64,000 nucleotides of DNA, taken from NCBI RefSeq assembly GCF_003590775.1, contig NZ_QYUM01000003.1, forward strand, positions 1,242,501-1,306,500. The letters are read 5' to 3'. Under the pieces are notes generated by a model. It had not been told where the DNA came from, did not search any database, and saw only the letters and a list, made by a program, of their open reading frames with translations. This document shows positions 1 to 64,000 of the stretch, piece after piece (within the stretch, counting starts at the first letter, position 1; every line of letters begins with the position of its first letter). The DNA comes from Sphingomonas cavernae. Its GTDB lineage: Bacteria > Pseudomonadota > Alphaproteobacteria > Sphingomonadales > Sphingomonadaceae. The translations under genes were made by a program, and so were the position numbers.

Positions 1-85
1 GTCATCACAGCCTCGTCTGGCCGGCGAATGCCGGCATGATGGTGTCTTTGGCAAGCGGCGCAAGCGATCGGGCGGGGCGCATGTC

Positions 86-148
86 CTCCGCGCCTCCGCG
101 TCTCCGCGCGCCCATGTTTTTCCCGCGCGGAGACGCAGAGACGCGGAG
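86..148. repeat. Long hairpin downstream of cysD
   Basis: Two 25-nt arms (86-110 and 124-148) are complementary except for two positions and are separated by a 13-nt T-rich loop. Each arm is itself a repeat of a CTCCGCG / GCGGAGAC theme. A smaller palindrome, GCCGGC-GAAT-GCCGGC, lies at 20-35. The hairpin sits 21 bp beyond the cysD stop codon, so it may end cysD transcription, or it may be a copy of a dispersed structured repeat of the kind common in high-GC alphaproteobacteria. No gene is seen in 1-168; in particular no cysN start is visible. Confidence 0.6.
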
Positions 149-168
149 AAGGAAAGAGGAGATAGGCA

Positions 169-1074
169 TCAGAAATATCCCTCCTGCTTCTTCTTCTCCA
201 TGCTGGCGTCGCCGCCATCCTTGTCGATCACGCGGCCCTGACGCTCGGAGGTGGTGGTCAGCAGCATCTCCTGGATCACCTCGGGCAGCGTCGCGGCGGT
301 GCTCTCGACCGCGCCGGTCAAGGGATAGCAGCCGAGCGTGCGGAAACGGATCGAACGCTCGACCACCGCCTCGCCGGGTTTCAGCGGAAAGCGCTCGTCA
401 TCAACCATCAGCAGCAGCCCGTCGCGCGTCACCGTCGGGCGCGGCGCCGAGAAATAGAGCGGGACGATCGGAATGGCGTTGAGGTGGATATATTGCCAGA
501 TGTCGAGCTCGGTCCAGTTGGAGATCGGGAAGATGCGGATGCTCTCGCCTTTGGCCTTCCTGGCATTGTAGAGGTTCCACAGCTCGGGCCGCTGGTTCTT
601 GGGATCCCAGCCGTGGCTTGCGGTGCGGAACGAGAAGATGCGCTCCTTGGCGCGGCTCTTCTCCTCGTCGCGGCGCGCGCCGCCAAAGGCCGCGTCAAAG
701 CCATATTTGTCGAGCGCCTGCTTCAGCCCCTCGGTCTTCCACATGTCGGTGTGCAAGGGGCCATGATCGAACGGGTTGATCCCGCGCTCGATCGCCTCGG
801 GGTTCTGATAGACGAGCAGCTCCATCCCGCTCTCCACCGCCATCCGGTCGCGAAGCGCGTACATCTCCCTGAACTTCCACGTCGTGTCGACATGCAGCAG
901 CGGGAAGGGCGGCGGCGAGGGATAGAACGCCTTCCTCGCCAGATGCAGCATCACCGCCGAATCCTTGCCCACCGAATACAGCATCACCGGTCGCTCGGCC
1001 TCCGCCACAACCTCCCGCAAGATGTGAATGCTCTCCGCCTCAAGCCGCTCAAGATGGGTCAGGGTCTTCGACAT
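169..1074 (-). CDS. cysD: Sulfate adenylyltransferase subunit 2 (CysD)
   Basis: A 301-aa protein of the usual CysD length. CysD is the ATP-pyrophosphatase subunit that, with the GTPase CysN, makes adenosine 5'-phosphosulfate from ATP and sulfate in the cytoplasm. Evidence is the PP-loop [12 protein letters not shown] near residue 35, the internal [20 protein letters not shown] block, and the typical lysine/glycine-rich C-terminus ending in EGYF. The gene has its own promoter region with an operator-like palindrome at 1149-1168. CysN normally follows cysD directly, but the 168 bp downstream hold a hairpin and no cysN start, so the partner is either further away or outside the window. The identification is firm. 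Confidence 0.96.
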
Positions 1075-1143
1075 GATATTGCACTTGCCTTCTAATTACA
1101 GAGTCCGAGTGTCACAGCCGCCCGTCACTGCCAAACGAGATAA

Positions 1144-1174
1144 TCTATAAGATAGTAAGTACTATCTTTGTCAA
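1144..1174 (-). promoter_or_regulatory. cysD promoter with a 20-bp palindrome between -35 and -10
   Basis: On the minus strand a perfect TTGACA (1174-1169) is followed after 19 bp by TATAGA (1149-1144). The spacer is occupied by the perfect inverted repeat AAGATAGTAAGTACTATCTT (1149-1168; 9-bp arms, 2-bp centre). The cysD start is about 70 bp downstream. A symmetric AT-rich site placed between the promoter boxes is the classic position for a repressor operator. The regulator is unknown; a sulfur- or cysteine-responsive Rrf2-type protein would be one candidate, by inference only. Confidence 0.7.
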
Positions 1175-1181
1175 AAATGAT

Positions 1182-2447
1182 CTACCCGCCGATCTCCGCC
1201 AAGCGGCTCTCGGCGTCCGCAATTTCGGCCTTCAGCCACATGGTCTCGGAGAGATTGCTGCCACCGCTTGCCACCAGCAGATGTTCGAGCGCGGTCTTCC
1301 TGACCGCAAGCGCTCCGGCATGCGTTGGCTCTGCAGCGAGCGCGACCTCGAGCAGGTGGAGCGCCTCAAGCGGCCTGCCGCTTTCGACATGCGCGCGTGC
1401 ACGCGTAGCCAGAGCGTCGGCGCCGCCCGCCAGTTCGGCCAGTTCGGCGTTCACCGCCGCGCGGGGCACGCCGTAGAGCGCGGTCGTTCCGTCGGCATAG
1501 TGGAACCAGCCGCCATTCTCTTCCCAGATGGCGCGCACCGCCCACGATGTCTTGCCATGGAACTCGCCGATCCTCAGATCCTCCGGCAAGACGATCTCAC
1601 GCATCAGATCCTGCACGGTCTTGCCCGCGTTCATGCCGGCAATCGTCTCGCGCTCGAGATACGACACCGCCGCGTGCATGGTATCGAGGTCGGCGCGGAT
1701 CCTGTCCGCGCCGCGGATCGGCTCGCCATGGCCCGTGATCACCAGTTCGGGCGCGAGCGCGCGGACTGCTTCGACCGAACGCAGATAGGCGCGGACGAGG
1801 CGAGGCTTGTCGCCGCGCATGGTCACGAGATTGGGCATGGCGCGCCACACCGGGCCGAACAGGTTTCCGGTAAACACGGTGCGTTCGTCGGGCATCCAGA
1901 CGAACACCGAGCACAGGGTTTCGCCGCCGGGGGTCTTCACGACCTCGAAGCGCCGGCCGCCCTGTTCGAAGGCGAGGACATCGGAGACCTCGATATCGGG
2001 CACGACAACGGGCGGCTTGGGCGGCGGTCCGTCGCGCCGGGTCATCGACGCCCAGAGCTTGCCCGAGCGGCGTCCGAGGAACGGTGCCAACCGGTCGAAA
2101 TAGTCGCAGGTTTCGGTAAAGCCGACGCCCGCAATCACCTGGGTATCGGCTTCCTTCTGTTCGGGCAGCGCGCCATAGTGGTCGGCATGCGCCTGCGTCA
2201 GGATGATCCGCTTGAGCGGTCCCGTGCGGTGCGGCGCGAACAGGCCCTTGTTGCGTTCGCCATTGGTGAGGAAGCCGGTGTTGACGAGCAGGTCGCCGTC
2301 GCCGGTCGTCACCAGATAGGCGTTGGAAATGTCCTTCACCATGAAGATGGTGTCGGTGATTGCCTCGGCGCCTGTCTGACCGTCGCCGGCCATCACGAGT
2401 GCGCCCAAGGGGGGCGGATTGGGTGGGGTTTGCGGTTTCGCGCTCAT
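1182..2447 (-). CDS. MBL-fold metallo-hydrolase, alkylsulfatase-like with dimerisation domain
   Basis: This 421-aa protein has an N-terminal metallo-beta-lactamase domain (about residues 20-260) and a helical C-terminal region (about 270-420) like the alkylsulfatase dimerisation domain. Such enzymes hydrolyse sulfate esters or other esters at a binuclear zinc site. The metal motif reads TQAHADHYG at residues 84-92, so the first histidine of the usual HxHxDH is glutamine (Q85); VITGHGEP near residue 240 supplies a later histidine. This may mean an altered metal site, and the substrate is therefore uncertain. The start overlaps the stop of the upstream alcohol dehydrogenase gene (ATGA), so the two are translationally coupled. 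Confidence 0.8.
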   Translation of the reverse strand: MSAKPQTPPNPPPLGALVMAGDGQTGAEAITDTIFMVKDISNAYLVTTGDGDLLVNTGFLTNGERNKGLFAPHRTGPLKRIILTQAHADHYGALPEQKEADTQVIAGVGFTETCDYFDRLAPFLGRRSGKLWASMTRRDGPPPKPPVVVPDIEVSDVLAFEQGGRRFEVVKTPGGETLCSVFVWMPDERTVFTGNLFGPVWRAMPNLVTMRGDKPRLVRAYLRSVEAVRALAPELVITGHGEPIRGADRIRADLDTMHAAVSYLERETIAGMNAGKTVQDLMREIVLPEDLRIGEFHGKTSWAVRAIWEENGGWFHYADGTTALYGVPRAAVNAELAELAGGADALATRARAHVESGRPLEALHLLEVALAAEPTHAGALAVRKTALEHLLVASGGSNLSETMWLKAEIADAESRLAEIGG

Positions 2448-3457
2448 TTGGTCGCCCCTTCGAATTCGATCATCACCTTGGCCGATTGCGGTCTGGCTGC
2501 GATGTCCAGCCCTTCAAGCACGCGTTCAAAGGGCAGCTTGTGGCTGATGAGCGCCGCGATCTTGTCCTTCAGGCGCGGCATGGCGGCGATCACATCGGGC
2601 ATTTCGGTGGGATAGCCGACCGCGGTGGTGATGGTCATCTCGGTCGTCAGCATCGGGCCGGCGGGAAGCTCGATCGGCTTCATGTAAGCGGCGGTAATGA
2701 CGTGCCGTGCATGCGTCTTCGCGAGCGTCACCACATCGTGGAGGATGGATGGCGCCCCCGCCGCGTCGATATAGGCGTCGGTCAGCGACTTTTCGCGGCC
2801 GAAGACCGTCGTCGTTCCGTGGATTTCCTTGATCCGCGCGATCGCGTCTTCCTTGGCGGGGTTGATCGTATGCGCGCCGAGTGCGCGCGCGCGTTCCAGC
2901 CGTTCCTCGGCAAGATCGAGCGCGATGACGTCCTTGCAGCCGCGGTCGATCGCCCACATCACCATCCCGAGGCCGATCGGGCCGCAGCCGAAAATCACGA
3001 GCCGGTCGCCGGCCTTCGCTTCCGCCCGGTTGACGCCGTGCATGGCGACCGAAAGCGGCTCGCACATCGCTGCGACGTCATAGGGAATGCCCTCGGGGAT
3101 CGGCAGCAGGCTGTCGCCCAGCCGTGCCTCACGCACCAGCAGTTCCTCGGTGAACGCGCCTTCGGGGCCGCCGCTGCCGATATAGCTCGGCGTGTTCATC
3201 GGGTTGATGATGACGGCCTGGCCGACCGCGACATTCTCGACCTCGCTGCCGACGATCATCACCTCGCCCGCGCCCTCATGGCCGAGCGCGGTGAGCTTGC
3301 CGGGACCCGGGATGCCACCATTCTTGATATAGGACAGGTCGCTGCCGCAGATGCCGCAGGCCTTCATCTTGACGACCACGTCCTTGGGGCCGGGCTGGGG
3401 CCGGTCATAGGCGTCGAGCCGGACGTCGTTGACGTCATGGATGTTGAGCAGGCGCAT
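2444..3457 (-). CDS. Zinc-dependent medium-chain alcohol dehydrogenase
   Basis: A 337-aa cytosolic medium-chain dehydrogenase that oxidises an alcohol, probably with NAD(P). The N-terminal GroES-like domain carries the catalytic zinc motif CGICGSD and GHEGAGEV; the Rossmann domain has VIFGCGPIGLGMVMWA. I chose the ATG at 3457 (MRLLNIHDV) because GGAGG lies just upstream and family similarity begins there. The open frame continues upstream into the preceding SDR gene, but that part is out-of-frame shadow. It is transcribed after the SDR (17-bp gap) and overlaps the MBL hydrolase gene by 4 bp, forming a three-gene operon. Confidence 0.9.
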   Translation of the reverse strand: MRLLNIHDVNDVRLDAYDRPQPGPKDVVVKMKACGICGSDLSYIKNGGIPGPGKLTALGHEGAGEVMIVGSEVENVAVGQAVIINPMNTPSYIGSGGPEGAFTEELLVREARLGDSLLPIPEGIPYDVAAMCEPLSVAMHGVNRAEAKAGDRLVIFGCGPIGLGMVMWAIDRGCKDVIALDLAEERLERARALGAHTINPAKEDAIARIKEIHGTTTVFGREKSLTDAYIDAAGAPSILHDVVTLAKTHARHVITAAYMKPIELPAGPMLTTEMTITTAVGYPTEMPDVIAAMPRLKDKIAALISHKLPFERVLEGLDIAARPQSAKVMIEFEGATK

Positions 3458-3474
3458 GGACCGTCCTCCGGCTG

Positions 3475-4296
3475 TCAAAAGGCGTATGGCGGGTAGATCA
3501 GGCTGCCGCCGTCGATCACGATGGTGTCGCCCGAATGGTAGCGCGAGGCGTCGCTCGCCAGATAGGCGCCGATGCCCTCGAAATCCTCGGGCGTGCCCGG
3601 GCGGTGGATCGGGGTCTTGGCAGAGAAATGCGCGTCGACCTGGGCGATGCGCGCTTTCATCTCGTCGCTCATCTCCTGGTCGGTGCCGATGCCCGTCTTG
3701 ATATAGCCCGGCGCGATGGTGTTGGCGCGGATCTCGTACTTGCCGAGCTCGGCCGCCATGCCGCGCACGACCGCGCCCATGCCGCCCTTGGACGCGGCAT
3801 AGTTGTTGATGCCCGCGATGCCGTGGAACATCGAAAGGCTGCCGCAATAGACGAGGCTGCCCCCGGGCTCGCCCGCCTCGGCGCGCGCGACCATCGCCTT
3901 GGCGCCCTCGCGCAGCGTGAAGAACGCGCCGTGCAGATTGACCGCGAGCAGATCGTGCCACTCGTTCGCGTCAAGGGTGAGCACCGAGCGCGAACGCGAG
4001 GCGCGGCCCGAATTGGCGAACACGCAGTCGATGCGGCCGAAATCGGCGAGGAGCTGCGCATAACCGTCGACAATGGCCTGCTCGGACGAGACGTCCACCT
4101 GATAGGCGATCACGCGTCCGGCGCCGGCGTCCTCAAGTTCCTTCCTGGCGGCGGCGTTCTTTTCTTCGTTGCGCGCCCAGATGGCGATGTCGCCACCCAG
4201 CTTGGCCACGCCGCGTGCAAAGCCCAGCCCGATGCCGCTGTTGCCGCCGGTGACAAGCGTGACCTTGCCCGTGCAATCGAAAAGACCTTTTGCCAT
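3475..4296 (-). CDS. Short-chain dehydrogenase/reductase
   Basis: A 273-aa classical SDR. The N-terminal cofactor loop is TGGNSGIGLGFARG, NxN-type ANSGRASRS follows, and the catalytic YAASK motif lies in the middle of the protein; IDGGSLIYPP is near the C-terminus. It likely oxidises or reduces a hydroxyl/keto group with NAD(P)(H). The ATG at 4296 is preferred because AGAGGAAAG precedes it, and it removes a 39-residue unrelated extension. First gene of the SDR - alcohol dehydrogenase - MBL operon, divergent from the AraC-type regulator. The substrate is not indicated. Confidence 0.9.
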   Translation of the reverse strand: MAKGLFDCTGKVTLVTGGNSGIGLGFARGVAKLGGDIAIWARNEEKNAAARKELEDAGAGRVIAYQVDVSSEQAIVDGYAQLLADFGRIDCVFANSGRASRSRSVLTLDANEWHDLLAVNLHGAFFTLREGAKAMVARAEAGEPGGSLVYCGSLSMFHGIAGINNYAASKGGMGAVVRGMAAELGKYEIRANTIAPGYIKTGIGTDQEMSDEMKARIAQVDAHFSAKTPIHRPGTPEDFEGIGAYLASDASRYHSGDTIVIDGGSLIYPPYAF

Positions 4297-4357
4297 AACT
4301 TTCCTCTCAGTCGCGCCACATGCGGGGCGATCGCGTTTATGATGTGAATGTCGGCCA

Positions 4358-5317
4358 GTGCCTTCTGCATCGCAATTGGACAGGCTGTCGACGACGAGCC
4401 ATATTGCTGCCATAGGGCCAAAGTCGAACGGCCATGAGGCGCGAAGCGTGCAAAAGGAAACCTACGCGAAGTCGGTGTACGAGGCGGAACTGTCGGTTCC
4501 GCTGGCGACGGCCCGAATCATGCGGCTGCATCTCGACCAGCCGACCAACAGGGTTTTCCGCCGCGACGGGCACTATTGGCTCGACATGTGCCTTACGCCG
4601 CGGCCGGAAAAGGCGCGAGGCTGCTTTCGCGATCGCTGGGGCCCGCATCGCTTCGAGCGCTTGGGCGAGATTTTTCTGGTCCCGCCGGGCGAGGCCATTC
4701 ACGTCCGCAGCGACCGGGGCGGGGATCAGGCCTCGATCGTCTGCGAAATCAAGGCAGAGGCCATCGACCGTTGGCTGGACGGGGGCATTCAGTGGACCGA
4801 CCGGCGGCTCGAGGCGGTGCTCGACATTGCGAACCCGCATATTCGCTCCTGCCTCTTCCGGCTCGCGGAAGAGGTGAATAATCCAGGACCCGGGGGCAAA
4901 ATGCTTGCCGAAATGATCGCGGGGCAACTCGCGATCGAGGTAGCGCGCTATTGTCGGGCCATTGCTGAAGGGCCGATCGCCGGCGGGCTGGCCTCCTGGC
5001 GCCTGCGCCTCATCGATGAGAAGCTCCATCAGGGCGGCGCTGCGCCTACGCTCGAGGATCTGGCGGCGCTCTGCAACATCTCGGTCCGGCAATTGACGCG
5101 CGGCTTTCGCACCAGCCGGGGCTGCTCGATTGGCGACCATATCGCGCAGACGCGAATTGAAATGGCCAAGCGACAACTCGGCTCCGACGAAAGCATCAAG
5201 GCGATCGCTTTCGGACTCGGTTTTGCATCGCCCTCGAGCTTTGCCTTCGCATTCCGACGGGCGACCGGCTCCACGCCGAGCCAGTTTCGCCAGCGCCAGT
5301 TGCGAAAGGTGCGTTGA
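4358..5317 (+). CDS. AraC-family transcriptional regulator
   Basis: Up to 319 aa. The C-terminal ~100 residues form the AraC double helix-turn-helix: LEDLAALCNISVRQLTRGFR, then IKAIAFGLGFASPSSFAFAFRRATGSTPSQFR. The N-terminal part (about residues 60-190) would be the ligand-sensing domain. The GTG at 4358 has no strong ribosome site; a GTG at 4448 (290 aa) would leave a more normal divergent promoter space and is a serious alternative. It sits divergently from the SDR/ADH/MBL operon and upstream of the sulfotransferase operon, so it may control either. Confidence 0.85.
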   Translation: MPSASQLDRLSTTSHIAAIGPKSNGHEARSVQKETYAKSVYEAELSVPLATARIMRLHLDQPTNRVFRRDGHYWLDMCLTPRPEKARGCFRDRWGPHRFERLGEIFLVPPGEAIHVRSDRGGDQASIVCEIKAEAIDRWLDGGIQWTDRRLEAVLDIANPHIRSCLFRLAEEVNNPGPGGKMLAEMIAGQLAIEVARYCRAIAEGPIAGGLASWRLRLIDEKLHQGGAAPTLEDLAALCNISVRQLTRGFRTSRGCSIGDHIAQTRIEMAKRQLGSDESIKAIAFGLGFASPSSFAFAFRRATGSTPSQFRQRQLRKVR

Positions 5318-5434
5318 GCGGACCTTGTGTCTGGTTGTCGATGATTTGGCTGGATAGCGAAAGTCATCCGCGTTGGCGTACCTCCTTATGGCTCGCATGA
5401 TGTCTCCAAAATCAGAACATCAGGAGAGATTGCC

Positions 5435-6586
5435 ATGAGCGCACCGCTCGTCGCCGACGCGCTGATCGAACAGGCCATGAAAGCAACGGGCCTCGACCGG
5501 TTCGATTCCGAATCCTGGCGCGAAGGGCTCGACATCCTGCTTGCCGATGCCGGTAAGACCGGCCTGTCAGAAGGCGGCCATGCCCGCATGCAGACGAGCG
5601 TTGTCGAACTGCTCTCCAACCGGCTGAAGACGACCGACTATCTGGCCAAGCGGCCCGAACTGCTCAATCGCCCGATCGAGAAGCCCGTCTTCGTTTTCGG
5701 CATCCCGCGCACGGGCACGACGCTGCTCAGCAATCTTCTGGCGTGCGACCCCGCACGGCGTTCGCCTTTGACCTGGGAAATCGACGATCCCGTGCCGCCC
5801 GCAACAGCGGCGACGCTCAAGACCGATCCGCGTGCGATTGCCCGGCTTGAGCAGGAAAAGGCGATGCTCGCCGCGCGCCCCGAAATGGGCAAATATTACC
5901 GCAACTCGGCGGTCTATCCCAATGAGTGCATCTTCTTCATGGCGCACGACTTCAAGGCACTGGCGCTGGAATCGCGGGGCAAGCTTCCCAATTACCGCGA
6001 CTGGCTGTTCTCGACCGACATGACCTCGGCATACGAGTATCACAAGCGCTTCCTGCAACTGCTGCAGGCTGACGCGCCGGGCGTGTGGAACCTCAAGATG
6101 CCGAGCCACAGCCTGTGGCTGGACACGATCAGGAAAGTCTATCCCGATGCGCGGCTGATCTGGACGCACCGCGATCCCTTCACCGCGATGGGCAGCTTCT
6201 GCTCGATCATCAGCCTTGCGCATATGGGCTTCATGGGACGCGTCGACGGCGAATGGCTGGTCGAAAACTGCACCTATCAGGCCGAACTCCACGCCAACCG
6301 CATCATGGACTTCCGCGACCGTCAGGGTGAGGAGAGCATGATCGATGTCCACTATTCGGACCTCGTCTCCAATCCGATCGGAGCGATGCGCAAGCTTTAT
6401 GCGTCGCTGGGCGACGATTTCACGCCCGAGGCCGAGGCCGCGATGCAAAGCTGGCTCGACGACAATCCCCAGGGCAAGTTCGGCAGGCATGAATACAAGC
6501 TCGCTCAATATGGGCTTTCGGCGGAGCAACTCGCACCCAGGTTCGAGCGCTATCTGTCCAGCTACGACGTCGCTCGGGAGGGCTGA
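5435..6586 (+). CDS. Sulfotransferase family protein
   Basis: A 383-aa protein with the PAPS 5'-phosphosulfate-binding loop VFVFGIPRTGTTLLSNLL at about residues 85-102 and the downstream block VYPDARLIWTHRDPFTAMGS, which matches the 3'-phosphate-binding part of sulfotransferases. By family it would transfer sulfate from PAPS to a hydroxyl group of a small molecule or lipid; some members of this family have no proven activity. CAGGAGAG precedes the ATG. First gene of a plus-strand operon with VOC, SDR and SnoaL-like genes. It is close to cysD, which makes the PAPS precursor. Confidence 0.87.
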   Translation: MSAPLVADALIEQAMKATGLDRFDSESWREGLDILLADAGKTGLSEGGHARMQTSVVELLSNRLKTTDYLAKRPELLNRPIEKPVFVFGIPRTGTTLLSNLLACDPARRSPLTWEIDDPVPPATAATLKTDPRAIARLEQEKAMLAARPEMGKYYRNSAVYPNECIFFMAHDFKALALESRGKLPNYRDWLFSTDMTSAYEYHKRFLQLLQADAPGVWNLKMPSHSLWLDTIRKVYPDARLIWTHRDPFTAMGSFCSIISLAHMGFMGRVDGEWLVENCTYQAELHANRIMDFRDRQGEESMIDVHYSDLVSNPIGAMRKLYASLGDDFTPEAEAAMQSWLDDNPQGKFGRHEYKLAQYGLSAEQLAPRFERYLSSYDVAREG

Positions 6587-6589
6587 ATC

Positions 6590-7057
6590 ATGATCACCGG
6601 ACGCCATTACCAGAATGCCTATGTCACGCGGAACGTGGACAAGGCGGTGGCCAGCTTCAAGCAGCATGCGGACATCCGCAGCCTTATGGAGATCGAGGTT
6701 CCGGTTCAGCTCTGGACGCCGCAGGGCGAGGGGACGGGCGTGCAAAAGCTCGCCTTTGTCTGGGTCGAGGACCTGAACTTCGAACTTATCGAACCCAAGG
6801 ACGGGGAGACGCTCGCCATCTACCGCGACGCGCTGCCCGCAGATGATAGTCTGAAATTCCACCATGTCTGCCACGTCGTCGATGATTGGGACGAGCTCAT
6901 GGGCAAGGTTGAAAAGCAGCCTTTCCCGATCGTGCTGAAAGGCGGCACGCCGGGCATGCTCCAGTTCCTCTATCTCGATGCGCGTGAATGGCTGGGCCAT
7001 TACATCGAATATGTCTGGATGGTACCCGAACGCTGGGCGGCAATGGGCGGGCGATGA
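6590..7057 (+). CDS. VOC-superfamily protein (glyoxalase/dioxygenase fold)
   Basis: A 155-aa protein resembling the vicinal-oxygen-chelate fold: an N-terminal histidine in GRHYQNAYV, NFELIEP in the middle, FHHVCHVV at the start of the second beta-alpha-beta-beta-beta unit, and GHYIEYVWM at the end. These give the usual His/Glu spacing of a divalent-metal site. The reaction is not predictable from sequence (isomerase, epimerase, lyase or dioxygenase are all possible). It lies 3 bp after the sulfotransferase stop and overlaps the next SDR start by 4 bp (ATGA). Confidence 0.78.
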   Translation: MITGRHYQNAYVTRNVDKAVASFKQHADIRSLMEIEVPVQLWTPQGEGTGVQKLAFVWVEDLNFELIEPKDGETLAIYRDALPADDSLKFHHVCHVVDDWDELMGKVEKQPFPIVLKGGTPGMLQFLYLDAREWLGHYIEYVWMVPERWAAMGGR

Positions 7058-7854
7058 GCCTCACCGAGCACTACGGGCCCTGGGCGGTCATCTCGGGCGC
7101 GTCCGAGGGAACGGGCCGGGCCTTCGCGCGCAAAATAGCCAGAGAAGGCATCAACTGTGTGCTGATCGCGCGCCGCGAGAGACCGCTGGCCGAGCTGGCC
7201 GACGAACTTCGCGGCGAATATGGCGTCGAGTGCGTCACCGCGGCGATCGACCTTTCCGCGCCCGATGCCAGCGACCGGGTCAAGGCGGCGGCGGGCGACC
7301 GCGAGGTCGGGCTCTATGTCAGCAATGCGGGCGCGGATCCGGAGGGGGCTCGGTTTCTCGATATCGAAGTCGATCGCTGGGTCGATCAGGTCAACCGCGG
7401 CATCGTCAACCTGATGCGCTGTTGCCATCATTTCGGCGGACAGATGCGCGGGCGGAAGCGCGGCGGGCTACTGCTGGTCGGTTCGGGTGCCTGCTATGGT
7501 GGCAGCAGCTTCATGGCGACCTATGCTGGACTCAAGGCCTTCGGCCTCAATTTCGCCGAAGGACTGTGGGCGGAATTGCGTCCGCACGGCGTCGATGTGC
7601 TTTACGCGGCCCTCGGGACGACCGACACGCCTGCCTTCCGCGCGCTGGCCGCCAGCAAGGGCCTGCCGCTTCCGCCGGGATTGGCCGACGCGCAGGAAGT
7701 AGCCGAGGTCGTGCTATCACGGCTGGCCGATGGCCCGTTGATGAACTGGGGACTTGAGGACGAGGATGCCGGGCATCTCCCCATGTCCGCCTCCGCACGC
7801 CGGACGCGCGTGCTCGCGATCGGCGAGGCGACCAAGCGGATCTTCGGCGAATGA
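7054..7854 (+). CDS. Short-chain dehydrogenase/reductase coupled to a SnoaL-like gene
   Basis: A 266-aa SDR with cofactor loop SGASEGTGRAFARK, VSNAGAD and catalytic YAGLK. The ATG at 7054 sits in the ATGA overlap with the upstream VOC stop, which decides the start. The stop overlaps the next start in the same way. The motif set is close to the estradiol-17-beta-dehydrogenase/ketoacyl-reductase type of SDR, but the substrate cannot be read. It is the first of three SDR-SnoaL ATGA-coupled pairs in the window. Confidence 0.88.
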   Translation: MSLTEHYGPWAVISGASEGTGRAFARKIAREGINCVLIARRERPLAELADELRGEYGVECVTAAIDLSAPDASDRVKAAAGDREVGLYVSNAGADPEGARFLDIEVDRWVDQVNRGIVNLMRCCHHFGGQMRGRKRGGLLLVGSGACYGGSSFMATYAGLKAFGLNFAEGLWAELRPHGVDVLYAALGTTDTPAFRALAASKGLPLPPGLADAQEVAEVVLSRLADGPLMNWGLEDEDAGHLPMSASARRTRVLAIGEATKRIFGE

Positions 7855-8354
7855 CCGACCGGGAAGCCATCACCGACCTGATCTACCGCTATTGCCGGGC
7901 GGTCGACCGGTTGGATCATGAGCTGGGCTATTCGATCTGGCACGAGGACGGCACCGCCGATTATGGCGAAGCCGTCTATCAGGGCAGCGTCCATGGCTTT
8001 GTCGACTTCGTCTGCGAACAGCATGGCAAGACGCTCGGCCACTCGCATCAGGTGACCAACATCATCCTCACCCTCGATGGCGACCGGGCCGCGAGCGAAT
8101 CCTACCATATCGCCGCGCTCAGGATCATGCGGGGCGAGCAGCTCCACGAAATCTGCGTCCGCGGCCGTTATCTCGACCGATGGTCTAAGCGGAACGGACG
8201 CTGGGGCATCGACCACCGCGTCACCATTCGCGATTTCGACGACATCCGCCCGGTGACGCCTTTAAGCAACGAGGTGCGCAGCCGACGCGACCGCGACGAT
8301 CCGTCATACGCAGTCCTTGCGATCGCGAATGAACCGGGTGGACGGCCCAGGTGA
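7851..8354 (+). CDS. SnoaL/BaiE-like NTF2-fold protein
   Basis: A 167-aa NTF2-fold protein. Tyr14, Asp19 and His66 fall at positions comparable to the catalytic Tyr, Asp and His of bile-acid 7-alpha-dehydratase (BaiE) and related SnoaL_4 proteins, suggesting a dehydratase or isomerase acting next to a keto group. The alignment is by eye. It begins inside the stop of the upstream SDR (ATGA), so the pair is likely made together and may act in sequence. The C-terminal tail is rich in arginine and less conserved in appearance. Confidence 0.8.
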   Translation: MTDREAITDLIYRYCRAVDRLDHELGYSIWHEDGTADYGEAVYQGSVHGFVDFVCEQHGKTLGHSHQVTNIILTLDGDRAASESYHIAALRIMRGEQLHEICVRGRYLDRWSKRNGRWGIDHRVTIRDFDDIRPVTPLSNEVRSRRDRDDPSYAVLAIANEPGGRPR

Positions 8355-8481
8355 CCCGGCTGGGTATCGAAATGCTGAGCGTCTTCGGCTGGCGCAGGCA
8401 AAGGCAGGGGTGCCCGGGATGGAAAGACTTCGTCCGGGGGTAGAGGCCGCCGGCAGTTGATTGGATAAGGGAGAAAACGAG

Positions 8482-8859
8482 ATGTTGACCGTGGGACGTT
8501 TTGGCACGCGCGATCTGGAGCGCGCGAAGCCCTTTTACGACGCCATCGCCGAAATGCTGGGCGCGCCCCGCGTGTTCGAACGCCCGGATCTGGTGGGTTA
8601 TCAGGGCGCTGAAGGCAGCATGTTGCTGGTCGGCAAGCCCTTTGCCGGTGATGCGACGGTGGGTAACGGCACACAGATGGGGCTTGCTGCGCCAAGCCGT
8701 GCGGTCGTCGATGCCGTGCACGCAAAGGCGCTTGAACTGGGCGGAAGCTGCGAGGGTACACCGGGCATCCGGGGCGACGATCCCAATGGCTTTTACGGAG
8801 CCTATTTCCGCGATCTCGACGGCAACAAGCTCACGGTCTTCCGCTACGGCCCGCCATGA
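8482..8859 (+). CDS. VOC-family protein
   Basis: A 125-aa glyoxalase-fold protein. It begins MLTVGRFGTRDLERAKPFYDAIAEMLG, typical of the first VOC unit, and ends GFYGAYFRDLDGNKLTVFRY, typical of the last strand. The ATG at 8482 is preceded by AAGGGAGAAAA. Function is unassigned; many relatives are small-molecule-binding proteins of unknown role. It is separated from the SnoaL-like gene by about 125 bp with no clear gene, but is still on the same strand as the 5.4-9.7 kb operon. Confidence 0.8.
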   Translation: MLTVGRFGTRDLERAKPFYDAIAEMLGAPRVFERPDLVGYQGAEGSMLLVGKPFAGDATVGNGTQMGLAAPSRAVVDAVHAKALELGGSCEGTPGIRGDDPNGFYGAYFRDLDGNKLTVFRYGPP

Positions 8860-8899
8860 TTCCGGCCGCGCGGTGCGTGGATGACAAGAGGATCTTTGC

Positions 8900-9718
8900 A
8901 TGAAAGTTGGATTTATCGGGCTGGGCAGTCTGGGCGCACCGATGGCGCGCCGGATCGCACGCAGCGGATTCCCGCTGGTCGTCCATGACGTCAGCGCGGC
9001 CGCGATGGACGCGTTCGACGAGCCGGGGGTGGAACTGGTCAGCGATCCGGTGGAGGTGGCGCGGCGCTGCGAGGCGCTCTGCGTCTGCGTCCGGATGGAC
9101 AGTGATCTTGTCGATCTTGCCGGCGACGGCAAGATTTTCGCGGCGCTTGGCGAGGGTGGCCTGTTCATCGTGCATTCCACCGTAGCTCCCGAACTATGTC
9201 AGGAACTGGCCGAGCGCGCCCGGGAGCACGGCGTGGCGCTGGTCGACGCGGGGGTCTCGGGCGGAGGCCCTGCCGCGCTCAAGGGCGAGCTTTCGATATA
9301 TGCGGGCGGCGGCGACGACGCGCTCGACAAGGCGCGGCCGCTGCTCGAAAGCCTTGGCAAGGTCGCATATCTGGGGCCGGTTGGGCGCGGCATGCAGGGC
9401 AAGCTGCTCAACAACCTCGTCTCTATCGCCAATTACGGCATGGCGGCGGCGATCCTAGACCTGGGTGAGAGCCTTGGATTCGACCGTGAACAATTGCGCG
9501 AAACGCTGATGGCGGGATCCGCGCAGGGATTTGCGCTGCGCGCTGTCCCGGGCCTTTTACGCCCCGAAGGCGCGGTCGCCATGCGGCAGTTGCTCGGCAA
9601 GGATGTCGACCATGCCCGCAAGCTCGCGGACAACGCCACGCCGGCAATGGCAGCGCTGGTGCGGGCGGCGGAATCGATGCTGGAGCGGCTCGATCGCGCA
9701 GCCGCCGAGGTGAAATAG
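8900..9718 (+). CDS. NAD(P)-dependent beta-hydroxyacid dehydrogenase (3-hydroxyisobutyrate dehydrogenase family)
   Basis: A 272-aa protein with the N-terminal Rossmann signature GFIGLGSLGAPMARRIARSG, the substrate-binding DAGVSGGGPAALKG, and the catalytic lysine in GKLLNNLVSIANYGM. It should oxidise a beta-hydroxyacid (or reduce the matching semialdehyde) with NAD(P). It ends the 5.4-9.7 kb plus-strand gene set and converges on the minus-strand SnoaL-like gene four bases away. The exact substrate is unknown. Confidence 0.88.
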   Translation: MKVGFIGLGSLGAPMARRIARSGFPLVVHDVSAAAMDAFDEPGVELVSDPVEVARRCEALCVCVRMDSDLVDLAGDGKIFAALGEGGLFIVHSTVAPELCQELAERAREHGVALVDAGVSGGGPAALKGELSIYAGGGDDALDKARPLLESLGKVAYLGPVGRGMQGKLLNNLVSIANYGMAAAILDLGESLGFDREQLRETLMAGSAQGFALRAVPGLLRPEGAVAMRQLLGKDVDHARKLADNATPAMAALVRAAESMLERLDRAAAEVK

Positions 9719-9722
9719 CCGG

Positions 9723-10055
9723 TTAGCCGCGCTTGTAGATGCTGAGGCGGCGGATCCGGCCGTCCTCATCGGTCTGGAAGAAATTGGCGGTACGGCGGCT
9801 GGTGCCGTCATCCAGTCTCGCCTCGATCTCGGTCGCGACGCCGCTCTCGGAGGCAATCACGGTCCTGGGCGTCGGGCTGGGCGCCTGCATCGAGAAGAGC
9901 TGGCCATACATCGCGCGGATCGCGTCACGCCCGGCGAGTTCGCGTCCGTCGGGCAGGATCATCACGGCATCCTCGACGAAGAGCGACAGCAGCGTCTCGA
10001 CGTCGCGATTGCGCATGCCGCCGAAATAGCGGTCGACCAGTTCCTGTCCCGTCAT
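9723..10055 (-). CDS. SnoaL-like NTF2-fold protein
   Basis: A 110-aa single-domain NTF2-like protein: VDRYFGGMRNRDVETLLSLFVEDAVMILPDG is the typical helix-helix-strand start of this fold, and GRIRRLSIYKRG is its last strand. It is shorter than the BaiE-like proteins and lacks the clear Tyr-Asp-His pattern, so it could be a ketosteroid-isomerase-like enzyme or a binding protein. It overlaps the upstream SDR stop by ATGA. Last gene of the Rieske operon. Confidence 0.8.
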   Translation of the reverse strand: MTGQELVDRYFGGMRNRDVETLLSLFVEDAVMILPDGRELAGRDAIRAMYGQLFSMQAPSPTPRTVIASESGVATEIEARLDDGTSRRTANFFQTDEDGRIRRLSIYKRG

Positions 10056-10858
10056 AGCAAACTCCCTCCGTCGACCGGATATACCTGCCCCGTGACGAAG
10101 CCCGCCCCATCGGAGGCGAGCCAGACGACCAGCGAGGCGACCTCTTCGGGCATCGCGACGGGGCGCCCGACCACCGTCTGGCGCGCGCGCTTCGCCATGT
10201 CCTCCACGCTGGCCCCGGCAAAGGCTTCCTTGAAGAAGCCGCTCCTGAAGCGGCTGCCTTTGCTGAAAGCGTCGGGATCGCTCGAAACCGTGCCATAGGG
10301 TGCGACGCAGTTCACGCGGATACCGTGCTGTCCTACTTCCTTCGCCAGCACTTTGGTGAAGCCGTGCACCGCGGCTTTGGCGGCGGAATAGACAGGCAGC
10401 ATGTAATCGCCGACCAGTCCCGCGGTGGAACCGATATGGACGATCGCGCCGCCCCTGGCCGCGATCATGCCGGGCAGAACGGCATGCGTCATGCGCAGCA
10501 CTGTGCCCAGATTGAGATCGATGTCGCCCGCCCAGGTCGCGGGATCGGAGTCCGCGAAGAAGCCCGCGCCGACATTGCCGCCGACATTGTTGACGAGCAC
10601 GCCAACCGCGCCAAGCTCAAACGCCGCCTCAAGAATGCGCGAGGGCGACGCCGGGTCGGTCATGTCGGCGGGCACAAAGCGAGCGTCGGCCGCACCGCGA
10701 TCCTTGCACAGGGCGACCAGCCGCTCGCCGGCTTCCAGATCGCGGCCCACGCCCACGACATTTGCACCTTCCGCGGCGAGGCCAAGCGCGATGGCGCGGC
10801 CGATATTCGCGGTTGCGCCAGTCACGATCGCAACCTTGCCTGCAAGTCCCGTGTCCAC
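10052..10858 (-). CDS. Short-chain dehydrogenase/reductase (intact copy)
   Basis: A 268-aa SDR: TGATANIGRAIALGLA at the cofactor loop, NNVGGNVGAG, catalytic YSAAK, and PVDGGSLL at the C-terminus. Its first 120 codons lie inside a 941-bp exact tandem repeat; a truncated copy of the same N-terminus is present at 11439-11799. This intact copy is the one that continues into the SnoaL-like gene (ATGA overlap). Probable role is oxidation of an alcohol made by the Rieske oxygenase in the same operon; this is inferred from context. Confidence 0.9.
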   Translation of the reverse strand: MDTGLAGKVAIVTGATANIGRAIALGLAAEGANVVGVGRDLEAGERLVALCKDRGAADARFVPADMTDPASPSRILEAAFELGAVGVLVNNVGGNVGAGFFADSDPATWAGDIDLNLGTVLRMTHAVLPGMIAARGGAIVHIGSTAGLVGDYMLPVYSAAKAAVHGFTKVLAKEVGQHGIRVNCVAPYGTVSSDPDAFSKGSRFRSGFFKEAFAGASVEDMAKRARQTVVGRPVAMPEEVASLVVWLASDGAGFVTGQVYPVDGGSLL

Positions 10859-10887
10859 ACTGCCTCTCCCGAAACGGCGCGCGCCGC

Positions 10888-11223
10888 TCAGACGTCGGCG
10901 GGGGCGCGGGTGATTCTCATCGCTTCACGATGTGGCGTATGGCTTGCCTCGTCACTGCCCTGAACTTCAACCGCCTGGGCGATATGCGCAAGCGACAGGC
11001 AGAGATTCATAAGACGCTGCTCGCCGGCATCGTACTCTGCGAGTGGTTTTGCATCGAGCAATGCGAGCGCCGGGACGAGCAGGGGCTTGCCCGCTTCGAA
11101 AAAGGCGCTGCGCTCTGCTTCGGTAGAAGTCGACCTGCGGTTCGCGCGATTGGCGGAGCCTTCCAGCGCCCAATTTTCGACAAAGGGCTCCAGCACCTCG
11201 AAGCCGGTGGGGAGCCGGGTCAT
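10888..11223 (-). CDS. 111-aa conserved-looking protein, duplicate copy
   Basis: Identical to the gene at 11829-12164 because it lies in the tandem duplication. Its ATG overlaps the stop of the truncated Rieske tail (ATGA). It is followed 29 bp later by the intact SDR, so this copy keeps the original downstream neighbour. The same reading frame is also open upstream through the repeat junction, so a hybrid 303-aa frame starting at 11799 ends here. The protein is rich in Ala, Leu and Glu and probably helical, with no motif that names a function. Confidence 0.75.
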   Translation of the reverse strand: MTRLPTGFEVLEPFVENWALEGSANRANRRSTSTEAERSAFFEAGKPLLVPALALLDAKPLAEYDAGEQRLMNLCLSLAHIAQAVEVQGSDEASHTPHREAMRITRAPADV

Positions 11224-11438
11224 GCCGCACATCCCGCAGTCGCCTGCTCGACCTTCCAGGATTCGACCGCATCGCGGACGCCGTTGAACAGGTGGCGACA
11301 CAACGCCTCCTGCGTCTGGAAATGGATATGCTTCAAGGCGCCGCTTGAAAGCCCGCGCTGCCCGGCGGCGATCACCGCGCGGTCCTCGGCATGGATGTCG
11401 CGCGCCGTCGCCATCGCAAATTCGCGCGCGAAGCGCTC
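11220..11438 (-). pseudogene. Rieske oxygenase 3' fragment in the duplicated unit
   Basis: The last 72 codons of the Rieske gene, identical to 12161-12379, without the Rieske cluster, mononuclear-iron site or own start. It is a by-product of the tandem duplication and is not expected to make a functional enzyme. Confidence 0.9.
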
Positions 11439-11799
11439 GCACTGTGCCCAGATTGAGATCGATGTCGCCCGCCCAGGTCGCGGGATCGGAGTCCGCGAAG
11501 AAGCCCGCGCCGACATTGCCGCCGACATTGTTGACGAGCACGCCAACCGCGCCAAGCTCAAACGCCGCCTCAAGAATGCGCGAGGGCGACGCCGGGTCGG
11601 TCATGTCGGCGGGCACAAAGCGAGCGTCGGCCGCACCGCGATCCTTGCACAGGGCGACCAGCCGCTCGCCGGCTTCCAGATCGCGGCCCACGCCCACGAC
11701 ATTTGCACCTTCCGCGGCGAGGCCAAGCGCGATGGCGCGGCCGATATTCGCGGTTGCGCCAGTCACGATCGCAACCTTGCCTGCAAGTCCCGTGTCCAC
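11439..11799 (-). pseudogene. Truncated SDR N-terminus in the duplicated unit
   Basis: The first 120 codons of the SDR, identical to 10498-10858. The cofactor loop is present but the fragment stops before the YSAAK catalytic motif. At the repeat junction the frame runs on through 72 out-of-frame codons of Rieske sequence and then, by chance, enters the 111-aa gene in frame, giving a 303-codon hybrid (10888-11799). It retains the SDR ribosome-binding context and could be translated, but catalytic function is unlikely. Confidence 0.85.
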
Positions 11800-11828
11800 A
11801 CTGCCTCTCCCGAAACGGCGCGCGCCGC

Positions 11829-12164
11829 TCAGACGTCGGCGGGGGCGCGGGTGATTCTCATCGCTTCACGATGTGGCGTATGGCTTGCCTCGTCACTGCC
11901 CTGAACTTCAACCGCCTGGGCGATATGCGCAAGCGACAGGCAGAGATTCATAAGACGCTGCTCGCCGGCATCGTACTCTGCGAGTGGTTTTGCATCGAGC
12001 AATGCGAGCGCCGGGACGAGCAGGGGCTTGCCCGCTTCGAAAAAGGCGCTGCGCTCTGCTTCGGTAGAAGTCGACCTGCGGTTCGCGCGATTGGCGGAGC
12101 CTTCCAGCGCCCAATTTTCGACAAAGGGCTCCAGCACCTCGAAGCCGGTGGGGAGCCGGGTCAT
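11829..12164 (-). CDS. 111-aa protein of unknown function, coupled to the Rieske oxygenase
   Basis: The ATG at 12164 overlaps the Rieske stop as ATGA, which sets the start. The product (MTRLPTGFEVLEPFVENWAL...) is 111 aa, without signal peptide, membrane segment or cysteine cluster. Its tight coupling suggests an accessory role for the oxygenase, but I do not recognise a named family. It lacks the features of a small-subunit (beta) aromatic dioxygenase and of a ferredoxin. A second identical copy exists at 10888-11223. Confidence 0.8.
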   Translation of the reverse strand: MTRLPTGFEVLEPFVENWALEGSANRANRRSTSTEAERSAFFEAGKPLLVPALALLDAKPLAEYDAGEQRLMNLCLSLAHIAQAVEVQGSDEASHTPHREAMRITRAPADV

Positions 12165-13363
12165 GCCGCACATCCCGCAGTCGCCTGCTCGACCTTCCAG
12201 GATTCGACCGCATCGCGGACGCCGTTGAACAGGTGGCGACACAACGCCTCCTGCGTCTGGAAATGGATATGCTTCAAGGCGCCGCTTGAAAGCCCGCGCT
12301 GCCCGGCGGCGATCACCGCGCGGTCCTCGGCATGGATGTCGCGCGCCGTCGCCATCGCAAATTCGCGCGCGAAGCGCTCGCTGGCATTACCGTCCTCGCC
12401 GACCCAGTAGATCCGGATCACGCCGCGCGAACGCGTCGCCGAGATCGGATACACGGTGTGGGAAAAGTGCTGGATCGGAGTTCCGAGCAGAAAGAAATTT
12501 GGAAAGAGCGCGAAATATTCGCGGTCATTCGGTCCACCTACGATGCCGCGCCGCATGCCCGCCTCATATCCCTTGCCGAACGCCATGCCCTGCGTCGGCT
12601 GGACTCTGGGCTCGGGGTTCGTCCAGATGGATTGCGTGCGGTGCGGGCCGTTGAAGCCATAGCGCAACGGATAGCCGAAGGGATTGTCCTGGCTCAGCGT
12701 CGCCTGCCCGGTGCGCGGATGGATAAAGCGCAGGTGGTAGTTCTCCTGGAAATTGTCGTAGGTCAGCTTCCAGTTCGCTTCGATGTCATAAACATATTCG
12801 GAAAAGGTCGTGGCCTGCGCCACCGGCAGCGTTTCTAGCCGCTCCGCGAGCCCCTGTAGCCAGTCGCGCAGGGGTGCAGGGTCCGGATCGAAGTTGATGA
12901 AGATCAGACCGGCGCAGACTTCGAGCGCAATCGACGGCAAGGCGCAGTCGGCCTTGGAGACATGAAACGCCTCAAAATCCGGCGCCGAGATCAGAGCGCC
13001 GTCCGTACCGAAGGTCCATCTGTGATAGGGGCAACTGAAGGTGGCGCGCTTGCCTTGCACATCGTCGACCAACTGCGTGCCACGGTGCGTGCAGACATTG
13101 TGGAAGGCGCGAATACCGCCATCCTTGCCGCGGACGATCAGGACGGAAGCATTCGCAAACTCCATCTCGCGGCGGATGAAGCTGCCTGACTCGGGCAGCT
13201 CGCAGACATGGCCGACCTGGATCCAGCTACGCAGGAACACGGCCTTGCGTTCGAGTTCAAACCAGTCGGCGTCGTAATAGGGGGCTGCAGGAATCGGATC
13301 CGTGCCGAGGAAGGCGACGTCCTTATTCGAGACCTGCTCGAACCCCCTGGGCGGAGCGTTCAT
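12161..13363 (-). CDS. Rieske non-heme iron oxygenase, alpha subunit
   Basis: A 400-aa protein of the usual alpha-subunit length. The [2Fe-2S] Rieske ligands are C91-x-H93 (CTHRG) and C111-x-x-H114 (CPYHRW). The mononuclear-iron site includes D203, H210 and H215 in DNFQENYHLRFIHP. It would insert oxygen into an organic substrate (hydroxylation, dealkylation or dihydroxylation), taking electrons from a ferredoxin/reductase not encoded beside it. Spacing of the motifs resembles the choline/carnitine monooxygenase and ring-hydroxylating group. First gene of the operon; a TetR gene and an operator-like palindrome lie just upstream. The last 72 codons are duplicated. Confidence 0.94.
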   Translation of the reverse strand: MNAPPRGFEQVSNKDVAFLGTDPIPAAPYYDADWFELERKAVFLRSWIQVGHVCELPESGSFIRREMEFANASVLIVRGKDGGIRAFHNVCTHRGTQLVDDVQGKRATFSCPYHRWTFGTDGALISAPDFEAFHVSKADCALPSIALEVCAGLIFINFDPDPAPLRDWLQGLAERLETLPVAQATTFSEYVYDIEANWKLTYDNFQENYHLRFIHPRTGQATLSQDNPFGYPLRYGFNGPHRTQSIWTNPEPRVQPTQGMAFGKGYEAGMRRGIVGGPNDREYFALFPNFFLLGTPIQHFSHTVYPISATRSRGVIRIYWVGEDGNASERFAREFAMATARDIHAEDRAVIAAGQRGLSSGALKHIHFQTQEALCRHLFNGVRDAVESWKVEQATAGCAA

Positions 13364-13420
13364 CCTCTCTTCTCCTCACTGCTTCATGCAATCGAGGCTT
13401 CAGAGTATCGCGGCCGAAAT

Positions 13421-13440
13421 TTTTTGCAACACATGTGTCG
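13421..13440. promoter_or_regulatory. Operator-like palindrome between tetR and the Rieske gene
   Basis: A perfect ACACATGTGT at 13429-13438 is flanked by T5 on the left and A5 on the right (TTTTT at 13421-13425, AAAAA just after). It lies in the 82-bp gap between the TetR stop and the Rieske start, about 65 bp before the Rieske ATG. This is a natural place for the adjacent TetR protein to repress the oxygenase operon; binding is inferred. Confidence 0.5.
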
Positions 13441-13445
13441 AAAAA

Positions 13446-14036
13446 TTAGATTGCGTCCTCGCCTCTGGTGAGGCTCAGGTCGCGCAGCAATCGCTGTTGC
13501 TCACGGCGAAAGCGCTCCATGATCTCGGCATCACTGGCGTCGGGGCGCACCGCGTTGCGAAAGACCCGCGGGCCGATCACCGCGCCGGTGATGAGGATCG
13601 TGCAGAATATCTCGGCATCGGTGCGGCCTGTGCTTGCAAGGTCCGTCACGCCCTTCACCAGCGCATCCCACTGCGGATAACTCTCCCTGATGTCGGATCC
13701 GGAGACGAAATCCTCGATCCACAATTTGATGAGCTCGGGATTCTGCAGGACGAAGCGGCTGAGATGATCGATCCGCTCGTCCTGCGGAGCAGGGTCGTTG
13801 AAGGCCGCAACGAGTTGTTCGGAAGACCAGTGACGTACGGCGCGCAGAAGCGCGTCGCGCGTGCTGAAATGATAATAGACGGTCGTCCGGTTGATGCTCG
13901 TGGCGCGGGCGAGCGCGGCAATGGAGAGCGCATCCGCACCTTTTTCCGAGATGAGCCTGACGGCGGTTTCGATCAGCGCGCGATGCGTCTCGTCATAACC
14001 CCGGTTGGGTTTGCGGCTTTCGACAGTGTCATTCAT
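13446..14036 (-). CDS. TetR-family transcriptional regulator
   Basis: A 196-aa repressor. The N-terminal DNA-binding domain is complete: ETAVRLISEKGADALSIAALARATSINRTTVYYHFSTRDALL. The C-terminal ~140 residues are the helical ligand-binding domain. The ATG at 14036 (MNDTVESRKP) gives the usual length; an ATG 18 bp upstream is also possible. It lies directly upstream of the Rieske operon on the same strand and probably controls it through the site at 13421-13440. An IS element was inserted about 60 bp upstream of its start and separates it from the aldo/keto reductase gene. Confidence 0.9.
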   Translation of the reverse strand: MNDTVESRKPNRGYDETHRALIETAVRLISEKGADALSIAALARATSINRTTVYYHFSTRDALLRAVRHWSSEQLVAAFNDPAPQDERIDHLSRFVLQNPELIKLWIEDFVSGSDIRESYPQWDALVKGVTDLASTGRTDAEIFCTILITGAVIGPRVFRNAVRPDASDAEIMERFRREQQRLLRDLSLTRGEDAI

Positions 14037-14096
14037 GCATGCGACATGCCGCATCCGGGCGCGATTTGACAGTCCAGGGGTCACTTGCAGGGATTA

Positions 14097-14943
14097 GGCG
14101 GCGTGGACGAATTGGTTGACGTGGACGGTGTGGGTTGATTCAAGGCTGCCTTTTGGAGGCAGGTTTGAGCCGGGGCGATCTGAGCGAAGCAGAATGGCGC
14201 GTTCTGAAGGGTCTGCTGCCGATCGAGCCAGAGAACCGAGGGCGCGGCCGCAGGCCTGAGCAGAATCTCTCGATAGTCAACGGCATACTCTGGCGGCTGC
14301 GCTGTGGGACTGCTTGGCGCGATGTCCCGCCAAAATACGGCAATTGGAACACGATCTACCGGCGGTTCCGTCGTTGGAGCGAGGCCGGGGTCTGGGAGGC
14401 CGTGTCGGTGACGCTTGCCGAGATCATGGCCGACACCGGACACTACAGCATCGACAGCACCACCCTTCGCGCCCATGTCTCGGCAGCGGGCGGAAAAGGG
14501 GGACTTGTCGACGCGCTCTTGGCCGCTCGCGGGGCGGGTTCACCAGTAAGCTTCACTGTCTGGCTGATGCCCGAGGACGCCCCGTCGCCTTCCACCTGAC
14601 TGGTGGTGAAGCCGCCGACTGCACGGCCTATGACACGCTGATCCGCCTGCCGGACCGCGCTCCGGCGGCTCTGCTGGCCGACAAAGGCTACGACACCAAC
14701 GCCATTCGCGCCGATCTCGCGAGCCGCAGCATACAGGCTGTCATCCCGGCGCGCTCCAATCGCCGAGAAAGGATCGAGCACGATCGGCAGCTCTACAGGC
14801 AGCGAAACGGCATTGAGCGAATGTTCGGCAAGCTGAAAATCAATCGTGCCGTCGCCACCCGCTACGATCAAACGCCCTCAAGTTTCCTCGGCATGGTCCA
14901 TCTCGCTGCCATCCGGCTTTGGATCAAATTCGTCCACGCCGCC
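14097..14943 (+). mobile_element. IS5-family (IS427-type) insertion sequence, 847 bp
   Basis: The element is bounded by perfect 17-bp terminal inverted repeats starting GGCGGCGTGGACGAATT at 14097 and ending at 14943, and flanked by TA on both sides (14095-14096 and 14944-14945), consistent with the TA-type target preference of IS427 elements. It carries one transposase in two overlapping frames. The target was the stop codon of the aldo/keto reductase gene on the other strand. Confidence 0.93.
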
Positions 14944-14946
14944 TAG
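14165..14946 (+). CDS. IS5-family transposase made by -1 frameshift
   Basis: The first frame (to 14599) has the N-terminal region LSEAEWRVLKGLLP and the first catalytic aspartate in IDSTTLRAH. The second frame, one base back, has ALGRSRGGFTSKLH, the second aspartate in LLADKGYD and the glutamate in NGIERMFGKLK, completing the DDE set. The frames meet at the slippery run AAAAGGGGG (14494-14502), where -1 slippage gives a normal family sequence. I chose TTG at 14165 because GGAGG lies just before it. The stop TAG uses the target TA plus the next host base. It appears intact, not decayed. Confidence 0.88.
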
Positions 14947-16007
14947 TAAGAACTGCGGTCGCTCGCCAGCGTGATGCCGCCGAACATCATCGACCGGGCC
15001 GGGGACGCGAGCAATTCGTGCGGAAAGCCACGCGCGATCCGGCTCGCGGCATCGAGCCGTTCGATCTGGCCTTCGTCAAACTCCACAGCCAGAGCGCCCA
15101 GATTATCCTTTAGCTGCGCAAGCGTGCGTACGCCCATCACCGGCGAGGTGACGGCCGGGTTGAGCAGCGTCCACGCGAGCGCCACCTGGGCCGGGCTGCA
15201 GCCGAGTTCCGCGGCCACCGCCCGTCCTTCCTGTGCGATCGTCAGGTTGCGGGCGTTGAGCCGGCCGGTGGCAATGTTGATGGATTTTCGCGGAGCATCC
15301 TCACCCTTGGCCGGGCCGGCGAGATCGTCCTCGCCATATTTCCCGGAAAGCACACCACCCGCGAGCGGCGACCATGGGAGCACGCCCATCCCCATCTCGC
15401 GCGCCATGGGAATGAGCTCGCGCTCGACGGTCCGCTCGGTGAGGTTGTAGCAGATTTGCAGGGCGACAAAGGGGGACCAGCCGCGAAGCCGCGCAATCTC
15501 CTGCATGCGGGCGGCCTGCCAGGCGGGAAGGTCGGAAAGGCCCGCATAGAGAATCTTGCCCTGCCGCACGAGATCGTCGAACGCGCGGACGATCTCTTCG
15601 ACGGGCGTCACGAAATCCCACATGTGAAGGTAGAGCAGGTCGATATGGTCGGTGCCAAGCCGCTTGAGGCTGTCCTCGACCGAGCGGATCATGTTCTTGC
15701 GATGGTTGCCGCTCGCATTGGGATCGCCTGGGCGCATTGTGAGCGAATATTTGGTCGAAATGACCAGACCATCGCGTCGGTCCCTGATCAGTCCGGCGAG
15801 CACGGTCTCCGATCCGCCGTTGCCGTAGAAATTCGCGGTGTCGATGAAGTTGCCGCCCTGATCCACATAATAGTCGAAAATGCGCGCTGCCATCGCATCG
15901 TCGGCGCCCCAGTCCTGGCCCGTTCCGAATGTCATCGTCCCGAGTGAAAGCGGCGACACCCGAAGGCCAGAGGCGCCAAGCAACCGGTACTGATCGAGCG
16001 ATATCAT
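14943..16007 (-). CDS. Aldo/keto reductase
   Basis: A 354-aa TIM-barrel NADPH-dependent oxidoreductase. The catalytic tetrad is visible: Asp and Tyr in GNFIDTANFYGNGG, Lys in LVISTKYSL and His in DLLYLHMWDF. The ATG at 16007 is preceded by GGAGGAATG. The stop codon lies exactly at the IS border: with the element the codon is TAG, and after its removal in silico it would be TAA at the same place, so the protein is unchanged. Likely reduces a ketone or aldehyde intermediate; substrate unknown. It is divergent from the TonB receptor gene. Confidence 0.92.
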   Translation of the reverse strand: MISLDQYRLLGASGLRVSPLSLGTMTFGTGQDWGADDAMAARIFDYYVDQGGNFIDTANFYGNGGSETVLAGLIRDRRDGLVISTKYSLTMRPGDPNASGNHRKNMIRSVEDSLKRLGTDHIDLLYLHMWDFVTPVEEIVRAFDDLVRQGKILYAGLSDLPAWQAARMQEIARLRGWSPFVALQICYNLTERTVERELIPMAREMGMGVLPWSPLAGGVLSGKYGEDDLAGPAKGEDAPRKSINIATGRLNARNLTIAQEGRAVAAELGCSPAQVALAWTLLNPAVTSPVMGVRTLAQLKDNLGALAVEFDEGQIERLDAASRIARGFPHELLASPARSMMFGGITLASDRSSY

Positions 16008-16368
16008 CCAGCATTCCTCCAGAAGTGTCATTGAACCGCCGGCGGCGCGCGGGACTGTCCAGGCCGCCGATGGATCCGCAGCGCGGGAATGGGGAAGCCC
16101 CTCATGCCGGTCAAGGCATGAGCCCGACCCAGCAATTGTCCCATAGTGTTCAAAACGCGCGAGATCGTCGCTTTGGTGGTGCGACATTCCTGCCGCACGC
16201 AAGCGAAAACCCAGACCAAACCGCCAATCGCAGTAGCGATATTGGCCGGATAGGCGGGGCGGGGGGCTTCTCCCCACGCGTTTTTCGGACATAACCACGC
16301 AACAACCAGAAGGCGCTGTCGCAAGCGTACGAAATTGCGCGGCCACACACGAGGGGAGGACCGATCCT
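16008..16368. promoter_or_regulatory. 361-bp divergent intergenic region with an inverted repeat
   Basis: This region separates the aldo/keto reductase (minus) from the TonB receptor (plus). It holds a perfect inverted repeat with 8-bp arms, CTCATGCC and GGCATGAG, at 16101-16122 (6-bp spacer), about 95 bp upstream of the reductase ATG, and a GC-rich run with CCCC/GGGG near 16258-16278. No protein-coding gene is convincing here. The inverted repeat may be an operator. Confidence 0.45.
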
Positions 16369-18798
16369 GTGAGACACGTTTCCGCATATTCGCTGATGGG
16401 AGTCAGTCTGTTCGCGCTTATGGCGCCGGCACAGGCAATGGCTCAGGAAGCTGCGCCGCAGCAGGCCGAAGCGACGGTCGAAGAGGATGCCGGCGAACCC
16501 GTGATCATCGTGCAGGCCCGCCGCCGCGACGAGGACGTCCAGGACGTGCCCTCCGTCATCAACGCGGTTACTGCGGCAGAGATTCAGAACCTCAATTTGC
16601 GCGATTTCACCGAAGTGAAGACGCTCGCTCCGGGCCTTGAGTTGAACACCAATGCCAACGGCATTGGCGGCAACGCGCGTATGCGTGGCGTCAACTTCGA
16701 CACCAATGCGAGCGGCAACAACGCGACGGTCGAATTCTACTATAATGACGCGCCGATCTCGGCAGGCGTCATCCTCCAGCAAATGTACGACATCGGGCAG
16801 ATCGAAGTACAGCGCGGCCCGCAGGGGACGCTGCGCGGGCGTGCTTCGCCGTCCGGTTCGATCACCATCACCACGCGCAAGCCCGATCTCAACGAGTTCG
16901 GCGGCTTCATCGACGCAACCGCCAACGATATCGGCACCCTCAATTTCAAGGGCGGTCTGAACCTGCCGATCATCGAGGGCATCGCCGCAATCCGCGTCGC
17001 GGGCCTCTGGGACGAGAACGAGGCGGATCGCGTTCGTCCGACCACCAATGCAGTTGATGGTCGCGACCCGTTTTCGCGGACGAAGAGCGGACGCATCAGC
17101 GCGCTAATCGAACCGACCGACTGGATCCGGCTGGAGGGCAGCTACCAATATATGGACCGCGATCTGCGCTCCTATGATCAGGTGGAATCGTTCAGTGTAG
17201 TTAATCCGGCGGCTCCTCCGACCACGGATTTGCTGATCAGGGCCAAGGATCGCCTGGCGATCCAATCGGACTCGCGCCTGGTCAACCAGCGCTTCGACAT
17301 CTACAACTGGCGCGCCGAATTCAGCGGCTTCGGCCAGAGGCTGATTTACCAGGGGCAACATTCCGAACAGAAACTGCATTCGGTTGAACCCCAGGATCCG
17401 GCAGTCGTTTTTCCTGGCCGGAGTGTCGCTCAGACCACCGACTCCAATGCCGTCGGGGAATCGCACGAAATCCGTCTTCAGAACGAAGAACGCGTTTTCG
17501 ACATCTTCGATTATGTGATCGGTTACTTCGACAACACGCTCGATTCACCGACCGACCTGACCCGGCCAACCGCCGTTCGTTTGCCGCTCGTATTTGGTGG
17601 CGGGCTCGCCTCTGTCGTGCAGACGCCAATCAGCCGCCGGGGTGGCTCGCATGAGAAGTCGTTCTTCGGCAACCTGACGGCGCATATCGGGGAAGCGACC
17701 GAAGTTTCCGGCGGCCTGCGCCAGATCAAATACAAAGACTCCAGCCAGTTGATTGTCGGCGGTCGCTTGCTGACGGACAACAGCATGGATGACGACAAGC
17801 TCATCTACAACGCCTCGATCAAGCACAACTTCTCGCCGGACTTCCTGGTCTACGCCAGCACCGGCAGCTCGTGGCGCCCCGGTCTCGACATTGTCGGCGA
17901 TTTCAGCGTCGCACAGTCCGCGCTGGAACAATCCTTCCTCCATCTTCCGCCAGAGTCCTCAAAATCCTACGAAATCGGGTTCAAGAGCACGCTGTTCGAC
18001 AAGCGGATGCGCTTCAACCTCACCGCCTATCACCAGAAGTTCGAGAACTTCCCCTATCGTGTGCCGGGCAGCGGCGTGTACTTCGTAAACACTACGCCGA
18101 CCGCGACGGGCCCCGTGCAGAACGTGGCATCGTTCAACTTTGTCGGAGCGGTGCCGGTAGAGGTGAACGGTGTCGAAGGTGAGCTGTCCTACGACGTCAC
18201 CGATAGCTGGAATGTGGGTCTGTTCGCCAGCTACTCGCTTGGCAAGATCAAGAACGGGACCATTCCCTGCAACGATCTCAACAACGACGGTGTGCCCGAT
18301 CCAACCGGCCCTGCGCCCACGCTCGCCCAGTTGCAGGCCGCGGTCGGTGCGGACAACCTCTCCGCCTGCGTGGTCAACCAGCGCGCCTCGTTCCTGCCGC
18401 CGTTCAGCGCGACGCTGCAGAGCGAATACGACATGCCGATCTCGGGCAAGCTCGACGGCTTTCTGCGTGGATTGCTCAGCTACAATGGCAAGTCGCAGGG
18501 CGATCCGACCAATGACTTCGACGATGTCGGCGACTATGCGTTGCTGAACCTCTTCGCCGGCGTCCGCGATCCGGATGGCCAGTGGGAAGTGACGCTGTTC
18601 GCGAAGAACGTGTTCAACACCGAAAAGGTGCTGACGCGGACCACTCCGCTGTTCACATCCTACCAGCAGATTACGGGCTTTACGCCGACCGGTGCGACCA
18701 CCACGCCAGCGACGACCACCAGCAGCTATACGGGCATCACGATGACGCCGCCGCAGGAGTTCGGACTTAACTTCCGGTTCGCTTTCGGATCGCGTTGA
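16369..18798 (+). CDS. TonB-dependent outer-membrane receptor
   Basis: An 809-aa receptor. A signal peptide (about residues 1-25, ending in AMAQ) is followed by a TonB-box-like EPVIIVQARRR, a plug domain (VPSVINAVTAAEIQNL ... QIEVQRGPQGTLRGRASPSGSI) and a 22-strand-type barrel ending in the aromatic NFRFAFGSR. It should import a hydrophobic or bulky substrate across the outer membrane with energy from TonB-ExbBD. The start is GTG at 16369 with GAGGGGAGGA upstream. A TetR gene follows after a terminator. The position at the head of catabolic genes suggests substrate uptake rather than iron uptake. Confidence 0.93.
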   Translation: MRHVSAYSLMGVSLFALMAPAQAMAQEAAPQQAEATVEEDAGEPVIIVQARRRDEDVQDVPSVINAVTAAEIQNLNLRDFTEVKTLAPGLELNTNANGIGGNARMRGVNFDTNASGNNATVEFYYNDAPISAGVILQQMYDIGQIEVQRGPQGTLRGRASPSGSITITTRKPDLNEFGGFIDATANDIGTLNFKGGLNLPIIEGIAAIRVAGLWDENEADRVRPTTNAVDGRDPFSRTKSGRISALIEPTDWIRLEGSYQYMDRDLRSYDQVESFSVVNPAAPPTTDLLIRAKDRLAIQSDSRLVNQRFDIYNWRAEFSGFGQRLIYQGQHSEQKLHSVEPQDPAVVFPGRSVAQTTDSNAVGESHEIRLQNEERVFDIFDYVIGYFDNTLDSPTDLTRPTAVRLPLVFGGGLASVVQTPISRRGGSHEKSFFGNLTAHIGEATEVSGGLRQIKYKDSSQLIVGGRLLTDNSMDDDKLIYNASIKHNFSPDFLVYASTGSSWRPGLDIVGDFSVAQSALEQSFLHLPPESSKSYEIGFKSTLFDKRMRFNLTAYHQKFENFPYRVPGSGVYFVNTTPTATGPVQNVASFNFVGAVPVEVNGVEGELSYDVTDSWNVGLFASYSLGKIKNGTIPCNDLNNDGVPDPTGPAPTLAQLQAAVGADNLSACVVNQRASFLPPFSATLQSEYDMPISGKLDGFLRGLLSYNGKSQGDPTNDFDDVGDYALLNLFAGVRDPDGQWEVTLFAKNVFNTEKVLTRTTPLFTSYQQITGFTPTGATTTPATTTSSYTGITMTPPQEFGLNFRFAFGSR

Positions 18799-18826
18799 TC
18801 CAGCGAACTTTCGAATGAAAAGGGGG

Positions 18827-18865
18827 AATCGGCCGGGCAGCGTCGCTGTCTGGCCGATTGCTTTT
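18827..18865 (+). terminator. Rho-independent-type terminator after the TonB receptor
   Basis: Arms 18827-18841 and 18845-18859 pair over 15 bp with two G-T-type mismatches and a 3-nt loop, followed by GCTTTT. It lies 28 bp after the receptor stop codon. Confidence 0.7.
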
Positions 18866-18981
18866 AGCGCTGCGCATAAGCCTTTTCGTTCGCGGGAGCG
18901 ATGAACGCCCCGCCTGACGCCACCAACCCGGGCCAGTTATTGACTCTGGCGACCGGGCGGGCAGGGATGTGGGCCTATCCG

Positions 18982-19017
18982 ATGAACGGGCGTGCTTGTT
19001 CATCCGCATAAATGAAC
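18982..19017. promoter_or_regulatory. Three ATGAAC half-sites upstream of tetR
   Basis: ATGAAC (18982-18987), GTTCAT (18998-19003) and ATGAAC (19012-19017) alternate in orientation, making two overlapping inverted repeats (7-bp arms GATGAAC/GTTCATC and TGTTCAT/ATGAACA). They lie about 105-140 bp upstream of the TetR gene in the 325-bp gap 18799-19123, which otherwise holds only the terminator. An operator for autoregulation is plausible but unproven. Confidence 0.45.
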
Positions 19018-19123
19018 AACAGCGATGTTGATTTCTGTCGCCGCACGGTGGCACGCTTTTCAGGCGTAGCGCCATTGGCGCTATTGCGAGGGCAGGAAAT
19101 CGAGGATCATTCGAGGCGCGGCG

Positions 19124-19810
19124 ATGACAGAAACCCGGAAACGACGCTCGAGAGACCCTGCCGCGACGCGTGAGGCGATACTGGAGGCGGCGCGCACGCT
19201 GCTCGCCAAGGACGGGCCGGAAGGGATCAGCCTTTCCGAAGTCGCGCATCTTGCGGGCGTCAATCGCGGTACGGCCTACCAGCATTTCGAAACGCGCGAG
19301 AAACTTATCGAGGCGACCGCCGCCTGGGTGTCGGACAAGATGTTCCGCGCGGTATTCGGCGATCCCGAAACCATCGGCGAGCGGCGCGTCGAACTGGTCG
19401 ATACAGCCGACACAACCAATCGCCTGACAAGCTTCGCGATGGACAACCCGGAGCTGTGCCGCATCTGGCTGCTCCAGTTGCTGTCTTCGCCCGAACCGAC
19501 CGCCGATCCCTTCTGGCGCGAATATGCGGGGTCGCTGCAGCGATTTGCGGACACCGACCTCGCGCAGGAAGGCGTGGATGCGGAAGTGCTTTCGGTGCTG
19601 ATGCTCGCGGGGGCTTTCCTATGGCCGGTTTGGGCGCGATCGCAAGCGCGCGGCGAAGGCGAGCGCCGCGCGCTTGCCCGGCGTTTCGCGAACGAGTGCC
19701 TGCGGCTGTGTATGTTCGGTTCGATGCAAAGCGAATGCTTTCCTCAAGTCGCTGAACAGCTCGGTAAAGCGCGGGGCAAGTCCGCGAAGGTCCGCGTAGT
19801 GGGCAACTAG
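19124..19810 (+). CDS. TetR-family transcriptional regulator
   Basis: A 228-aa protein with an N-terminal helix-turn-helix: TREAILEAARTLLAKDGPEGISLSEVAHLAGVNRGTAYQHFETREKLIEA. The remainder is a helical effector domain with a tryptophan-rich segment near the middle. It precedes the acuI-like reductase operon by 87 bp and follows the TonB receptor, so it may regulate either. Three half-sites lie upstream of it. Confidence 0.9.
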   Translation: MTETRKRRSRDPAATREAILEAARTLLAKDGPEGISLSEVAHLAGVNRGTAYQHFETREKLIEATAAWVSDKMFRAVFGDPETIGERRVELVDTADTTNRLTSFAMDNPELCRIWLLQLLSSPEPTADPFWREYAGSLQRFADTDLAQEGVDAEVLSVLMLAGAFLWPVWARSQARGEGERRALARRFANECLRLCMFGSMQSECFPQVAEQLGKARGKSAKVRVVGN

Positions 19811-19897
19811 GCGGCGAAAATCCGGACGTCGGAGAAGTCTTTCCATCGCGACCGAATTCGAGATCTCACTCAATCATCCAAAAAAGGGAACTACGTC

Positions 19898-20881
19898 ATG
19901 TTTTCAGCCATCGTGATCGACAAGACCGACGACAAGCAGGGCGTCGCGCTGACCCAGGTCGATGAATCGCAGCTCCCCGAGGGTGAGGTGACGATCGACG
20001 TTGAATACTCGACGCTCAACTTCAAGGATGGGCTGGCGATCACGGGCAAGTCGCCCGTCGTCCGCAAGTTTCCGATGGTGCCCGGCATCGACCTGGCCGG
20101 TACGGTGCGCGAATCCAGCCATGCCGACTGGAAGGCGGGGGACAAGGTCGTGCTCAACGGCTGGGGCGTTGGTGAAGGCCATTGGGGCGGGCTGTCGCAG
20201 GTCGCGCGTCTCAAGGGCGATTGGCTTGTGCCGCTGGTTTCCGCCTTCACCGGCAAGCAGGCGATGGCGATCGGCACTGCGGGCTACACAGCGGCGCTTT
20301 GCGTCGACGCGCTGATCAAGGCGGGCGTGACGCCGGACAAGGGCGAAGTGCTGGTGACAGGCGCGACGGGCGGCGTCGGCAGCGTCGCGGTGGCGCTTTT
20401 GAAGAAGGCGGGTTTCACTGTCGCGGGCTCGACCGGCAAGGCGTCCGAAGCCGATTATCTGAAGCAGCTTGGAGCGGACAGCGTGATCGACCGCGCCGAG
20501 CTTTCGGCACAGGGCAAACCACTCCAGAAAGAACGCTGGGCGGGTGTCGTCGATTCCGTCGGCAGCTACACGCTCGCCAATGCCTGCGCGCAGACGCGCT
20601 ATGGCGGCGCGGTAGCGGCCTGCGGTCTTGCGCAGGGCATGGATTTCCCCGCTTCGGTGGCACCTTTCATCCTGCGCGGCGTGAGCCTGCTCGGCGTCGA
20701 CAGCGTGATGGCGCCCAAAGCGCGGCGTCTGGCAGCATGGGAGCGGCTGGCGCGTGATCTCGATCCTTCGCTGCTCGATGTGATCGCGACCGAAATCAGT
20801 CTGGGCGACGCAATCGGCGCGGCTTCCGACCTGCTCGATGGCAAGGTGCGTGGCCGTATCGTTGTCAACGTGAATAGCTAA
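19898..20881 (+). CDS. acuI: Acrylyl-CoA reductase-type quinone oxidoreductase (AcuI/YhdH family)
   Basis: A 327-aa medium-chain reductase without zinc ligands. The YhdH/AcuI signatures are present: [31 protein letters not shown] in the N-terminal domain and the NADPH loop [20 protein letters not shown]. Family members reduce acrylyl-CoA or similar short 2-enoyl-CoAs to the saturated thioester with NADPH. First gene of the 19.9-25.5 kb operon with MaoC-like hydratase and acyl-CoA ligase. The actual substrate here could be a larger enoyl intermediate, so the symbol is by family. Confidence 0.88.
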
Positions 20882-20898
20882 GCCGCGGGAGAGGCGCC

Positions 20899-22092
20899 AT
20901 GGCAACCGTGATCGAAAACGAAGTGAAGCTCGATCTTTCCGACGTCGATCACCGCGTAGGCAAACTGGTTGGCGGCGGGCAGATCCGCGATCCTTTGGCG
21001 GCGAGCGATCTGCGCCGCTGGGTGATGGCGATGGACTATCCCAATCCGGTTCACTGGGATCCCGTCTTTGCCGCCAATTCCACGTTCGGGGGATTGATCG
21101 CGCCGCAGTCGATCGCCGTCTGCATGGACTATGGCCATGGTTGCCAGCCTGCCTGCGTGGGCAAGATCGAAGGCTCTCACCTGATCTTCGGAGGTGAGGA
21201 ATGGTGGTTCTATGGCGCCCGGATCCGTCCGGGCGACCATTTGACGCAGGAGCGCCGCTTCCACGACTACAAGGTGACCGACACCAAGTTCGCGGGCCCC
21301 ACCATGTTCTCGCGCGGGGACACGCTGCACCGCAAACAGGACGGCTCGCTGGTCGCCAAGGCGCGGTCGACGGCGATCCGCTATCTGAAGGCCGAAGCCG
21401 AGCGGCTCGGCATGTACGATGCCATGCTGGGCACGCTCAAAAACTGGACGCCTGAGGAACTCGCCGAGGTCGATCAGGTCCGCCATGACTGGATGATGCG
21501 TTATCGTGAGGGCGTCTCTCCGCGCTGGGAAGAGGTCGGCGTCGGCGACAAACTCCAGCGCCGTGTGATTGGACCGCATACCAAGGCGAGCTTCGCGACC
21601 GAATATCGAGCCTTCATGTTCAATATCTGGGGCAGCTTCGAATGGGTGGCGCCCGAGGGTGTCGACGATCCGTGGGTCAATCAGGACCCGGGCTGGGCCG
21701 AAGGCTTCGGTTTCGACGAGGAAGGCGCGCTCATCGACCCGCGCAAGCGTGACGGCCTTTATCTCGGCCCTTCGCGCGGCCATGTCGACGACCAGAAAGC
21801 GGGCGAGGTCGGCATGAGCCGCGCCTATGGCTATGGCGCGACCATGCAGGCCTGGTGCACCGATTACATCGCTTATTGGGCGGGCAATGACGGTCTCGTC
21901 CGCTGGATCAAGTCCGACTTCCGCGGTCCGGCATTCGAGGGCGATGTCACTTATTTCGACGCCGAAGTCGTTGAGAAGCGTGAAGTCACTGAATGGGGCG
22001 TGCCGCTGGTGCGCGTGCAGCTATCGCTCTCCAATCAGGACGGCATGGTGCTGGTGAAGTCGGTGGCTGACGTCGAATTGCCGCTGGCATAA
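20899..22092 (+). CDS. MaoC-like acyl dehydratase with two hot-dog domains
   Basis: A 397-aa protein of the FAS1-like dehydratase/MaoC type. The N-terminal part has the hot-dog domain start VGGGQIRDPLAASDLRRWVMAMDYPNPVHWDP and FGGLIAPQS; the C-terminal half has a second hot-dog domain with AWCTDYIAYWAG and a beta-strand end VRVQLSLSNQDGMVLVKSVADVELP. It probably hydrates a 2-enoyl-CoA. It lies 17 bp after the AcuI-like gene and 20 bp before the ligase, so all are likely in one transcript. Confidence 0.82.
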   Translation: MATVIENEVKLDLSDVDHRVGKLVGGGQIRDPLAASDLRRWVMAMDYPNPVHWDPVFAANSTFGGLIAPQSIAVCMDYGHGCQPACVGKIEGSHLIFGGEEWWFYGARIRPGDHLTQERRFHDYKVTDTKFAGPTMFSRGDTLHRKQDGSLVAKARSTAIRYLKAEAERLGMYDAMLGTLKNWTPEELAEVDQVRHDWMMRYREGVSPRWEEVGVGDKLQRRVIGPHTKASFATEYRAFMFNIWGSFEWVAPEGVDDPWVNQDPGWAEGFGFDEEGALIDPRKRDGLYLGPSRGHVDDQKAGEVGMSRAYGYGATMQAWCTDYIAYWAGNDGLVRWIKSDFRGPAFEGDVTYFDAEVVEKREVTEWGVPLVRVQLSLSNQDGMVLVKSVADVELPLA

Positions 22093-22112
22093 ACGCAGGA
22101 GTAGGTACGGAC

Positions 22113-23795
22113 ATGTCGGCAAGACCGCTTTCGATCGTCTCGGGGCCGCCGCTTTCGGAGGAACAGGGCCTCGGCGCGCTGACATTGGGCGGCTGGCTCC
22201 GCGAAGTGACGCGGCGCTCCGGTCCGAGCGAGGCGCTTGTTCTGCATGAAGAGCGCGGCGTTACGCGCTGGACCTATGATGACCTGTGGGAACGCGCCAA
22301 CGAAGTGGCCCGCGCGCTCGTGGCGTGCGGCGTGGGCAAGGGCACGCGCGTCGGCGTGCTGATGACCAACCGGCCCGAATTCCTTTCGGCGGTCTTCGGC
22401 ACGGCACTTGCGGGTGGCGTCGCGACGACGCTCAGCACGTTTTCGACGGCCGCCGAAATGGAGCACCTGCTCCAGTCCTCGGCATGCTCGGTGCTGCTGC
22501 TGGAACGCCACGTCCTGAAGAAGGATTTCGCGGCGATGGTGAGCGATCTGGAGCCTGCCATTGCGGACGCAGAACCGGGCGCGCTCGCCTCGCTCAAATT
22601 CCCCTTCCTCCGCCACATCGCTTCACTGGGTGGCGGCGCAGGCATGATAGAAGACTGGGAGAGCTTCCTGACGCGTGGCGACGATGTCGCTCAGGAACTC
22701 GTTGACGCGACCGCCGCGACGGTCGCCCCCTCCGATCCGGGTGTGCTGTTCTTCTCTTCGGGGTCGACGGGGAAGCCCAAGGGCATATTGAGTGCGCATC
22801 GCGGCGTCACGCTCCAGCTTTGGCGCTGGAAGCGGTTTTACGCGGCCAGCGAGGACGTGCGCACCTGGTCGGCCAACGGCTTTTTCTGGTCGGGCAATTT
22901 CGCCATGGCCATTGGCGGCGCGCTTTCGAGCGGGGGCAGCCTCGTGCTCCAGCCCACATTCCAGGCGGAAGAGGCGCTGGCGCTGATGGATGCCGAAAAG
23001 GCGACGATGGCGGTCGCCTGGCCGCATCAATGGGCACAGCTTGAGGCCGCATCGAACTGGAACGATGTGAACCTGTCCGCGATCAAATATGTCAGCCCCA
23101 AGGTGCCGCTCGGCCGCCATCCGACCGTGAAGACCGACTGGCAGGAACCCATGGCGGCCTATGGCAATACTGAGACTTTCACGATCAGCGCGATCTTCCC
23201 CTCGGGCACGCCGGAAGAGCGCATTGAAGGCAGCCATGGCGAGGTTCTGCCGGGCAATGTCTTCAAGATCGTCGATCCGCTGACGGGCGAAATCGTGCCC
23301 ATGGGGGAGCGCGGAGAGATCGCGGTGAAGGGCCCGACGTTGATGCTTGGCTATGTCGGCATCCCGCTGGACGAGACGCTGGACAGCGAAGGCTTTTTCC
23401 GGACGGGCGATGGTGGCTATCTCGACAGCACCGGCCGACTGTTCTGGGAGGGCCGCCTCAATGACATCATCAAGACCGGCGGCGCCAATGTCTCGCCCGT
23501 CGAGATTGACGGGGTGATCAAGTCCTGCCCCGGCGTGAAGGTGACGCAGACGGTCGGTGTGCCGCACGAGACGCTGGGCGAGCTCGTCGTCGGCTGCATC
23601 GTGCCGCACGAAGGCGCGACGCTTGACGAGGAAGCGGTGCGCGCTTTCGTGAAGGAGCAGCTCGCCAGCTACAAGGTGCCGCGCCGCGTCCTCTTCTTCA
23701 GCGAGGATGAGCTGAAGCTGACGGGCAGCGCCAAGATCAAGACATCGGATCTGAAGGCGCTGGTCATCAAGCGGCTGGAGGCGGAGGCGGCGTGA
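22113..23795 (+). CDS. AMP-forming acyl-CoA ligase
   Basis: A 560-aa ANL-superfamily enzyme that activates a carboxylic acid with ATP and CoA. The ATP loop is FFSSGSTGKPKGILSAH, the hinge region is FFRTGDGGYLDSTGRLFWEGRLNDIIKTGGANVSP, and the C-terminal catalytic lysine lies in LTGSAKIKTSD. Full length for the family. It overlaps the next gene by GTGA. Substrate not predictable; context suggests a cyclic or branched acid. Confidence 0.92.
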   Translation: MSARPLSIVSGPPLSEEQGLGALTLGGWLREVTRRSGPSEALVLHEERGVTRWTYDDLWERANEVARALVACGVGKGTRVGVLMTNRPEFLSAVFGTALAGGVATTLSTFSTAAEMEHLLQSSACSVLLLERHVLKKDFAAMVSDLEPAIADAEPGALASLKFPFLRHIASLGGGAGMIEDWESFLTRGDDVAQELVDATAATVAPSDPGVLFFSSGSTGKPKGILSAHRGVTLQLWRWKRFYAASEDVRTWSANGFFWSGNFAMAIGGALSSGGSLVLQPTFQAEEALALMDAEKATMAVAWPHQWAQLEAASNWNDVNLSAIKYVSPKVPLGRHPTVKTDWQEPMAAYGNTETFTISAIFPSGTPEERIEGSHGEVLPGNVFKIVDPLTGEIVPMGERGEIAVKGPTLMLGYVGIPLDETLDSEGFFRTGDGGYLDSTGRLFWEGRLNDIIKTGGANVSPVEIDGVIKSCPGVKVTQTVGVPHETLGELVVGCIVPHEGATLDEEAVRAFVKEQLASYKVPRRVLFFSEDELKLTGSAKIKTSDLKALVIKRLEAEAA

Positions 23796-24205
23796 CCGGG
23801 TTGGCCGAACAGGCGCTGGCCATCGCCAACCTGAAGGCCCGCTATTGCGCTGCTGCCGACCTCTCGGCGGCCGACCCGGGAGCCGCAAGAGACCTGTTTG
23901 CCGCCATTTTTACCGAGGATTTCGTCGGGGATTACGGCGTTCAACCGCTCAAGGGGGCGCAGGCGATCACCGATTTCCTGTGCACTGCGATTGCGGGGAA
24001 CAGCGAATGGCTGATCCACATGCTGCATTCGCCCCGCATCGAGGTGGCGGGCGAAACCGCGACCGGCGACTGGACGGTGCATGTTCATCTGAAGCGACGC
24101 GCTACGGGCGCGGTTGATGTGGTCATCGGCCGCTATTCTGATGGATTTCGCCTGACGCCCGATGGCTGGCGGATCGCGACGGTCAGGTTCGAACGGCTGG
24201 AATAA
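23792..24205 (+). CDS. SnoaL/BaiE-like NTF2-fold protein
   Basis: A 137-aa NTF2-fold protein starting at GTG in the GTGA overlap with the ligase stop. ANLKARYC places a tyrosine at residue 18, with Asp23 nearby and IHMLH (residues 76-79) supplying histidine, as in bile-acid 7-alpha-dehydratase-like proteins. It has a longer insertion after the first helix than the other two. A dehydratase or isomerase on a CoA-bound intermediate is a reasonable guess. Confidence 0.78.
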   Translation: MTGLAEQALAIANLKARYCAAADLSAADPGAARDLFAAIFTEDFVGDYGVQPLKGAQAITDFLCTAIAGNSEWLIHMLHSPRIEVAGETATGDWTVHVHLKRRATGAVDVVIGRYSDGFRLTPDGWRIATVRFERLE

Positions 24206-24275
24206 CGACAATCACAATGGACGGCAGAAAGTCGTCACCCACCACGCGTGGCGGACGGATTACAAGGAGTTGGAA

Positions 24276-25037
24276 ATGGCTGATCGCTTCTCGGGCAAGA
24301 CGGTGCTGGTGACCGGTGGCGCTGCCGGCCTTGGTCGGGCCTATGCGCTGGCCTTCGGGCGCGAGGGCGCGCATCTGATCCTGGCCGACATCAACGAAGA
24401 CGGGATGATCGAAACCAGGGCGCTCGTCGAGGGCGTTGGCGGCTCGGCGGAGTGCCACCGCGTCGACATGTCGAGCGAGGCTGACATCAATGCGCTCGCC
24501 GGCAAGGTGCTTGGCGGCCACGAGCGGCTCGATGTCCTGATCAACAATGCGGGGCTCCATCTCGGCGAGATCGCGCGCGGCTTCTTCGGGCTGGGGCAAG
24601 CGAAGTGGCAATATTTCTTTGCGGTCAACACCATCGGTCCGATGCTGCTCGCCGAGGCGCTGCGCCCCGCGCTCGCAAAAGCCACGGGCCTCATCATCAA
24701 CAAGTCGTCGATGGCCAGCTACAACCCGGCGACCGCTTATGGGATCACCAAGGCGTCGCTCAACGTCTTTACGCACGCGATGGCGCTGCAGTTCGGCAGC
24801 GACGGCATCCGCTGCGTGGCGATCGCGCCCGGACTGATGGAGACTGAGGCGGCTCGCGGCGGTGTGCAGGACGATAATTGGGAGCGGTTGAAGGGCATGC
24901 AGATGGTCAAGCGGCAGGGGACCGCGGAGGACATCGCCAATCTCGGCCTGTTCCTTGCGTCGGACGAGGGCAGTTTCATCAACAACGAGGTCATCCTGTG
25001 CGATGGCGGCAACCAGATGCGCGGGTTCAGGATATGA
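24276..25037 (+). CDS. Short-chain dehydrogenase/reductase coupled to a SnoaL-like gene
   Basis: A 253-aa SDR: VTGGAAGLGRAYALAFGREGAHL at the cofactor site, INNAGLHLG, catalytic YGITK and ICDGGNQMRG-like end. The ATG at 24276 has AAGGAG upstream. The stop is in ATGA overlap with the following BaiE-like gene, as in two other SDR genes of this window. Probable oxidation of a hydroxy intermediate. Confidence 0.89.
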   Translation: MADRFSGKTVLVTGGAAGLGRAYALAFGREGAHLILADINEDGMIETRALVEGVGGSAECHRVDMSSEADINALAGKVLGGHERLDVLINNAGLHLGEIARGFFGLGQAKWQYFFAVNTIGPMLLAEALRPALAKATGLIINKSSMASYNPATAYGITKASLNVFTHAMALQFGSDGIRCVAIAPGLMETEAARGGVQDDNWERLKGMQMVKRQGTAEDIANLGLFLASDEGSFINNEVILCDGGNQMRGFRI

Positions 25038-25459
25038 GCGGCGCGCCCGCCTTTGCCGACTGGCTGGAGATTGCCAATCTGAAGGCGCGCTATTGCCGGT
25101 TTCTGGACACGAAGGACTGGGATGGTTTCGCAGGCCTGTTTACCGAAGGCTTCATCCTCGACGCCACCGCGTCCGGCGGCCCGCGGATCGAGGGGCGCGA
25201 TGCGGCCATAGCCAGCGTCCGCACGTCGATCGAAGCCGCGAAGACCGCACACCAGATCCATTCGCCCGAAATCGAGGTGGATGAGGACGAGGCCCGCGCC
25301 ATCTGGGCGATGCAGGACCGGCTGCTCTGGCCGGGTGGCCGCACGCTGACCGGCTTTGGTCATTATCATGAGCGATATGTCCGCGAGGACGGTGTGTGGA
25401 AGATCGCGGAATCGCGCCTCACGCGGCTGAACTTAGAAATGACGCAACCGTCAGGTTGA
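25034..25459 (+). CDS. SnoaL/BaiE-like NTF2-fold protein
   Basis: A 141-aa protein with LEIANLKARYCRFLDTKDWDGFAGLFTEGF, the typical opening of the SnoaL_4/BaiE group; Tyr20, Asp25 and His73/His76 match the expected catalytic set by position. The IANLKARYC segment is shared with the protein at 23792-24205, so these two may be paralogues. Its 3' end overlaps the convergent 25451-25819 gene by 9 bp. Confidence 0.82.
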   Translation: MSGAPAFADWLEIANLKARYCRFLDTKDWDGFAGLFTEGFILDATASGGPRIEGRDAAIASVRTSIEAAKTAHQIHSPEIEVDEDEARAIWAMQDRLLWPGGRTLTGFGHYHERYVREDGVWKIAESRLTRLNLEMTQPSG

Positions 25460-25819
25460 ACGCGCGCTCATCCCGGAAGGCGGCTGCTCTTTGGTCCATT
25501 CTTCTCGCTTTGCTGTCACGCTTTCGACGGTTTTCGTCCAGAAAGCGGGATTGTTGGCGAGCAGCCTGATGTCGAAGCTGTTCGAGCCCCTGAACTCCAG
25601 CACCTCGACACCCTCGGCGCCGGGCACATAGGCATAGGGGACGTCTGCGCCGACAAAGAAGCCGTCGCCGCGGCCAAGCTCTTCGGTCCCGATGCGGAGC
25701 GACCATCCGCCGGTCAGTGAGTGAGCAGACGCATTGATTGTCCGGGCGATTGTTCTTGTTTCAGCGTCGGCAAATGGTGGCGCCGGCACGATTTTCATGC
25801 TCGATAGCGGGATAGCCAA
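25451..25819 (-). CDS. Small cupin-like protein of unknown function
   Basis: A 122-aa (or 115-aa if it starts at 25798) protein with beta-rich, cupin-like pattern: GWSLRIGTEELGRGDGFFVGADVPYAYVPGAEGVEVLEFRG. No histidine cluster for metal is visible, so it may be a non-enzymatic or degenerate cupin. It is on the opposite strand to its neighbours and shares the 76-bp region 25820-25895 with the divergent 260-aa gene. Assignment to cupins is tentative. Confidence 0.6.
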   Translation of the reverse strand: MAIPLSSMKIVPAPPFADAETRTIARTINASAHSLTGGWSLRIGTEELGRGDGFFVGADVPYAYVPGAEGVEVLEFRGSNSFDIRLLANNPAFWTKTVESVTAKREEWTKEQPPSGMSARST

Positions 25820-25895
25820 GCTGCCGGGCAGGCGTCAGCGGTACACCCCAACGCCATGCGAGCCCGCCAATGTCGGCCGATAAGAGGGAAGAGGA

Positions 25896-26678
25896 ATGAG
25901 CCTGTACACGACCATCCATCTGCATAACGTCTCTGCGGGACGCGAGGCAGATTATGCGCAGTGGTTCGATGGCAAGCATCGCGAGGATCTCGCGCGCCTG
26001 CGCGGCTATTGTTCGGCGGATCGCTATGAGGTGACGCCCCAGCAGATCATGCCCGACATTCCCCAGCCCTGGCGCTTCATGAGCGTTTACGAATTCGACT
26101 ACGCGTCGCCCGAGATCGACCTGCCGGCGCTGGGTCCGCTGCTCGCCGAGGCGCGTGATTCGGGGCTGACCGACGATTCCGCCGAAACCGAGCGCATCCA
26201 CAGCTACGCCATGTATTCGGACTGGGTACCGAGCCCTAACCACCAGCAGGACAAGCCTTTTTCTGGCGTCAGCATCATCCTCGCCAATTTCGTGGCGGGG
26301 CGCGAGGCCGAGTATCACAAATGGTACAACGAGGTTCACGGGCCCGAAGTAACGCGCGTGCCCGGCAAGGTCGCGATGAAGCGCGGACGCCTGTCGTCCG
26401 TCCAGATCGAGCCCCGGCGCTACTGTCCCGGCAGCGACCTCGTCTTCTGCGCGCAGCAGACCGACGACTTGCTGTTCACCGTCAAGGATTTCAGCGCCCG
26501 TGCCCGCGGCGTCAGCCCCAGCGGCGTTGCGTTCCAGGAGCGCTCTTCGGCAGGGTCCTTCGCGCGAACGGTGCACTATTTCAGCAAGGTCAGCGGCACC
26601 GAATTCTGGCCCGGCGGCGTCGCCTATGACGGCGACCTGTCGGTCTATCCGGCCGATTTCGCGCGGCCCGCTGCGTGA
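25896..26678 (+). CDS. Protein with two dimeric alpha/beta-barrel (EthD/ABM-like) repeats
   Basis: A 260-aa protein built of two related halves. The first has READYAQWFDGKHREDLARLRGY (about residues 13-35) and the second REAEYHKWYNEVHGPEVTRVPG (about 134-155), each followed by a beta-rich segment. This W[FY]xxxH pattern is typical of ferredoxin-like dimeric alpha/beta barrels such as EthD-type proteins. Here two are fused in one chain, so it may form the barrel internally. Enzymatic role unknown. AGAGGAATG gives a good start. Divergent from the small cupin-like gene. Confidence 0.7.
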   Translation: MSLYTTIHLHNVSAGREADYAQWFDGKHREDLARLRGYCSADRYEVTPQQIMPDIPQPWRFMSVYEFDYASPEIDLPALGPLLAEARDSGLTDDSAETERIHSYAMYSDWVPSPNHQQDKPFSGVSIILANFVAGREAEYHKWYNEVHGPEVTRVPGKVAMKRGRLSSVQIEPRRYCPGSDLVFCAQQTDDLLFTVKDFSARARGVSPSGVAFQERSSAGSFARTVHYFSKVSGTEFWPGGVAYDGDLSVYPADFARPAA

Positions 26679-26689
26679 GGGTTTGAACC

Positions 26690-26703
26690 ATCGCGTACGC
26701 GAT
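26690..26703. promoter_or_regulatory. Perfect 14-bp palindrome upstream of an SDR gene
   Basis: ATCGCGTACGCGAT is a perfect palindrome, 75 bp before the GTG start of the SDR at 26779 and 11 bp after the preceding stop codon. It may be an operator for the SDR-ALDH-TetR transcript. Confidence 0.4.
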
Positions 26704-26778
26704 ACGGTCGCCCCTTGTCGCGGGGGCGGCGGCGTGCGCAGTTAGACACAGCAATCCAATACAATTCCGGAGTTATTT

Positions 26779-27522
26779 GTGGCGAAGACAATTGTGATCA
26801 CCGGGGCGGGCGACGGGTTGGGCCGTGCGCTGGCACGCCGCTTTGCCGCCGATGGAGAGACCGTCATCCTGCTCGGCAGGACCTTCTCGAAGGTGCAGGC
26901 GGTGGCCGAGGAAATCGGTGGTCGGCATTTCGCGGTCGAGTGCGATGTCGGCAATCCGGATTCAGTCCGCGCCGCCTTCGCGAAGATCGCTGAGCGTCAC
27001 CCGAAAATCGACGTCCTGATCAACAATGCCGCGGTCTTCGAGCCCTTTACCTTGGGCGAAGTTCGGGACGATCAGCTCATGACGCAGCTCATGACCAACC
27101 TCGCCGGGCCGATCTTCTGCGCGCGCGACGCATTGCCGCTGCTGCGCGGGGGCGGCCACATCATCAACGTTAGCAGCGAGTCCGTCCCGCTCAAGATGCC
27201 GATGCTGTGGATGTATGCGGGCACCAAGGCGGGTCTGGAATTCATGTCGGGCATGTGGGCGCGCGAGCTTGAGGAAGAGGGCGTGCGCGTCACCACAGTC
27301 CAGGCCGGCCAGATGATGGACGAGACCAAGACCGGCACGAGCTGGCCGATGGAGGTCGCGATGCGGTTCATGCAGGCCAACGCGAAGGTCGGCATCAACC
27401 CCCGCGAGCGGCCAATCTCGCACTACAACTCGGTGACCGATGTGTTTCGCGCGGTGCTCGATACGCCCGCCGACCTGCACATCGGCACGGTTGCGCTCAG
27501 CGCCCATCGCCGCCCGGCTTAA
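26779..27522 (+). CDS. Short-chain dehydrogenase/reductase
   Basis: A 247-aa SDR starting at GTG with CCGGAG upstream. ITGAGDGLGRALARRFAADG is the cofactor loop, INNAAVFEP follows, and YAGTK is catalytic. It precedes an aldehyde dehydrogenase by 35 bp, so an alcohol-to-aldehyde-to-acid sequence is plausible. Closest style is the ketoacyl-reductase-like SDRs; substrate unknown. Confidence 0.88.
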   Translation: MAKTIVITGAGDGLGRALARRFAADGETVILLGRTFSKVQAVAEEIGGRHFAVECDVGNPDSVRAAFAKIAERHPKIDVLINNAAVFEPFTLGEVRDDQLMTQLMTNLAGPIFCARDALPLLRGGGHIINVSSESVPLKMPMLWMYAGTKAGLEFMSGMWARELEEEGVRVTTVQAGQMMDETKTGTSWPMEVAMRFMQANAKVGINPRERPISHYNSVTDVFRAVLDTPADLHIGTVALSAHRRPA

Positions 27523-27557
27523 AGCACGACAACGAAATTCGACAGGAAGACAAGATC

Positions 27558-29027
27558 ATGGCTACCCTCCCCGACGCGAAGCTTTTCATCGACGGCGTGC
27601 TGCGCGACGCTGAAGGCGGAAAGACCTATGATGTGATCGGTCCTTGGACCGGTGCGCCCGTCGGCAAGGCGGCGGACGCATCGGCTTCGGACGTCGAGGC
27701 CGCGATCGTCGCCGCGCGCCGCGCCTTTGACGAATCCGACTGGTCGACCAATGTTGAAAAGCGCGTGGCCATGGTCACGAAGCTGCGCGATCTCTTCCGG
27801 GCGAACATGGATCGGCTTTCCGATCTGGCGCGCCACGAGGCTGGCGCGGCCTGGGGCGCGGTTGGCCGCGCGCATGTCGACATGGCGCTCGATGGATGGG
27901 ACGATTATCTTGCTGTTTTCCCGCAAGTTAAGTGGGAAAAGGACTATGGCGGGCGCACGGGCTATGGTTTTGAAAGCCTCCGCAAAGCCGTGTACGAGCC
28001 GGTTGGGGTGGTTGCCGCGATCACACCCTGGAACGTGCCGCTCTACGTCAATGTCGGCAAGGTTGTCGCGGCACTACTTGCGGGTTGCACCGTCATCCTG
28101 AAGCCTGCGCCCAATACGCCGGGCATGGGTGCGATCTTCGGCGAGCTTGCGGCTAAAGCGGGCCTTCCGGCCGGCGTGCTCAATGTCGTGTTCGGCAGCG
28201 ATCCCGCGATGGCGGGCGAAATGCTGGTGACTGATCCACGCGTCGATCTCATTTCCTTCACTGGTTCGACCGGTGTCGGCAAGCGCATCATGGAACAAGG
28301 CGCGGCGACGCTGAAGCGCGTGTTTCTAGAACTCGGCGGCAAGTCGGCCAAGATCGTCCTCGACGACGCACCAAATTTCGCAATGGAAGTGGCGACGACA
28401 ATGCTCGTCTTCCACGCCGGCCAGGGCTGTGCGGTCCAGTCGCGTCTGCTGGTGCCCAGGAGCCGCTACGAGGAAGCCAAGGCGATCCTCAAGCATGCCT
28501 ATGGCAATTTTGGCGACAACTGGGGCGACTTCGACAATCCGCAGCACATCATGGGGCCGGTCATCTCCGAACGGCAGCGGGAACGGGTGATGTCCTATAT
28601 CGAGCTCGGCAAAGAAGAAGGCGCGACGTTGATCGCCGGTGGTAATGCCCGGCCGGACAAGGGCGGCGGCTATTTCATCGAACCCACCTGCTTCGCCGAT
28701 GTGACCAACGACATGCGCATCGCTCAGGAAGAGATTTTCGGCCCGGTTCTGGTCGTCATTCCGTTCGAGGACGATGACGACGCGATCCGTATCGCCAATG
28801 AAAGCCAGTACGGCCTTTCGGGCGGCGTAGCCTCCGGAGATCTCGATCGTGCCATGCGGGTCGCAAATCGCGTCCGTTCGGGCTCGATCAGCGTCAATGG
28901 CGGCATGTGCATCGCCGGGGACTTGCCTTTTGGCGGCTACAAGGCCAGTGGCGTTGGCCGCGAATGGGGTCTTGAGGGAATCGAGGAGTTTCTCGAGACC
29001 AAGCTGATCGCATGGCGCGCAGCATAG
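27558..29027 (+). CDS. NAD(P)-dependent aldehyde dehydrogenase
   Basis: A 489-aa protein of full family length. The general-base glutamate is in LELGGKSAKIV, the catalytic cysteine in HAGQGCAVQSR, and the cofactor motif FTGSTGVGKRI is present; EEIFGPVLVVIPF is the late signature. It oxidises an aldehyde to the acid, which could then feed the acyl-CoA ligases. Between an SDR and a TetR gene. Confidence 0.94.
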   Translation: MATLPDAKLFIDGVLRDAEGGKTYDVIGPWTGAPVGKAADASASDVEAAIVAARRAFDESDWSTNVEKRVAMVTKLRDLFRANMDRLSDLARHEAGAAWGAVGRAHVDMALDGWDDYLAVFPQVKWEKDYGGRTGYGFESLRKAVYEPVGVVAAITPWNVPLYVNVGKVVAALLAGCTVILKPAPNTPGMGAIFGELAAKAGLPAGVLNVVFGSDPAMAGEMLVTDPRVDLISFTGSTGVGKRIMEQGAATLKRVFLELGGKSAKIVLDDAPNFAMEVATTMLVFHAGQGCAVQSRLLVPRSRYEEAKAILKHAYGNFGDNWGDFDNPQHIMGPVISERQRERVMSYIELGKEEGATLIAGGNARPDKGGGYFIEPTCFADVTNDMRIAQEEIFGPVLVVIPFEDDDDAIRIANESQYGLSGGVASGDLDRAMRVANRVRSGSISVNGGMCIAGDLPFGGYKASGVGREWGLEGIEEFLETKLIAWRAA

Positions 29028-29043
29028 ACAGCAAGGATTGAGT

Positions 29044-29790
29044 TTGAGCGCGGACGCTGGAGAGGCTAAAGGCGAAGTGAAGGCGAAGGCTGCCCGAGGG
29101 CAGCCGCGCGCTTCCGCGCCGGCAAAGGCGGTCAGCCACAACCTCAACGGCCAGCGGCTTGGCCGCAAGGGGCGCGATACGCGCGAGCGCATTCTCGCCG
29201 CGACCAACGAACTCCTTGCCGGACCCGCCGATGTCCAGATTTCGCTGAGCGCAGTTGCACGCAACGCGTCGCTCGGCATGACGTCGCTCTATCTCTATTT
29301 CAACGACCTGACCGAGCTGTTGCTCGCGGTGCTTGATCCAGTGATGGCAACCGCCGAGGACGCGTATATCTCGCTCCTCCGTACGCGTTGGAATGAGGAC
29401 GAGCTGGGCGCGCGCGCACAGGAATTCGTGAAGGCTTATCACACCTTCTGGGTCAAGAACTCGCGTATCCTCCACTTGCGTAACAGCATGGCCGATCACA
29501 ATGACCAGCGCATGATGTTTCACCGCGTTCGCTCTGCCCAGCCGGTCATGCTTTTGCTTGTCGAGCAGATGGACGGCGATCTGTCGAAGCAGGGGTCACC
29601 GGTATTCAGCATGGCAACCGCATTGATGACCGGCCTCGAGCGCGTCGTCACGGTCACGACGGACGCCAACCTGCCGACCTTGCTTCAGTCGCCTATCGCG
29701 TTCCGCGGCAATCTTCTTGAGGCTGAATCGAGGCTGATCGAGCTCGGCATTCGCGACTACCGGGCATTGGCCGGCAAGCCCGTCGCGTAA
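29044..29790 (+). CDS. TetR-family transcriptional regulator
   Basis: A 248-aa regulator with a lysine/alanine-rich N-terminal tail (about 40 residues) before the HTH: RERILAATNELLAGPADVQISLSAVARNASLGMTSLYLYFNDLTELL. The start may be TTG at 29044 (AAGGA six bases upstream) or the in-frame TTG at 29038. It follows the ALDH gene by 16 bp and probably regulates that operon. It converges on the enoyl-CoA hydratase gene. Confidence 0.85.
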   Translation: MSADAGEAKGEVKAKAARGQPRASAPAKAVSHNLNGQRLGRKGRDTRERILAATNELLAGPADVQISLSAVARNASLGMTSLYLYFNDLTELLLAVLDPVMATAEDAYISLLRTRWNEDELGARAQEFVKAYHTFWVKNSRILHLRNSMADHNDQRMMFHRVRSAQPVMLLLVEQMDGDLSKQGSPVFSMATALMTGLERVVTVTTDANLPTLLQSPIAFRGNLLEAESRLIELGIRDYRALAGKPVA

Positions 29791-29796
29791 CAGCCG

Positions 29797-30597
29797 CTAT
29801 TCCTTCTTTCCGCCAATGCCCTTGATGTAGCGCTCGACGTTTTCGAGATAGGCAGGGTTCAGCATCAGCGCGCTGTTGGCCATGCGTTCGACATGGCGCG
29901 CCATGTCCGGCCCGACTTCATTGGCAAGCTCGATCGCGACCTTGGCCGCGCCCATCTGCTCGCCATTCTGCCTGGTGAGGTGACGGCAGAAATCGAGCGC
30001 TGATTCCTCAAATCCTTCATCGGGCCGCACGTCATGGACAAGGCCCATGATCAGTGCCCGATCGGCATCGGCTTTCTGGTTGCCCATGATCAGCCAGCGT
30101 GCCCAGTGCGGGCCGCAGATACGCGTCAGGCGGCTCACGCCGTTGGAGGCGGGCAGAACGCCGAACAGGCCTTCGGGGAAGGAGAAGGACGCGCTTTTCG
30201 CGGCAAGGCGGAAGTCACAGGAAAGCGCGAGCTCAAGCCCGCCGCCCACGCAGGTCGAATGGATGGCGCAGACGATCGGCTTTTCGACATGCTCCATCTC
30301 GTCATAGATGCGGTGCATGCCGTGCAGGCCGAGCCTGTGGTTCTCGCGAATACCCGTGGCCGTGCGCGGCTGCGCATTGGGAGAACCGCTGCGCAGGTCC
30401 GCACCGGCGCAGAAGAAGCGGCCTGTAGCACGGACGAGCATGACCTTGAGCTCGGGCGTATCGCGGAAGCGGTGCAGCGCCTGCTCGAACAACTGCATCG
30501 TTTCACCCGACAGCGCATTGAGCTTGTCGGGTCGATTGAGCGTCGCGATCAGGATGCCATCCTGTTCCTCGGTCAGAAGATGCGGCTGTTCCGACAT
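29797..30597 (-). CDS. Enoyl-CoA hydratase/isomerase
   Basis: A 266-aa crotonase-fold protein. The CoA-binding/oxyanion segments are FFCAGADLRSG and STCVGGGLELALSCDFRLAAKSASFSFPEGLFGVLPASNG. It would hydrate or isomerise an enoyl-CoA made by the acyl-CoA dehydrogenase directly upstream (9-bp gap). Full length. Last gene of the minus-strand side-chain operon. Confidence 0.92.
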   Translation of the reverse strand: MSEQPHLLTEEQDGILIATLNRPDKLNALSGETMQLFEQALHRFRDTPELKVMLVRATGRFFCAGADLRSGSPNAQPRTATGIRENHRLGLHGMHRIYDEMEHVEKPIVCAIHSTCVGGGLELALSCDFRLAAKSASFSFPEGLFGVLPASNGVSRLTRICGPHWARWLIMGNQKADADRALIMGLVHDVRPDEGFEESALDFCRHLTRQNGEQMGAAKVAIELANEVGPDMARHVERMANSALMLNPAYLENVERYIKGIGGKKE

Positions 30598-30606
30598 TGT
30601 GCTTCC

Positions 30607-32814
30607 CTAGCCCCGTGTGCGCGGCAGGCCGAGGCCGCGTTCCGCGATCATGCTGCGATGAACCTCGCTGGTGCCGCCGTAAATGGTCGATCCCTGCGCA
30701 TGGCGATAGAACATGTTGATTTCGGCTGCTGCGCCCTTGCGCTTCGACAAGGATAGCGGTGCGGTGAGATCGATCAGGTCGCGGGCGTCGCTCAGGAATT
30801 TTTCGGAACTGAACATCTTCGCCATCGGCCCATAAGCATGATTGGGCTTCTTTTCCGCGATCACCCATTGCGCGCGGAAGGTGATGAGTTCCGACACCCA
30901 TAGATTGGCGGCTGTACGGGCGAGGCGCACCTGGGCGGACTGATCGTCGATCAATGGTTTTCCGCGATAGCCGATCTCGCGGCACAGCGTTTCGGCCGCG
31001 TGTAGCATGGCGCGCTGATATTTCGAAAAGCCGCCGCCATGTTCCAGCTCCAGGCTGGCGCTCATCGTGCGGACGCCGCCGTCGACTTCACCCAGGCGCC
31101 AACTGTCCGGGATGTGGACGCCATCATAGAAGGTGATGTTCGTGCGTTCGTCCTGGAAGGTGTAGACGGGCTGTACCGTCACGCCATCGGCCTTCAGCGG
31201 GACGATGAACATGGTGAGGCCCTTGTGCTTGGCCACATCGGGGTTGGTGCGCGTCAGCATCAGCACATAATCGGAAAGATTGGCGCCGCTGGTGAACATC
31301 TTGGTGCCGTCGATCCGCCAGCCATTCCCATCGGGCGTCGCGCGACACTGCGCCGCGAACACGTCGGAGCCCGAGCCCGGCTCCGAATAGCCGAGGCTGC
31401 AGATCGCTTCGCCGCGCATGAGCCGGGGCAGCACCTCCTGCTTCAATTCATCGGTGCCGAAGCGGTTGATGATCAGCGCCACCATCTGCGTCACGCCGGC
31501 GGCGGGGTTGTTGTAGCCCTGCACCTCGAAGGCATCCATCGCGGCGATCTTGGCGTAGGACGAAAGGCCGCGCCCGCCGACATCCTTGGGGAGGCCGAGA
31601 TAGAGGAGGTTGGATTCGGCAAGTTTCCGGTTCAGCTCGGGATTATAACCTTCCCAGCTATAGTGGAACGTCTCGCGCATCTCCGGCGTGACGTTCTTTG
31701 CGAAGAACTCCTCGATCTCGCGCGTGATTGTCCTGGCGTCCTCGCCAAGATCGAACTCGATCGGGGTCGCGCCGACATCCGGCAGCGCGGCCTGCTCGCC
31801 CGCATAGAGGCGGCGGCCGGCTTCCTCGATCAGTCGCTGCGGATCGCCCAGCACCAGCGGCCATGCCTTGGCGCGCAGGTTGAAGAGGAAGATGTCATAT
31901 TCGGTGGTGAGGCCGTAGCCGCCGAAAGTATGGAGCGCCTGCGCCACGGCACGGGCAGCGGCGTCTGCGTTCCACCAGCCGGCCAGCGATATGGTGGCGC
32001 CGGCGTCCTTCGTGCCGTCGGCTATATCGCGGATCGCCTTCCACACCAGAAACTTGCCGCCGTCCACGTCGCACAGGAGATCGGCGAGCGGATGCGAGAT
32101 GCCCTGGAACTCGCCGATGAACTGCCCGAACTGCTTGCGTTCGCAAGCATAAGCGGCGGCGAGCCTGAGCGCTTCGCGACCGATGCCGGCAAGACCGGCG
32201 CCGATCAGCAGTTTCCACTCTTCGATGCCTTTAACGAAGGTCGCGAGCGCGTCGTCGCCCGAGGCCAGCGTCACGCGCGGGTGCGCAGCAAGATCGATCT
32301 CGGCCAACGGCGTGCCGGCGAGATTTTCCTCGGCCTTGCGGCCTGATTCCGGAACGGAGACGAGGACGATATCATTGCCCATGCGCGCAATAACGGCTTC
32401 GGCGACGAGACCGCCGGCGACCCACTGGACAGGCTCGGCGGCGATATCGCGGAACGCGAGGCTGGCGACGGCTTCACCCGAAATGACACGGCCGAAAAGG
32501 TCCGTGGTCTGATCGCCGCCCAGTTGTGCGAGCAACCGAGCCGTCACCAGGGTTTCGGCAAGCGGTCCGGAAACGAGCGTTCGCCCGGCCTCTTCCATCA
32601 GGATAACGGCATCGAACAGGCCCAGCCCGAGCCCGCCCGCCTCTTCGGGAACGCGGATCGACAGCGCGCCGAGTTCAGCAAGCCCCGTCCAGAGCTTGGC
32701 ATCGAAGCCGGAAGGGGCGGCCGCGCGGACGCGGGCCATGGAGCTGTTTTCATCGAGGAAGCGCGCGAACATGTCGCGCATCATTTCCTGATCTTCGGTC
32801 AGGTCGAAATTCAT
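30607..32814 (-). CDS. Two-domain (fused) acyl-CoA dehydrogenase
   Basis: A 735-aa protein, twice the usual acyl-CoA dehydrogenase length, containing two homologous halves. Residues about 1-345 form a first half with ERKQFGQFIGEFQGISHPLADL and LHTFGGYGLTTEYDIF but no SEPGSGSD motif. Residues about 355-735 form a second half with YSEPGSGSDVFAAQ and the FAD/active-site end GGTSEVHRSMIAERGLG. This resembles the actinobacterial steroid dehydrogenase FadE34, a fusion of the alpha and beta subunits that usually form alpha2beta2 complexes for bulky steroid CoA esters. Substrate is inferred to be a bulky branched acyl-CoA. Operon with enoyl-CoA hydratase, SDR and ferredoxin. Confidence 0.88.
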   Translation of the reverse strand: MNFDLTEDQEMMRDMFARFLDENSSMARVRAAAPSGFDAKLWTGLAELGALSIRVPEEAGGLGLGLFDAVILMEEAGRTLVSGPLAETLVTARLLAQLGGDQTTDLFGRVISGEAVASLAFRDIAAEPVQWVAGGLVAEAVIARMGNDIVLVSVPESGRKAEENLAGTPLAEIDLAAHPRVTLASGDDALATFVKGIEEWKLLIGAGLAGIGREALRLAAAYACERKQFGQFIGEFQGISHPLADLLCDVDGGKFLVWKAIRDIADGTKDAGATISLAGWWNADAAARAVAQALHTFGGYGLTTEYDIFLFNLRAKAWPLVLGDPQRLIEEAGRRLYAGEQAALPDVGATPIEFDLGEDARTITREIEEFFAKNVTPEMRETFHYSWEGYNPELNRKLAESNLLYLGLPKDVGGRGLSSYAKIAAMDAFEVQGYNNPAAGVTQMVALIINRFGTDELKQEVLPRLMRGEAICSLGYSEPGSGSDVFAAQCRATPDGNGWRIDGTKMFTSGANLSDYVLMLTRTNPDVAKHKGLTMFIVPLKADGVTVQPVYTFQDERTNITFYDGVHIPDSWRLGEVDGGVRTMSASLELEHGGGFSKYQRAMLHAAETLCREIGYRGKPLIDDQSAQVRLARTAANLWVSELITFRAQWVIAEKKPNHAYGPMAKMFSSEKFLSDARDLIDLTAPLSLSKRKGAAAEINMFYRHAQGSTIYGGTSEVHRSMIAERGLGLPRTRG

Positions 32815-32831
32815 GCGCGGTGGCTCCGAGG

Positions 32832-33659
32832 TTACTGTGCCGCGGACGCCCGGCGCATCATGACGCTGAGGTCGACCTGGCCGGTCGCGACGCCGCCCAT
32901 GAAGCCGCCGTCGACGGGGAAGACCACGCCATTGACGATGCTCGCGGGCGCGCTGTTCAGGAGGACGATGCCGCCTGCCTGTTCATCGGGCGTGGAATAA
33001 CGGCCCATCGGCTGTGCGGCCGCCTCGACCACATCCTTGCCGGATGCTGCCTCAAAAGTGGCCATCATCGGCGTCTGGGTCGGTGAGGGCAGCGTGCAGT
33101 TTATGCGGATACCCTTCTTGATCAGATGGGCGCCCATGAACTGGGTCCAGACGATGACGTTTTCCTTGGAGAAGGCGTAACCCTCGCCAACCACGTCCAT
33201 ATGCGCTTCGCACCACTCGACCGCGGCCTGGAAGCCCTTGGTGGTCACGAATTCCATATTGGTGGGGATGCGGCGGCTCCAGCCCAGGCCGCCCGTGGAG
33301 GCGATGCTGGCGATCGCCCCGCCGGGGCCCATCAGCGGCACGACCTGTTCGGTCAGGTGCCGAAGGCCGATGAAGTTGACCTTCATCACGTCCATTGGCG
33401 GGAAGGACTGCGGCAGGCCCGCGCAGTTGAACAGCGCGTCCACCTTGCCACCGATCTTTGCGACAGCGGCTTCGATCGAAGCCGGATCGCGCAGGTCGAC
33501 ATTGTTGAAGGAGGCGAGGGGAAGCGTTGAATCCTTGTAATCAAGCCCATGCACTTCGGCGCCGAGCTCGACCAGCAGCCTGGCGGTCGCTTCGCCCATG
33601 CCTGAGAAGCAACCGCTTACAATGACGCGTTTGCCCTTATAGCCCAGAATGTCGTTCAT
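32832..33659 (-). CDS. Short-chain dehydrogenase (3-alpha-hydroxysteroid dehydrogenase-like)
   Basis: A 275-aa SDR with an unusual cofactor loop VSGCFSGMGEATARLL, FNCAGLPQSFPPMDVMKVNF and catalytic YAFSKENVIVW, followed by GIRINCTLPSPTQTPMM. This layout (the long insertion before the YxxSK and the C-terminal PVDGG) resembles 3-alpha-hydroxysteroid dehydrogenase/carbonyl reductase proteins. Located between the acyl-CoA dehydrogenase and the ferredoxin. Hydroxysteroid activity is suggested, not shown. Confidence 0.85.
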   Translation of the reverse strand: MNDILGYKGKRVIVSGCFSGMGEATARLLVELGAEVHGLDYKDSTLPLASFNNVDLRDPASIEAAVAKIGGKVDALFNCAGLPQSFPPMDVMKVNFIGLRHLTEQVVPLMGPGGAIASIASTGGLGWSRRIPTNMEFVTTKGFQAAVEWCEAHMDVVGEGYAFSKENVIVWTQFMGAHLIKKGIRINCTLPSPTQTPMMATFEAASGKDVVEAAAQPMGRYSTPDEQAGGIVLLNSAPASIVNGVVFPVDGGFMGGVATGQVDLSVMMRRASAAQ

Positions 33660-33679
33660 TATCCTCTCCGATTAACCTG

Positions 33680-33910
33680 TCAGGCCTTGGCGTTTGGTGG
33701 CCATGAAATTGTGCCGTCATCTTCTTCGACGACGATGATCCGCTCGGGGCACGCGCGGGCGCCGCGCTTTGCCAGAAGCTCCATGCCTTTTTCGACGTCA
33801 AAGCCTTCAATGGCGATGTAGCCGTCGTCGTCGAGTGGAAACAGCTCTTCGGACACGGCCGCGCAGCGGGCATTCCCGACACAGCCTGCCTGTATGATCC
33901 GGATCCTCAT
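33680..33910 (-). CDS. [3Fe-4S] ferredoxin, P450 partner type
   Basis: A 76-aa ferredoxin with three cysteines, C10, C16 and C54 (spacing C-x5-C ... C-P), characteristic of single [3Fe-4S] bacterial ferredoxins that deliver electrons to cytochrome P450. It is divergent from the P450 gene across a 252-bp region, so it is the obvious electron donor. Small and acidic, no signal peptide. The matching reductase is not seen in the window. Confidence 0.9.
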   Translation of the reverse strand: MRIRIIQAGCVGNARCAAVSEELFPLDDDGYIAIEGFDVEKGMELLAKRGARACPERIIVVEEDDGTISWPPNAKA

Positions 33911-34108
33911 GTCGTCTCTCTCGAATTACTGACATTCCTTAGAAAGGAGATTGGACATGCGATCAACTCGCCGAATTGCTCATCGCCGCCGCGATGCACG
34001 CGGGAACAAGGTTCTCACCCAATCGTGGCTGCGTTATCGTCCGGGGTGTTGCGCGCGGGCATTGTCTTTGTCGGAGCCACGCGCGACACGAGTTGCCAAG
34101 CTCAGGGC

Positions 34109-34127
34109 GTGTGCCTGTCAGGCGCAC
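34109..34127. promoter_or_regulatory. Near-palindrome upstream of the P450 gene
   Basis: GTGTGCCTG and CAGGCGCAC flank a single T (34118); the arms are complementary except at one position. It is in the 252-bp divergent region between the ferredoxin (minus) and P450 (plus), 35 bp before the P450 start. It may be an operator. The rest of 33911-34162 contains no gene. Confidence 0.35.
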
Positions 34128-34162
34128 GGACACGAGGAAAAGCAGTGAGATCGGAGATCTGA

Positions 34163-35416
34163 ATGGTACAGGCCAGCCTGAGTCCCGCAGCGCCCAAGCC
34201 GGACCACGTGTCCGATGCTCTGGTCTATGATTTCGACATCCATGCCGATCCGGAGCTGCTGGCCGATCCGCATGCGCGCATTCTCGACATGCTGCAGAGC
34301 GCGCCGCCAGTCTTCTGGACGCCGCGCAATGGCGGTGGCTGGGTCATCCTCAGCCATGCTGCGAATTATGAGGCGTCGCGCGATACCGAAACCTTCTCGA
34401 GCGAATTCGTGCCGCCGGAGCAGATGAAGGCGTTGCTCGCGTCGCTGCCGCCCGGCGCGCCGCATATTCCCCTGCCGGTTCCGATCACGCTCGATCCGCC
34501 CGAGCACACCAAATACCGCCAGCCGCTGCAAAAGGTGTTCTCGCCCAAGACGATCGCGGGGCTGCGCGACAGCATTCGCGCGCTTGCCGGGGAGCTGATC
34601 GACGCGGTCAAGGCTGACGGGCACTGCGAATTCATGTCGGCAATCGCCGAACCTCTGCCGGTCCAGGTTTTCCTCAAGATGCTTGGGCTGCCGCTCGACC
34701 GCCTTCCCGAATATCGCACGATCGTAAAGGAGCATATGGAGGCAATTGACAGCGATCGCGCGGGCTCGATGCGTCGCCTGCAGAGGATCGCGGCCGCCAT
34801 GCGCGACGTTGTGCTCGACCGGAAGGAAAACCCGCAGGACGACATTATTTCGATGCTTTGGAAGATCGAAATCGATGGCCAGCCGACGACGCTTGCGGAC
34901 ATGGAAAATTACGGCGTGCTGCTTTTTATTGCGGGGCTGGACACGGTGATGAACGGCATGGGGCTGGCCGTGCGCGGCCTGGCCATGGATCCCGAGCTTC
35001 AGCGCAAGCTGCGCGCCGACCCCAAGCTGATCGCCGAGGCGTCGGAGGAGATGCTGCGCCGTTACACCTTCACCGTTCCCATGCGGATCGTGCGCAAGGA
35101 AGTCGAACTGGCCGGCGCGAAGATGATGCCGGGCGAGACGGTCAAGCTGTTCCTTCCTGCAGCCGATCTCGACGCGAAGGAGTTCCCGCAGCCCGACAAA
35201 TATGATCTCGACCGCGAGAACAACGTCCACATCGCCTTCGGCGTCGGGCCGCACCGCTGCCTCGGTTCGCACCTCGCGCGCGTCGAGATTCAGGTGCTTT
35301 ACGAGGAAGTTCTCGCGCGCCTGCCCGAATTCCGGCTCGATCCGGAGAATCCGCCCGTCTTCCACGGCGGCCATGTGATGGGGATTGAGAGCATGAATCT
35401 GGTCTGGGACGTCTGA
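34163..35416 (+). CDS. Cytochrome P450 monooxygenase
   Basis: A 417-aa soluble class-I-type P450. The I-helix FIAGLDT holds the acid-alcohol pair (D260, T261), the ExxR is EEMLRR near 295-300, and the heme loop FGVGPHRCLGSHLAR has the thiolate ligand Cys366. It should hydroxylate a hydrophobic substrate using the divergent [3Fe-4S] ferredoxin. Its genes downstream (DUF35, thiolase-like, DUF2889, amidohydrolase) follow within a few bases, so it leads an operon. The CYP family is not assignable by eye. Confidence 0.95.
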   Translation: MVQASLSPAAPKPDHVSDALVYDFDIHADPELLADPHARILDMLQSAPPVFWTPRNGGGWVILSHAANYEASRDTETFSSEFVPPEQMKALLASLPPGAPHIPLPVPITLDPPEHTKYRQPLQKVFSPKTIAGLRDSIRALAGELIDAVKADGHCEFMSAIAEPLPVQVFLKMLGLPLDRLPEYRTIVKEHMEAIDSDRAGSMRRLQRIAAAMRDVVLDRKENPQDDIISMLWKIEIDGQPTTLADMENYGVLLFIAGLDTVMNGMGLAVRGLAMDPELQRKLRADPKLIAEASEEMLRRYTFTVPMRIVRKEVELAGAKMMPGETVKLFLPAADLDAKEFPQPDKYDLDRENNVHIAFGVGPHRCLGSHLARVEIQVLYEEVLARLPEFRLDPENPPVFHGGHVMGIESMNLVWDV

Positions 35417-35418
35417 GC

Positions 35419-35823
35419 ATGGCCTGGCAACGCTCGCGCCCCCGCCTCGACAATGAGAACCGCGCTTTCTGGACGGGCGGCGCGGAAGGCAAGCTCAACA
35501 TCATGAAGTGCAATGATTGTGGCGGATTCATCCATCCGCCACGCGAAATCTGCCGTCATTGCCAGTCGGAAAATGTTGCGCCGCATGCGGTGACGGGCAC
35601 GGGCGTTGTCGATACCTACACCGTGAATCACCAGCCCTGGGCCAAGGACATGGAAGTGCCCTTCGTCATCGCGCGCGTGGCGCTGGACGACGCCCCGGGC
35701 GTCTACCTCACGACCAACATCGTGAATTGCCCCGTCGATGCCGTCGATATCGATGACCGCGTGCGCGTCGTGTTCGAGGAACAGGATGGCATATGGTTTC
35801 CCCTGTTCGAAAAGGTGGGCTGA
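35419..35823 (+). CDS. DUF35 OB-fold protein with Zn-ribbon
   Basis: A 134-aa protein. The N-terminal Zn-ribbon has C31, C34, C45 and C48 (CNDCGGFIHPPREICRHC), followed by the OB-fold (YTVNHQPWAKDMEVPFVIARVALDD). DUF35 proteins pair with thiolase-like enzymes such as SCP-x/Ltp2; in steroid side-chain degradation such a pair forms the aldolase complex. It is two bases after the P450 stop and two bases before the thiolase-like start. Likely acts as a subunit of that enzyme. Confidence 0.88.
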   Translation: MAWQRSRPRLDNENRAFWTGGAEGKLNIMKCNDCGGFIHPPREICRHCQSENVAPHAVTGTGVVDTYTVNHQPWAKDMEVPFVIARVALDDAPGVYLTTNIVNCPVDAVDIDDRVRVVFEEQDGIWFPLFEKVG

Positions 35824-35825
35824 AC

Positions 35826-36986
35826 GTGGCGCAAGAGGCATATATCACGGGCATCGGCATGTCCGAGGTTGGCGTGCGGCTCACGCGCTCGGCGCTTGGC
35901 CTGACCCTCGATGCGGTCAAGGAAGCGATTGCGGATGCGGGGCTGACGCTCGACCAGATCGACGGTGTTGCGACTTATCCGGGCAAGATGCAAAGTTTCC
36001 TTGGCTTTTCGCCAGTCAGCTCGGATGACCTGATCGAGGTGCTCGGGCTCAAGACGCGCTGGCACATCGGCGCGGCGGAGGCGACCGCGCAGCTTGGTGC
36101 TATCACGGAGGCCGCGAATGCGGTGAAGGCGGGGCTGGCGCGCCACGTCGTCTGCTTCCGGACCGTCTATGAGGCGGCGGCGCTTGCGCGGCCCGAGGAG
36201 TTCCCGCCGCTTGAACGCCGCAAGGACGTTTCGGGTGGATCGCAATGGGTTTCGCCCTTTGGTGCCTTCTCGGCCGCCAACTGGACCGCGCAGTTCGCGA
36301 TGCGCCACATGAAGCGCTACGGCCTGACGCGCGAACAACTGGCTCAGGTCGCGCTCAACGACCATGCCAATGCCGCGCTCAATCCGCGCGCGATCGTCAA
36401 GAAGCCGCTGACGATGGACGAGTATATGTCAGCGCGGCTGATCAGCACGCCCTTCTGCCTCTATGACTGCGACCGCTTCACCGACGCCTCTACCGTCGTG
36501 ATCGTTTCTGCAGGCGATGCGCTCGACGAAATCAAGGCGACCCCGATCCGTATCGCGGCGAGCGCGGGTTCGGTTGAGCGCTATAGCTGGGATCAGGCCG
36601 AATGGGCGGGCGCCTATCCAACGGGGCGCGATCTCTGGAAGAATACCGACTACAAGCCGAAGGACGTGGATACGGTCCAGTTCTATGACGGCTTCGCCTT
36701 CCAGCCGATAACCTGGCTCGAAGGGCTCGGTTTCTGCGAAGTGGGCGAGGGCGGCCAGTTCATCGAGGGCGGCAAGCGCATCGCGCGCGACGGCGAGCTG
36801 CCGATGAACACCGGCGGCGGGCAGCTCGGCTGGGGCCGTCTGCACGGCTTCGGCTTTGCCTATGAGTCGGTGGTCCAGCTCCGCGGCGACGGTGGCGCGC
36901 GCCAGATTGCGGGCGATCCGAGGGTCGCGATAGCGACCTCGGGTGGCGGCCCGATGGCGGCAGCGCTGCTGCTGACCAGGGACTAG
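35826..36986 (+). CDS. Thiolase-fold lipid-transfer-like protein (Ltp2/SCP-x type), possible aldolase
   Basis: A 386-aa thiolase-superfamily protein starting at GTG 35826. It begins EAYITGIGMSEVGVRLTRSALGLTLDAVKEAIADAGL and has PFCLYDCDRFTDASTVVIVSAGD and MNTGGGQLGWGRLHGFGF near the C-terminus. The reactive cysteine expected near residue 90 of a true thiolase is not obvious, which fits the Ltp2 group that does retro-aldol cleavage of a beta-hydroxyacyl-CoA with a DUF35 partner. The partner lies immediately upstream. Activity is inferred. Confidence 0.83.
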   Translation: MAQEAYITGIGMSEVGVRLTRSALGLTLDAVKEAIADAGLTLDQIDGVATYPGKMQSFLGFSPVSSDDLIEVLGLKTRWHIGAAEATAQLGAITEAANAVKAGLARHVVCFRTVYEAAALARPEEFPPLERRKDVSGGSQWVSPFGAFSAANWTAQFAMRHMKRYGLTREQLAQVALNDHANAALNPRAIVKKPLTMDEYMSARLISTPFCLYDCDRFTDASTVVIVSAGDALDEIKATPIRIAASAGSVERYSWDQAEWAGAYPTGRDLWKNTDYKPKDVDTVQFYDGFAFQPITWLEGLGFCEVGEGGQFIEGGKRIARDGELPMNTGGGQLGWGRLHGFGFAYESVVQLRGDGGARQIAGDPRVAIATSGGGPMAAALLLTRD

Positions 36987-36990
36987 TCGC

Positions 36991-37734
36991 ATGGTGATCG
37001 GCGAGATCGACAAGCTGCCAGGTTTCCGCCGGCGCTTCGTCGTCTCGCCCGCCGCCGACCGCGTGACCGCCGCGGTCGAGGACGATTATCACTGCATGGC
37101 CGTCACGCTGCACCATGACGAAGCCAAGGTGACGGCGGTCAGCGCGATCATGGACCGAGCGCCGTGGACGACATGTCCCGGTGCGCCCGCGGTACTCGAG
37201 GCGACCTTCACCGGCGTCGCGCTCTCTGACGTCGCCGCGCGCGGAGAAAAGCAAGCGAATTGCACACACCTTCACGACCTTGCGGTGCTCGCCGCGGCGC
37301 ATGCGGGCGATAATGCGCCCATCCGCTACGACATACTCGCCTGCGACCCGATCGAGGGTCTTGTGGTCGCGGAGATCCGGCGTGACGGGACGCTCGTCCA
37401 CCGGATCGAGCATCGCGACGATATCGTGACCACGCCCGCCGCGATTGCAGGCACTTCGCTGTTCAAGCTGCGCGGCTGGATTGAGTCGCTGGAAGGGACG
37501 GAGCGCGAGGCTGCACGCCTGCTCCAATGGGGCACCATCCTCGCGCATGGCCGCAACATTCCGATGGAGCGCCAATCCGACGCCAGCCGGATGCCGCCCA
37601 ATTGCTACACCTTCCAGCCCGACAAGAAGGCAGTGGCGAAACGAGTCGGGAAAATTATCGACTTCGGCGAAGGATCGCTGGAGCCTCTGGACCATTTTGC
37701 TGGAGGAAGTTTCGGATCCCGCACGCTCCGGTAA
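36991..37734 (+). CDS. DUF2889 family protein
   Basis: A 247-aa protein with the motif VEDDYHCMAVTLHHDEAKVTAVSAIMDRAPWTTCPGA and KQANCTHLHDLAVLAAAHA that mark DUF2889. Function unknown; conserved histidines and cysteines (YHC, CTHLHDL) could bind a metal. It sits between the Ltp2-like and amidohydrolase genes in the P450 operon, which suggests a metabolic role. Confidence 0.85.
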   Translation: MVIGEIDKLPGFRRRFVVSPAADRVTAAVEDDYHCMAVTLHHDEAKVTAVSAIMDRAPWTTCPGAPAVLEATFTGVALSDVAARGEKQANCTHLHDLAVLAAAHAGDNAPIRYDILACDPIEGLVVAEIRRDGTLVHRIEHRDDIVTTPAAIAGTSLFKLRGWIESLEGTEREAARLLQWGTILAHGRNIPMERQSDASRMPPNCYTFQPDKKAVAKRVGKIIDFGEGSLEPLDHFAGGSFGSRTLR

Positions 37735-37780
37735 GCGGGACCGCTGACAGTCATATCTGATCCGGAGCAAGGAGAGTGCG

Positions 37781-39097
37781 ATGGAAATGAACGATATGGT
37801 GCTGATCAGCGTCGACGATCACATCTGCGAGCCGCCCACGCTTTTCGACAACCAGCTATCGGGTGACCTTCTGGCGAGCGCGCCCAGGTTCAATACCGAC
37901 GCCCACGGCAAGAACTTCTGGTCCTATCAGGGCAGCATCCGTCCCTCGGTGGGCCTGAATGCGGTCGTGGGCCGTCCGTTCGAGGAATATGGCATGGAGC
38001 CGACCTCGCTCGATCAACTCCGCGAGGGTTGTTACGACGTCCACGCGCGCATCGACGACATGGATGTGAACGGCATTGCCGCCTCAATGTGCTTCGGCAA
38101 CTCGATCGCCTTTGACGGCCAGACCTTCCACAAGGCGCCCGACAAGAAGCTCTCGCTCCGGCACATGCAGGCCTATAACGACTGGCACTACGACGAATGG
38201 TGCATGGCCTATCCGGGCCGCTTCATCCCCTTGGGCATTCTGCCGACCTGGGACATGGACGCCACCGTCGCCGAGCTTCATCGCATTGCCGACAAGGGCT
38301 TTCGCGCGATTGTGATGAACGAGAATCCCACGGTGCAGGGGCTGCCCAGCATCCATAACGACTATTGGGATCCGATGTTCAGGGCGATCGCGGATACGGA
38401 CCTGACGATCGCGCTTCACATCGGCACGGGCAATCCTGCGCCGCACGCCTCGATGGAAACGCCGATCGAGGCGTGGATCTCGACCATGCCGCTCTCGGTC
38501 TCGCAAGGGCTTGCCGACTGGCTGCAACTCGAGGAGCTGCACCTTTATCCCAATCTGCGAATATCGATTGCGGAGGGCGGGCTTGGCTGGGTGCCCTATT
38601 TCATGGAACGCGCCGACTTCTCGAACTGGCGGCACAAGGCCTGGACCCATTCGCGCTTCCAGAACATGAAGCCGAGCGAGATGGTCAAGCGGCACTTTCT
38701 GCACTGCTTCTTCGACGACAAATACGGCCTTCAGAACCTTGAGGCTGTGGGCGAGGACAACGCCGCCTATGAATGCGACTATCCGCATTCGGATTCGCTC
38801 TGGCCCGAGACGCCCGAGCATCTCTGGGAATCGGTCAGGCACCTGACCGACGCGCAGATCGACAAGGTGACGCACGGCAACGCCATACGCTGGTTCCGCT
38901 TCGACGACTTCCTGAAGCACAACCGGCGCGAGGACATGACCGTAGGTGCCTGCCGCGCGCGGGCTACGGCGAAGCATGTCGACACCGCACCCAAATCCTC
39001 GGGCGGCGCCCGCCCGACCGAGGAAACGCGGCCGGTGACTTCGGGGGATGTCATGGAGATGTTCAGGAAGCACGCGGCTGAACGCGAAGCGGCTTGA
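37781..39097 (+). CDS. Amidohydrolase-superfamily protein (ACMSD-like)
   Basis: A 438-aa TIM-barrel metal enzyme. The start SVDDHICEPPTLFDN carries the metal-binding DDH variant, LHIGTGNPAPHAS holds the middle histidine, and CDYPHSDSLWPETPEHLW the later Asp/His. This subgroup includes decarboxylases and hydrolases. GCAAGGAGAG precedes the ATG. Last gene of the P450 operon, followed by a strong hairpin. It is a paralogue of the protein at 41538-42806. Confidence 0.88.
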   Translation: MEMNDMVLISVDDHICEPPTLFDNQLSGDLLASAPRFNTDAHGKNFWSYQGSIRPSVGLNAVVGRPFEEYGMEPTSLDQLREGCYDVHARIDDMDVNGIAASMCFGNSIAFDGQTFHKAPDKKLSLRHMQAYNDWHYDEWCMAYPGRFIPLGILPTWDMDATVAELHRIADKGFRAIVMNENPTVQGLPSIHNDYWDPMFRAIADTDLTIALHIGTGNPAPHASMETPIEAWISTMPLSVSQGLADWLQLEELHLYPNLRISIAEGGLGWVPYFMERADFSNWRHKAWTHSRFQNMKPSEMVKRHFLHCFFDDKYGLQNLEAVGEDNAAYECDYPHSDSLWPETPEHLWESVRHLTDAQIDKVTHGNAIRWFRFDDFLKHNRREDMTVGACRARATAKHVDTAPKSSGGARPTEETRPVTSGDVMEMFRKHAAEREAA

Positions 39098-39099
39098 AA

Positions 39100-39133
39100 A
39101 TCAGGGCGCACGGGTGAATCCGTGCGCCCTGAT
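39100..39133. terminator. 14-bp perfect hairpin between convergent operons
   Basis: Arms 39100-39113 and 39120-39133 are perfectly complementary (14 bp, loop GTGAAT), between the amidohydrolase stop (39097) and the sulfatase stop (39164). The poly-T run is weak, but it suits a bidirectional terminator between convergent genes. Confidence 0.7.
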
Positions 39134-39163
39134 CCTATAGAATAACCAGATCGGCGCCGCTGA

Positions 39164-40720
39164 CTATTGGCCCGCCGTGTTCGCGTTCGCCAGTTTCGCC
39201 ATCGCCTTCTCGAGCGCGACATGCACGCTCAACGTGTCTGCTGCCTGGCGCGGCGGGAAGGCCTTCAGGCTCTCGAGATGCTCCTTGATGATCGGCGCAC
39301 CTGCGGTCGGCGCCCACATCTTGGCGGCGAAGAACTTGCGCCCGATATAGCCCCATTCATGGCTTTCCGGGTCCATTTTCTCCATCGGATCCATCAGCAG
39401 GTTGAAGACGTAAGGGACGCTGGGGTAGGCCTTCTCATTCCACCAGCTTCCCTCCTTCTTGACGCCGATGTGCATCTTCCACGAGCCCACGCGCACGGCC
39501 ATCAGGTCGGTTTCGTCGTAATAGAAATAATGCTTGCGCGCCGACTTGTCGGTCTTGCCGGTCCAGTGATCGAGCTGGTTATAGCCATCCAGATGCACCT
39601 TGTAGGTGACACCGTTCATCTTATGGCCTTTGAGCAAGTTGTCCTTGAGGTCCGGCAGGCCCGCCGCCGCGGCTAGAGTCACGAACAGATCCTCGTGGCT
39701 TTGCAGCGCGTTGGAGGCGCTGCCGGCGGGGATTTTTCCCGGCCACTTGATCAGGCACGGGACGCGCACGCCGCCTTCCCAGGTCGTGCCTTTTTCGCCG
39801 CGGAACGGCGCATAGCCGCCATCCGGCCACAGCATCAGCTCATTGCCATTGTCGGTCGAGTAGATGACGATGGTGTCCTCCTCGAGCCCCAGCTCCTTCA
39901 GTTTGGCGAGCAATTGCCCGACCTGGTCGTCGTGCTCGAGCATCTTGGCGCGAACGACGTCTTCCTCGGCGCGGCCTTCGTCCACTGCCTTTTGCACATA
40001 TTTCTGCTGTGGGTGGGAGTAGATGTGGATCGCGGTGGTGTTGAACCAGCAGAACCAGGGTTTGTCGTCCTTGCCGACGCGGTCGAGCCAATCGAGCGTC
40101 TTTTCCACCACCTCGCCGTCGAACGTCTCCATGCGCTTGCGGGTGAGCATGCCGGTATTCTCGATCTTCTGCTTGCCGCGCTTGCCGAAGACGCCGTCCT
40201 CCGTCGGATCATCCTTGTCGGTAGCCCAGGCATGAAACGTCCCGCGCGGGCCGAACGTCTTGGTGTAGTCTGGGTTCTTCTGTCCCGGATAGTCGAGCTC
40301 TTCGGGCTGCTCCTCCGCATTGAGATGATAGAGGTTGCCGAACCATTCGTCGAAACCATGGACGGTCGGGAAGAACTCGTTGCGGTCGCCGAGGTGATTC
40401 TTGCCGAACTGTGCGGTCGCGTAGCCTTCGTTTTTCAACACCTCGGCGAGCGTCGGATCTTCCTTCTGGATGCCGAGCTTGGAGCCGGGTTGTCCGATCG
40501 TGGTCATGCCGGTGCGAATGGGCAACTGGCCCATGATGAAGGCAGCGCGGCCGGCGGTGCAGCTCGGCTGGCCATAATGATCGGTGAAGATGCAGCCGTC
40601 CCTGGCGATGCTGTCGATGTTGGGCGTTCGGCCCATCATGCCGTGGGTATAGGCACCGACATTCCACATGCCGATATCATCACCCCAGATCACGAGAATA
40701 TTCGGCTTTCCCTTAGGCAT
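39164..40720 (-). CDS. Arylsulfatase
   Basis: A 518-aa type-I sulfatase. The cysteine motif SCTAGRAA gives C54, to be converted to formylglycine (C-x-[AP]-x-R). The metal-binding Asp pair is at D14-D15 (IWGDDIG), and TDNGNELMLWPDGG is another conserved site. No signal peptide is visible, so it is likely cytoplasmic. It should release sulfate from an organic sulfate ester. A formylglycine-generating enzyme is not in the window. Its 158-bp upstream gap has a TATATA element on the minus strand and may hold its own promoter. Confidence 0.93.
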   Translation of the reverse strand: MPKGKPNILVIWGDDIGMWNVGAYTHGMMGRTPNIDSIARDGCIFTDHYGQPSCTAGRAAFIMGQLPIRTGMTTIGQPGSKLGIQKEDPTLAEVLKNEGYATAQFGKNHLGDRNEFFPTVHGFDEWFGNLYHLNAEEQPEELDYPGQKNPDYTKTFGPRGTFHAWATDKDDPTEDGVFGKRGKQKIENTGMLTRKRMETFDGEVVEKTLDWLDRVGKDDKPWFCWFNTTAIHIYSHPQQKYVQKAVDEGRAEEDVVRAKMLEHDDQVGQLLAKLKELGLEEDTIVIYSTDNGNELMLWPDGGYAPFRGEKGTTWEGGVRVPCLIKWPGKIPAGSASNALQSHEDLFVTLAAAAGLPDLKDNLLKGHKMNGVTYKVHLDGYNQLDHWTGKTDKSARKHYFYYDETDLMAVRVGSWKMHIGVKKEGSWWNEKAYPSVPYVFNLLMDPMEKMDPESHEWGYIGRKFFAAKMWAPTAGAPIIKEHLESLKAFPPRQAADTLSVHVALEKAMAKLANANTAGQ

Positions 40721-40878
40721 CGCTTTTCTCCAAAAGTCAGGCAGACCGATGGAGATTAGGCGGGGGGCGGAGCAGGGGCTATCGGGCCAAACCCTGGAGG
40801 TTGCCGGGAAAACCCCCTATATAGCAATTCAGTCGCTGACCATTGTCCGACACAGGCAGGGCCATCGCAGAACTTGGC

Positions 40879-41505
40879 CTAATACAGCGCGTCCTTGTAG
40901 GAATGCTCCAGCGCTGCCTCGGTCCTGCGGACAGCTTCCTCGTCGGGAACACGCTGCGACGCGAATTGGCGAGCGGCGATCGAGCGGGTTTCACCGCTCC
41001 ACGCCTCGGGTTGCCACAGCTTCGACCGGATCAACGCTTTGCCGCAGTGGAAGAAGCATTCCTTCACTTCAACATAGGTGTAGAGAAGCGCGGGCTTTCC
41101 ACCGACCTGCATCCGTTCGAGCACCGCCGGATCGTTGTGGAGCGTCGCCACGCCCTTCACGCGAAGCGTTTCGCGCTGGTTGGGGACGACGAAGATCAGC
41201 CCGATCTGGCCATTGTCCAGAATGTTCCTGAAGCCGAAGGTCAGCCGGTTGCCGAGGCGTTCGGGGATGAGGAGGTTGCCGTCCCCATCGATCTCGACAA
41301 AGCCTTCGGGATCACCCTTTGGCGAGACGTCGACATGCCCGTTGGCGTCGATCGTGGCGATAAAAATAAGGGGAGAACGCGCGATGAATGACTTCATCGC
41401 GCTGTTCAGTTGGGGACCCACCTTCGCCCTGACGAACTCCATCGGTTCCCCGATGACGCGCTCGAGCGAAGGCAGGTCTCTTATCCGGTAGTCATCCTGT
41501 GGCAT
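40879..41505 (-). CDS. Pyridoxamine 5'-phosphate oxidase-family flavin protein
   Basis: A 208-aa split-barrel protein: FIATIDANGHVDVSPKGDPEGFVEIDGDGNLLIPERLGNRL is the FMN/F420-binding opening of this family, GQIGLIFVVPNQRETLRVKGVATL the middle. Family members reduce or oxidise small molecules; function here is unknown. Between the sulfatase and an amidohydrolase on the same strand. Confidence 0.86.
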   Translation of the reverse strand: MPQDDYRIRDLPSLERVIGEPMEFVRAKVGPQLNSAMKSFIARSPLIFIATIDANGHVDVSPKGDPEGFVEIDGDGNLLIPERLGNRLTFGFRNILDNGQIGLIFVVPNQRETLRVKGVATLHNDPAVLERMQVGGKPALLYTYVEVKECFFHCGKALIRSKLWQPEAWSGETRSIAARQFASQRVPDEEAVRRTEAALEHSYKDALY

Positions 41506-41537
41506 CCTGCGACCCCACGTACAAGGTCCGCTCGCCC

Positions 41538-42806
41538 TCAGATGGGCAGGTTGTAGAGCTTTACCGCGTTGTCCTGCAGGACCTTCTTCTGGATCGTCCG
41601 GTCATAGCCGCCGAGCACGTCCACCAGATGCTCCTGCACGCCCGGATAGAGCGAGGTCGGGTGCGGGAAGTCGGTTTCGAACATCACCTTGTCGACGCCG
41701 ATGGTCTCGAGGAGCTGCTTGGGCGCGATCTTCTCGAACCAGAAGGTGACCCAGAAATGGTCGGCGAAATATTCGAACGGCCGCTTGTGGAGCAGACCCT
41801 TCTTGATCGGCAGCATCTCGTTGAACTGGTGTTCCAGCGCTTCGAGCGCGAAAGGCACCCAGCCCGCGCCGCTTTCGATGAGCCCGATCTTGAGCTTGGG
41901 ATGGCGGTCGAGACGGCCCGATACCATCCAGTTGCCGAGCGTCGCCGCGTTGCCGATCGAGAACATCGTCGCGACCACCGACAGCGTCTGCTCGAAGCCG
42001 AAGCCTTCCCAGGTCAGCGTGTTGGGATCGATCGCCGCGTTGAGGTGGAAGTTTAGCGGCGTGCCCGAAGCTTCGCACATCTCGAGGAACGGGGTCCAGT
42101 AATCGTGCATGAAGCTGGGCACGCCGACGCGCTCGGGCGTGTCGGGAAGGACGAAGCCTTTGAGGCCCATGTCGATGCAGCGCCGCGCTTCCTTTTCGAG
42201 CTCCTTCTGATCCCAAAACGGAAGGTGCGCCATGTTGAAGATGCGCTGGCCGGACACCTGCTGATATTCGGCCGAGGCATCGTTGTACATCTGCACGATG
42301 GCGAGCGCGAGTTCGGGATCGCCGAGCGACATCAGCGAACCGGCCTGAGTGACGCCCGAATTCTGGAAGCCGATCTGGGCATAGACGCCCATGTCGTCCA
42401 TCGCCTGCAGCCGCTCCTTGATGCGGTGTCCACCCGGGTGCGCCTGTTCGAGCTTGGGGAAGGCGAGCCGGCCCAGCAGCTTGTTGTTATCCTTGCGGAT
42501 GACGTTTCCGCCCATCGAGCCGAAATTGCGATCACCGACATACCAGCGTTCGACACCGTCGGTGTCGAGCTTCACATAGGGCACCTTGTCCTTGAACTTT
42601 GCCGGCGCGCGCGACGTGAAGAGGTCGGGCGCCTCGGTGATGTGCGTGTCGGTATCGACGATCTTGATGCCCTCGAACATCGGGTTCAGGCCACCCGATT
42701 GCGAGGCATAGTCGACTTCGCGGATCACGCCGCCTTCGGTATAACCTTCCGCCGACCAGTATTTGCGCGCGTTGCTGGCCATTTCCTTGGCGTCGTTATC
42801 AGCCAT
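41538..42806 (-). CDS. Amidohydrolase-superfamily protein (ACMSD-like)
   Basis: A 422-aa TIM-barrel protein. KIVDTDTHITEAPDLF is the N-terminal metal motif, GAGWVPFALEALEHQF and TDFPHPTSLYPGVQEHL match the C-terminal half of its paralogue at 37781. The ATG at 42806 is preceded by GGAGAA. Its start overlaps the IclR gene stop by 8 bp. Decarboxylase, hydrolase or ring-opening roles are possible. Confidence 0.88.
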   Translation of the reverse strand: MADNDAKEMASNARKYWSAEGYTEGGVIREVDYASQSGGLNPMFEGIKIVDTDTHITEAPDLFTSRAPAKFKDKVPYVKLDTDGVERWYVGDRNFGSMGGNVIRKDNNKLLGRLAFPKLEQAHPGGHRIKERLQAMDDMGVYAQIGFQNSGVTQAGSLMSLGDPELALAIVQMYNDASAEYQQVSGQRIFNMAHLPFWDQKELEKEARRCIDMGLKGFVLPDTPERVGVPSFMHDYWTPFLEMCEASGTPLNFHLNAAIDPNTLTWEGFGFEQTLSVVATMFSIGNAATLGNWMVSGRLDRHPKLKIGLIESGAGWVPFALEALEHQFNEMLPIKKGLLHKRPFEYFADHFWVTFWFEKIAPKQLLETIGVDKVMFETDFPHPTSLYPGVQEHLVDVLGGYDRTIQKKVLQDNAVKLYNLPI

Positions 42807-43635
42807 GCTTCTTCTCCAACTGGGGATGCCGGGCTGCATGGAAGAGCGGCTGTACGCTGGCGGGTGCGGCGTTTTGTTCGTCAACACACCGGGCAACCGC
42901 GTCGGTCAGGCTTCGCAGCAGCGTCGATGGGTCAATCTGCTCGGACGGCTCGTAGACAAAGCCTACGGCCAGGGGCTGGTTCTCGGGCAGGCCGGGGAGC
43001 AGGATGGCCGTCGCGTCCGCGATCGATCCGAAGCCTGCAACGCCGCTTGCATGCCCAACTTCCCGACATTGCTGGACGCACGCCGCCATGTCGGCGAATG
43101 CGAACTTCCGTTCGGGTGAAGCTTCGGCGTTGAGGCGCCGGATCATGCCGTCGCGGCGCGGCTGGGCCACGGTCGACAGCAACAGCCAGCCGGCCGCGCA
43201 GTCAGAAAGATGTTCCTGCTGGCCGCCGCAAAATCCTGCGGAACCGGATGTGCGAACGGTGCGGGTGCCGGCGCGCCAGCTATAGATCTGCGTCTTCAGC
43301 CCGACCATGCCGAACACGGCGACGCCAAGGCCCGTCTGGGCGGATAGCCGGTCGATCAGGCCCGTCAGCCGACCGTCACGGATCATGCCAGGCTGAGTTG
43401 AGCAGCCCAGCATCGCCGCGCGCGGCGTGGGCGAATAGGAGCGCGAGCACGGATCCTTGTAGAGCAGACCGAGGTCCACCAGGCTGGATAAAAGTTCCGA
43501 TGTGCTCGACTGGGGCCGATCGAAGCGACGCACGATGTCCATCACCGTCGCCTGCGGATGCTCGTCGTCAAAAAACTCGAGCACCTCAATGACCCGCTTG
43601 GCAATCTTTGCCTTGTTGGACTCGACCAGGCCCAT
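42799..43635 (-). CDS. IclR-family transcriptional regulator
   Basis: A 278-aa regulator with an N-terminal winged HTH (KRVIEVLEFFDDEHPQATVMDIVRRFDRPQSSTSELLSSLVDLGLLY) and a C-terminal GAF-like effector domain. The ATG at 43635 has GGAGAGGAAG before it. A perfect palindrome TGAACA-GGGT-TGTTCA lies 20 bp upstream, typical of an IclR autoregulatory operator. In operon with the downstream amidohydrolase and PPOX genes; the ligase gene is upstream. Confidence 0.88.
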   Translation of the reverse strand: MGLVESNKAKIAKRVIEVLEFFDDEHPQATVMDIVRRFDRPQSSTSELLSSLVDLGLLYKDPCSRSYSPTPRAAMLGCSTQPGMIRDGRLTGLIDRLSAQTGLGVAVFGMVGLKTQIYSWRAGTRTVRTSGSAGFCGGQQEHLSDCAAGWLLLSTVAQPRRDGMIRRLNAEASPERKFAFADMAACVQQCREVGHASGVAGFGSIADATAILLPGLPENQPLAVGFVYEPSEQIDPSTLLRSLTDAVARCVDEQNAAPASVQPLFHAARHPQLEKKHG

Positions 43636-43654
43636 CTTCCTCTCCTTCTCTTTA

Positions 43655-43692
43655 TGAACAGGGTTGTTCACTAGAGAGGGGGTGCCTGTCAA
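43655..43692 (-). promoter_or_regulatory. IclR promoter and operator
   Basis: TGAACAGGGTTGTTCA (43655-43670) is a perfect 6-bp-arm inverted repeat with a 4-bp spacer. TTGACA lies at 43692-43687 on the minus strand, upstream of the palindrome, as a -35 candidate; the -10 is weak. The site is between promoter and start codon of the IclR gene, so autorepression is likely. Confidence 0.6.
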
Positions 43693-43754
43693 CAAAAAAT
43701 GAGGTGCTCTCGGTTTTATGATCTTGGCTGTCGCATAGCAACAGTCAGGCCCCC

Positions 43755-45236
43755 TCAACTGGAATCGAAAAGGCGCTGTAGCGCCGGGCGATCCGCCTTG
43801 AGCGAAGGCGTGCGGGGCAGATCCTCACAAAACAACCATTTAACGGGGATATGGGTGGCAAGAAGGTGCTTCCGCAGGTGCCCTTCCAGGTCCTCAATAC
43901 GGGGTGCCGAGGCGCCTGGTTTGAGGCGAATGGCGGCTGCTGGAACCTGACCCAGCCGGTGATCAGAAATGCCTGTCACAGCAGCCTCCGAGATGCTGGG
44001 GTGCAGCATCAAGGCGCACTCGACCGACTCGGGCAGAATCTTGAAACCGCCGCGCATGATGGCTCCGTCCGCCCGGCCACGGTGAAAGAGGAAGCCGTCC
44101 TCGTCGATCAGCGCAATGTCTGACGTCCGGATCCACTCCGGCCCGATTCGCGGCGAGACGACCTCGAGCAGACCTTCGGCTCCGGGCGCCAGAACCTCGC
44201 CGGTGTCCGGATCGACGACGCGCAGTTGTGCACCCGGCATGGCGCGTCCCACCGTACCCAGCTTTGTGCGACCCCATTCCCTATGCAGTTCCGGCGTCAT
44301 TGCCGCCACGGGGCCGGCGAACTCGGTTGCGCCGTAGGACAGCAGAACGGGAATGCCGTAACGGTCCTCAAAGGCCTTCTGCGCCGTCGGGTCGAGCGGG
44401 GCGGCCCCGACTCCGAGCGCCCTGATCGAGACGAGGTCTTCTTTTGGGATATTCGCATCCAGCACCAACTGGACGCATGAAGGGGGAAGGCCGGAATGGG
44501 CGGGCCGATAGCGGACGACATGATCGTGCCAGCCCTCGATCGTGAAGCGTTCCAGTAACACCACACGCTGGCCGCGGATCATCATGGGCAGGGTGGAGTA
44601 GATGCCCGAGATGTTGCCGAGCGGGAAGAAGAGCAGGAAAGGGGGTGAAGATTCGGAATTGTCGCCCTGCGTTTTCGCCAGCGGGCTCGCGAGAAAATGC
44701 TGTTCAAGCAGCCGGTAGGAGATCGCGAACTGCTTGGGCGGGCCAGTGGTGCCGCTGGTGAGAATTTCGATCTGCGGCTCCGCGGGGCCGGTGCGCTGCC
44801 CTCCAATACGCGCCTGTTCAAAGCCGGTCAGCGGCGCTGCCTGCATCCCGTTGAGGGCTATGGCGGCCAGGCCTTCCTTGCCCAGCACCTCTTGAACCTC
44901 CGGCGCGAAATCCTCTCTGTCGGCAACAACGGCGGCAGGCTGGAGCCGTTCAATGTCGCGGGCAATGCCGGCGGGCGACTGGAAGGCATAAATCATTCGG
45001 ATCGTTCGTCCCTGAGCGATCAGGCCGAGCAACGCGGCGATCGAAGCAGGCCGGTTGCGGGGCACGAAGGCGACTGGCGCCTGGCCGCCGATGCCACTGG
45101 CGCCGAGCGCCGTCTGCACGGCCTCAGCCACGCGCCGGACATCTCCCCAGCTATGCCAGCGATGCTCGAATTCGATCGCCTGAAGTGCCGGCTCGCGGCG
45201 CAATGCGATGACGGCTAGTTCCTGAAGGCTGGCCAC
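43755..45236 (-). CDS. AMP-forming acyl-CoA ligase
   Basis: A 493-aa ANL ligase starting at GTG 45236 with AAAAGGAG upstream. IEILTSGTTGPPKQFAISY is the ATP loop, DEDGFLFHRGRADGAIMRGGFKILPESVE the hinge and adenylate site, and the C-terminal lysine is in LPRTPSLKADRPALQ. Shorter than typical acyl-CoA ligases, nearer to medium-chain or aryl acid ligases. Divergent from the extended enoyl-CoA hydratase. Confidence 0.88.
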   Translation of the reverse strand: MASLQELAVIALRREPALQAIEFEHRWHSWGDVRRVAEAVQTALGASGIGGQAPVAFVPRNRPASIAALLGLIAQGRTIRMIYAFQSPAGIARDIERLQPAAVVADREDFAPEVQEVLGKEGLAAIALNGMQAAPLTGFEQARIGGQRTGPAEPQIEILTSGTTGPPKQFAISYRLLEQHFLASPLAKTQGDNSESSPPFLLFFPLGNISGIYSTLPMMIRGQRVVLLERFTIEGWHDHVVRYRPAHSGLPPSCVQLVLDANIPKEDLVSIRALGVGAAPLDPTAQKAFEDRYGIPVLLSYGATEFAGPVAAMTPELHREWGRTKLGTVGRAMPGAQLRVVDPDTGEVLAPGAEGLLEVVSPRIGPEWIRTSDIALIDEDGFLFHRGRADGAIMRGGFKILPESVECALMLHPSISEAAVTGISDHRLGQVPAAAIRLKPGASAPRIEDLEGHLRKHLLATHIPVKWLFCEDLPRTPSLKADRPALQRLFDSS

Positions 45237-45362
45237 TGGATACTCCTTTTGGCCAGATACTGACGCGGCACTGGTTGCGAGGCCACAGCGCTGTGCAACG
45301 CCGCCACGATGCTTTTTCACTTGGCGATATGCGGTTGGGGCGCGGCACTTTAAGCTCGCCAC

Positions 45363-46310
45363 GTGACGATATCCGAGTTCCTGATCGATCCGCGCATGCT
45401 TGAACTGCCATGGGTGGGTGAAATCATGCCGGTAGGCGTGATCCACCTCGATGCGGCGGTTGAGGATGTCGGACCGTTGGTGCTTCCTTCATTCCCGCTC
45501 ATTGGCATAGGCGATCGCGCCCATCCACTGGCGGCGCAACTGGACGCAATTGTCGAACCGCCGATCACGCCGGAATCGCTGATCCGGAATATTTGTGAAC
45601 AGCCCGCGGCGTCGGCGGTTCTGGTGCAACTGCTGCGCTTGATCGACGACCTCGATGTCGAACCATCGCTGGTGCTGGAATCGATGGCCTATGGTCTTTT
45701 GCAGGGCAGCGATGGGCACGCGGCCTGGTTGGCCTCCTGCGTGACTACCCCGCCGATGCCGCCGGGCATGGTGTTGCTTGAAAGAAGGGATGGCGTGCTC
45801 GACATCTGCCTGAAGCGGCCTGCAGCGCGCAATGCGATAGACCGGGGAATGCGTGATAGCCTGCGTGAAGCGTTCGAGCTTGCTGCGCTCGACGCTGATA
45901 TCGGCCGAGTCATATTTCGTGGCGTGGGCAAGGCGTTTTCGGTGGGCGCGGATCTTGGCGAGTTCGGGACGACGCGCGACCCGGCCACGGCGCACGCGAT
46001 CCGCATGCAGACGCTGCCCGCGCACGCCATCGCGCGGTGTGCGGAAAAGCTTGAGGCCCATATACAGAGGGCGTGCGTCGGTTCCGGGCTGGAAATGGCG
46101 GCGTTCGCGCGGCGAATCACTGCGAGCCCGCGCGCATGGTTTCGTTTGCCCGAATTGGCCATGGGGCTGCTTCCGGGCGCTGGCGGTTGCGTATCCGTGT
46201 CGCGGCGGATCGGACGCCAAAGGGCGGGGCTGATGATCCTGTCTGGGAAAAGGATCGGGGCGGAGACAGCGTTAGACTGGGGGCTGATTGACGCGATCGT
46301 GGACGATTGA
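45363..46310 (+). CDS. Enoyl-CoA hydratase/isomerase with a long N-terminal domain
   Basis: A 315-aa protein starting at GTG. The crotonase domain occupies about residues 135-315 (FSVGADLGEFG, GSGLEMAAFARRITASPRAWFRLPELAMGLLPGAGG). Before it lies a ~130-residue extension, helix-rich in its second half (VEPSLVLESMAYGLLQGSDGHAAWLAS). This extension is not part of ordinary crotonases and may bind a partner or substrate. The 3' end overlaps the convergent amidohydrolase gene by 39 bp. Confidence 0.82.
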   Translation: MTISEFLIDPRMLELPWVGEIMPVGVIHLDAAVEDVGPLVLPSFPLIGIGDRAHPLAAQLDAIVEPPITPESLIRNICEQPAASAVLVQLLRLIDDLDVEPSLVLESMAYGLLQGSDGHAAWLASCVTTPPMPPGMVLLERRDGVLDICLKRPAARNAIDRGMRDSLREAFELAALDADIGRVIFRGVGKAFSVGADLGEFGTTRDPATAHAIRMQTLPAHAIARCAEKLEAHIQRACVGSGLEMAAFARRITASPRAWFRLPELAMGLLPGAGGCVSVSRRIGRQRAGLMILSGKRIGAETALDWGLIDAIVDD

Positions 46311-47666
46311 ACCGCCCACAACTGTGATGCGCACGTCGCTTGCCTGCAGCCGTGACCGCGCCTGCTCCCAGGGCCGGTCGAGCAGGCACAGATCGGCAGG
46401 CGCGCCGGGTTCGATGCGGCGCTCTTTCGCGAGGTCGAGCGGATCGGCAAGATACAGCGCAAGCGCCTCGTCCGGGCCCAGCGCCTCATCCGCGCTCATG
46501 ACCACGCCAGCGGCTGTCTGGCGAGATACTGCCGCACGCATTGCCGCCCAGGGATCGCACGAACTGAACGGCGCGTCGCTGCCCGCCGCCAGCACGACTC
46601 CGGCGCGGCGGAATGCGGCGAGACGGTAGAGGAAGGCCTGGTCGCGCGTGTCGACGTCGCGCAAATATTGATCGCCGCGTTCGGCAATGAAATGCGGCTG
46701 GCTGACTGCCTGCAACCCCATCCGCGCCATCTCGGTTACCAGATGGTCGGGCGCGATACCGGCATGTTCGATCCGGTCTCCCCTGACCGGCCCCGCCGAC
46801 TCCAGCGCGGCCAGTGCAAAGACGAGTTCGGTTTCGGTGGTGCAGTGAATGGCCACGGGCCTTTCCTGTTCGTGCGCGGCGCGCAGGAACAGGATGGTTT
46901 GGTCAAGGTCGGGCAGCGCGGCTTCGTGGAGGTGGAGCTTGGCCGGGCCAAGGCGCAACCTATCGTCGAATCGTCCCTCGGCGAGCGCCAGCGTTCCGGC
47001 CAGCACGGTGTGCTGAAGCAGATTTCCCGCGGCTTGCTCACCGGCAAAATGCGCGGCCATGGCCGGATCGTTGGCGGGCGACATATCGGTCAGCCCCGTC
47101 ACCCCCATCACTGCCATCTCGGCGCTGACCGAAGCGAAGGCGGGTGGGGCGCTTGCAAGCGTATCGCGCAGCCAGCGGTCTTCGTCGAACAGGCGTCCCG
47201 TCCAGCGGCCCGCCTCTCGCTCAAGGCCGGGTGGAGGGGCGGAGCGCTCCAGCAGAAGCGCCAGCGCCATGCTGTTGAAGAACCACATCCGGCCCGAACG
47301 ATGCTGGATGCGTATCGGGCGGTGCGGCGCCAATCGGTCCAGAAACGCGGCATCAGGCATGCCCGCCACGCTTTCGTGATAGCCGATGCCGCGCAGCCAA
47401 CCGTCGCCGGGCGGCGAAAGCGCGTCGGCCAGCCCTGTTGCATCCTTCACCTCGGGCGGACCGCAGCGGACCGATGAGCGGGCCACCGCATGCGCGGCGA
47501 GATGGAGGTGGTGATCGTGAAGCCCGGGCAGCAGCGCGCCGCCGTTCGCGTCGAGCACATCCTCACCCTCGAACGGCGCAAGCGAGCCGATGGCGGCAAT
47601 GGTTCCGGCGATGATCCGAACATCGGCGCGCGCCTTTCGCCAGATCTCGGCGTTGCGGATCAGCAT
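46272..47666 (-). CDS. Amidohydrolase (YtcJ-like)
   Basis: A 464-aa metal-dependent hydrolase of the Amidohydro_3 type: LPGLHDHHLHLAAHA is the N-terminal metal site, VAIHCTTETE and IEHAGIAPD supply histidines, and AAGSDAPFSSCDPW the catalytic aspartate. It would hydrolyse an amide, imide, lactam or similar bond. It overlaps the upstream CoA-transferase stop by 7 bp. Last gene of the operon. Confidence 0.86.
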   Translation of the reverse strand: MLIRNAEIWRKARADVRIIAGTIAAIGSLAPFEGEDVLDANGGALLPGLHDHHLHLAAHAVARSSVRCGPPEVKDATGLADALSPPGDGWLRGIGYHESVAGMPDAAFLDRLAPHRPIRIQHRSGRMWFFNSMALALLLERSAPPPGLEREAGRWTGRLFDEDRWLRDTLASAPPAFASVSAEMAVMGVTGLTDMSPANDPAMAAHFAGEQAAGNLLQHTVLAGTLALAEGRFDDRLRLGPAKLHLHEAALPDLDQTILFLRAAHEQERPVAIHCTTETELVFALAALESAGPVRGDRIEHAGIAPDHLVTEMARMGLQAVSQPHFIAERGDQYLRDVDTRDQAFLYRLAAFRRAGVVLAAGSDAPFSSCDPWAAMRAAVSRQTAAGVVMSADEALGPDEALALYLADPLDLAKERRIEPGAPADLCLLDRPWEQARSRLQASDVRITVVGGSIVHDRVNQPPV

Positions 47667-48841
47667 GACCAGCAGGCCTCAAGCCATGTGGCATTGTCCT
47701 GGCCGAGCTCGGCCACCCTCCCTGCCGGGCGCAATTCGACTTCAGGGAAGGGGCGCCCGCGCGCATCCGCCCAGTTTTGCAGCGATTTTGCGAGGGCAAC
47801 CTCGTCGCGCTCACGCTCGGCTGCCAAGGCTTGAGCCACGACGCCGCTCATGGAAACCACGAGCCGCGCGCCCGTGCCACGCTTGCGCTGTTCGAGAGCC
47901 CTGCGCGCGGCATAAATTCCGGTGAGCGGATCAGCGCAGGCATCACCCGCAAAGCCGACCGTGCCGCTAGCGGCAAGCAATGCCGCGCTGAGGCCGCCTG
48001 CAACGCTGCAATCGTCGCCAAAGCCCGTCCAGTTGACTGCGTCACCCGCAATGCCGTGGCCTGTGATTGTCACCCAGACGAGCCCCGGCACCTCGCGCAC
48101 CAGTTGGTTCGCATCGATGCCGAGCTGAAGCAGTGCGCGCGGGCGGGCTGCCTCAATGACGATGTCCGCGCGGCGTATCAGCGCAATCAGCGCGTCGCGC
48201 TGGTCCTGTTCGCGCAGGTCGATCGCCACATTGGCCTTGTGCTGGTTCAGTCGTGCAAAAAGCGCCGGATCGCCCTGCCGCATCGTGTCTTGCCGATTGC
48301 TGCTTTCAATCTTCACCACCTCGGCGCCCGCCAGTCCCAGCAGATGCGCGGCCAGCGGTCCCGCCCAGAGCGCAGACAGATCGATGACCAGGGGCTGGCG
48401 AGGGGAGGGTGTTGCGGCCGGCCCATCGTCGCTCATCCTACAGGCAGGGCCGACCGGCTGCTCATCAAGATTGGCAATGGCGAGCCCGAGCTCGCGCCCG
48501 CGTTTCACGATTTCCGCCGCATATTCCCGCGACAGTCGCAGCGCAAGCTCTTCATCGTCGTTGGGACTGGTCGTGGCGTCGCCGAACAGTGCGGGCAGAA
48601 GCGCCCGGTCCTCCGGTCGGGCGAGGCTGAGCGCGACATGACCATCGCGCGTGTCGAGCAGTCGGCAGCCCCCGCCCGCCGAAACGCGTCCCGGCACGAC
48701 AAAGTCGTTGAGTGCTGCGCGTTCGCCAAGCAATGTCGCACCTGAAAGCGCCGCGATTTCCTGCGACCCGGTCAGTGTTGCCATGGCCGCCAACTGCGCG
48801 TCCGCCGAGCCGGAAAGCGGAATGGCGGGCGCGGTTGTCAC
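47660..48841 (-). CDS. CaiB/BaiF-type CoA transferase, variant with N-terminal extension
   Basis: A 393-aa protein starting at GTG 48841, one base after the ligase stop. Its first ~150 residues resemble the C-terminal part of CaiB proteins (DGHVALSLARPEDRALLPALF), and the CaiB core starts only near VIDLSALWAGPLAAHLLGLAGAEVVKIESSNRQD. The catalytic aspartate is likely in GDACADPLTGIYAARRAL. This order makes it a variant family member. It would move CoA between acids. Confidence 0.82.
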   Translation of the reverse strand: MTTAPAIPLSGSADAQLAAMATLTGSQEIAALSGATLLGERAALNDFVVPGRVSAGGGCRLLDTRDGHVALSLARPEDRALLPALFGDATTSPNDDEELALRLSREYAAEIVKRGRELGLAIANLDEQPVGPACRMSDDGPAATPSPRQPLVIDLSALWAGPLAAHLLGLAGAEVVKIESSNRQDTMRQGDPALFARLNQHKANVAIDLREQDQRDALIALIRRADIVIEAARPRALLQLGIDANQLVREVPGLVWVTITGHGIAGDAVNWTGFGDDCSVAGGLSAALLAASGTVGFAGDACADPLTGIYAARRALEQRKRGTGARLVVSMSGVVAQALAAERERDEVALAKSLQNWADARGRPFPEVELRPAGRVAELGQDNATWLEACWSC

Positions 48842-48842
48842 T

Positions 48843-50339
48843 TCACCCTGCAAACAGCTTCTTGATCTCGCGCCGCAACAGCTTGCCCATTTCGTTATAG
48901 GGCAGCGTATCGGCAAACAGTATCTTTTCGGGCACGCGAGAGGAGCGCAGGCGGGCGCGGACGAGTTCCTTTAGCTCCGCTTCGGCGGGCTGACCGTGGC
49001 CTTCGCGCACGACGATCGTGATGCCCACGGCCTCCCCCCATTCGAGCGAGGGAATAGCGACCGCAGCGACATCGGCGATCGCCGGGTGGGTCAGCAGCAC
49101 ATCTTCGATCTCGCCGGGGGAGATGTTCTCACCGCCACGCACGATAACATCGTCCGCGCGGCCCGACAGGAAGAGATAGCCTTCCTCGTCGATCCAGCCC
49201 GCATCGCGTGTCGGGAACCAGCCGTCGGCGTCGAGCGCGCTGCGTTCCTTATATTCGCCCGACACCTGTTCGCCGCGCACGTAGATTTCGCCGCGTTCAC
49301 CTGGAGGAAGCGGCTTGCCGTCCTCGTCGCGAATCTCGATTTCGACCGTAGGAAGCGGTTTGCCGACCGATGCGAGCCGGGCGCGCACCGCTTCGTCATC
49401 GGAAGCATGTGCAGCGCGGTGCTCATCGGGCCCAAGCAGCGCGATGGTCGAGCTTGTCTCGGTCAGGCCATAGGCGTTGGTAAAGCCGGTTTCCGGGAAC
49501 AGGTCGAGCGCGCGGTGGATCAGTTCCAGCGGCATCTTGCCACCACCATAGGCTACCGAGCGGAGCGAAGAAACGTCTGGTGCGGCCCGTTTGTCCATCG
49601 CTTCGATGATGCGCGAGAGCATGGTCGGCACGACGAAGGCGTTGCTTGCCCGCTCGGCGGCCGCGAGATCGAGCCAAGCCGCAGGATCGAAGGCCGGAAG
49701 CATCAGGATGCGGCGCTGGGCGTAGATGGAACTGAGCAGCGCCGCTATTCCAGCAATATGATAGGGCGGCACGCTGACGAGCGCGGCGTCCTCTTCGGGT
49801 GCCGAGGCGAACTCCACGGTTCCCAGAATATAGGACACGAGATTGGCGTGCCGAAGGATGGCTGCCTTGGGCGCAGCCGTCGTCCCGCTGGTGAAAAGCT
49901 GGATCGCAATGCCTTCGCCTTCATCGCCTTCGGTCGGCGCAGCCGTGCCGGATGCGATGGCGGCCGTGACGAACGCGCTACGGGACAGGACGCGATTGGC
50001 CTCCGACGGACAAAGCCGCTTCACGCGTTCCGTATCGCCGATGATAACCGCCGGCGTAATGCGCGCGAGCAGCGCGGACAGGTCTGCGTCGGCCAAACGA
50101 TAGTTCAGCGGAACATAGGGCACTCCGGCCAGCGCGGCGCCGAACAGCGCCATGACCGCTGCCTCGCTGCTCTCATCCAGCAGGGCGACATGTTCGCAGC
50201 CGCTCTCGCGGATAAGCTTCGCGGCGCCGCGGGCGCCGGCAAGCAATTCGGCATAGCTCCAGCGTTTGCCGTCGCACACCAGGCCAATGCGGTCGGGGGC
50301 GGCATCGGCCGCCATTTCAAGAAACAGGGCGATGTTCAT
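48843..50339 (-). CDS. AMP-forming acyl-CoA ligase
   Basis: A 498-aa ANL ligase. ATP loop IQLFTSGTTAAPKAAILRH, substrate-region YGLTETSSTIALLG, hinge DEEGYLFLSGRADDVIVRGGENISPGEIED and C-terminal lysine in LPYNEMGKLLRREIK. Third ligase of the window. Its start is 10 bp after the 96-aa gene stop. Likely activates an acid intermediate. Confidence 0.91.
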   Translation of the reverse strand: MNIALFLEMAADAAPDRIGLVCDGKRWSYAELLAGARGAAKLIRESGCEHVALLDESSEAAVMALFGAALAGVPYVPLNYRLADADLSALLARITPAVIIGDTERVKRLCPSEANRVLSRSAFVTAAIASGTAAPTEGDEGEGIAIQLFTSGTTAAPKAAILRHANLVSYILGTVEFASAPEEDAALVSVPPYHIAGIAALLSSIYAQRRILMLPAFDPAAWLDLAAAERASNAFVVPTMLSRIIEAMDKRAAPDVSSLRSVAYGGGKMPLELIHRALDLFPETGFTNAYGLTETSSTIALLGPDEHRAAHASDDEAVRARLASVGKPLPTVEIEIRDEDGKPLPPGERGEIYVRGEQVSGEYKERSALDADGWFPTRDAGWIDEEGYLFLSGRADDVIVRGGENISPGEIEDVLLTHPAIADVAAVAIPSLEWGEAVGITIVVREGHGQPAEAELKELVRARLRSSRVPEKILFADTLPYNEMGKLLRREIKKLFAG

Positions 50340-50349
50340 CGTGGCTGTG

Positions 50350-50640
50350 TCAGTCCGACGCCGGAAGCGGCTTGGCGTCCTTGATGCTGAGCGCGACGCC
50401 GCTGACCGCGAGCGAACCCTTGCCAGGCTTCACGCACAGCAACTCGAACGTGCCATTGGCATCGACATAGCGCTTGCCCATCAGCGTGCCGCCCGAGTGA
50501 TCGGGGCTGAGTGTGTCCGGTGTTTCCGGCTTTGCATCGCCCATCGGCGCACCGCCGCACTCGATCGTGCCTTCGCCGCAGCGGATCACCATGACCTCGG
50601 TGTCGCAGACGGCGCTCTTCAATTTCGATCCGGGTTTCAT
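50350..50640 (-). CDS. Small protein of unknown function between CoA-transferase and ligase genes
   Basis: A 96-aa protein starting at ATG 50640 with GGAAGGAAG upstream. It has KSAVCDTEVMVIRCGEGTIECGG, with three cysteines in the first 30 residues, then a short basic C-terminus. The conserved look of the cysteine region suggests a structural or metal-binding role. No known domain is recognised. It is flanked closely by the CaiB transferase (upstream) and ligase (downstream). Confidence 0.72.
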   Translation of the reverse strand: MKPGSKLKSAVCDTEVMVIRCGEGTIECGGAPMGDAKPETPDTLSPDHSGGTLMGKRYVDANGTFELLCVKPGKGSLAVSGVALSIKDAKPLPASD

Positions 50641-50661
50641 TCTTTGCTTCCTTCCAGCCAA

Positions 50662-51888
50662 TCAGGCGATGGCGCCCTTGGCCTTTAGTTCCTCGATCCG
50701 GTCCCACTCAAGGCCCAGTTCCATGAGGATCAATTCAGTATGCTCGGATGCCTGGGGCGAACGCGTCGTCTCCAGTGGCTGGCCGTCGAACTGGACGGGC
50801 CCGCGCACGAGGCGAAGCGGCTTGCCGCCATCTGCACCCTCGACCTCGATGATCATGTCGTTGGTCACGGCTTGCTGGTCAGTCAGCAAGTCCTTGAGAC
50901 TCTGGATCGGCGCCCATTGTCCCTTGAGCGTCTTCAGGTGCTCACGCCAGTAAGCGAAGGGCCTGGATCCGAACGCCTTGACGAGGATGTCGCTTGCGGC
51001 GCCCGCATTTTCGATGAGCGAAGGTACGTCCTTGAAGCGTGGATCGTCGGCCGCCTCGGGCGCGCCGACATGCTCGAACGTGTCCCGGATCAGCCCGGTG
51101 GGGCTGACCATGCACAGGTTGATCGTGCCGCCATCGGACGTGTGGAAATTGCCCATGAAGGGATTGCGCAGCGATCCGCCCGAGGTGGGCATGCCGTTGC
51201 GCATGAGAATGTCGGTTTCCATCACCTGCGAGATCAGCGCGCCCGACGCCCACCACGCGGCGCTCAGCAGCGACACATCCATCTCGACGCCTTCACCCGT
51301 TTTCTCGCGGTGAAGCAGCGCGCCTGAAATGCCGCCCGCGATGAACATGCCGCCGATCGAGTCGCCAAAGGCAGGGATGCCCTGGGTGAGCGGTCCCGGC
51401 AGTTCCTCCGGAGTCATGGCGTGTGCGATGCCGCTTCTCGACCAGAAGCAGGTGCCATCGAAACCGCCAATCTCGCGCTCCGGGCCCTTGTTCCCCAGCG
51501 CGCTGCCGCGCGCATAGATGATGTTCGGGTTCACCGCGCGGATGTGCTCGACGTCGAACTTGTTCTTCTGGCGGACCTGCGGAAGATAGTTGGTCAGGAA
51601 GACGTCGGCGGTCCTGGCGAGTTCGTACAGCACTTCCTGGCCCTCGGCGGTCGATACGTCGATGCCGATGCTGCGCTTGCCGCGATTGGGATGTTCGAAC
51701 AGCGTGTGTCGCAGCGGATCAAGCGTTACGCCGCCCATGTTGAGGAACCCGCGCTGCGTGTCGCCGCGCACCGGATGCTCGACCTTGATAACGTCCGCGC
51801 CCCAGTCCGCAAGGATTGCACCTGCGGCGGGCACAAAAGTGAATTGCGCCACTTCGAGTACACGCACGCCCTTCATGACCTGAGTCAT
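50662..51888 (-). CDS. CaiB/BaiF-type CoA transferase
   Basis: A 408-aa class-III CoA transferase: GVRVLEVAQFTFVPAAGAILADWGADVIKVEHPVRGD is the standard N-terminal Rossmann region, and the catalytic aspartate is in FGDSIGGMFIAGGISGALLHREKTGEG. Works as a dimer with interlocked chains. It probably moves CoA between a substrate acid and another acyl-CoA. Its 233-bp upstream region is divergent with the HSD10-like SDR. Confidence 0.92.
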   Translation of the reverse strand: MTQVMKGVRVLEVAQFTFVPAAGAILADWGADVIKVEHPVRGDTQRGFLNMGGVTLDPLRHTLFEHPNRGKRSIGIDVSTAEGQEVLYELARTADVFLTNYLPQVRQKNKFDVEHIRAVNPNIIYARGSALGNKGPEREIGGFDGTCFWSRSGIAHAMTPEELPGPLTQGIPAFGDSIGGMFIAGGISGALLHREKTGEGVEMDVSLLSAAWWASGALISQVMETDILMRNGMPTSGGSLRNPFMGNFHTSDGGTINLCMVSPTGLIRDTFEHVGAPEAADDPRFKDVPSLIENAGAASDILVKAFGSRPFAYWREHLKTLKGQWAPIQSLKDLLTDQQAVTNDMIIEVEGADGGKPLRLVRGPVQFDGQPLETTRSPQASEHTELILMELGLEWDRIEELKAKGAIA

Positions 51889-52121
51889 AATATCCCTTCA
51901 ATCCCCCTGGCGCCCTCGGGCGCGGCTAATCGGGGTGAAACCTAGAAGCTGGCGCTCGCGCCGCAACCCCGTAATGGGGCGGGATGCTGGGCTATCGCTA
52001 GCACGATGCACTATGGTGCGCCAACGCCGTGGCGATATCCTTGGCGTGCAGAAATGCGTGGGTTGAGAACCAGCGCGTCTCCGCCAATAGCCCTTTCAAA
52101 ACCAGTCTCGGGAGAAACGTT

Positions 52122-52913
52122 GTGAAAATCGACTCTTCACTTTCCGCTGTCGTTACTGGCGGCGCGTCGGGGCTTGGATTGGCGACCGTCAGGGCGTTGC
52201 GCGAAGCCGGCGTCAAGGTCGCGATCTTCGACATCAACGAAGAGAATGGCCAGAAGATAGCCGACGAGATTGGTGCGCTGTTCTGCAAGGTCGACATCAT
52301 GTCGGAAGAGAGCGCGCTCGCCGGATTTGAAAAGGCGCGCGCGGCCAATGGCCAGGAACGCGCGCTCATCCATTGCGCCGTCGTCTCCAAGGGCGGCAAA
52401 ACCGTCAGCAAGGACAAGGAAACCGGCGGCTTCAAGCGCCTCTCCACCGAGGATTACGCTATTTCTGCGCAGGGTGTGCTGGTTGCGAGTTATCGCATGG
52501 CATCGATTGCGGCACTCGGTATGGCTGGACTTGAGCCCCTTGAAGACGGCGAACGTGGCACGATCGTCCTCACTTCGAGCGCAGCCGCGCAGGATGGCCA
52601 GGTCGGTCAGGTCGCCTATGGTTCGCTGAAGGCGGGTGTGAACGGCCTGGTATTGCCGATGGCGCGCGACCTGATGGATCTCGGCATTCGGGTCAATTCA
52701 ATCATGCCCGGTATTTTCGCAACGCCGCCGATGCTGCGCTTCAAGGACGTGAATCCGGCAATGTGGGAGGGACTCAACAAGTCGGTTCCATTCCCCAAGC
52801 GTCTTGGCAAGCCAGAGGAGTTTGCCAGCCTCGCGCTCGAGCTGGTGCGCAACACTTATATGAATGCGCAGACCATCCGCGTTGATGGCGCAATCCGAAT
52901 GCCGCCGCGCTAA
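52122..52913 (+). CDS. 3-hydroxyacyl-CoA dehydrogenase type-2-like SDR
   Basis: A 263-aa SDR starting at GTG 52122 with GGGAGAAA upstream. AVVTGGASGLGLATVRALREAG is the cofactor loop, YGSLK the catalytic site, and FATPPMLRFKDVNP the C-terminal variant loop, resembling HSD17B10-type 3-hydroxyacyl-CoA dehydrogenases. Would oxidise a 3-hydroxyacyl-CoA in beta-oxidation with NAD. Confidence 0.87.
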   Translation: MKIDSSLSAVVTGGASGLGLATVRALREAGVKVAIFDINEENGQKIADEIGALFCKVDIMSEESALAGFEKARAANGQERALIHCAVVSKGGKTVSKDKETGGFKRLSTEDYAISAQGVLVASYRMASIAALGMAGLEPLEDGERGTIVLTSSAAAQDGQVGQVAYGSLKAGVNGLVLPMARDLMDLGIRVNSIMPGIFATPPMLRFKDVNPAMWEGLNKSVPFPKRLGKPEEFASLALELVRNTYMNAQTIRVDGAIRMPPR

Positions 52914-53013
52914 GCCGCCGATCTTCCCCCACGACTGTCGAGAAGCGCCGCCCGGTAGTCCGGGCGGTTATGCTGCGATTGCGAACAGTGCATTCGCACT
53001 TGCAAAAAAAGAT

Positions 53014-53056
53014 ACTAAGCTAGCTTGACATTTTCCGATAACTAACCTAGCTTAGT
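53014..53056 (+). promoter_or_regulatory. Promoter with duplicated ACTAA-CTAGCTT sites
   Basis: ACTAAGCTAGCTT (53014-53026) and ACTAACCTAGCTTAGT (53041-53056) are related sites 27 bp apart, each near-palindromic. The first leads into TTGACA (53025-53030) and the second overlaps a candidate -10, TAGCTT (53048-53053; 17-bp spacing). A MarR gene lies nearby (53533-53985). This looks like a repressor-controlled promoter for the secreted protein at 53114. Confidence 0.55.
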
Positions 53057-53113
53057 GTTTATAGCACGATGCTAGAAAATTTTTTGCCCCTTTATTCGTC
53101 AAGAGGTCATCAC

Positions 53114-53413
53114 ATGAAAGCCTTCCTCAAGATCACGCTTCCCTTGTCGCTCGCCGTCGCCGCTGCGTTTCCGCAGGTTGCGCTCGCGGACGATGCCGAG
53201 CAGTCGACGCCTTCGCTCAACGTGGCGGAGTTCCAAGGCAAGATGCTCTATGGCCCCAAGGGTGAGCGCCTGGCCGCCGTCTACCGGGTCCAGGGCGATT
53301 CTGCCCAGATCATCCTCAACGGCAAGATGGTGAGCGTTCCTGCCGCGAGCCTGAGCGCCGCCAATGGCAAGCTGAGCACCAGCCTCACCAAGCGCGATCT
53401 GACCTCGCGCTAA
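53114..53413 (+). CDS. Small exported protein of unknown function
   Basis: A 99-aa protein with a clear signal peptide (MKAFLKITLPLSLAVAAAFPQVALA, cleaved around residue 25), so the mature product of about 74 residues is periplasmic or secreted. The mature part (SLNVAEFQGKMLYGPKGERLAAVYRVQGDSAQIILNGKMVSVP) resembles short beta-barrel segments, but I recognise no family. Preceded by a repeat-bearing promoter and followed by a terminator. The neighbouring MarR gene is on the opposite strand. Confidence 0.75.
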   Translation: MKAFLKITLPLSLAVAAAFPQVALADDAEQSTPSLNVAEFQGKMLYGPKGERLAAVYRVQGDSAQIILNGKMVSVPAASLSAANGKLSTSLTKRDLTSR

Positions 53414-53470
53414 GCCAGCGATACGATTTGGAACGGCGACAGCTCCGACCAAATCGAAAGCTCGAAAAAG

Positions 53471-53504
53471 AAAGGGCCGCCAAGGATTTGGCGGCCCTTT
53501 TTCG
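53471..53504. terminator. Bidirectional intrinsic terminator
   Basis: A 13-bp perfect stem (53471-53483 with 53488-53500, loop GGAT) is followed by T-rich sequence on the plus strand (TTTTTTT to 53502) and preceded by AAAAAG on the left. It lies between the small secreted gene (plus) and the MarR gene (minus), so it can stop both. Confidence 0.85.
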
Positions 53505-53532
53505 TTCGGTTCATCAGTCTCGCGGCATCTCG

Positions 53533-53985
53533 TCAGGATCTGCCGACATTCTCCGAAATGGCATCGAGCAGCGCGTTGAGGCGCGCCAGATCGTCTTCGT
53601 TGAAGCCCTTGAAGGCGACGTCCTCGTTCGCACGCGCGATCTCGCCTAATCTCGACGTGATCGCCTGTCCCGCTTCGGTCAGGAAGACGGCATGGGCGCG
53701 GCGATCGTCGTCCTTCGCCCGGCGTTCGAGCAGGCCGTCCGCGCAAAGACGGTCGATCAGGCGCCCTGCAGAGGCTTCCGAGATTTCCAGTGCTTTTGCG
53801 ATCGTGCGTTGCGTCACGCCGGGATGACGTGCCGTTACGGCGATCACGGTCCATTGGGAGCGCGTGACACCAAGCCGGGCGACGCTCTGGTCGAAGTGTG
53901 TCCGCAGTTGTCTGGCGATGATCGACAGCTTCATCGACGCATTGCGTCGCAAATCGGTCGGATCCTCGAAAATGTCCCCGTGCAT
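53533..53985 (-). CDS. MarR-family transcriptional regulator
   Basis: A 150-aa winged-helix protein: LGVTRSQWTVIAVTARHPGVTQRTIAKALEISEASAGRLIDRLCADGLLERRAKDDDRRAHAVFLTEAG. The ATG at 53985 has AGGGGAG close before it; an upstream ATG at 54009 is also possible. A thiolase gene lies upstream on the same strand. It might bind the duplicated sites at 53014-53056. Confidence 0.87.
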   Translation of the reverse strand: MHGDIFEDPTDLRRNASMKLSIIARQLRTHFDQSVARLGVTRSQWTVIAVTARHPGVTQRTIAKALEISEASAGRLIDRLCADGLLERRAKDDDRRAHAVFLTEAGQAITSRLGEIARANEDVAFKGFNEDDLARLNALLDAISENVGRS

Positions 53986-54050
53986 CTGCTCCCCTGTGCA
54001 GGCCATCATAGCGCCGTTACCGGGAAACAAAAGGCTGCGCAGACAGCCAT

Positions 54051-55307
54051 TCAGACACGCTCGATGATGATCGCGGGCGCCATCCCGCCCGCCGCGCACA
54101 TGGTGATCAGGCCGTAACGGCCGCCGGTGCGCTCGAGTTCGTCGAGCGCGGTGCCGATCAGGATCGCGCCGGTTGCACCGATCGGATGGCCAAGAGCGAT
54201 CGCGCCGCCATTGGAGTTCAGCCTTTCGCGATCGATATCCATGTCGCGGATGAACTTCTCGGTCACCACGGCAAAGGCTTCGTTGACCTCCCAGACGTCG
54301 ATATCGTCCTTGGTCAGGCCTGCCTTTTCGAGGACCTTTTTCGCCGCGGGTACGGGCGCATTGAGCATCAGCGTGGGGCAGTCGCCGACATTGGCCGTGG
54401 CGACGATACGCGCGCGAGGCTTGAGCCCCGCCGTCTTTGCATAGCTTTCAGATGCAAGCAGGATCGCCGCAGCACCATCGACGACGCCCGAGGACGTCCC
54501 CGCATGATGGAGGGGCTCGATTTTCAGCTCGGGATATTTCTGATTGATGAGTTCGCGAAAGGTTGGGCCGTCCTGTCGCGATGGCATGTCCGCAAACATG
54601 GCAAAGGCCGGCTTCAGTTGCGCCAGTTGCTCCGCAGTCGTGTCGGGCCGCGGATATTCCTCGTGATCGAGGATCACATCGCCGTCATCGTCGAGGACCG
54701 GCACGGTCGATTTGGCGAAGCGGCCTTCCTGCAGCGCAATGGCTGCGCGGCGCTGGCTTTCTGCGCCGAAGGCGTCGAGCTCTTCGCGTGTGATGCCTTC
54801 CATCGCTGCGATCGCGTCGGCGCAAACGCCCTGGTTCGATTGCGGGTGCTTGTCCTGCAGCCGCATATTGCCCGTGCCGATGCCGCCGGCTGACTTGACG
54901 CCGGCTTCGCGCAGCGACTGGCCATACCAGGTGACATAGGACATCATTTCGGTGCCGCCCGAGATCACTAGGTCTTCCATCCCCGACATGATCTGGCCGG
55001 CCGCAAGGTTGGTGGCGGTGAGGCCGCTACCGCAGAAGCGATCGAGCGTGACGCCCGATGCCTTGACGTCATAGCCCGCGTCGAGCGCCGCCATGCGGCC
55101 CATGTCGCCGCCTTGCAGACCCATCTGTGCGCTTGTGCCCCAGATAATATCGTCGACGTCGGCCGTGTTCAGATTGTTGCGGTCCTTGAGCGCCTTCAGC
55201 ACGGTCGCCGCGAGATGCTGGGGGTGCATGTGCGACAGCGCGCCCTTGCCCATCTTGCCCACGCTGCGGGGGGTGCGGACGACATCAATGATATACGCCT
55301 CGGCCAC
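54051..55307 (-). CDS. Acetyl-CoA acyltransferase (thiolase)
   Basis: A 418-aa type-II thiolase. The nucleophilic cysteine is C92 in LDRFCGSGLTATN, with NEAFAVV, the acid-base GHPIGATGA and the second cysteine in CAAGGMAP. Full length. It would cleave a 3-ketoacyl-CoA to release acetyl-CoA or propionyl-CoA, the last step of beta-oxidation. Relation to steroid thiolases (FadA5) is possible but not proven. Confidence 0.93.
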   Translation of the reverse strand: MAEAYIIDVVRTPRSVGKMGKGALSHMHPQHLAATVLKALKDRNNLNTADVDDIIWGTSAQMGLQGGDMGRMAALDAGYDVKASGVTLDRFCGSGLTATNLAAGQIMSGMEDLVISGGTEMMSYVTWYGQSLREAGVKSAGGIGTGNMRLQDKHPQSNQGVCADAIAAMEGITREELDAFGAESQRRAAIALQEGRFAKSTVPVLDDDGDVILDHEEYPRPDTTAEQLAQLKPAFAMFADMPSRQDGPTFRELINQKYPELKIEPLHHAGTSSGVVDGAAAILLASESYAKTAGLKPRARIVATANVGDCPTLMLNAPVPAAKKVLEKAGLTKDDIDVWEVNEAFAVVTEKFIRDMDIDRERLNSNGGAIALGHPIGATGAILIGTALDELERTGGRYGLITMCAAGGMAPAIIIERV

Positions 55308-55574
55308 TTCTCATCTCCTGCTTTGACGTGGGCGCACGGGCCCCTTTCAACCGGCTATTGCATGGCGCAAAGCCGCACGCCACTCCCTCTCCAATCGCGA
55401 GGGCGATTGATCGCTCTTGCGCGCGCGCGCGCGGCCGCTCCAGTGGCATCCAGTGGGCGGAACTCCGGCGAAAATCGTCCATGTGATCCGAACCCGCAGC
55501 AAGGTGTCTCCCGGCTTCCCACAAGCCGAAAGGGGGGATAGGAGAAAGGGCAGGGGCAATCGAAGGAGCGCGCA

Positions 55575-57245
55575 ATGGCAGCACGAGGCGGCAGCGAAAG
55601 CGCGCGACACGGCGGTGCTTTCGAACCGCTCCGAGAGCCGGTTTTTCGCCGCATCTGGTCTGCCAGTGTCCTTTCCAATTTCGGTCAGCTTATCCTTGGC
55701 GTGGGCGCGGCGTGGGAGATGACGCGGCTGACCTCGTCCGCCAGCATGGTCGCGCTCGTCCAGACCGCGATGATGCTGCCGCTGATGCTGGTCGCGGTTC
55801 CGGCGGGCGCGGTTGCCGATATGTTCGACCGCCGGCGTATCGCGATGACCGGCCTTGGCTTTTCAATGGTCAGCGCCGCGGTCCTGACGGTGCTCGCCTT
55901 GCTGGGCCTTACCTCACCCTGGGTGCTGCTGGCCTTTTGTTCGCTGATCGGCGCGGGCGTCGCGCTCTATTCGCCGGCATGGCAGGCGTCGATCAGTGAA
56001 CAGGTCGAGCCGCAGCAACTGCCCGCCGCAGTGGCCCTGGGCACGATCAGCTATAATGTCGCGCGCAGCTTCGGGCCGGCGCTGGGCGGCCTGATCGTGC
56101 TCGCCGCGGGCGCACAAGCGGCCTTCGCCATCAATGCGGTGTGCTACCTCCCGCTGTTTGTCGCCTTCTTCCTCTGGCAGCGCAAACATGTGCCCTCGCG
56201 GCTGCCGCCTGAACGGATCGACCGCGCGATCGTTTCGGGCGCGCGCTACGCGTTCCATTCGGGGCCCATCCGCACCGTGCTTCTGCGGGCTTTCCTGTTC
56301 GGGCTTGCAAGTGCTTCGGCAGCCGCGCTGGCGCCGCTGATCGCCAAGGACCTGCTGCGCGGCAATGCCAGCACTTACGGAATCCTGCTGGGTTCCAGCG
56401 GGGTGGGTGCAGTCGCCGGCGCGCTGATGGTCAACCATTTTCGCGCGATTTTCGGAACCCAGGCCACCACGGGGTTCATGGCGGTAGCGGGAGGACTCGC
56501 GCTGATGCTGGTGGGGTTCAGCCGCTCGCTGCCGCTGACATGCCTCGGCCTGCTCGTGGCCGGCGGTGCGAGCATCATCATGATCGCGCTCTTCAATATT
56601 TCGGTCCAGCTCTCTGCCCCGCGATGGGTCACGGCGCGTGCGCTTTCGCTGTTTTCATCGGCGCTCACCGGCGGCATCGCCTTTGGCGCCTGGATGTGGG
56701 GGATGGTCGCCAATAGCTGGTCGGTTGACGTGGCGATCGTTGCATCGGGCGTCGCGCTGCTGGCGATGCCACTGCTGTCCATGTTCCTGCCGCTGCCCGA
56801 GGCCAGTCACGCCGATGTCGCGCCGGTCGAGCTGTTCCATGAGCCGGAGGTTGGGCTTGCGCTCACGCCGCGATCCGGTCCGGTCGTGATCGAAATCGAC
56901 TATGATGTCGATCCGGCATCGGCGCGCGACTTTTATGACGCGATGCTCCAGGTCCAGCGAACACGACTGCGCAACGGCGGATTTAACTGGTCGCTCGCGC
57001 GCGACATCGCGGACCCTTCGCTCTGGACGGAACGTTACCAGTGTCCGACCTGGGGCGATTATCTGCGGATGCGCGACAGGCACACAGCGGCCGACATGCA
57101 GGCGCAGGAACTGGCGCGCTCGTTCGACCGCAAGGCTGGCAAGGTGCGAGTCCGACGGCGTCTCGAAAGACCTTTCGGTTCGGTTCGCTGGCGCGCGGAT
57201 TCGCCGGATCCGCAGCAGGACACGGTCGGCTATCTCGGTCCGTAG
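55575..57245 (+). CDS. MFS transporter with C-terminal soluble domain
   Basis: A 556-aa protein. Residues about 20-415 form 12 hydrophobic helices of the MFS_3 type (VFRRIWSASVLSNFGQLILGVGAAW; AVADMFDRRR as the loop 2-3 motif). The last ~130 residues (VVIEIDYDVDPASARDFYDAMLQVQ...) form a ferredoxin-like alpha/beta-barrel domain of the ABM type, an arrangement known for this MFS group. Likely an exporter or importer for a small organic compound. The 267-bp region upstream is divergent with the thiolase gene and holds a CG-alternating run near 55419-55433. Confidence 0.85.
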   Translation: MAARGGSESARHGGAFEPLREPVFRRIWSASVLSNFGQLILGVGAAWEMTRLTSSASMVALVQTAMMLPLMLVAVPAGAVADMFDRRRIAMTGLGFSMVSAAVLTVLALLGLTSPWVLLAFCSLIGAGVALYSPAWQASISEQVEPQQLPAAVALGTISYNVARSFGPALGGLIVLAAGAQAAFAINAVCYLPLFVAFFLWQRKHVPSRLPPERIDRAIVSGARYAFHSGPIRTVLLRAFLFGLASASAAALAPLIAKDLLRGNASTYGILLGSSGVGAVAGALMVNHFRAIFGTQATTGFMAVAGGLALMLVGFSRSLPLTCLGLLVAGGASIIMIALFNISVQLSAPRWVTARALSLFSSALTGGIAFGAWMWGMVANSWSVDVAIVASGVALLAMPLLSMFLPLPEASHADVAPVELFHEPEVGLALTPRSGPVVIEIDYDVDPASARDFYDAMLQVQRTRLRNGGFNWSLARDIADPSLWTERYQCPTWGDYLRMRDRHTAADMQAQELARSFDRKAGKVRVRRRLERPFGSVRWRADSPDPQQDTVGYLGP

Positions 57246-57289
57246 GAAATTGCCTGATTCGAGCTGATTACACCGGCATGATCGGGCAT

Positions 57290-57309
57290 TGACCAATGTT
57301 CATTGATCA
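57290..57309 (+). promoter_or_regulatory. 20-bp operator-like palindrome upstream of the second TonB receptor
   Basis: TGACCAATGTTCATTGATCA is symmetric except for one base pair. It lies about 115 bp upstream of the receptor ATG at 57424. It contains TGTTCA, the half-site found perfectly repeated upstream of the IclR gene. Its regulator is unknown. Confidence 0.55.
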
Positions 57310-57423
57310 CGGTTTTCGATGAATAGTGAAGAAAATCGAAAAAGGATGCGCGCCGTCCGCGGGCTAAGGTGCGCCCGCAATGAGAGCGCCCGGCAACGGG
57401 CGCCCAATGACGGGGAGGCATTA

Positions 57424-59613
57424 ATGACCAGAATTCGGCTGCGCACTACAACCGCTTTTGTCGGCCTTGCCGCACTGGTGTCCTTGCTTCCTCAAGCTGC
57501 CATCGCACAGTCTGCCGATGCGGCGGCGACGGAGGATGAAGGCGACATGATCGTCGTCACCGCGCAACGCCGCTCCGAACTTTCGCGCGATGTGCCGATC
57601 GCCATCACCACGATCACCGGCGATCAGCTCACCACATCGGGCGCCACCTCGCTTTCCGACATTTCCAATGTCACGCCGGCACTGCGTTTCGACGCCGCGG
57701 CTACGTTCGTTCAGCCGACGATCCGCGGTGTTGGCACGGCCGTCACGAGCTCGGGCGGTGGCGCCAATGTCGGCATCTATGTGGATGGCTTCTACTCACC
57801 CAATCCGCTCGCCGCGGATTTCCAGCTTATGAAGCTGCGCAGCGTGCAGGTGCTGAAGGGGCCGCAGGGCACGCTCTTCGGCCGCAACACCACGGGCGGC
57901 GCGATTCTCCTCACGACAGCGGAGCCGACGTCGGACGCCAATGGCGAATTCGAAGTAAGCTATGGCCGCTTCGATACGCTGACAGTGCAGGGCTACGCCA
58001 CGGGCGGCGTCATCGAGAATGTCGCGATGGATGTGGAAGGCCTGTTTCGGCGCGGCGGCGGCTTCGTCCACAACATTACGACCGGCAGCGACAGCGATGG
58101 CGAGTTCAGCAACTGGTCCATTCGTACCGGCCTCAAGGTGGACTTCACCGACAGCGTTTCGTTGCTGCTGCGCTACCAGCACACCGACAATGATGATCCG
58201 ACCCTGATGAATACCAATATCTATGTAGGGGACGATATCGGCGGTGCGGGCACCAACCTACCGTCCAGCTTCTATGCCACCGATCCGGATGAAGTCGCGA
58301 CATCGGGACCGAGCGAATTCCGGTTCAACGGCGATGTCGTCCAGGCGACGCTTCGGGCCGATCTCGGCTTCGGCGATCTCACGTCCTACACCCAGTATCG
58401 CGATGAAGAGTCACTGATCGTCGAGGATCTCGATCACACGGCAGCGCCGATCTTCCTTCTGCACATCCCCGTTCGGAACAAGACATTTTCGCAGGAACTG
58501 TTGCTGACCTCCAAGCCTGGCACTCCGCTTCAATGGACCACCGGCCTCTTCTATTTCAGCAACAAGGATATCTGGCGCACCCGTCTCGGCACGCCGACGC
58601 CCACCAACCCGCTGGCGAGCATCCCGATCGGTGGATCCGGCACCACAACAAAGACCTATGCCGCCTTTGCCGATCTTACCTATGAAATCACGCCGCAGCT
58701 CTTCGTGACGGCGGGTGCCCGCTACAGCCATGATGTTGTCGACGATCCCTACTACATTACGCCCTTTTCCGGCGTGCAAACCTTCGTTCCGAAGCTGAAG
58801 GACGACAAGGTCACGCCGCGTTTCGTGCTGCGCTACAAGCCCACCGAGGAATCGAGCATCTATGCGTCGTTCACCATGGGCTACAAGGCGGGCATCCTCG
58901 ATGTCGGCGGTGCGACCGGCAATATCGTGAAGCCGGAAGACATCAAATCCTATGAAGTCGGCTACAAATATGCCGACGGCAATCTGTCGGCCGACGTGTC
59001 TGCCTATTATTACGACTACGATAACCTGCAGGTCTCGCTGTTCAGGGGCAATCCCCCGTCTGCGCAGATCATCAATGCGGCACGGTCGGAAATCTACGGT
59101 CTGGACGGCCAGATCAGCTACCGCTTCAACGAGCATTTCGACATCAATGTCGGCGCTGCCTACACCCATGGCCGCTACAAGCAGTTCACTGATGCGCCGA
59201 TCTATACGCGCTGCACGGTTTTGGCCTGTGCGGCGCAGGGCATTTCTTTCCTGGTCATCCCGACCGATCTCAGCGACGTTACGATGCAGCGCACGCCGGA
59301 GTTCACCGGCAATCTTGGTATGCGCTACAAGACGGAGGTCGCCGGGGGCGAGCTCGCGCTCTCGGGCAACCTCTACTACACGTCGAGCTTCTTTCACGGT
59401 CCTTCCGGCATCCAGTTCAAGGAAGACGGTTATGAAGTGCTGGCGCTCCGCGCCCAGTGGACCGATCCATCGGACAAGTTCACGCTCGCCGTGTACGGCG
59501 ACAATGTGACCGACAACCGCTACCGGACACAGGTGCAATACAATAATTTCGGCATCGGCAACGTGTGGAGCGCGCCGGCGACCTGGGGCGTACAGGCAGG
59601 CGTGAAGTTCTGA
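57424..59613 (+). CDS. TonB-dependent outer-membrane receptor
   Basis: A 729-aa receptor starting at 57424 (GGGGAGG upstream). Signal peptide ends at ...AAIAQS (residue ~29), then the TonB-box-like MIVVTAQRR, plug domain (VPIAITTITGDQL, LKGPQGTLFGRNTTGGAI) and beta-barrel ending in WGVQAGVKF. It imports a bulky or hydrophobic compound. A 20-bp palindrome lies upstream. It heads the group with the DapB-like and MFE-2-like genes. Confidence 0.93.
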   Translation: MTRIRLRTTTAFVGLAALVSLLPQAAIAQSADAAATEDEGDMIVVTAQRRSELSRDVPIAITTITGDQLTTSGATSLSDISNVTPALRFDAAATFVQPTIRGVGTAVTSSGGGANVGIYVDGFYSPNPLAADFQLMKLRSVQVLKGPQGTLFGRNTTGGAILLTTAEPTSDANGEFEVSYGRFDTLTVQGYATGGVIENVAMDVEGLFRRGGGFVHNITTGSDSDGEFSNWSIRTGLKVDFTDSVSLLLRYQHTDNDDPTLMNTNIYVGDDIGGAGTNLPSSFYATDPDEVATSGPSEFRFNGDVVQATLRADLGFGDLTSYTQYRDEESLIVEDLDHTAAPIFLLHIPVRNKTFSQELLLTSKPGTPLQWTTGLFYFSNKDIWRTRLGTPTPTNPLASIPIGGSGTTTKTYAAFADLTYEITPQLFVTAGARYSHDVVDDPYYITPFSGVQTFVPKLKDDKVTPRFVLRYKPTEESSIYASFTMGYKAGILDVGGATGNIVKPEDIKSYEVGYKYADGNLSADVSAYYYDYDNLQVSLFRGNPPSAQIINAARSEIYGLDGQISYRFNEHFDINVGAAYTHGRYKQFTDAPIYTRCTVLACAAQGISFLVIPTDLSDVTMQRTPEFTGNLGMRYKTEVAGGELALSGNLYYTSSFFHGPSGIQFKEDGYEVLALRAQWTDPSDKFTLAVYGDNVTDNRYRTQVQYNNFGIGNVWSAPATWGVQAGVKF

Positions 59614-59656
59614 CGTCGCCTGCTATCGATCGTTTAGTGCAGCGGAGAGAGAAGCA

Positions 59657-60697
59657 ATGACGGATGCCAGGACCTACAAGGTTATCCAGTGGGCAACGGG
59701 CAATGTCGGCGCGCGGGCGCTGCGTACGGTCATCGAGCATCCGCAGCTCGAACTGGTCGGCCTGTGGGTGAGTTCGCCCGAAAAGGCGGGCAAGGACGCC
59801 GGCGAGCTGGCGGGTATCGCGCCTTGCGGGATCAAAGCGACCAATTCGGTCGACGATATGGTCGCCACCGACGCGGATTGCGTCCTCTATATGCGGCAAG
59901 GCACCGATATCGACGAGGTCTGCCGCCTTCTGGCTTCGGGCAAGAACATCGTCACCACGCGCGGCGACTTCCATCATCCGCGCTCGATGGACCCCGACGT
60001 TCGCGCGCGCGTCGAGCAAGCCTGTCTGGAGGGCGGCAGCTCGATCTACAGCACGGGCTCCAGTCCCGGCTTCGTGACCGAAGCGCTGGCCATTCCGCTG
60101 CTTTCGCTTTCAAGGCGGCATGAGTGCCTGACGATCGACGAATATGCCGATATGTCGACCCGAAACTCGCCCGACCTGCTGTTCAACATCATGGGCTATG
60201 GCGTCTCCCCGGGGCAGTTCGACCAGCGCAAGGTCGATTATGTGAAGCATGACTTTGCTTCATCAATGGCGCAGATCGCCGACGCCATCGGGCTCGAGGC
60301 TGATGAATGGGACGCGGTGGGCGAGATGTCGGCTGCGACGAACACGGCGGAAATCGCCGCCGGCACGATCGAGGCCGGTACCGTCGCCGCGCAGCGCATC
60401 ACGATCACCGGGCTCCGCGGCGGAAAACCGGTGCTGCGCTTCCGCGCCAACTGGTATTGTTCGCGCGATATCGAGCATCCCGAATGGGAGTTGCGCGAGT
60501 CCGGCTGGCGCATTCGCGTGGAGGGTGACACGCCGCTCGACGTCAACATCACCTTCCCGGTGAAGCCCGAGGATTACGCCGCGTACACCCCGGGGCTGAC
60601 GGCACACCGCGCGGTCAACGCAATCCCCGCCGTCTGCGAGGCGCCGCCCGGTATCCGGACTACCGTGGACCTGCCCCACGTGATCGCGAAATTCTGA
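59657..60697 (+). CDS. Dihydrodipicolinate-reductase-like NAD(P) oxidoreductase
   Basis: A 346-aa protein with an N-terminal Rossmann domain (YKVIQWATGNVGARALRTVIEHPQLELVGLWV) like DapB and 2,4-diaminopentanoate dehydrogenase, and a C-terminal domain without DapB lysine-pathway features. It likely acts in catabolism rather than lysine synthesis. Substrate unknown. It follows the TonB receptor by 43 bp. Confidence 0.82.
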   Translation: MTDARTYKVIQWATGNVGARALRTVIEHPQLELVGLWVSSPEKAGKDAGELAGIAPCGIKATNSVDDMVATDADCVLYMRQGTDIDEVCRLLASGKNIVTTRGDFHHPRSMDPDVRARVEQACLEGGSSIYSTGSSPGFVTEALAIPLLSLSRRHECLTIDEYADMSTRNSPDLLFNIMGYGVSPGQFDQRKVDYVKHDFASSMAQIADAIGLEADEWDAVGEMSAATNTAEIAAGTIEAGTVAAQRITITGLRGGKPVLRFRANWYCSRDIEHPEWELRESGWRIRVEGDTPLDVNITFPVKPEDYAAYTPGLTAHRAVNAIPAVCEAPPGIRTTVDLPHVIAKF

Positions 60698-60736
60698 ATA
60701 GCAGGCGGAGTTGTCCCGCTTCCGGAGACACCATGC

Positions 60737-61675
60737 ATGAGCAAAATCCGCTTTGACGGGCGCACCGTCGTCATCACCGGTGCGGGCGGAGGGCTTGGCC
60801 GCGCCTATGCGCTCGAAATCGCCGCGCGTGGCGGCGCGGTCGTGGTCAATGATCTGGGCGGATCGGTCGCCGGTGGCAGTGGCGCATCTTCTGTCATGGC
60901 TGAGGAGGTCGTGGCCGAGATCAAGGCGGCAGGCGGCGAAGCCATCGCCGATGCCAGCGACGTCGCATCAGCGCAGGGTGGGCAGGCGATGGTGCAGGCG
61001 GCGCTCGATGCGTTCGGGCGCGTCGATGCGGTCATCGCCAACGCGGGCAATATGCGCTTTGGTCCCTTCGAGGAGCTGACCGCCGACGATCTCGATGCGC
61101 TGCTGGCCGTCCATGTGCGCGGATCCTTCAATGTCGCGCAGGCCGCCTGGCCGCACATGAAGGCGCAGGGGTTCGGTCGGATCGTCTTCACCACCTCCTC
61201 GGGCGGGATGCTCGGCCTGCCGCAACTCTCTGCCTATGGCGCCGCCAAGGGCGGGGTCATGGGGCTGATGCACGGCCTTTCCGAAGAAGGCCGTCCGCAC
61301 GGCATTCTCTGCAATGCGATCATGCCCAATGCAGCCAGCCGTATGGCGGCCGCCATGGGGCCGGGCACACTTGGCGAAAATCCCTGGGTCTCGACGCTCT
61401 ATCCCGCCTTCGATCCGCGCTACACTGCGGGGCTGGTGGCGTTCCTCGCGCATGAAAGCTGTACCTCGACCCACGCCGTCTATTCAGCCGCGGGCGGGCG
61501 CATCGCGCGGGTTTTTGTTGGCGCGACACGCGGCTGGAACGGCCCGCTCGAAGCGCCGCCGACAGCCGAGGATGTGGCCGCGAACTTCAGTCAGATCAGT
61601 GACGATGCTCGCGGCTATGAAATTCCCGCCAATGCTTTTGACGAATTCCGCATAGTAGCGGAGGGGCGGGCCTGA
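60737..61675 (+). CDS. SDR similar to the dehydrogenase part of MFE-2
   Basis: A 312-aa SDR with VITGAGGGLGRAYALEIAARGGAVVVNDLGGS, a match to the hydroxyacyl-CoA dehydrogenase part of peroxisomal multifunctional enzyme type 2, and catalytic YGAAK. The C-terminal ~70 residues are typical of that group. Likely oxidises a 3-hydroxyacyl-CoA. It stands alone, without hydratase domain. Confidence 0.88.
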   Translation: MSKIRFDGRTVVITGAGGGLGRAYALEIAARGGAVVVNDLGGSVAGGSGASSVMAEEVVAEIKAAGGEAIADASDVASAQGGQAMVQAALDAFGRVDAVIANAGNMRFGPFEELTADDLDALLAVHVRGSFNVAQAAWPHMKAQGFGRIVFTTSSGGMLGLPQLSAYGAAKGGVMGLMHGLSEEGRPHGILCNAIMPNAASRMAAAMGPGTLGENPWVSTLYPAFDPRYTAGLVAFLAHESCTSTHAVYSAAGGRIARVFVGATRGWNGPLEAPPTAEDVAANFSQISDDARGYEIPANAFDEFRIVAEGRA

Positions 61676-61694
61676 TTCCGACTGCGACATGTGT

Positions 61695-61770
61695 GCTCCG
61701 GGCCTGACCCGGAGCCCATGTCAAAAACCGCTCGGCGCCCGGATACATGGGCTCCTGCCTTCGCAGGAGC
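61695..61770. repeat. Pair of intergenic hairpins
   Basis: GCTCCGGG/CCCGGAGC (61695-61702 with 61708-61715) and GCTCCTGC/GCAGGAGC (61751-61758 with 61763-61770) are perfect 8-bp arms. AGCCCATGT (61713-61721) and ACATGGGCT (61745-61753) pair across the space between them, so the whole unit can fold as one structure. This is the style of dispersed hairpin repeats in sphingomonad genomes; here it separates two convergent genes. Confidence 0.6.
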
Positions 61771-61777
61771 ACTGACT

Positions 61778-62647
61778 TCAATATCCCGCCACGAGTTTCT
61801 CGCTGACCTCCCAAAGCCTGCGCGCTGCGTCGTCGTCCAGTGCGGCGGGAGCAGGGGACAACTCCTTGCGCTCGTGGAAATAGCGCCCGTTGCTCCACCC
61901 CGGTTCGTCCGCGCTCGCCAGCCAGACAAGCGTGTCGGCGGCATCCTCGGGCGTGACCGAGATCTCGCGGATCGATTCCATATAGGCCTTCATCGGCGCG
62001 TCGCAGTGGTTCGCGAAATTGCTGTCGACCACGCCCGGATGCATCACGTGCGAGACGATGCCGTCGTCCGCCACACGCCGCGCGAGTTCGCGAGCGAAGA
62101 GCACGTTGGCGAGCTTGGCATGGCAATAGGCCGCCCCGCCGACAAAGCCCTCGGCAAAGGTCAGATCGTCCCAGTTGATCTCCGGGCAATGCTCATGACC
62201 CGTGGACGACACCGCGACCACGCGCACCGCTCCCGGCGCCGATTGCGCGGCCGCCGCCCTGAGGCCCGGCATCAGCTTTTGGGTCAGCAGAAACGGCGCG
62301 AGATGGTTGCCTGCGAAGGTCGCTTCATGGCCCTCGGGGGTGATCACCCGCTCTGCACATACACCACCGGCATTGTTGAGCAGCGCGTCGATGCGGGGCG
62401 TTGCCCGCGCGATATCGTCCGCGACGCGCGCCACATCGGAGAGCAGAGACAGGTCGCCGCGGATCATGGTGAAGTCGGCATCGGGCAGTGCCCGCAATTC
62501 GGCTTCTGCCTTGGCGCAGCGGGCGGGATCGCGGCCCACGCCGATCACGCGCCAGCCCTGCTGAAGGAGTTGGCGGGCCGCCGCTTTGCCGACGCCGGCG
62601 CTTGCGCCAGTGACCACGGCCACCCGCTTTTCGGAGGTATCGCTCAT
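61778..62647 (-). CDS. Retinol-dehydrogenase-like SDR
   Basis: A 289-aa SDR: VVTGASAGVGKAAARQLLQQGWRV, NNAGGVCAERVITPEGHEATFAGNHLAPFLLT and catalytic YCHAK, resembling WW-domain oxidoreductase/retinol dehydrogenase types. The ATG at 62647 overlaps the MFS stop (ATGA). Substrate likely lipophilic alcohol; by inference. Confidence 0.88.
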   Translation of the reverse strand: MSDTSEKRVAVVTGASAGVGKAAARQLLQQGWRVIGVGRDPARCAKAEAELRALPDADFTMIRGDLSLLSDVARVADDIARATPRIDALLNNAGGVCAERVITPEGHEATFAGNHLAPFLLTQKLMPGLRAAAAQSAPGAVRVVAVSSTGHEHCPEINWDDLTFAEGFVGGAAYCHAKLANVLFARELARRVADDGIVSHVMHPGVVDSNFANHCDAPMKAYMESIREISVTPEDAADTLVWLASADEPGWSNGRYFHERKELSPAPAALDDDAARRLWEVSEKLVAGY

Positions 62648-63864
62648 GCGGTCGCTCCTTGCATCATCGGTGGACGGCGTCCCAATGTCAGGAACAGGAG
62701 AGCGCCGACCAATGTCGTGCAGGCGCTGAGCATCAGGAAGGGCGCATAGCTGTCCCATTGGCTGAGCGTATAGCTGAGCGTCAGCGCGCCAATCGCGGAG
62801 CCGCCCGCAATCGCTGCCCCCACCAGTCCCAGAACCAGGCTGAAGACGCCAAGCCCGAAGCGCCGCGACACGAGATAGGCGGCAATGTCGCCTTCCGCGC
62901 CCTGCGCCATTCCCATCAGCGCGACCGACATGGCGAGGACCAGCGTCGCGTCAAAGGGAGAGGCCATCAGCATCATGCCGATAGCGGGAGTTCCCAGTGC
63001 CAGCGCTGCGACATGATGCGGCTGTACCCGATCGAGCGACAATCCGCAGGCAAAGCGACCCGCAATGACGCCCATCGCGTAGATCGAGACGAGCCATGTC
63101 GCGGTCTGCGATGCCGCGCCGCTGTCCATCAGCACCAGCTTCATCTGCGCCGAGGCGAGGCCCTGCGGAATGTTCACCAGCACCATGCCGACGATCAGAA
63201 CCCAGAAGGCCGGGTTGCCAAGGATCACGCGGTAATCGCTGCCGTGGCTTTCCGCAGGCTCATGTACGACGTGCCTTTCGCCCACATGAGCGGGGGTCAT
63301 GGACACCGCCAGCAGACCGAAGGCGAGCGTTGCGACGCCAAGCACCAGATAGGCCGTCCGCCAGCCCTCCGCGTCAATCAACCAGTCGAGCATCGGTGCG
63401 AAAATAGCGCCCACCAGCGGTGGCCCCGTCATCACGATCGAGAAAGCAAGACCGCGCGCACGTTCGAAGCGCTCCGCGACGATGCGGGTGTAGACGGGCG
63501 AGGTGGTGAGTGTTCCGACGACGATCTGCAGGACGGCGATCGCGAAGAACGCTCGGATGTCGCCGGATTGAAAGGCGTAGGCGACATAGGCGATAGGGCC
63601 AGTAAGTACGCCGATCGCTGAGACGGCACGCACGCCGAACCGGTCGGTCAGGCGCCCGGTTATCGGCTGCATCACGATCATCAGAAGGCCGAAGCTGGCG
63701 AGCAAAGCGAACTGCGACCTGGCCCAGCCAAATTCGCCGATCAGTCGGGGCGCAAAGATGCTCGCGGTATAGGCGTTGAGGCCGATGCCGAAGCCGAGGC
63801 CCATCGTGGCAGCCAGGAGTGGCCGCCAATGTGTTCGCAACTCACCCCAATAGGCCGAAGCCAT
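62644..63864 (-). CDS. MFS transporter
   Basis: A 406-aa 12-helix protein of the OFA/monocarboxylate-like MFS type. GRLTDRFGVRAVSAIG is the loop 2-3 motif, and ISGTLTTSPVYTRIVAERFERARGLAFSI-like text marks the third to fifth helices (here LTTSPVYTRIVAERFERARG). The ATG at 63864 has AGAGGAGAAGAGG upstream. Likely transports an organic acid or related compound. Upstream is a TetR gene on the same strand. Confidence 0.88.
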   Translation of the reverse strand: MASAYWGELRTHWRPLLAATMGLGFGIGLNAYTASIFAPRLIGEFGWARSQFALLASFGLLMIVMQPITGRLTDRFGVRAVSAIGVLTGPIAYVAYAFQSGDIRAFFAIAVLQIVVGTLTTSPVYTRIVAERFERARGLAFSIVMTGPPLVGAIFAPMLDWLIDAEGWRTAYLVLGVATLAFGLLAVSMTPAHVGERHVVHEPAESHGSDYRVILGNPAFWVLIVGMVLVNIPQGLASAQMKLVLMDSGAASQTATWLVSIYAMGVIAGRFACGLSLDRVQPHHVAALALGTPAIGMMLMASPFDATLVLAMSVALMGMAQGAEGDIAAYLVSRRFGLGVFSLVLGLVGAAIAGGSAIGALTLSYTLSQWDSYAPFLMLSACTTLVGALLFLTLGRRPPMMQGATA

Positions 63865-63886
63865 CCTCTTCTCCTCTATTTTTTGT

Positions 63887-64000
63887 TCAGCGTGGCCGGA
63901 CCCCGTTGAGGAACAGGCGGACGGCAGTTCCAATCCAGTCTTCGATCTCGTCCTGGCGCATGGCCTCACCCGAGGCGAGAAGACGGACAGGGCCGCCGAC
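63887..64000 (-). CDS. TetR-family regulator, C-terminal end (partial)
   Basis: The last 37 codons of a gene that begins beyond the right edge. The visible residues end EIEDWIGTAVRLFLNGVRPR, a typical last helix of TetR ligand-binding domains. Stop codon TGA at 63889-63887, 23 bp before the MFS start, so the regulator and transporter are probably cotranscribed. Family call rests on this short end only. Confidence 0.6.
   Translation of the reverse strand, partial: VGGPVRLLASGEAMRQDEIEDWIGTAVRLFLNGVRPR

Follow-up and report, generated by a model that had tools for sequence, protein, structure and literature searches.

An exact 941-bp tandem repeat in a Rieske oxygenase operon of Sphingomonas cavernae: a putative recent duplication and the chimeric reading frame at its junction

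A Rieske oxygenase operon of Sphingomonas cavernae contains a 941-bp stretch twice, back to back and without a single difference, which raises the questions of whether the cell itself harbours both copies, how recently and by which route the second one arose, and whether it has any effect. The window, i.e., the whole 64,000-nucleotide stretch of DNA that was analysed (assembly GCF_003590775.1, contig NZ_QYUM01000003.1, positions 1,242,501–1,306,500), had been described in a first-pass annotation as carrying an exact tandem duplication with a 2-bp GC microhomology, with a recent origin or an assembly error offered as the alternatives. Both the description and this framing were upheld.

By script comparison, positions 10498–11438 and 11439–12379 are identical at 941 of 941 bases. 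No leftward extension of the match was found; to the right, identity continues for 2 bp, to 943 bp in total, with the dinucleotide GC located at 10498–10499, 11439–11440 and 12380–12381. The operon being encoded on the minus strand, 11439–12379 represents the promoter-proximal copy of the unit (A) and 10498–11438 the promoter-distal one (B). Every one of the 924 same-strand 20-mers that recur exactly in the window falls within this array, and neither other direct repeats nor any inverted repeats of at least 60 bp were reported in the 64 kb. A 2,282-bp stretch enclosing the array (10298–12579) has a single match in its own genome, of 100 % identity (contig C3, 1252798–1255079). Two direct copies that adjoin each other at a new junction, and unit ends that share GC but no long repeat, are features that the array has in common with bacterial short-homology tandem duplications. 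The earlier conclusion from perfect identity to a recent event stands insofar as the two are consistent; gene conversion or assembly polishing would, however, likewise yield identical copies.

The operon comprises genes (all on the minus strand) for a TetR regulator, a Rieske alpha subunit, a 111-aa protein, an SDR and a SnoaL-like protein. The gene for the TetR-family regulator (13446–14084, start codon uncertain; PF00440, E 2.7e-13) lies upstream of that for the ring-hydroxylating oxygenase alpha subunit (12161–13363, 400 aa), in which Rieske domain (PF00355, E 4.9e-18) and catalytic domain (PF00848, E 1.6e-33) both score above the cut-off. Copy A of the 111-aa gene (11829–12164) overlaps with its ATG the TGA stop of the Rieske gene (ATGA); copy B is located at 10888–11223. 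The SDR of 268 aa (10052–10858; PF00106, E 3.9e-48) is followed by the SnoaL/NTF2-like protein of 110 aa (9723–10055; PF12680, E 3e-13), the start of which overlaps the SDR stop. Oxygenase and SDR genes are thus whole and the small gene is doubled, as had been noted at first pass. The small gene is the only operon gene that the 941-bp unit contains whole. Promoter capture, judged from the anatomy of the array alone, was rejected as an explanation: both ends of the unit fall within genes, that for the Rieske protein and that for the SDR, and upstream of the intact SDR gene a small gene and 580 unchanged bases are retained.

Between the two small genes lie pieces of their neighbours. A truncated SDR gene (11439–11799) encodes residues 1–120 of 268 and retains the motifs TGATANIG (residue 13) and NNVG (90) but not YSAAK (157), the roles of TGATANIG and YSAAK being general knowledge of SDRs. 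It abuts a 3' fragment of the Rieske gene (11220–11438; residues 329–400 plus stop), which is read out of frame. The resulting 303-codon chimeric frame (10888–11799), already recognized in the first-pass annotation, consists of SDR residues 1–120 (PF00106 match at residues 8–118), 72 out-of-frame residues and the 111-aa protein, and begins in a start context identical to that of the intact SDR. Copy B of the small gene accordingly lies in frame within the chimera, lacks the ATGA overlap with a Rieske stop and is read through as the chimera's end. Beside the whole Rieske gene, the frame of the small gene already extends without a stop for 74 codons ahead of the ATG. The array's junction lies 71.7 codons upstream of that ATG; given the breakpoint, a 303-codon frame therefore needs only a one-in-three fit of phase. 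As far as the sequence can tell, the frame bears no sign of design and is likely a by-product.

Comparison with relatives indicates the doubling to be derived, since genomes sharing the gene order have one unit. The order Rieske gene, small gene and related SDR gene was found in three other genomes, in all of which the unit is single: Sphingomonas sp. LaA6.9 of the same genus (G004, comprising loci L004 and L018; SDR identity 86 %), Sphingobium arseniciresistens (L019; about 73–74 %) and genome G229 (L141; 79 %). Across the whole genomes of G004 and G229 there is one small-gene match each. In a DNA search of 59 genomes including its own, the long matches besides that to itself were those in G004 (80 %, about 1.9 kb) and G028 (73 %, 1.1 kb), all remaining matches being shorter than about 200 bp. 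Among five genomes of the genus, the own one included, four possess the small gene, and only the own one has two copies within 1 kb. Plasmid pP6W1 carries a TetR, a Rieske, a small and an SDR gene, one of each.

The main rival of a true duplication is an artefact, in which the same 941 bp were entered twice by an assembler or scaffolder, or the junction stems from a chimeric read, and the cell has one copy. The perfect identity of the copies, the single unit in relatives with the same gene order, and a 2-bp overlap such as a chimera made by chance would also show all speak for it. The character of the assembly speaks against it. The genome is represented by five contigs (69,760, 1,558,539, 1,598,275, 1,005,969 and 11,554 bases), and the array is located at about 1,253,000–1,255,000 of the 1,598,275-base contig, far from the contig ends. 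A search of the genome with the insertion sequence (IS) neighbouring the operon yielded 21 near-full-length matches, that of the window included, which are listed at 100 % and all lie inside the contigs of 1.0–1.6 Mb; the four copies read out are each exactly 852 bp long and have different flanks. Exact direct repeats of at least 30 bp were collected from 19 sampled stretches (371,554 bp, of which 2,500 N; 8.8 % of the genome) and comprise one of 2,236 bp on contig C1 (spacing 10,153) and two of 61 and 35 bp (spacing 1,192). Since the 852-bp IS copies and the 2,236-bp repeat were placed inside contigs, the assembly probably is a long-read one, with reads longer than the 1.9-kb array, and because repeats of such size are resolved, a true duplication appears more likely than an artefact. 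The same 19 stretches contain no other back-to-back exact repeat, so that doublings of this type do not abound in the assembly; this singularity may at the same time be counted in favour of an artefact. A 16S family search gave no match in the own genome, its control being positive in 9 of 14 genomes. Taken together, an artefact is regarded as rather unlikely.

A true and recent 941-bp tandem duplication, absent from the relatives seen and joined at the shared GC by template switching or end joining, is accordingly considered reasonably probable. Two sites sharing nothing but a GC dinucleotide would have been joined either by template switching during replication or through the end joining of sister copies; the latter is possible because the genome encodes Ku (a Ku gene scores above the Pfam cut-off). 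The 2-bp overlap itself is uninformative, since 18.4 % of 200,000 random junctions in the window reach 2 bp or more. According to the accessible text of PMC3411829, cut-offs of 7, 9 and 8 bp separated true junctions from chimeras, with 11 bp for duplications after verification, and duplications occur in about 20 % of the cells of a growing population. Selected short-homology tandem duplications are reported in the accessible part of PMC11111574. In Escherichia coli mutation-accumulation lines, tandem duplications were absent from the 67 wild-type lines and numbered 1 in the 37 mutS lines, this sole case stemming from Illumina data, and Nanopore data gave 0 in 19 and 0 in 18 lines (accessible part of PMC10292909); such rarity counts against a true duplication here. 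Formation by an IS was rejected: the upstream IS copy (14095–14946) is 1.7 kb away from the array, and the array ends carry none of the terminal sequence of this IS.

A duplication of this kind would have left every original gene whole. Transcription would now proceed through Rieske gene, small gene A, truncated SDR gene (residues 1–120), out-of-frame Rieske end, small gene B, SDR and SnoaL genes, and ribosomes starting at the truncated SDR gene would read through into small gene B to form a 303-aa chimera devoid of the catalytic YxxxK of SDRs, which is probably of no use. The effect of the array would most likely be near-neutral, and in time it should collapse as one copy recombines with the other.

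Readings that assign the array a function or a greater age have less in their favour. The first-pass annotation had considered selection for more of the small protein, i.e., a second 111-aa copy favoured since the oxygenase needs more of its partner. That the unit holds only this operon gene whole fits such selection, and so do three genomes (G076, locus L138; G261, L137; G502, L175), among 39 other genomes with the small gene, in which two tandem small genes lie upstream of one Rieske gene. Their two copies are 56–60 % identical within one genome, orthologues between genomes being about 77 % identical (L137, L138), and in the tree the copies form two clades (supports 0.946 and 0.961; 0.923 where the two join). 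Both clades contain all three genomes, which shows one old duplication, and the retained pairs demonstrate that the small gene can be doubled and kept; a reading of the present array in terms of dosage or paralogues draws mainly on them. Pairs and array agree in having two neighbouring members of the 111-aa family next to a single Rieske gene; unlike those of the array, the paired copies are diverged, and the Rieske protein encoded downstream of them is a distant one (34–35 % identity to that of the window). Against selection for dosage, such a pair was lacking in the remaining 36 of the 39 genomes, where 11 candidates per genome were scored and a pair could be missed, and identical copies carry no readable sign of selection. 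Moreover, the amount of free small protein may hardly rise, because copy B is no longer coupled to the Rieske stop and lies in the chimera. Selected dosage is therefore held to be quite improbable, and the earlier suggestion is weakened. A further view, in which the array is the newborn first step of a path completed in G076, G261 and G502, with the gene of a helical Rieske partner doubled and both copies kept, and the chimeric SDR–small protein frame an extra product, is likewise quite improbable.

The chimera could also be the product that matters, in that the nucleotide-binding half of the SDR and the small protein combine to a new activity or a tether. Its frame is open and its start context that of the intact SDR; its 72-residue linker, however, is out-of-frame Rieske sequence, its SDR half stops at residue 120, before YSAAK at 157, and a one-in-three phase match at the given breakpoint suffices to produce it, which makes this reading very improbable. 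Just as hard to credit is an older duplication, the identity of which was maintained by gene conversion. In its favour, direct copies lying side by side readily undergo conversion. Against it, such an array would usually be lost sooner by unequal crossing-over, traceless conversion of all 941 bp would be required, and the array is absent from the relatives examined.

The array directs attention to the 111-aa protein, for which no Pfam or NCBIfam match was obtained at E 0.01 and no Pfam match at E 0.1; a Pfam scan of 52 relatives at E 0.1 matched four families with one member each. The beta subunit of ring-hydroxylating oxygenases has a mixed alpha/beta, NTF2-like fold. Assignment of the 111-aa protein as such a beta (small) subunit was rejected, as it matches no Pfam or NCBIfam family and its predicted model is all-helical, with four helices, no strand and a mean pLDDT of 94.0. 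Among the best 80 of 103 Rieske loci, the small gene is located directly downstream on the same strand in 61, elsewhere in one (L059), and is absent from 18. In nine of the latter the identity of the Rieske protein is at most about 33 %, one (L080) ends at the Rieske gene and another (L073) about 300 bp after it, and the remaining seven offer room but no match. All 17 small-gene matches in 11 stretches, which were picked for holding such a match and several of which repeat loci of the Rieske set, adjoin a Rieske gene, before or after it, or adjoin a small gene that does. Two loci (L136, G002:C22:55000–69000; L139, G244:C1:1068500–1083500) each contain three Rieske genes in about 11–12 kb, every one accompanied by a small gene of its own that precedes it in some cases and follows it in others. 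Profile searches detected the small gene in 32 of the 397 genomes of the family and in 16 of the 396 of the order, together 40 genomes, the two sets overlapping and including the own genome, with 11 candidates scored per genome. Members of the protein family occur next to Rieske oxygenases both in Sphingomonadaceae and in records labelled as Gammaproteobacteria. Of seven plasmid records with a relative, four label it 'hypothetical protein', two are blank under the match and one is unannotated. No paper title on the small protein was found with a search of general wording, so that a published mention is possible. The 111-aa family may be an overlooked partner of Rieske oxygenases.

Two further observations concern the surroundings of the operon. 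The 852-bp IS element at 14095–14946, with ends TAGGCGGCGTGG and CACGCCGCCTAG, is presumably IS5-like; 21 near-full-length copies listed at 100 % identity in a 4.24-Mb genome suggest a recent burst, and the copies at C3:1229543 and C3:1256590 have the same orientation and lie about 27 kb apart around the Rieske operon. At 30607–32814 of the window, a frame of 735 aa encodes an acyl-CoA dehydrogenase in which two stretches are matched by the N-terminal domain model and two by the C-terminal one.

Judged from its sequence, the duplication is ordinary in kind, real at that level and of no known useful effect. A 303-aa chimera and a second 111-aa gene could nevertheless enter databases although they probably are artefactual or the debris of a mutation. 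What is of use beyond this is the 111-aa family, predicted to be all-helical, unnamed in Pfam and NCBIfam, and doubled and kept once before. With TDAH (accessible part of PMC11111574) and spontaneous rearrangements (accessible part of PMC3411829) the array shares head-to-tail direct copies, the lack of long junction homology and the absence of an IS from the ends; its overlap, however, is 2 bp as compared to the 9-bp borders in TDAH (PMC11111574, same part). It further differs in spanning only 941 bp in two copies, in being known from an assembly alone and in having no known selective gain. The cat genes serve the breakdown of aromatic compounds, and their amplification in Acinetobacter baylyi reportedly involves short-homology junctions and large units with whole genes, amplified under selection. 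As in that case (accessible part of PMC9997567), catabolic genes are duplicated in the S. cavernae assembly, whereas the present unit comprises a single small gene plus parts of two further genes.
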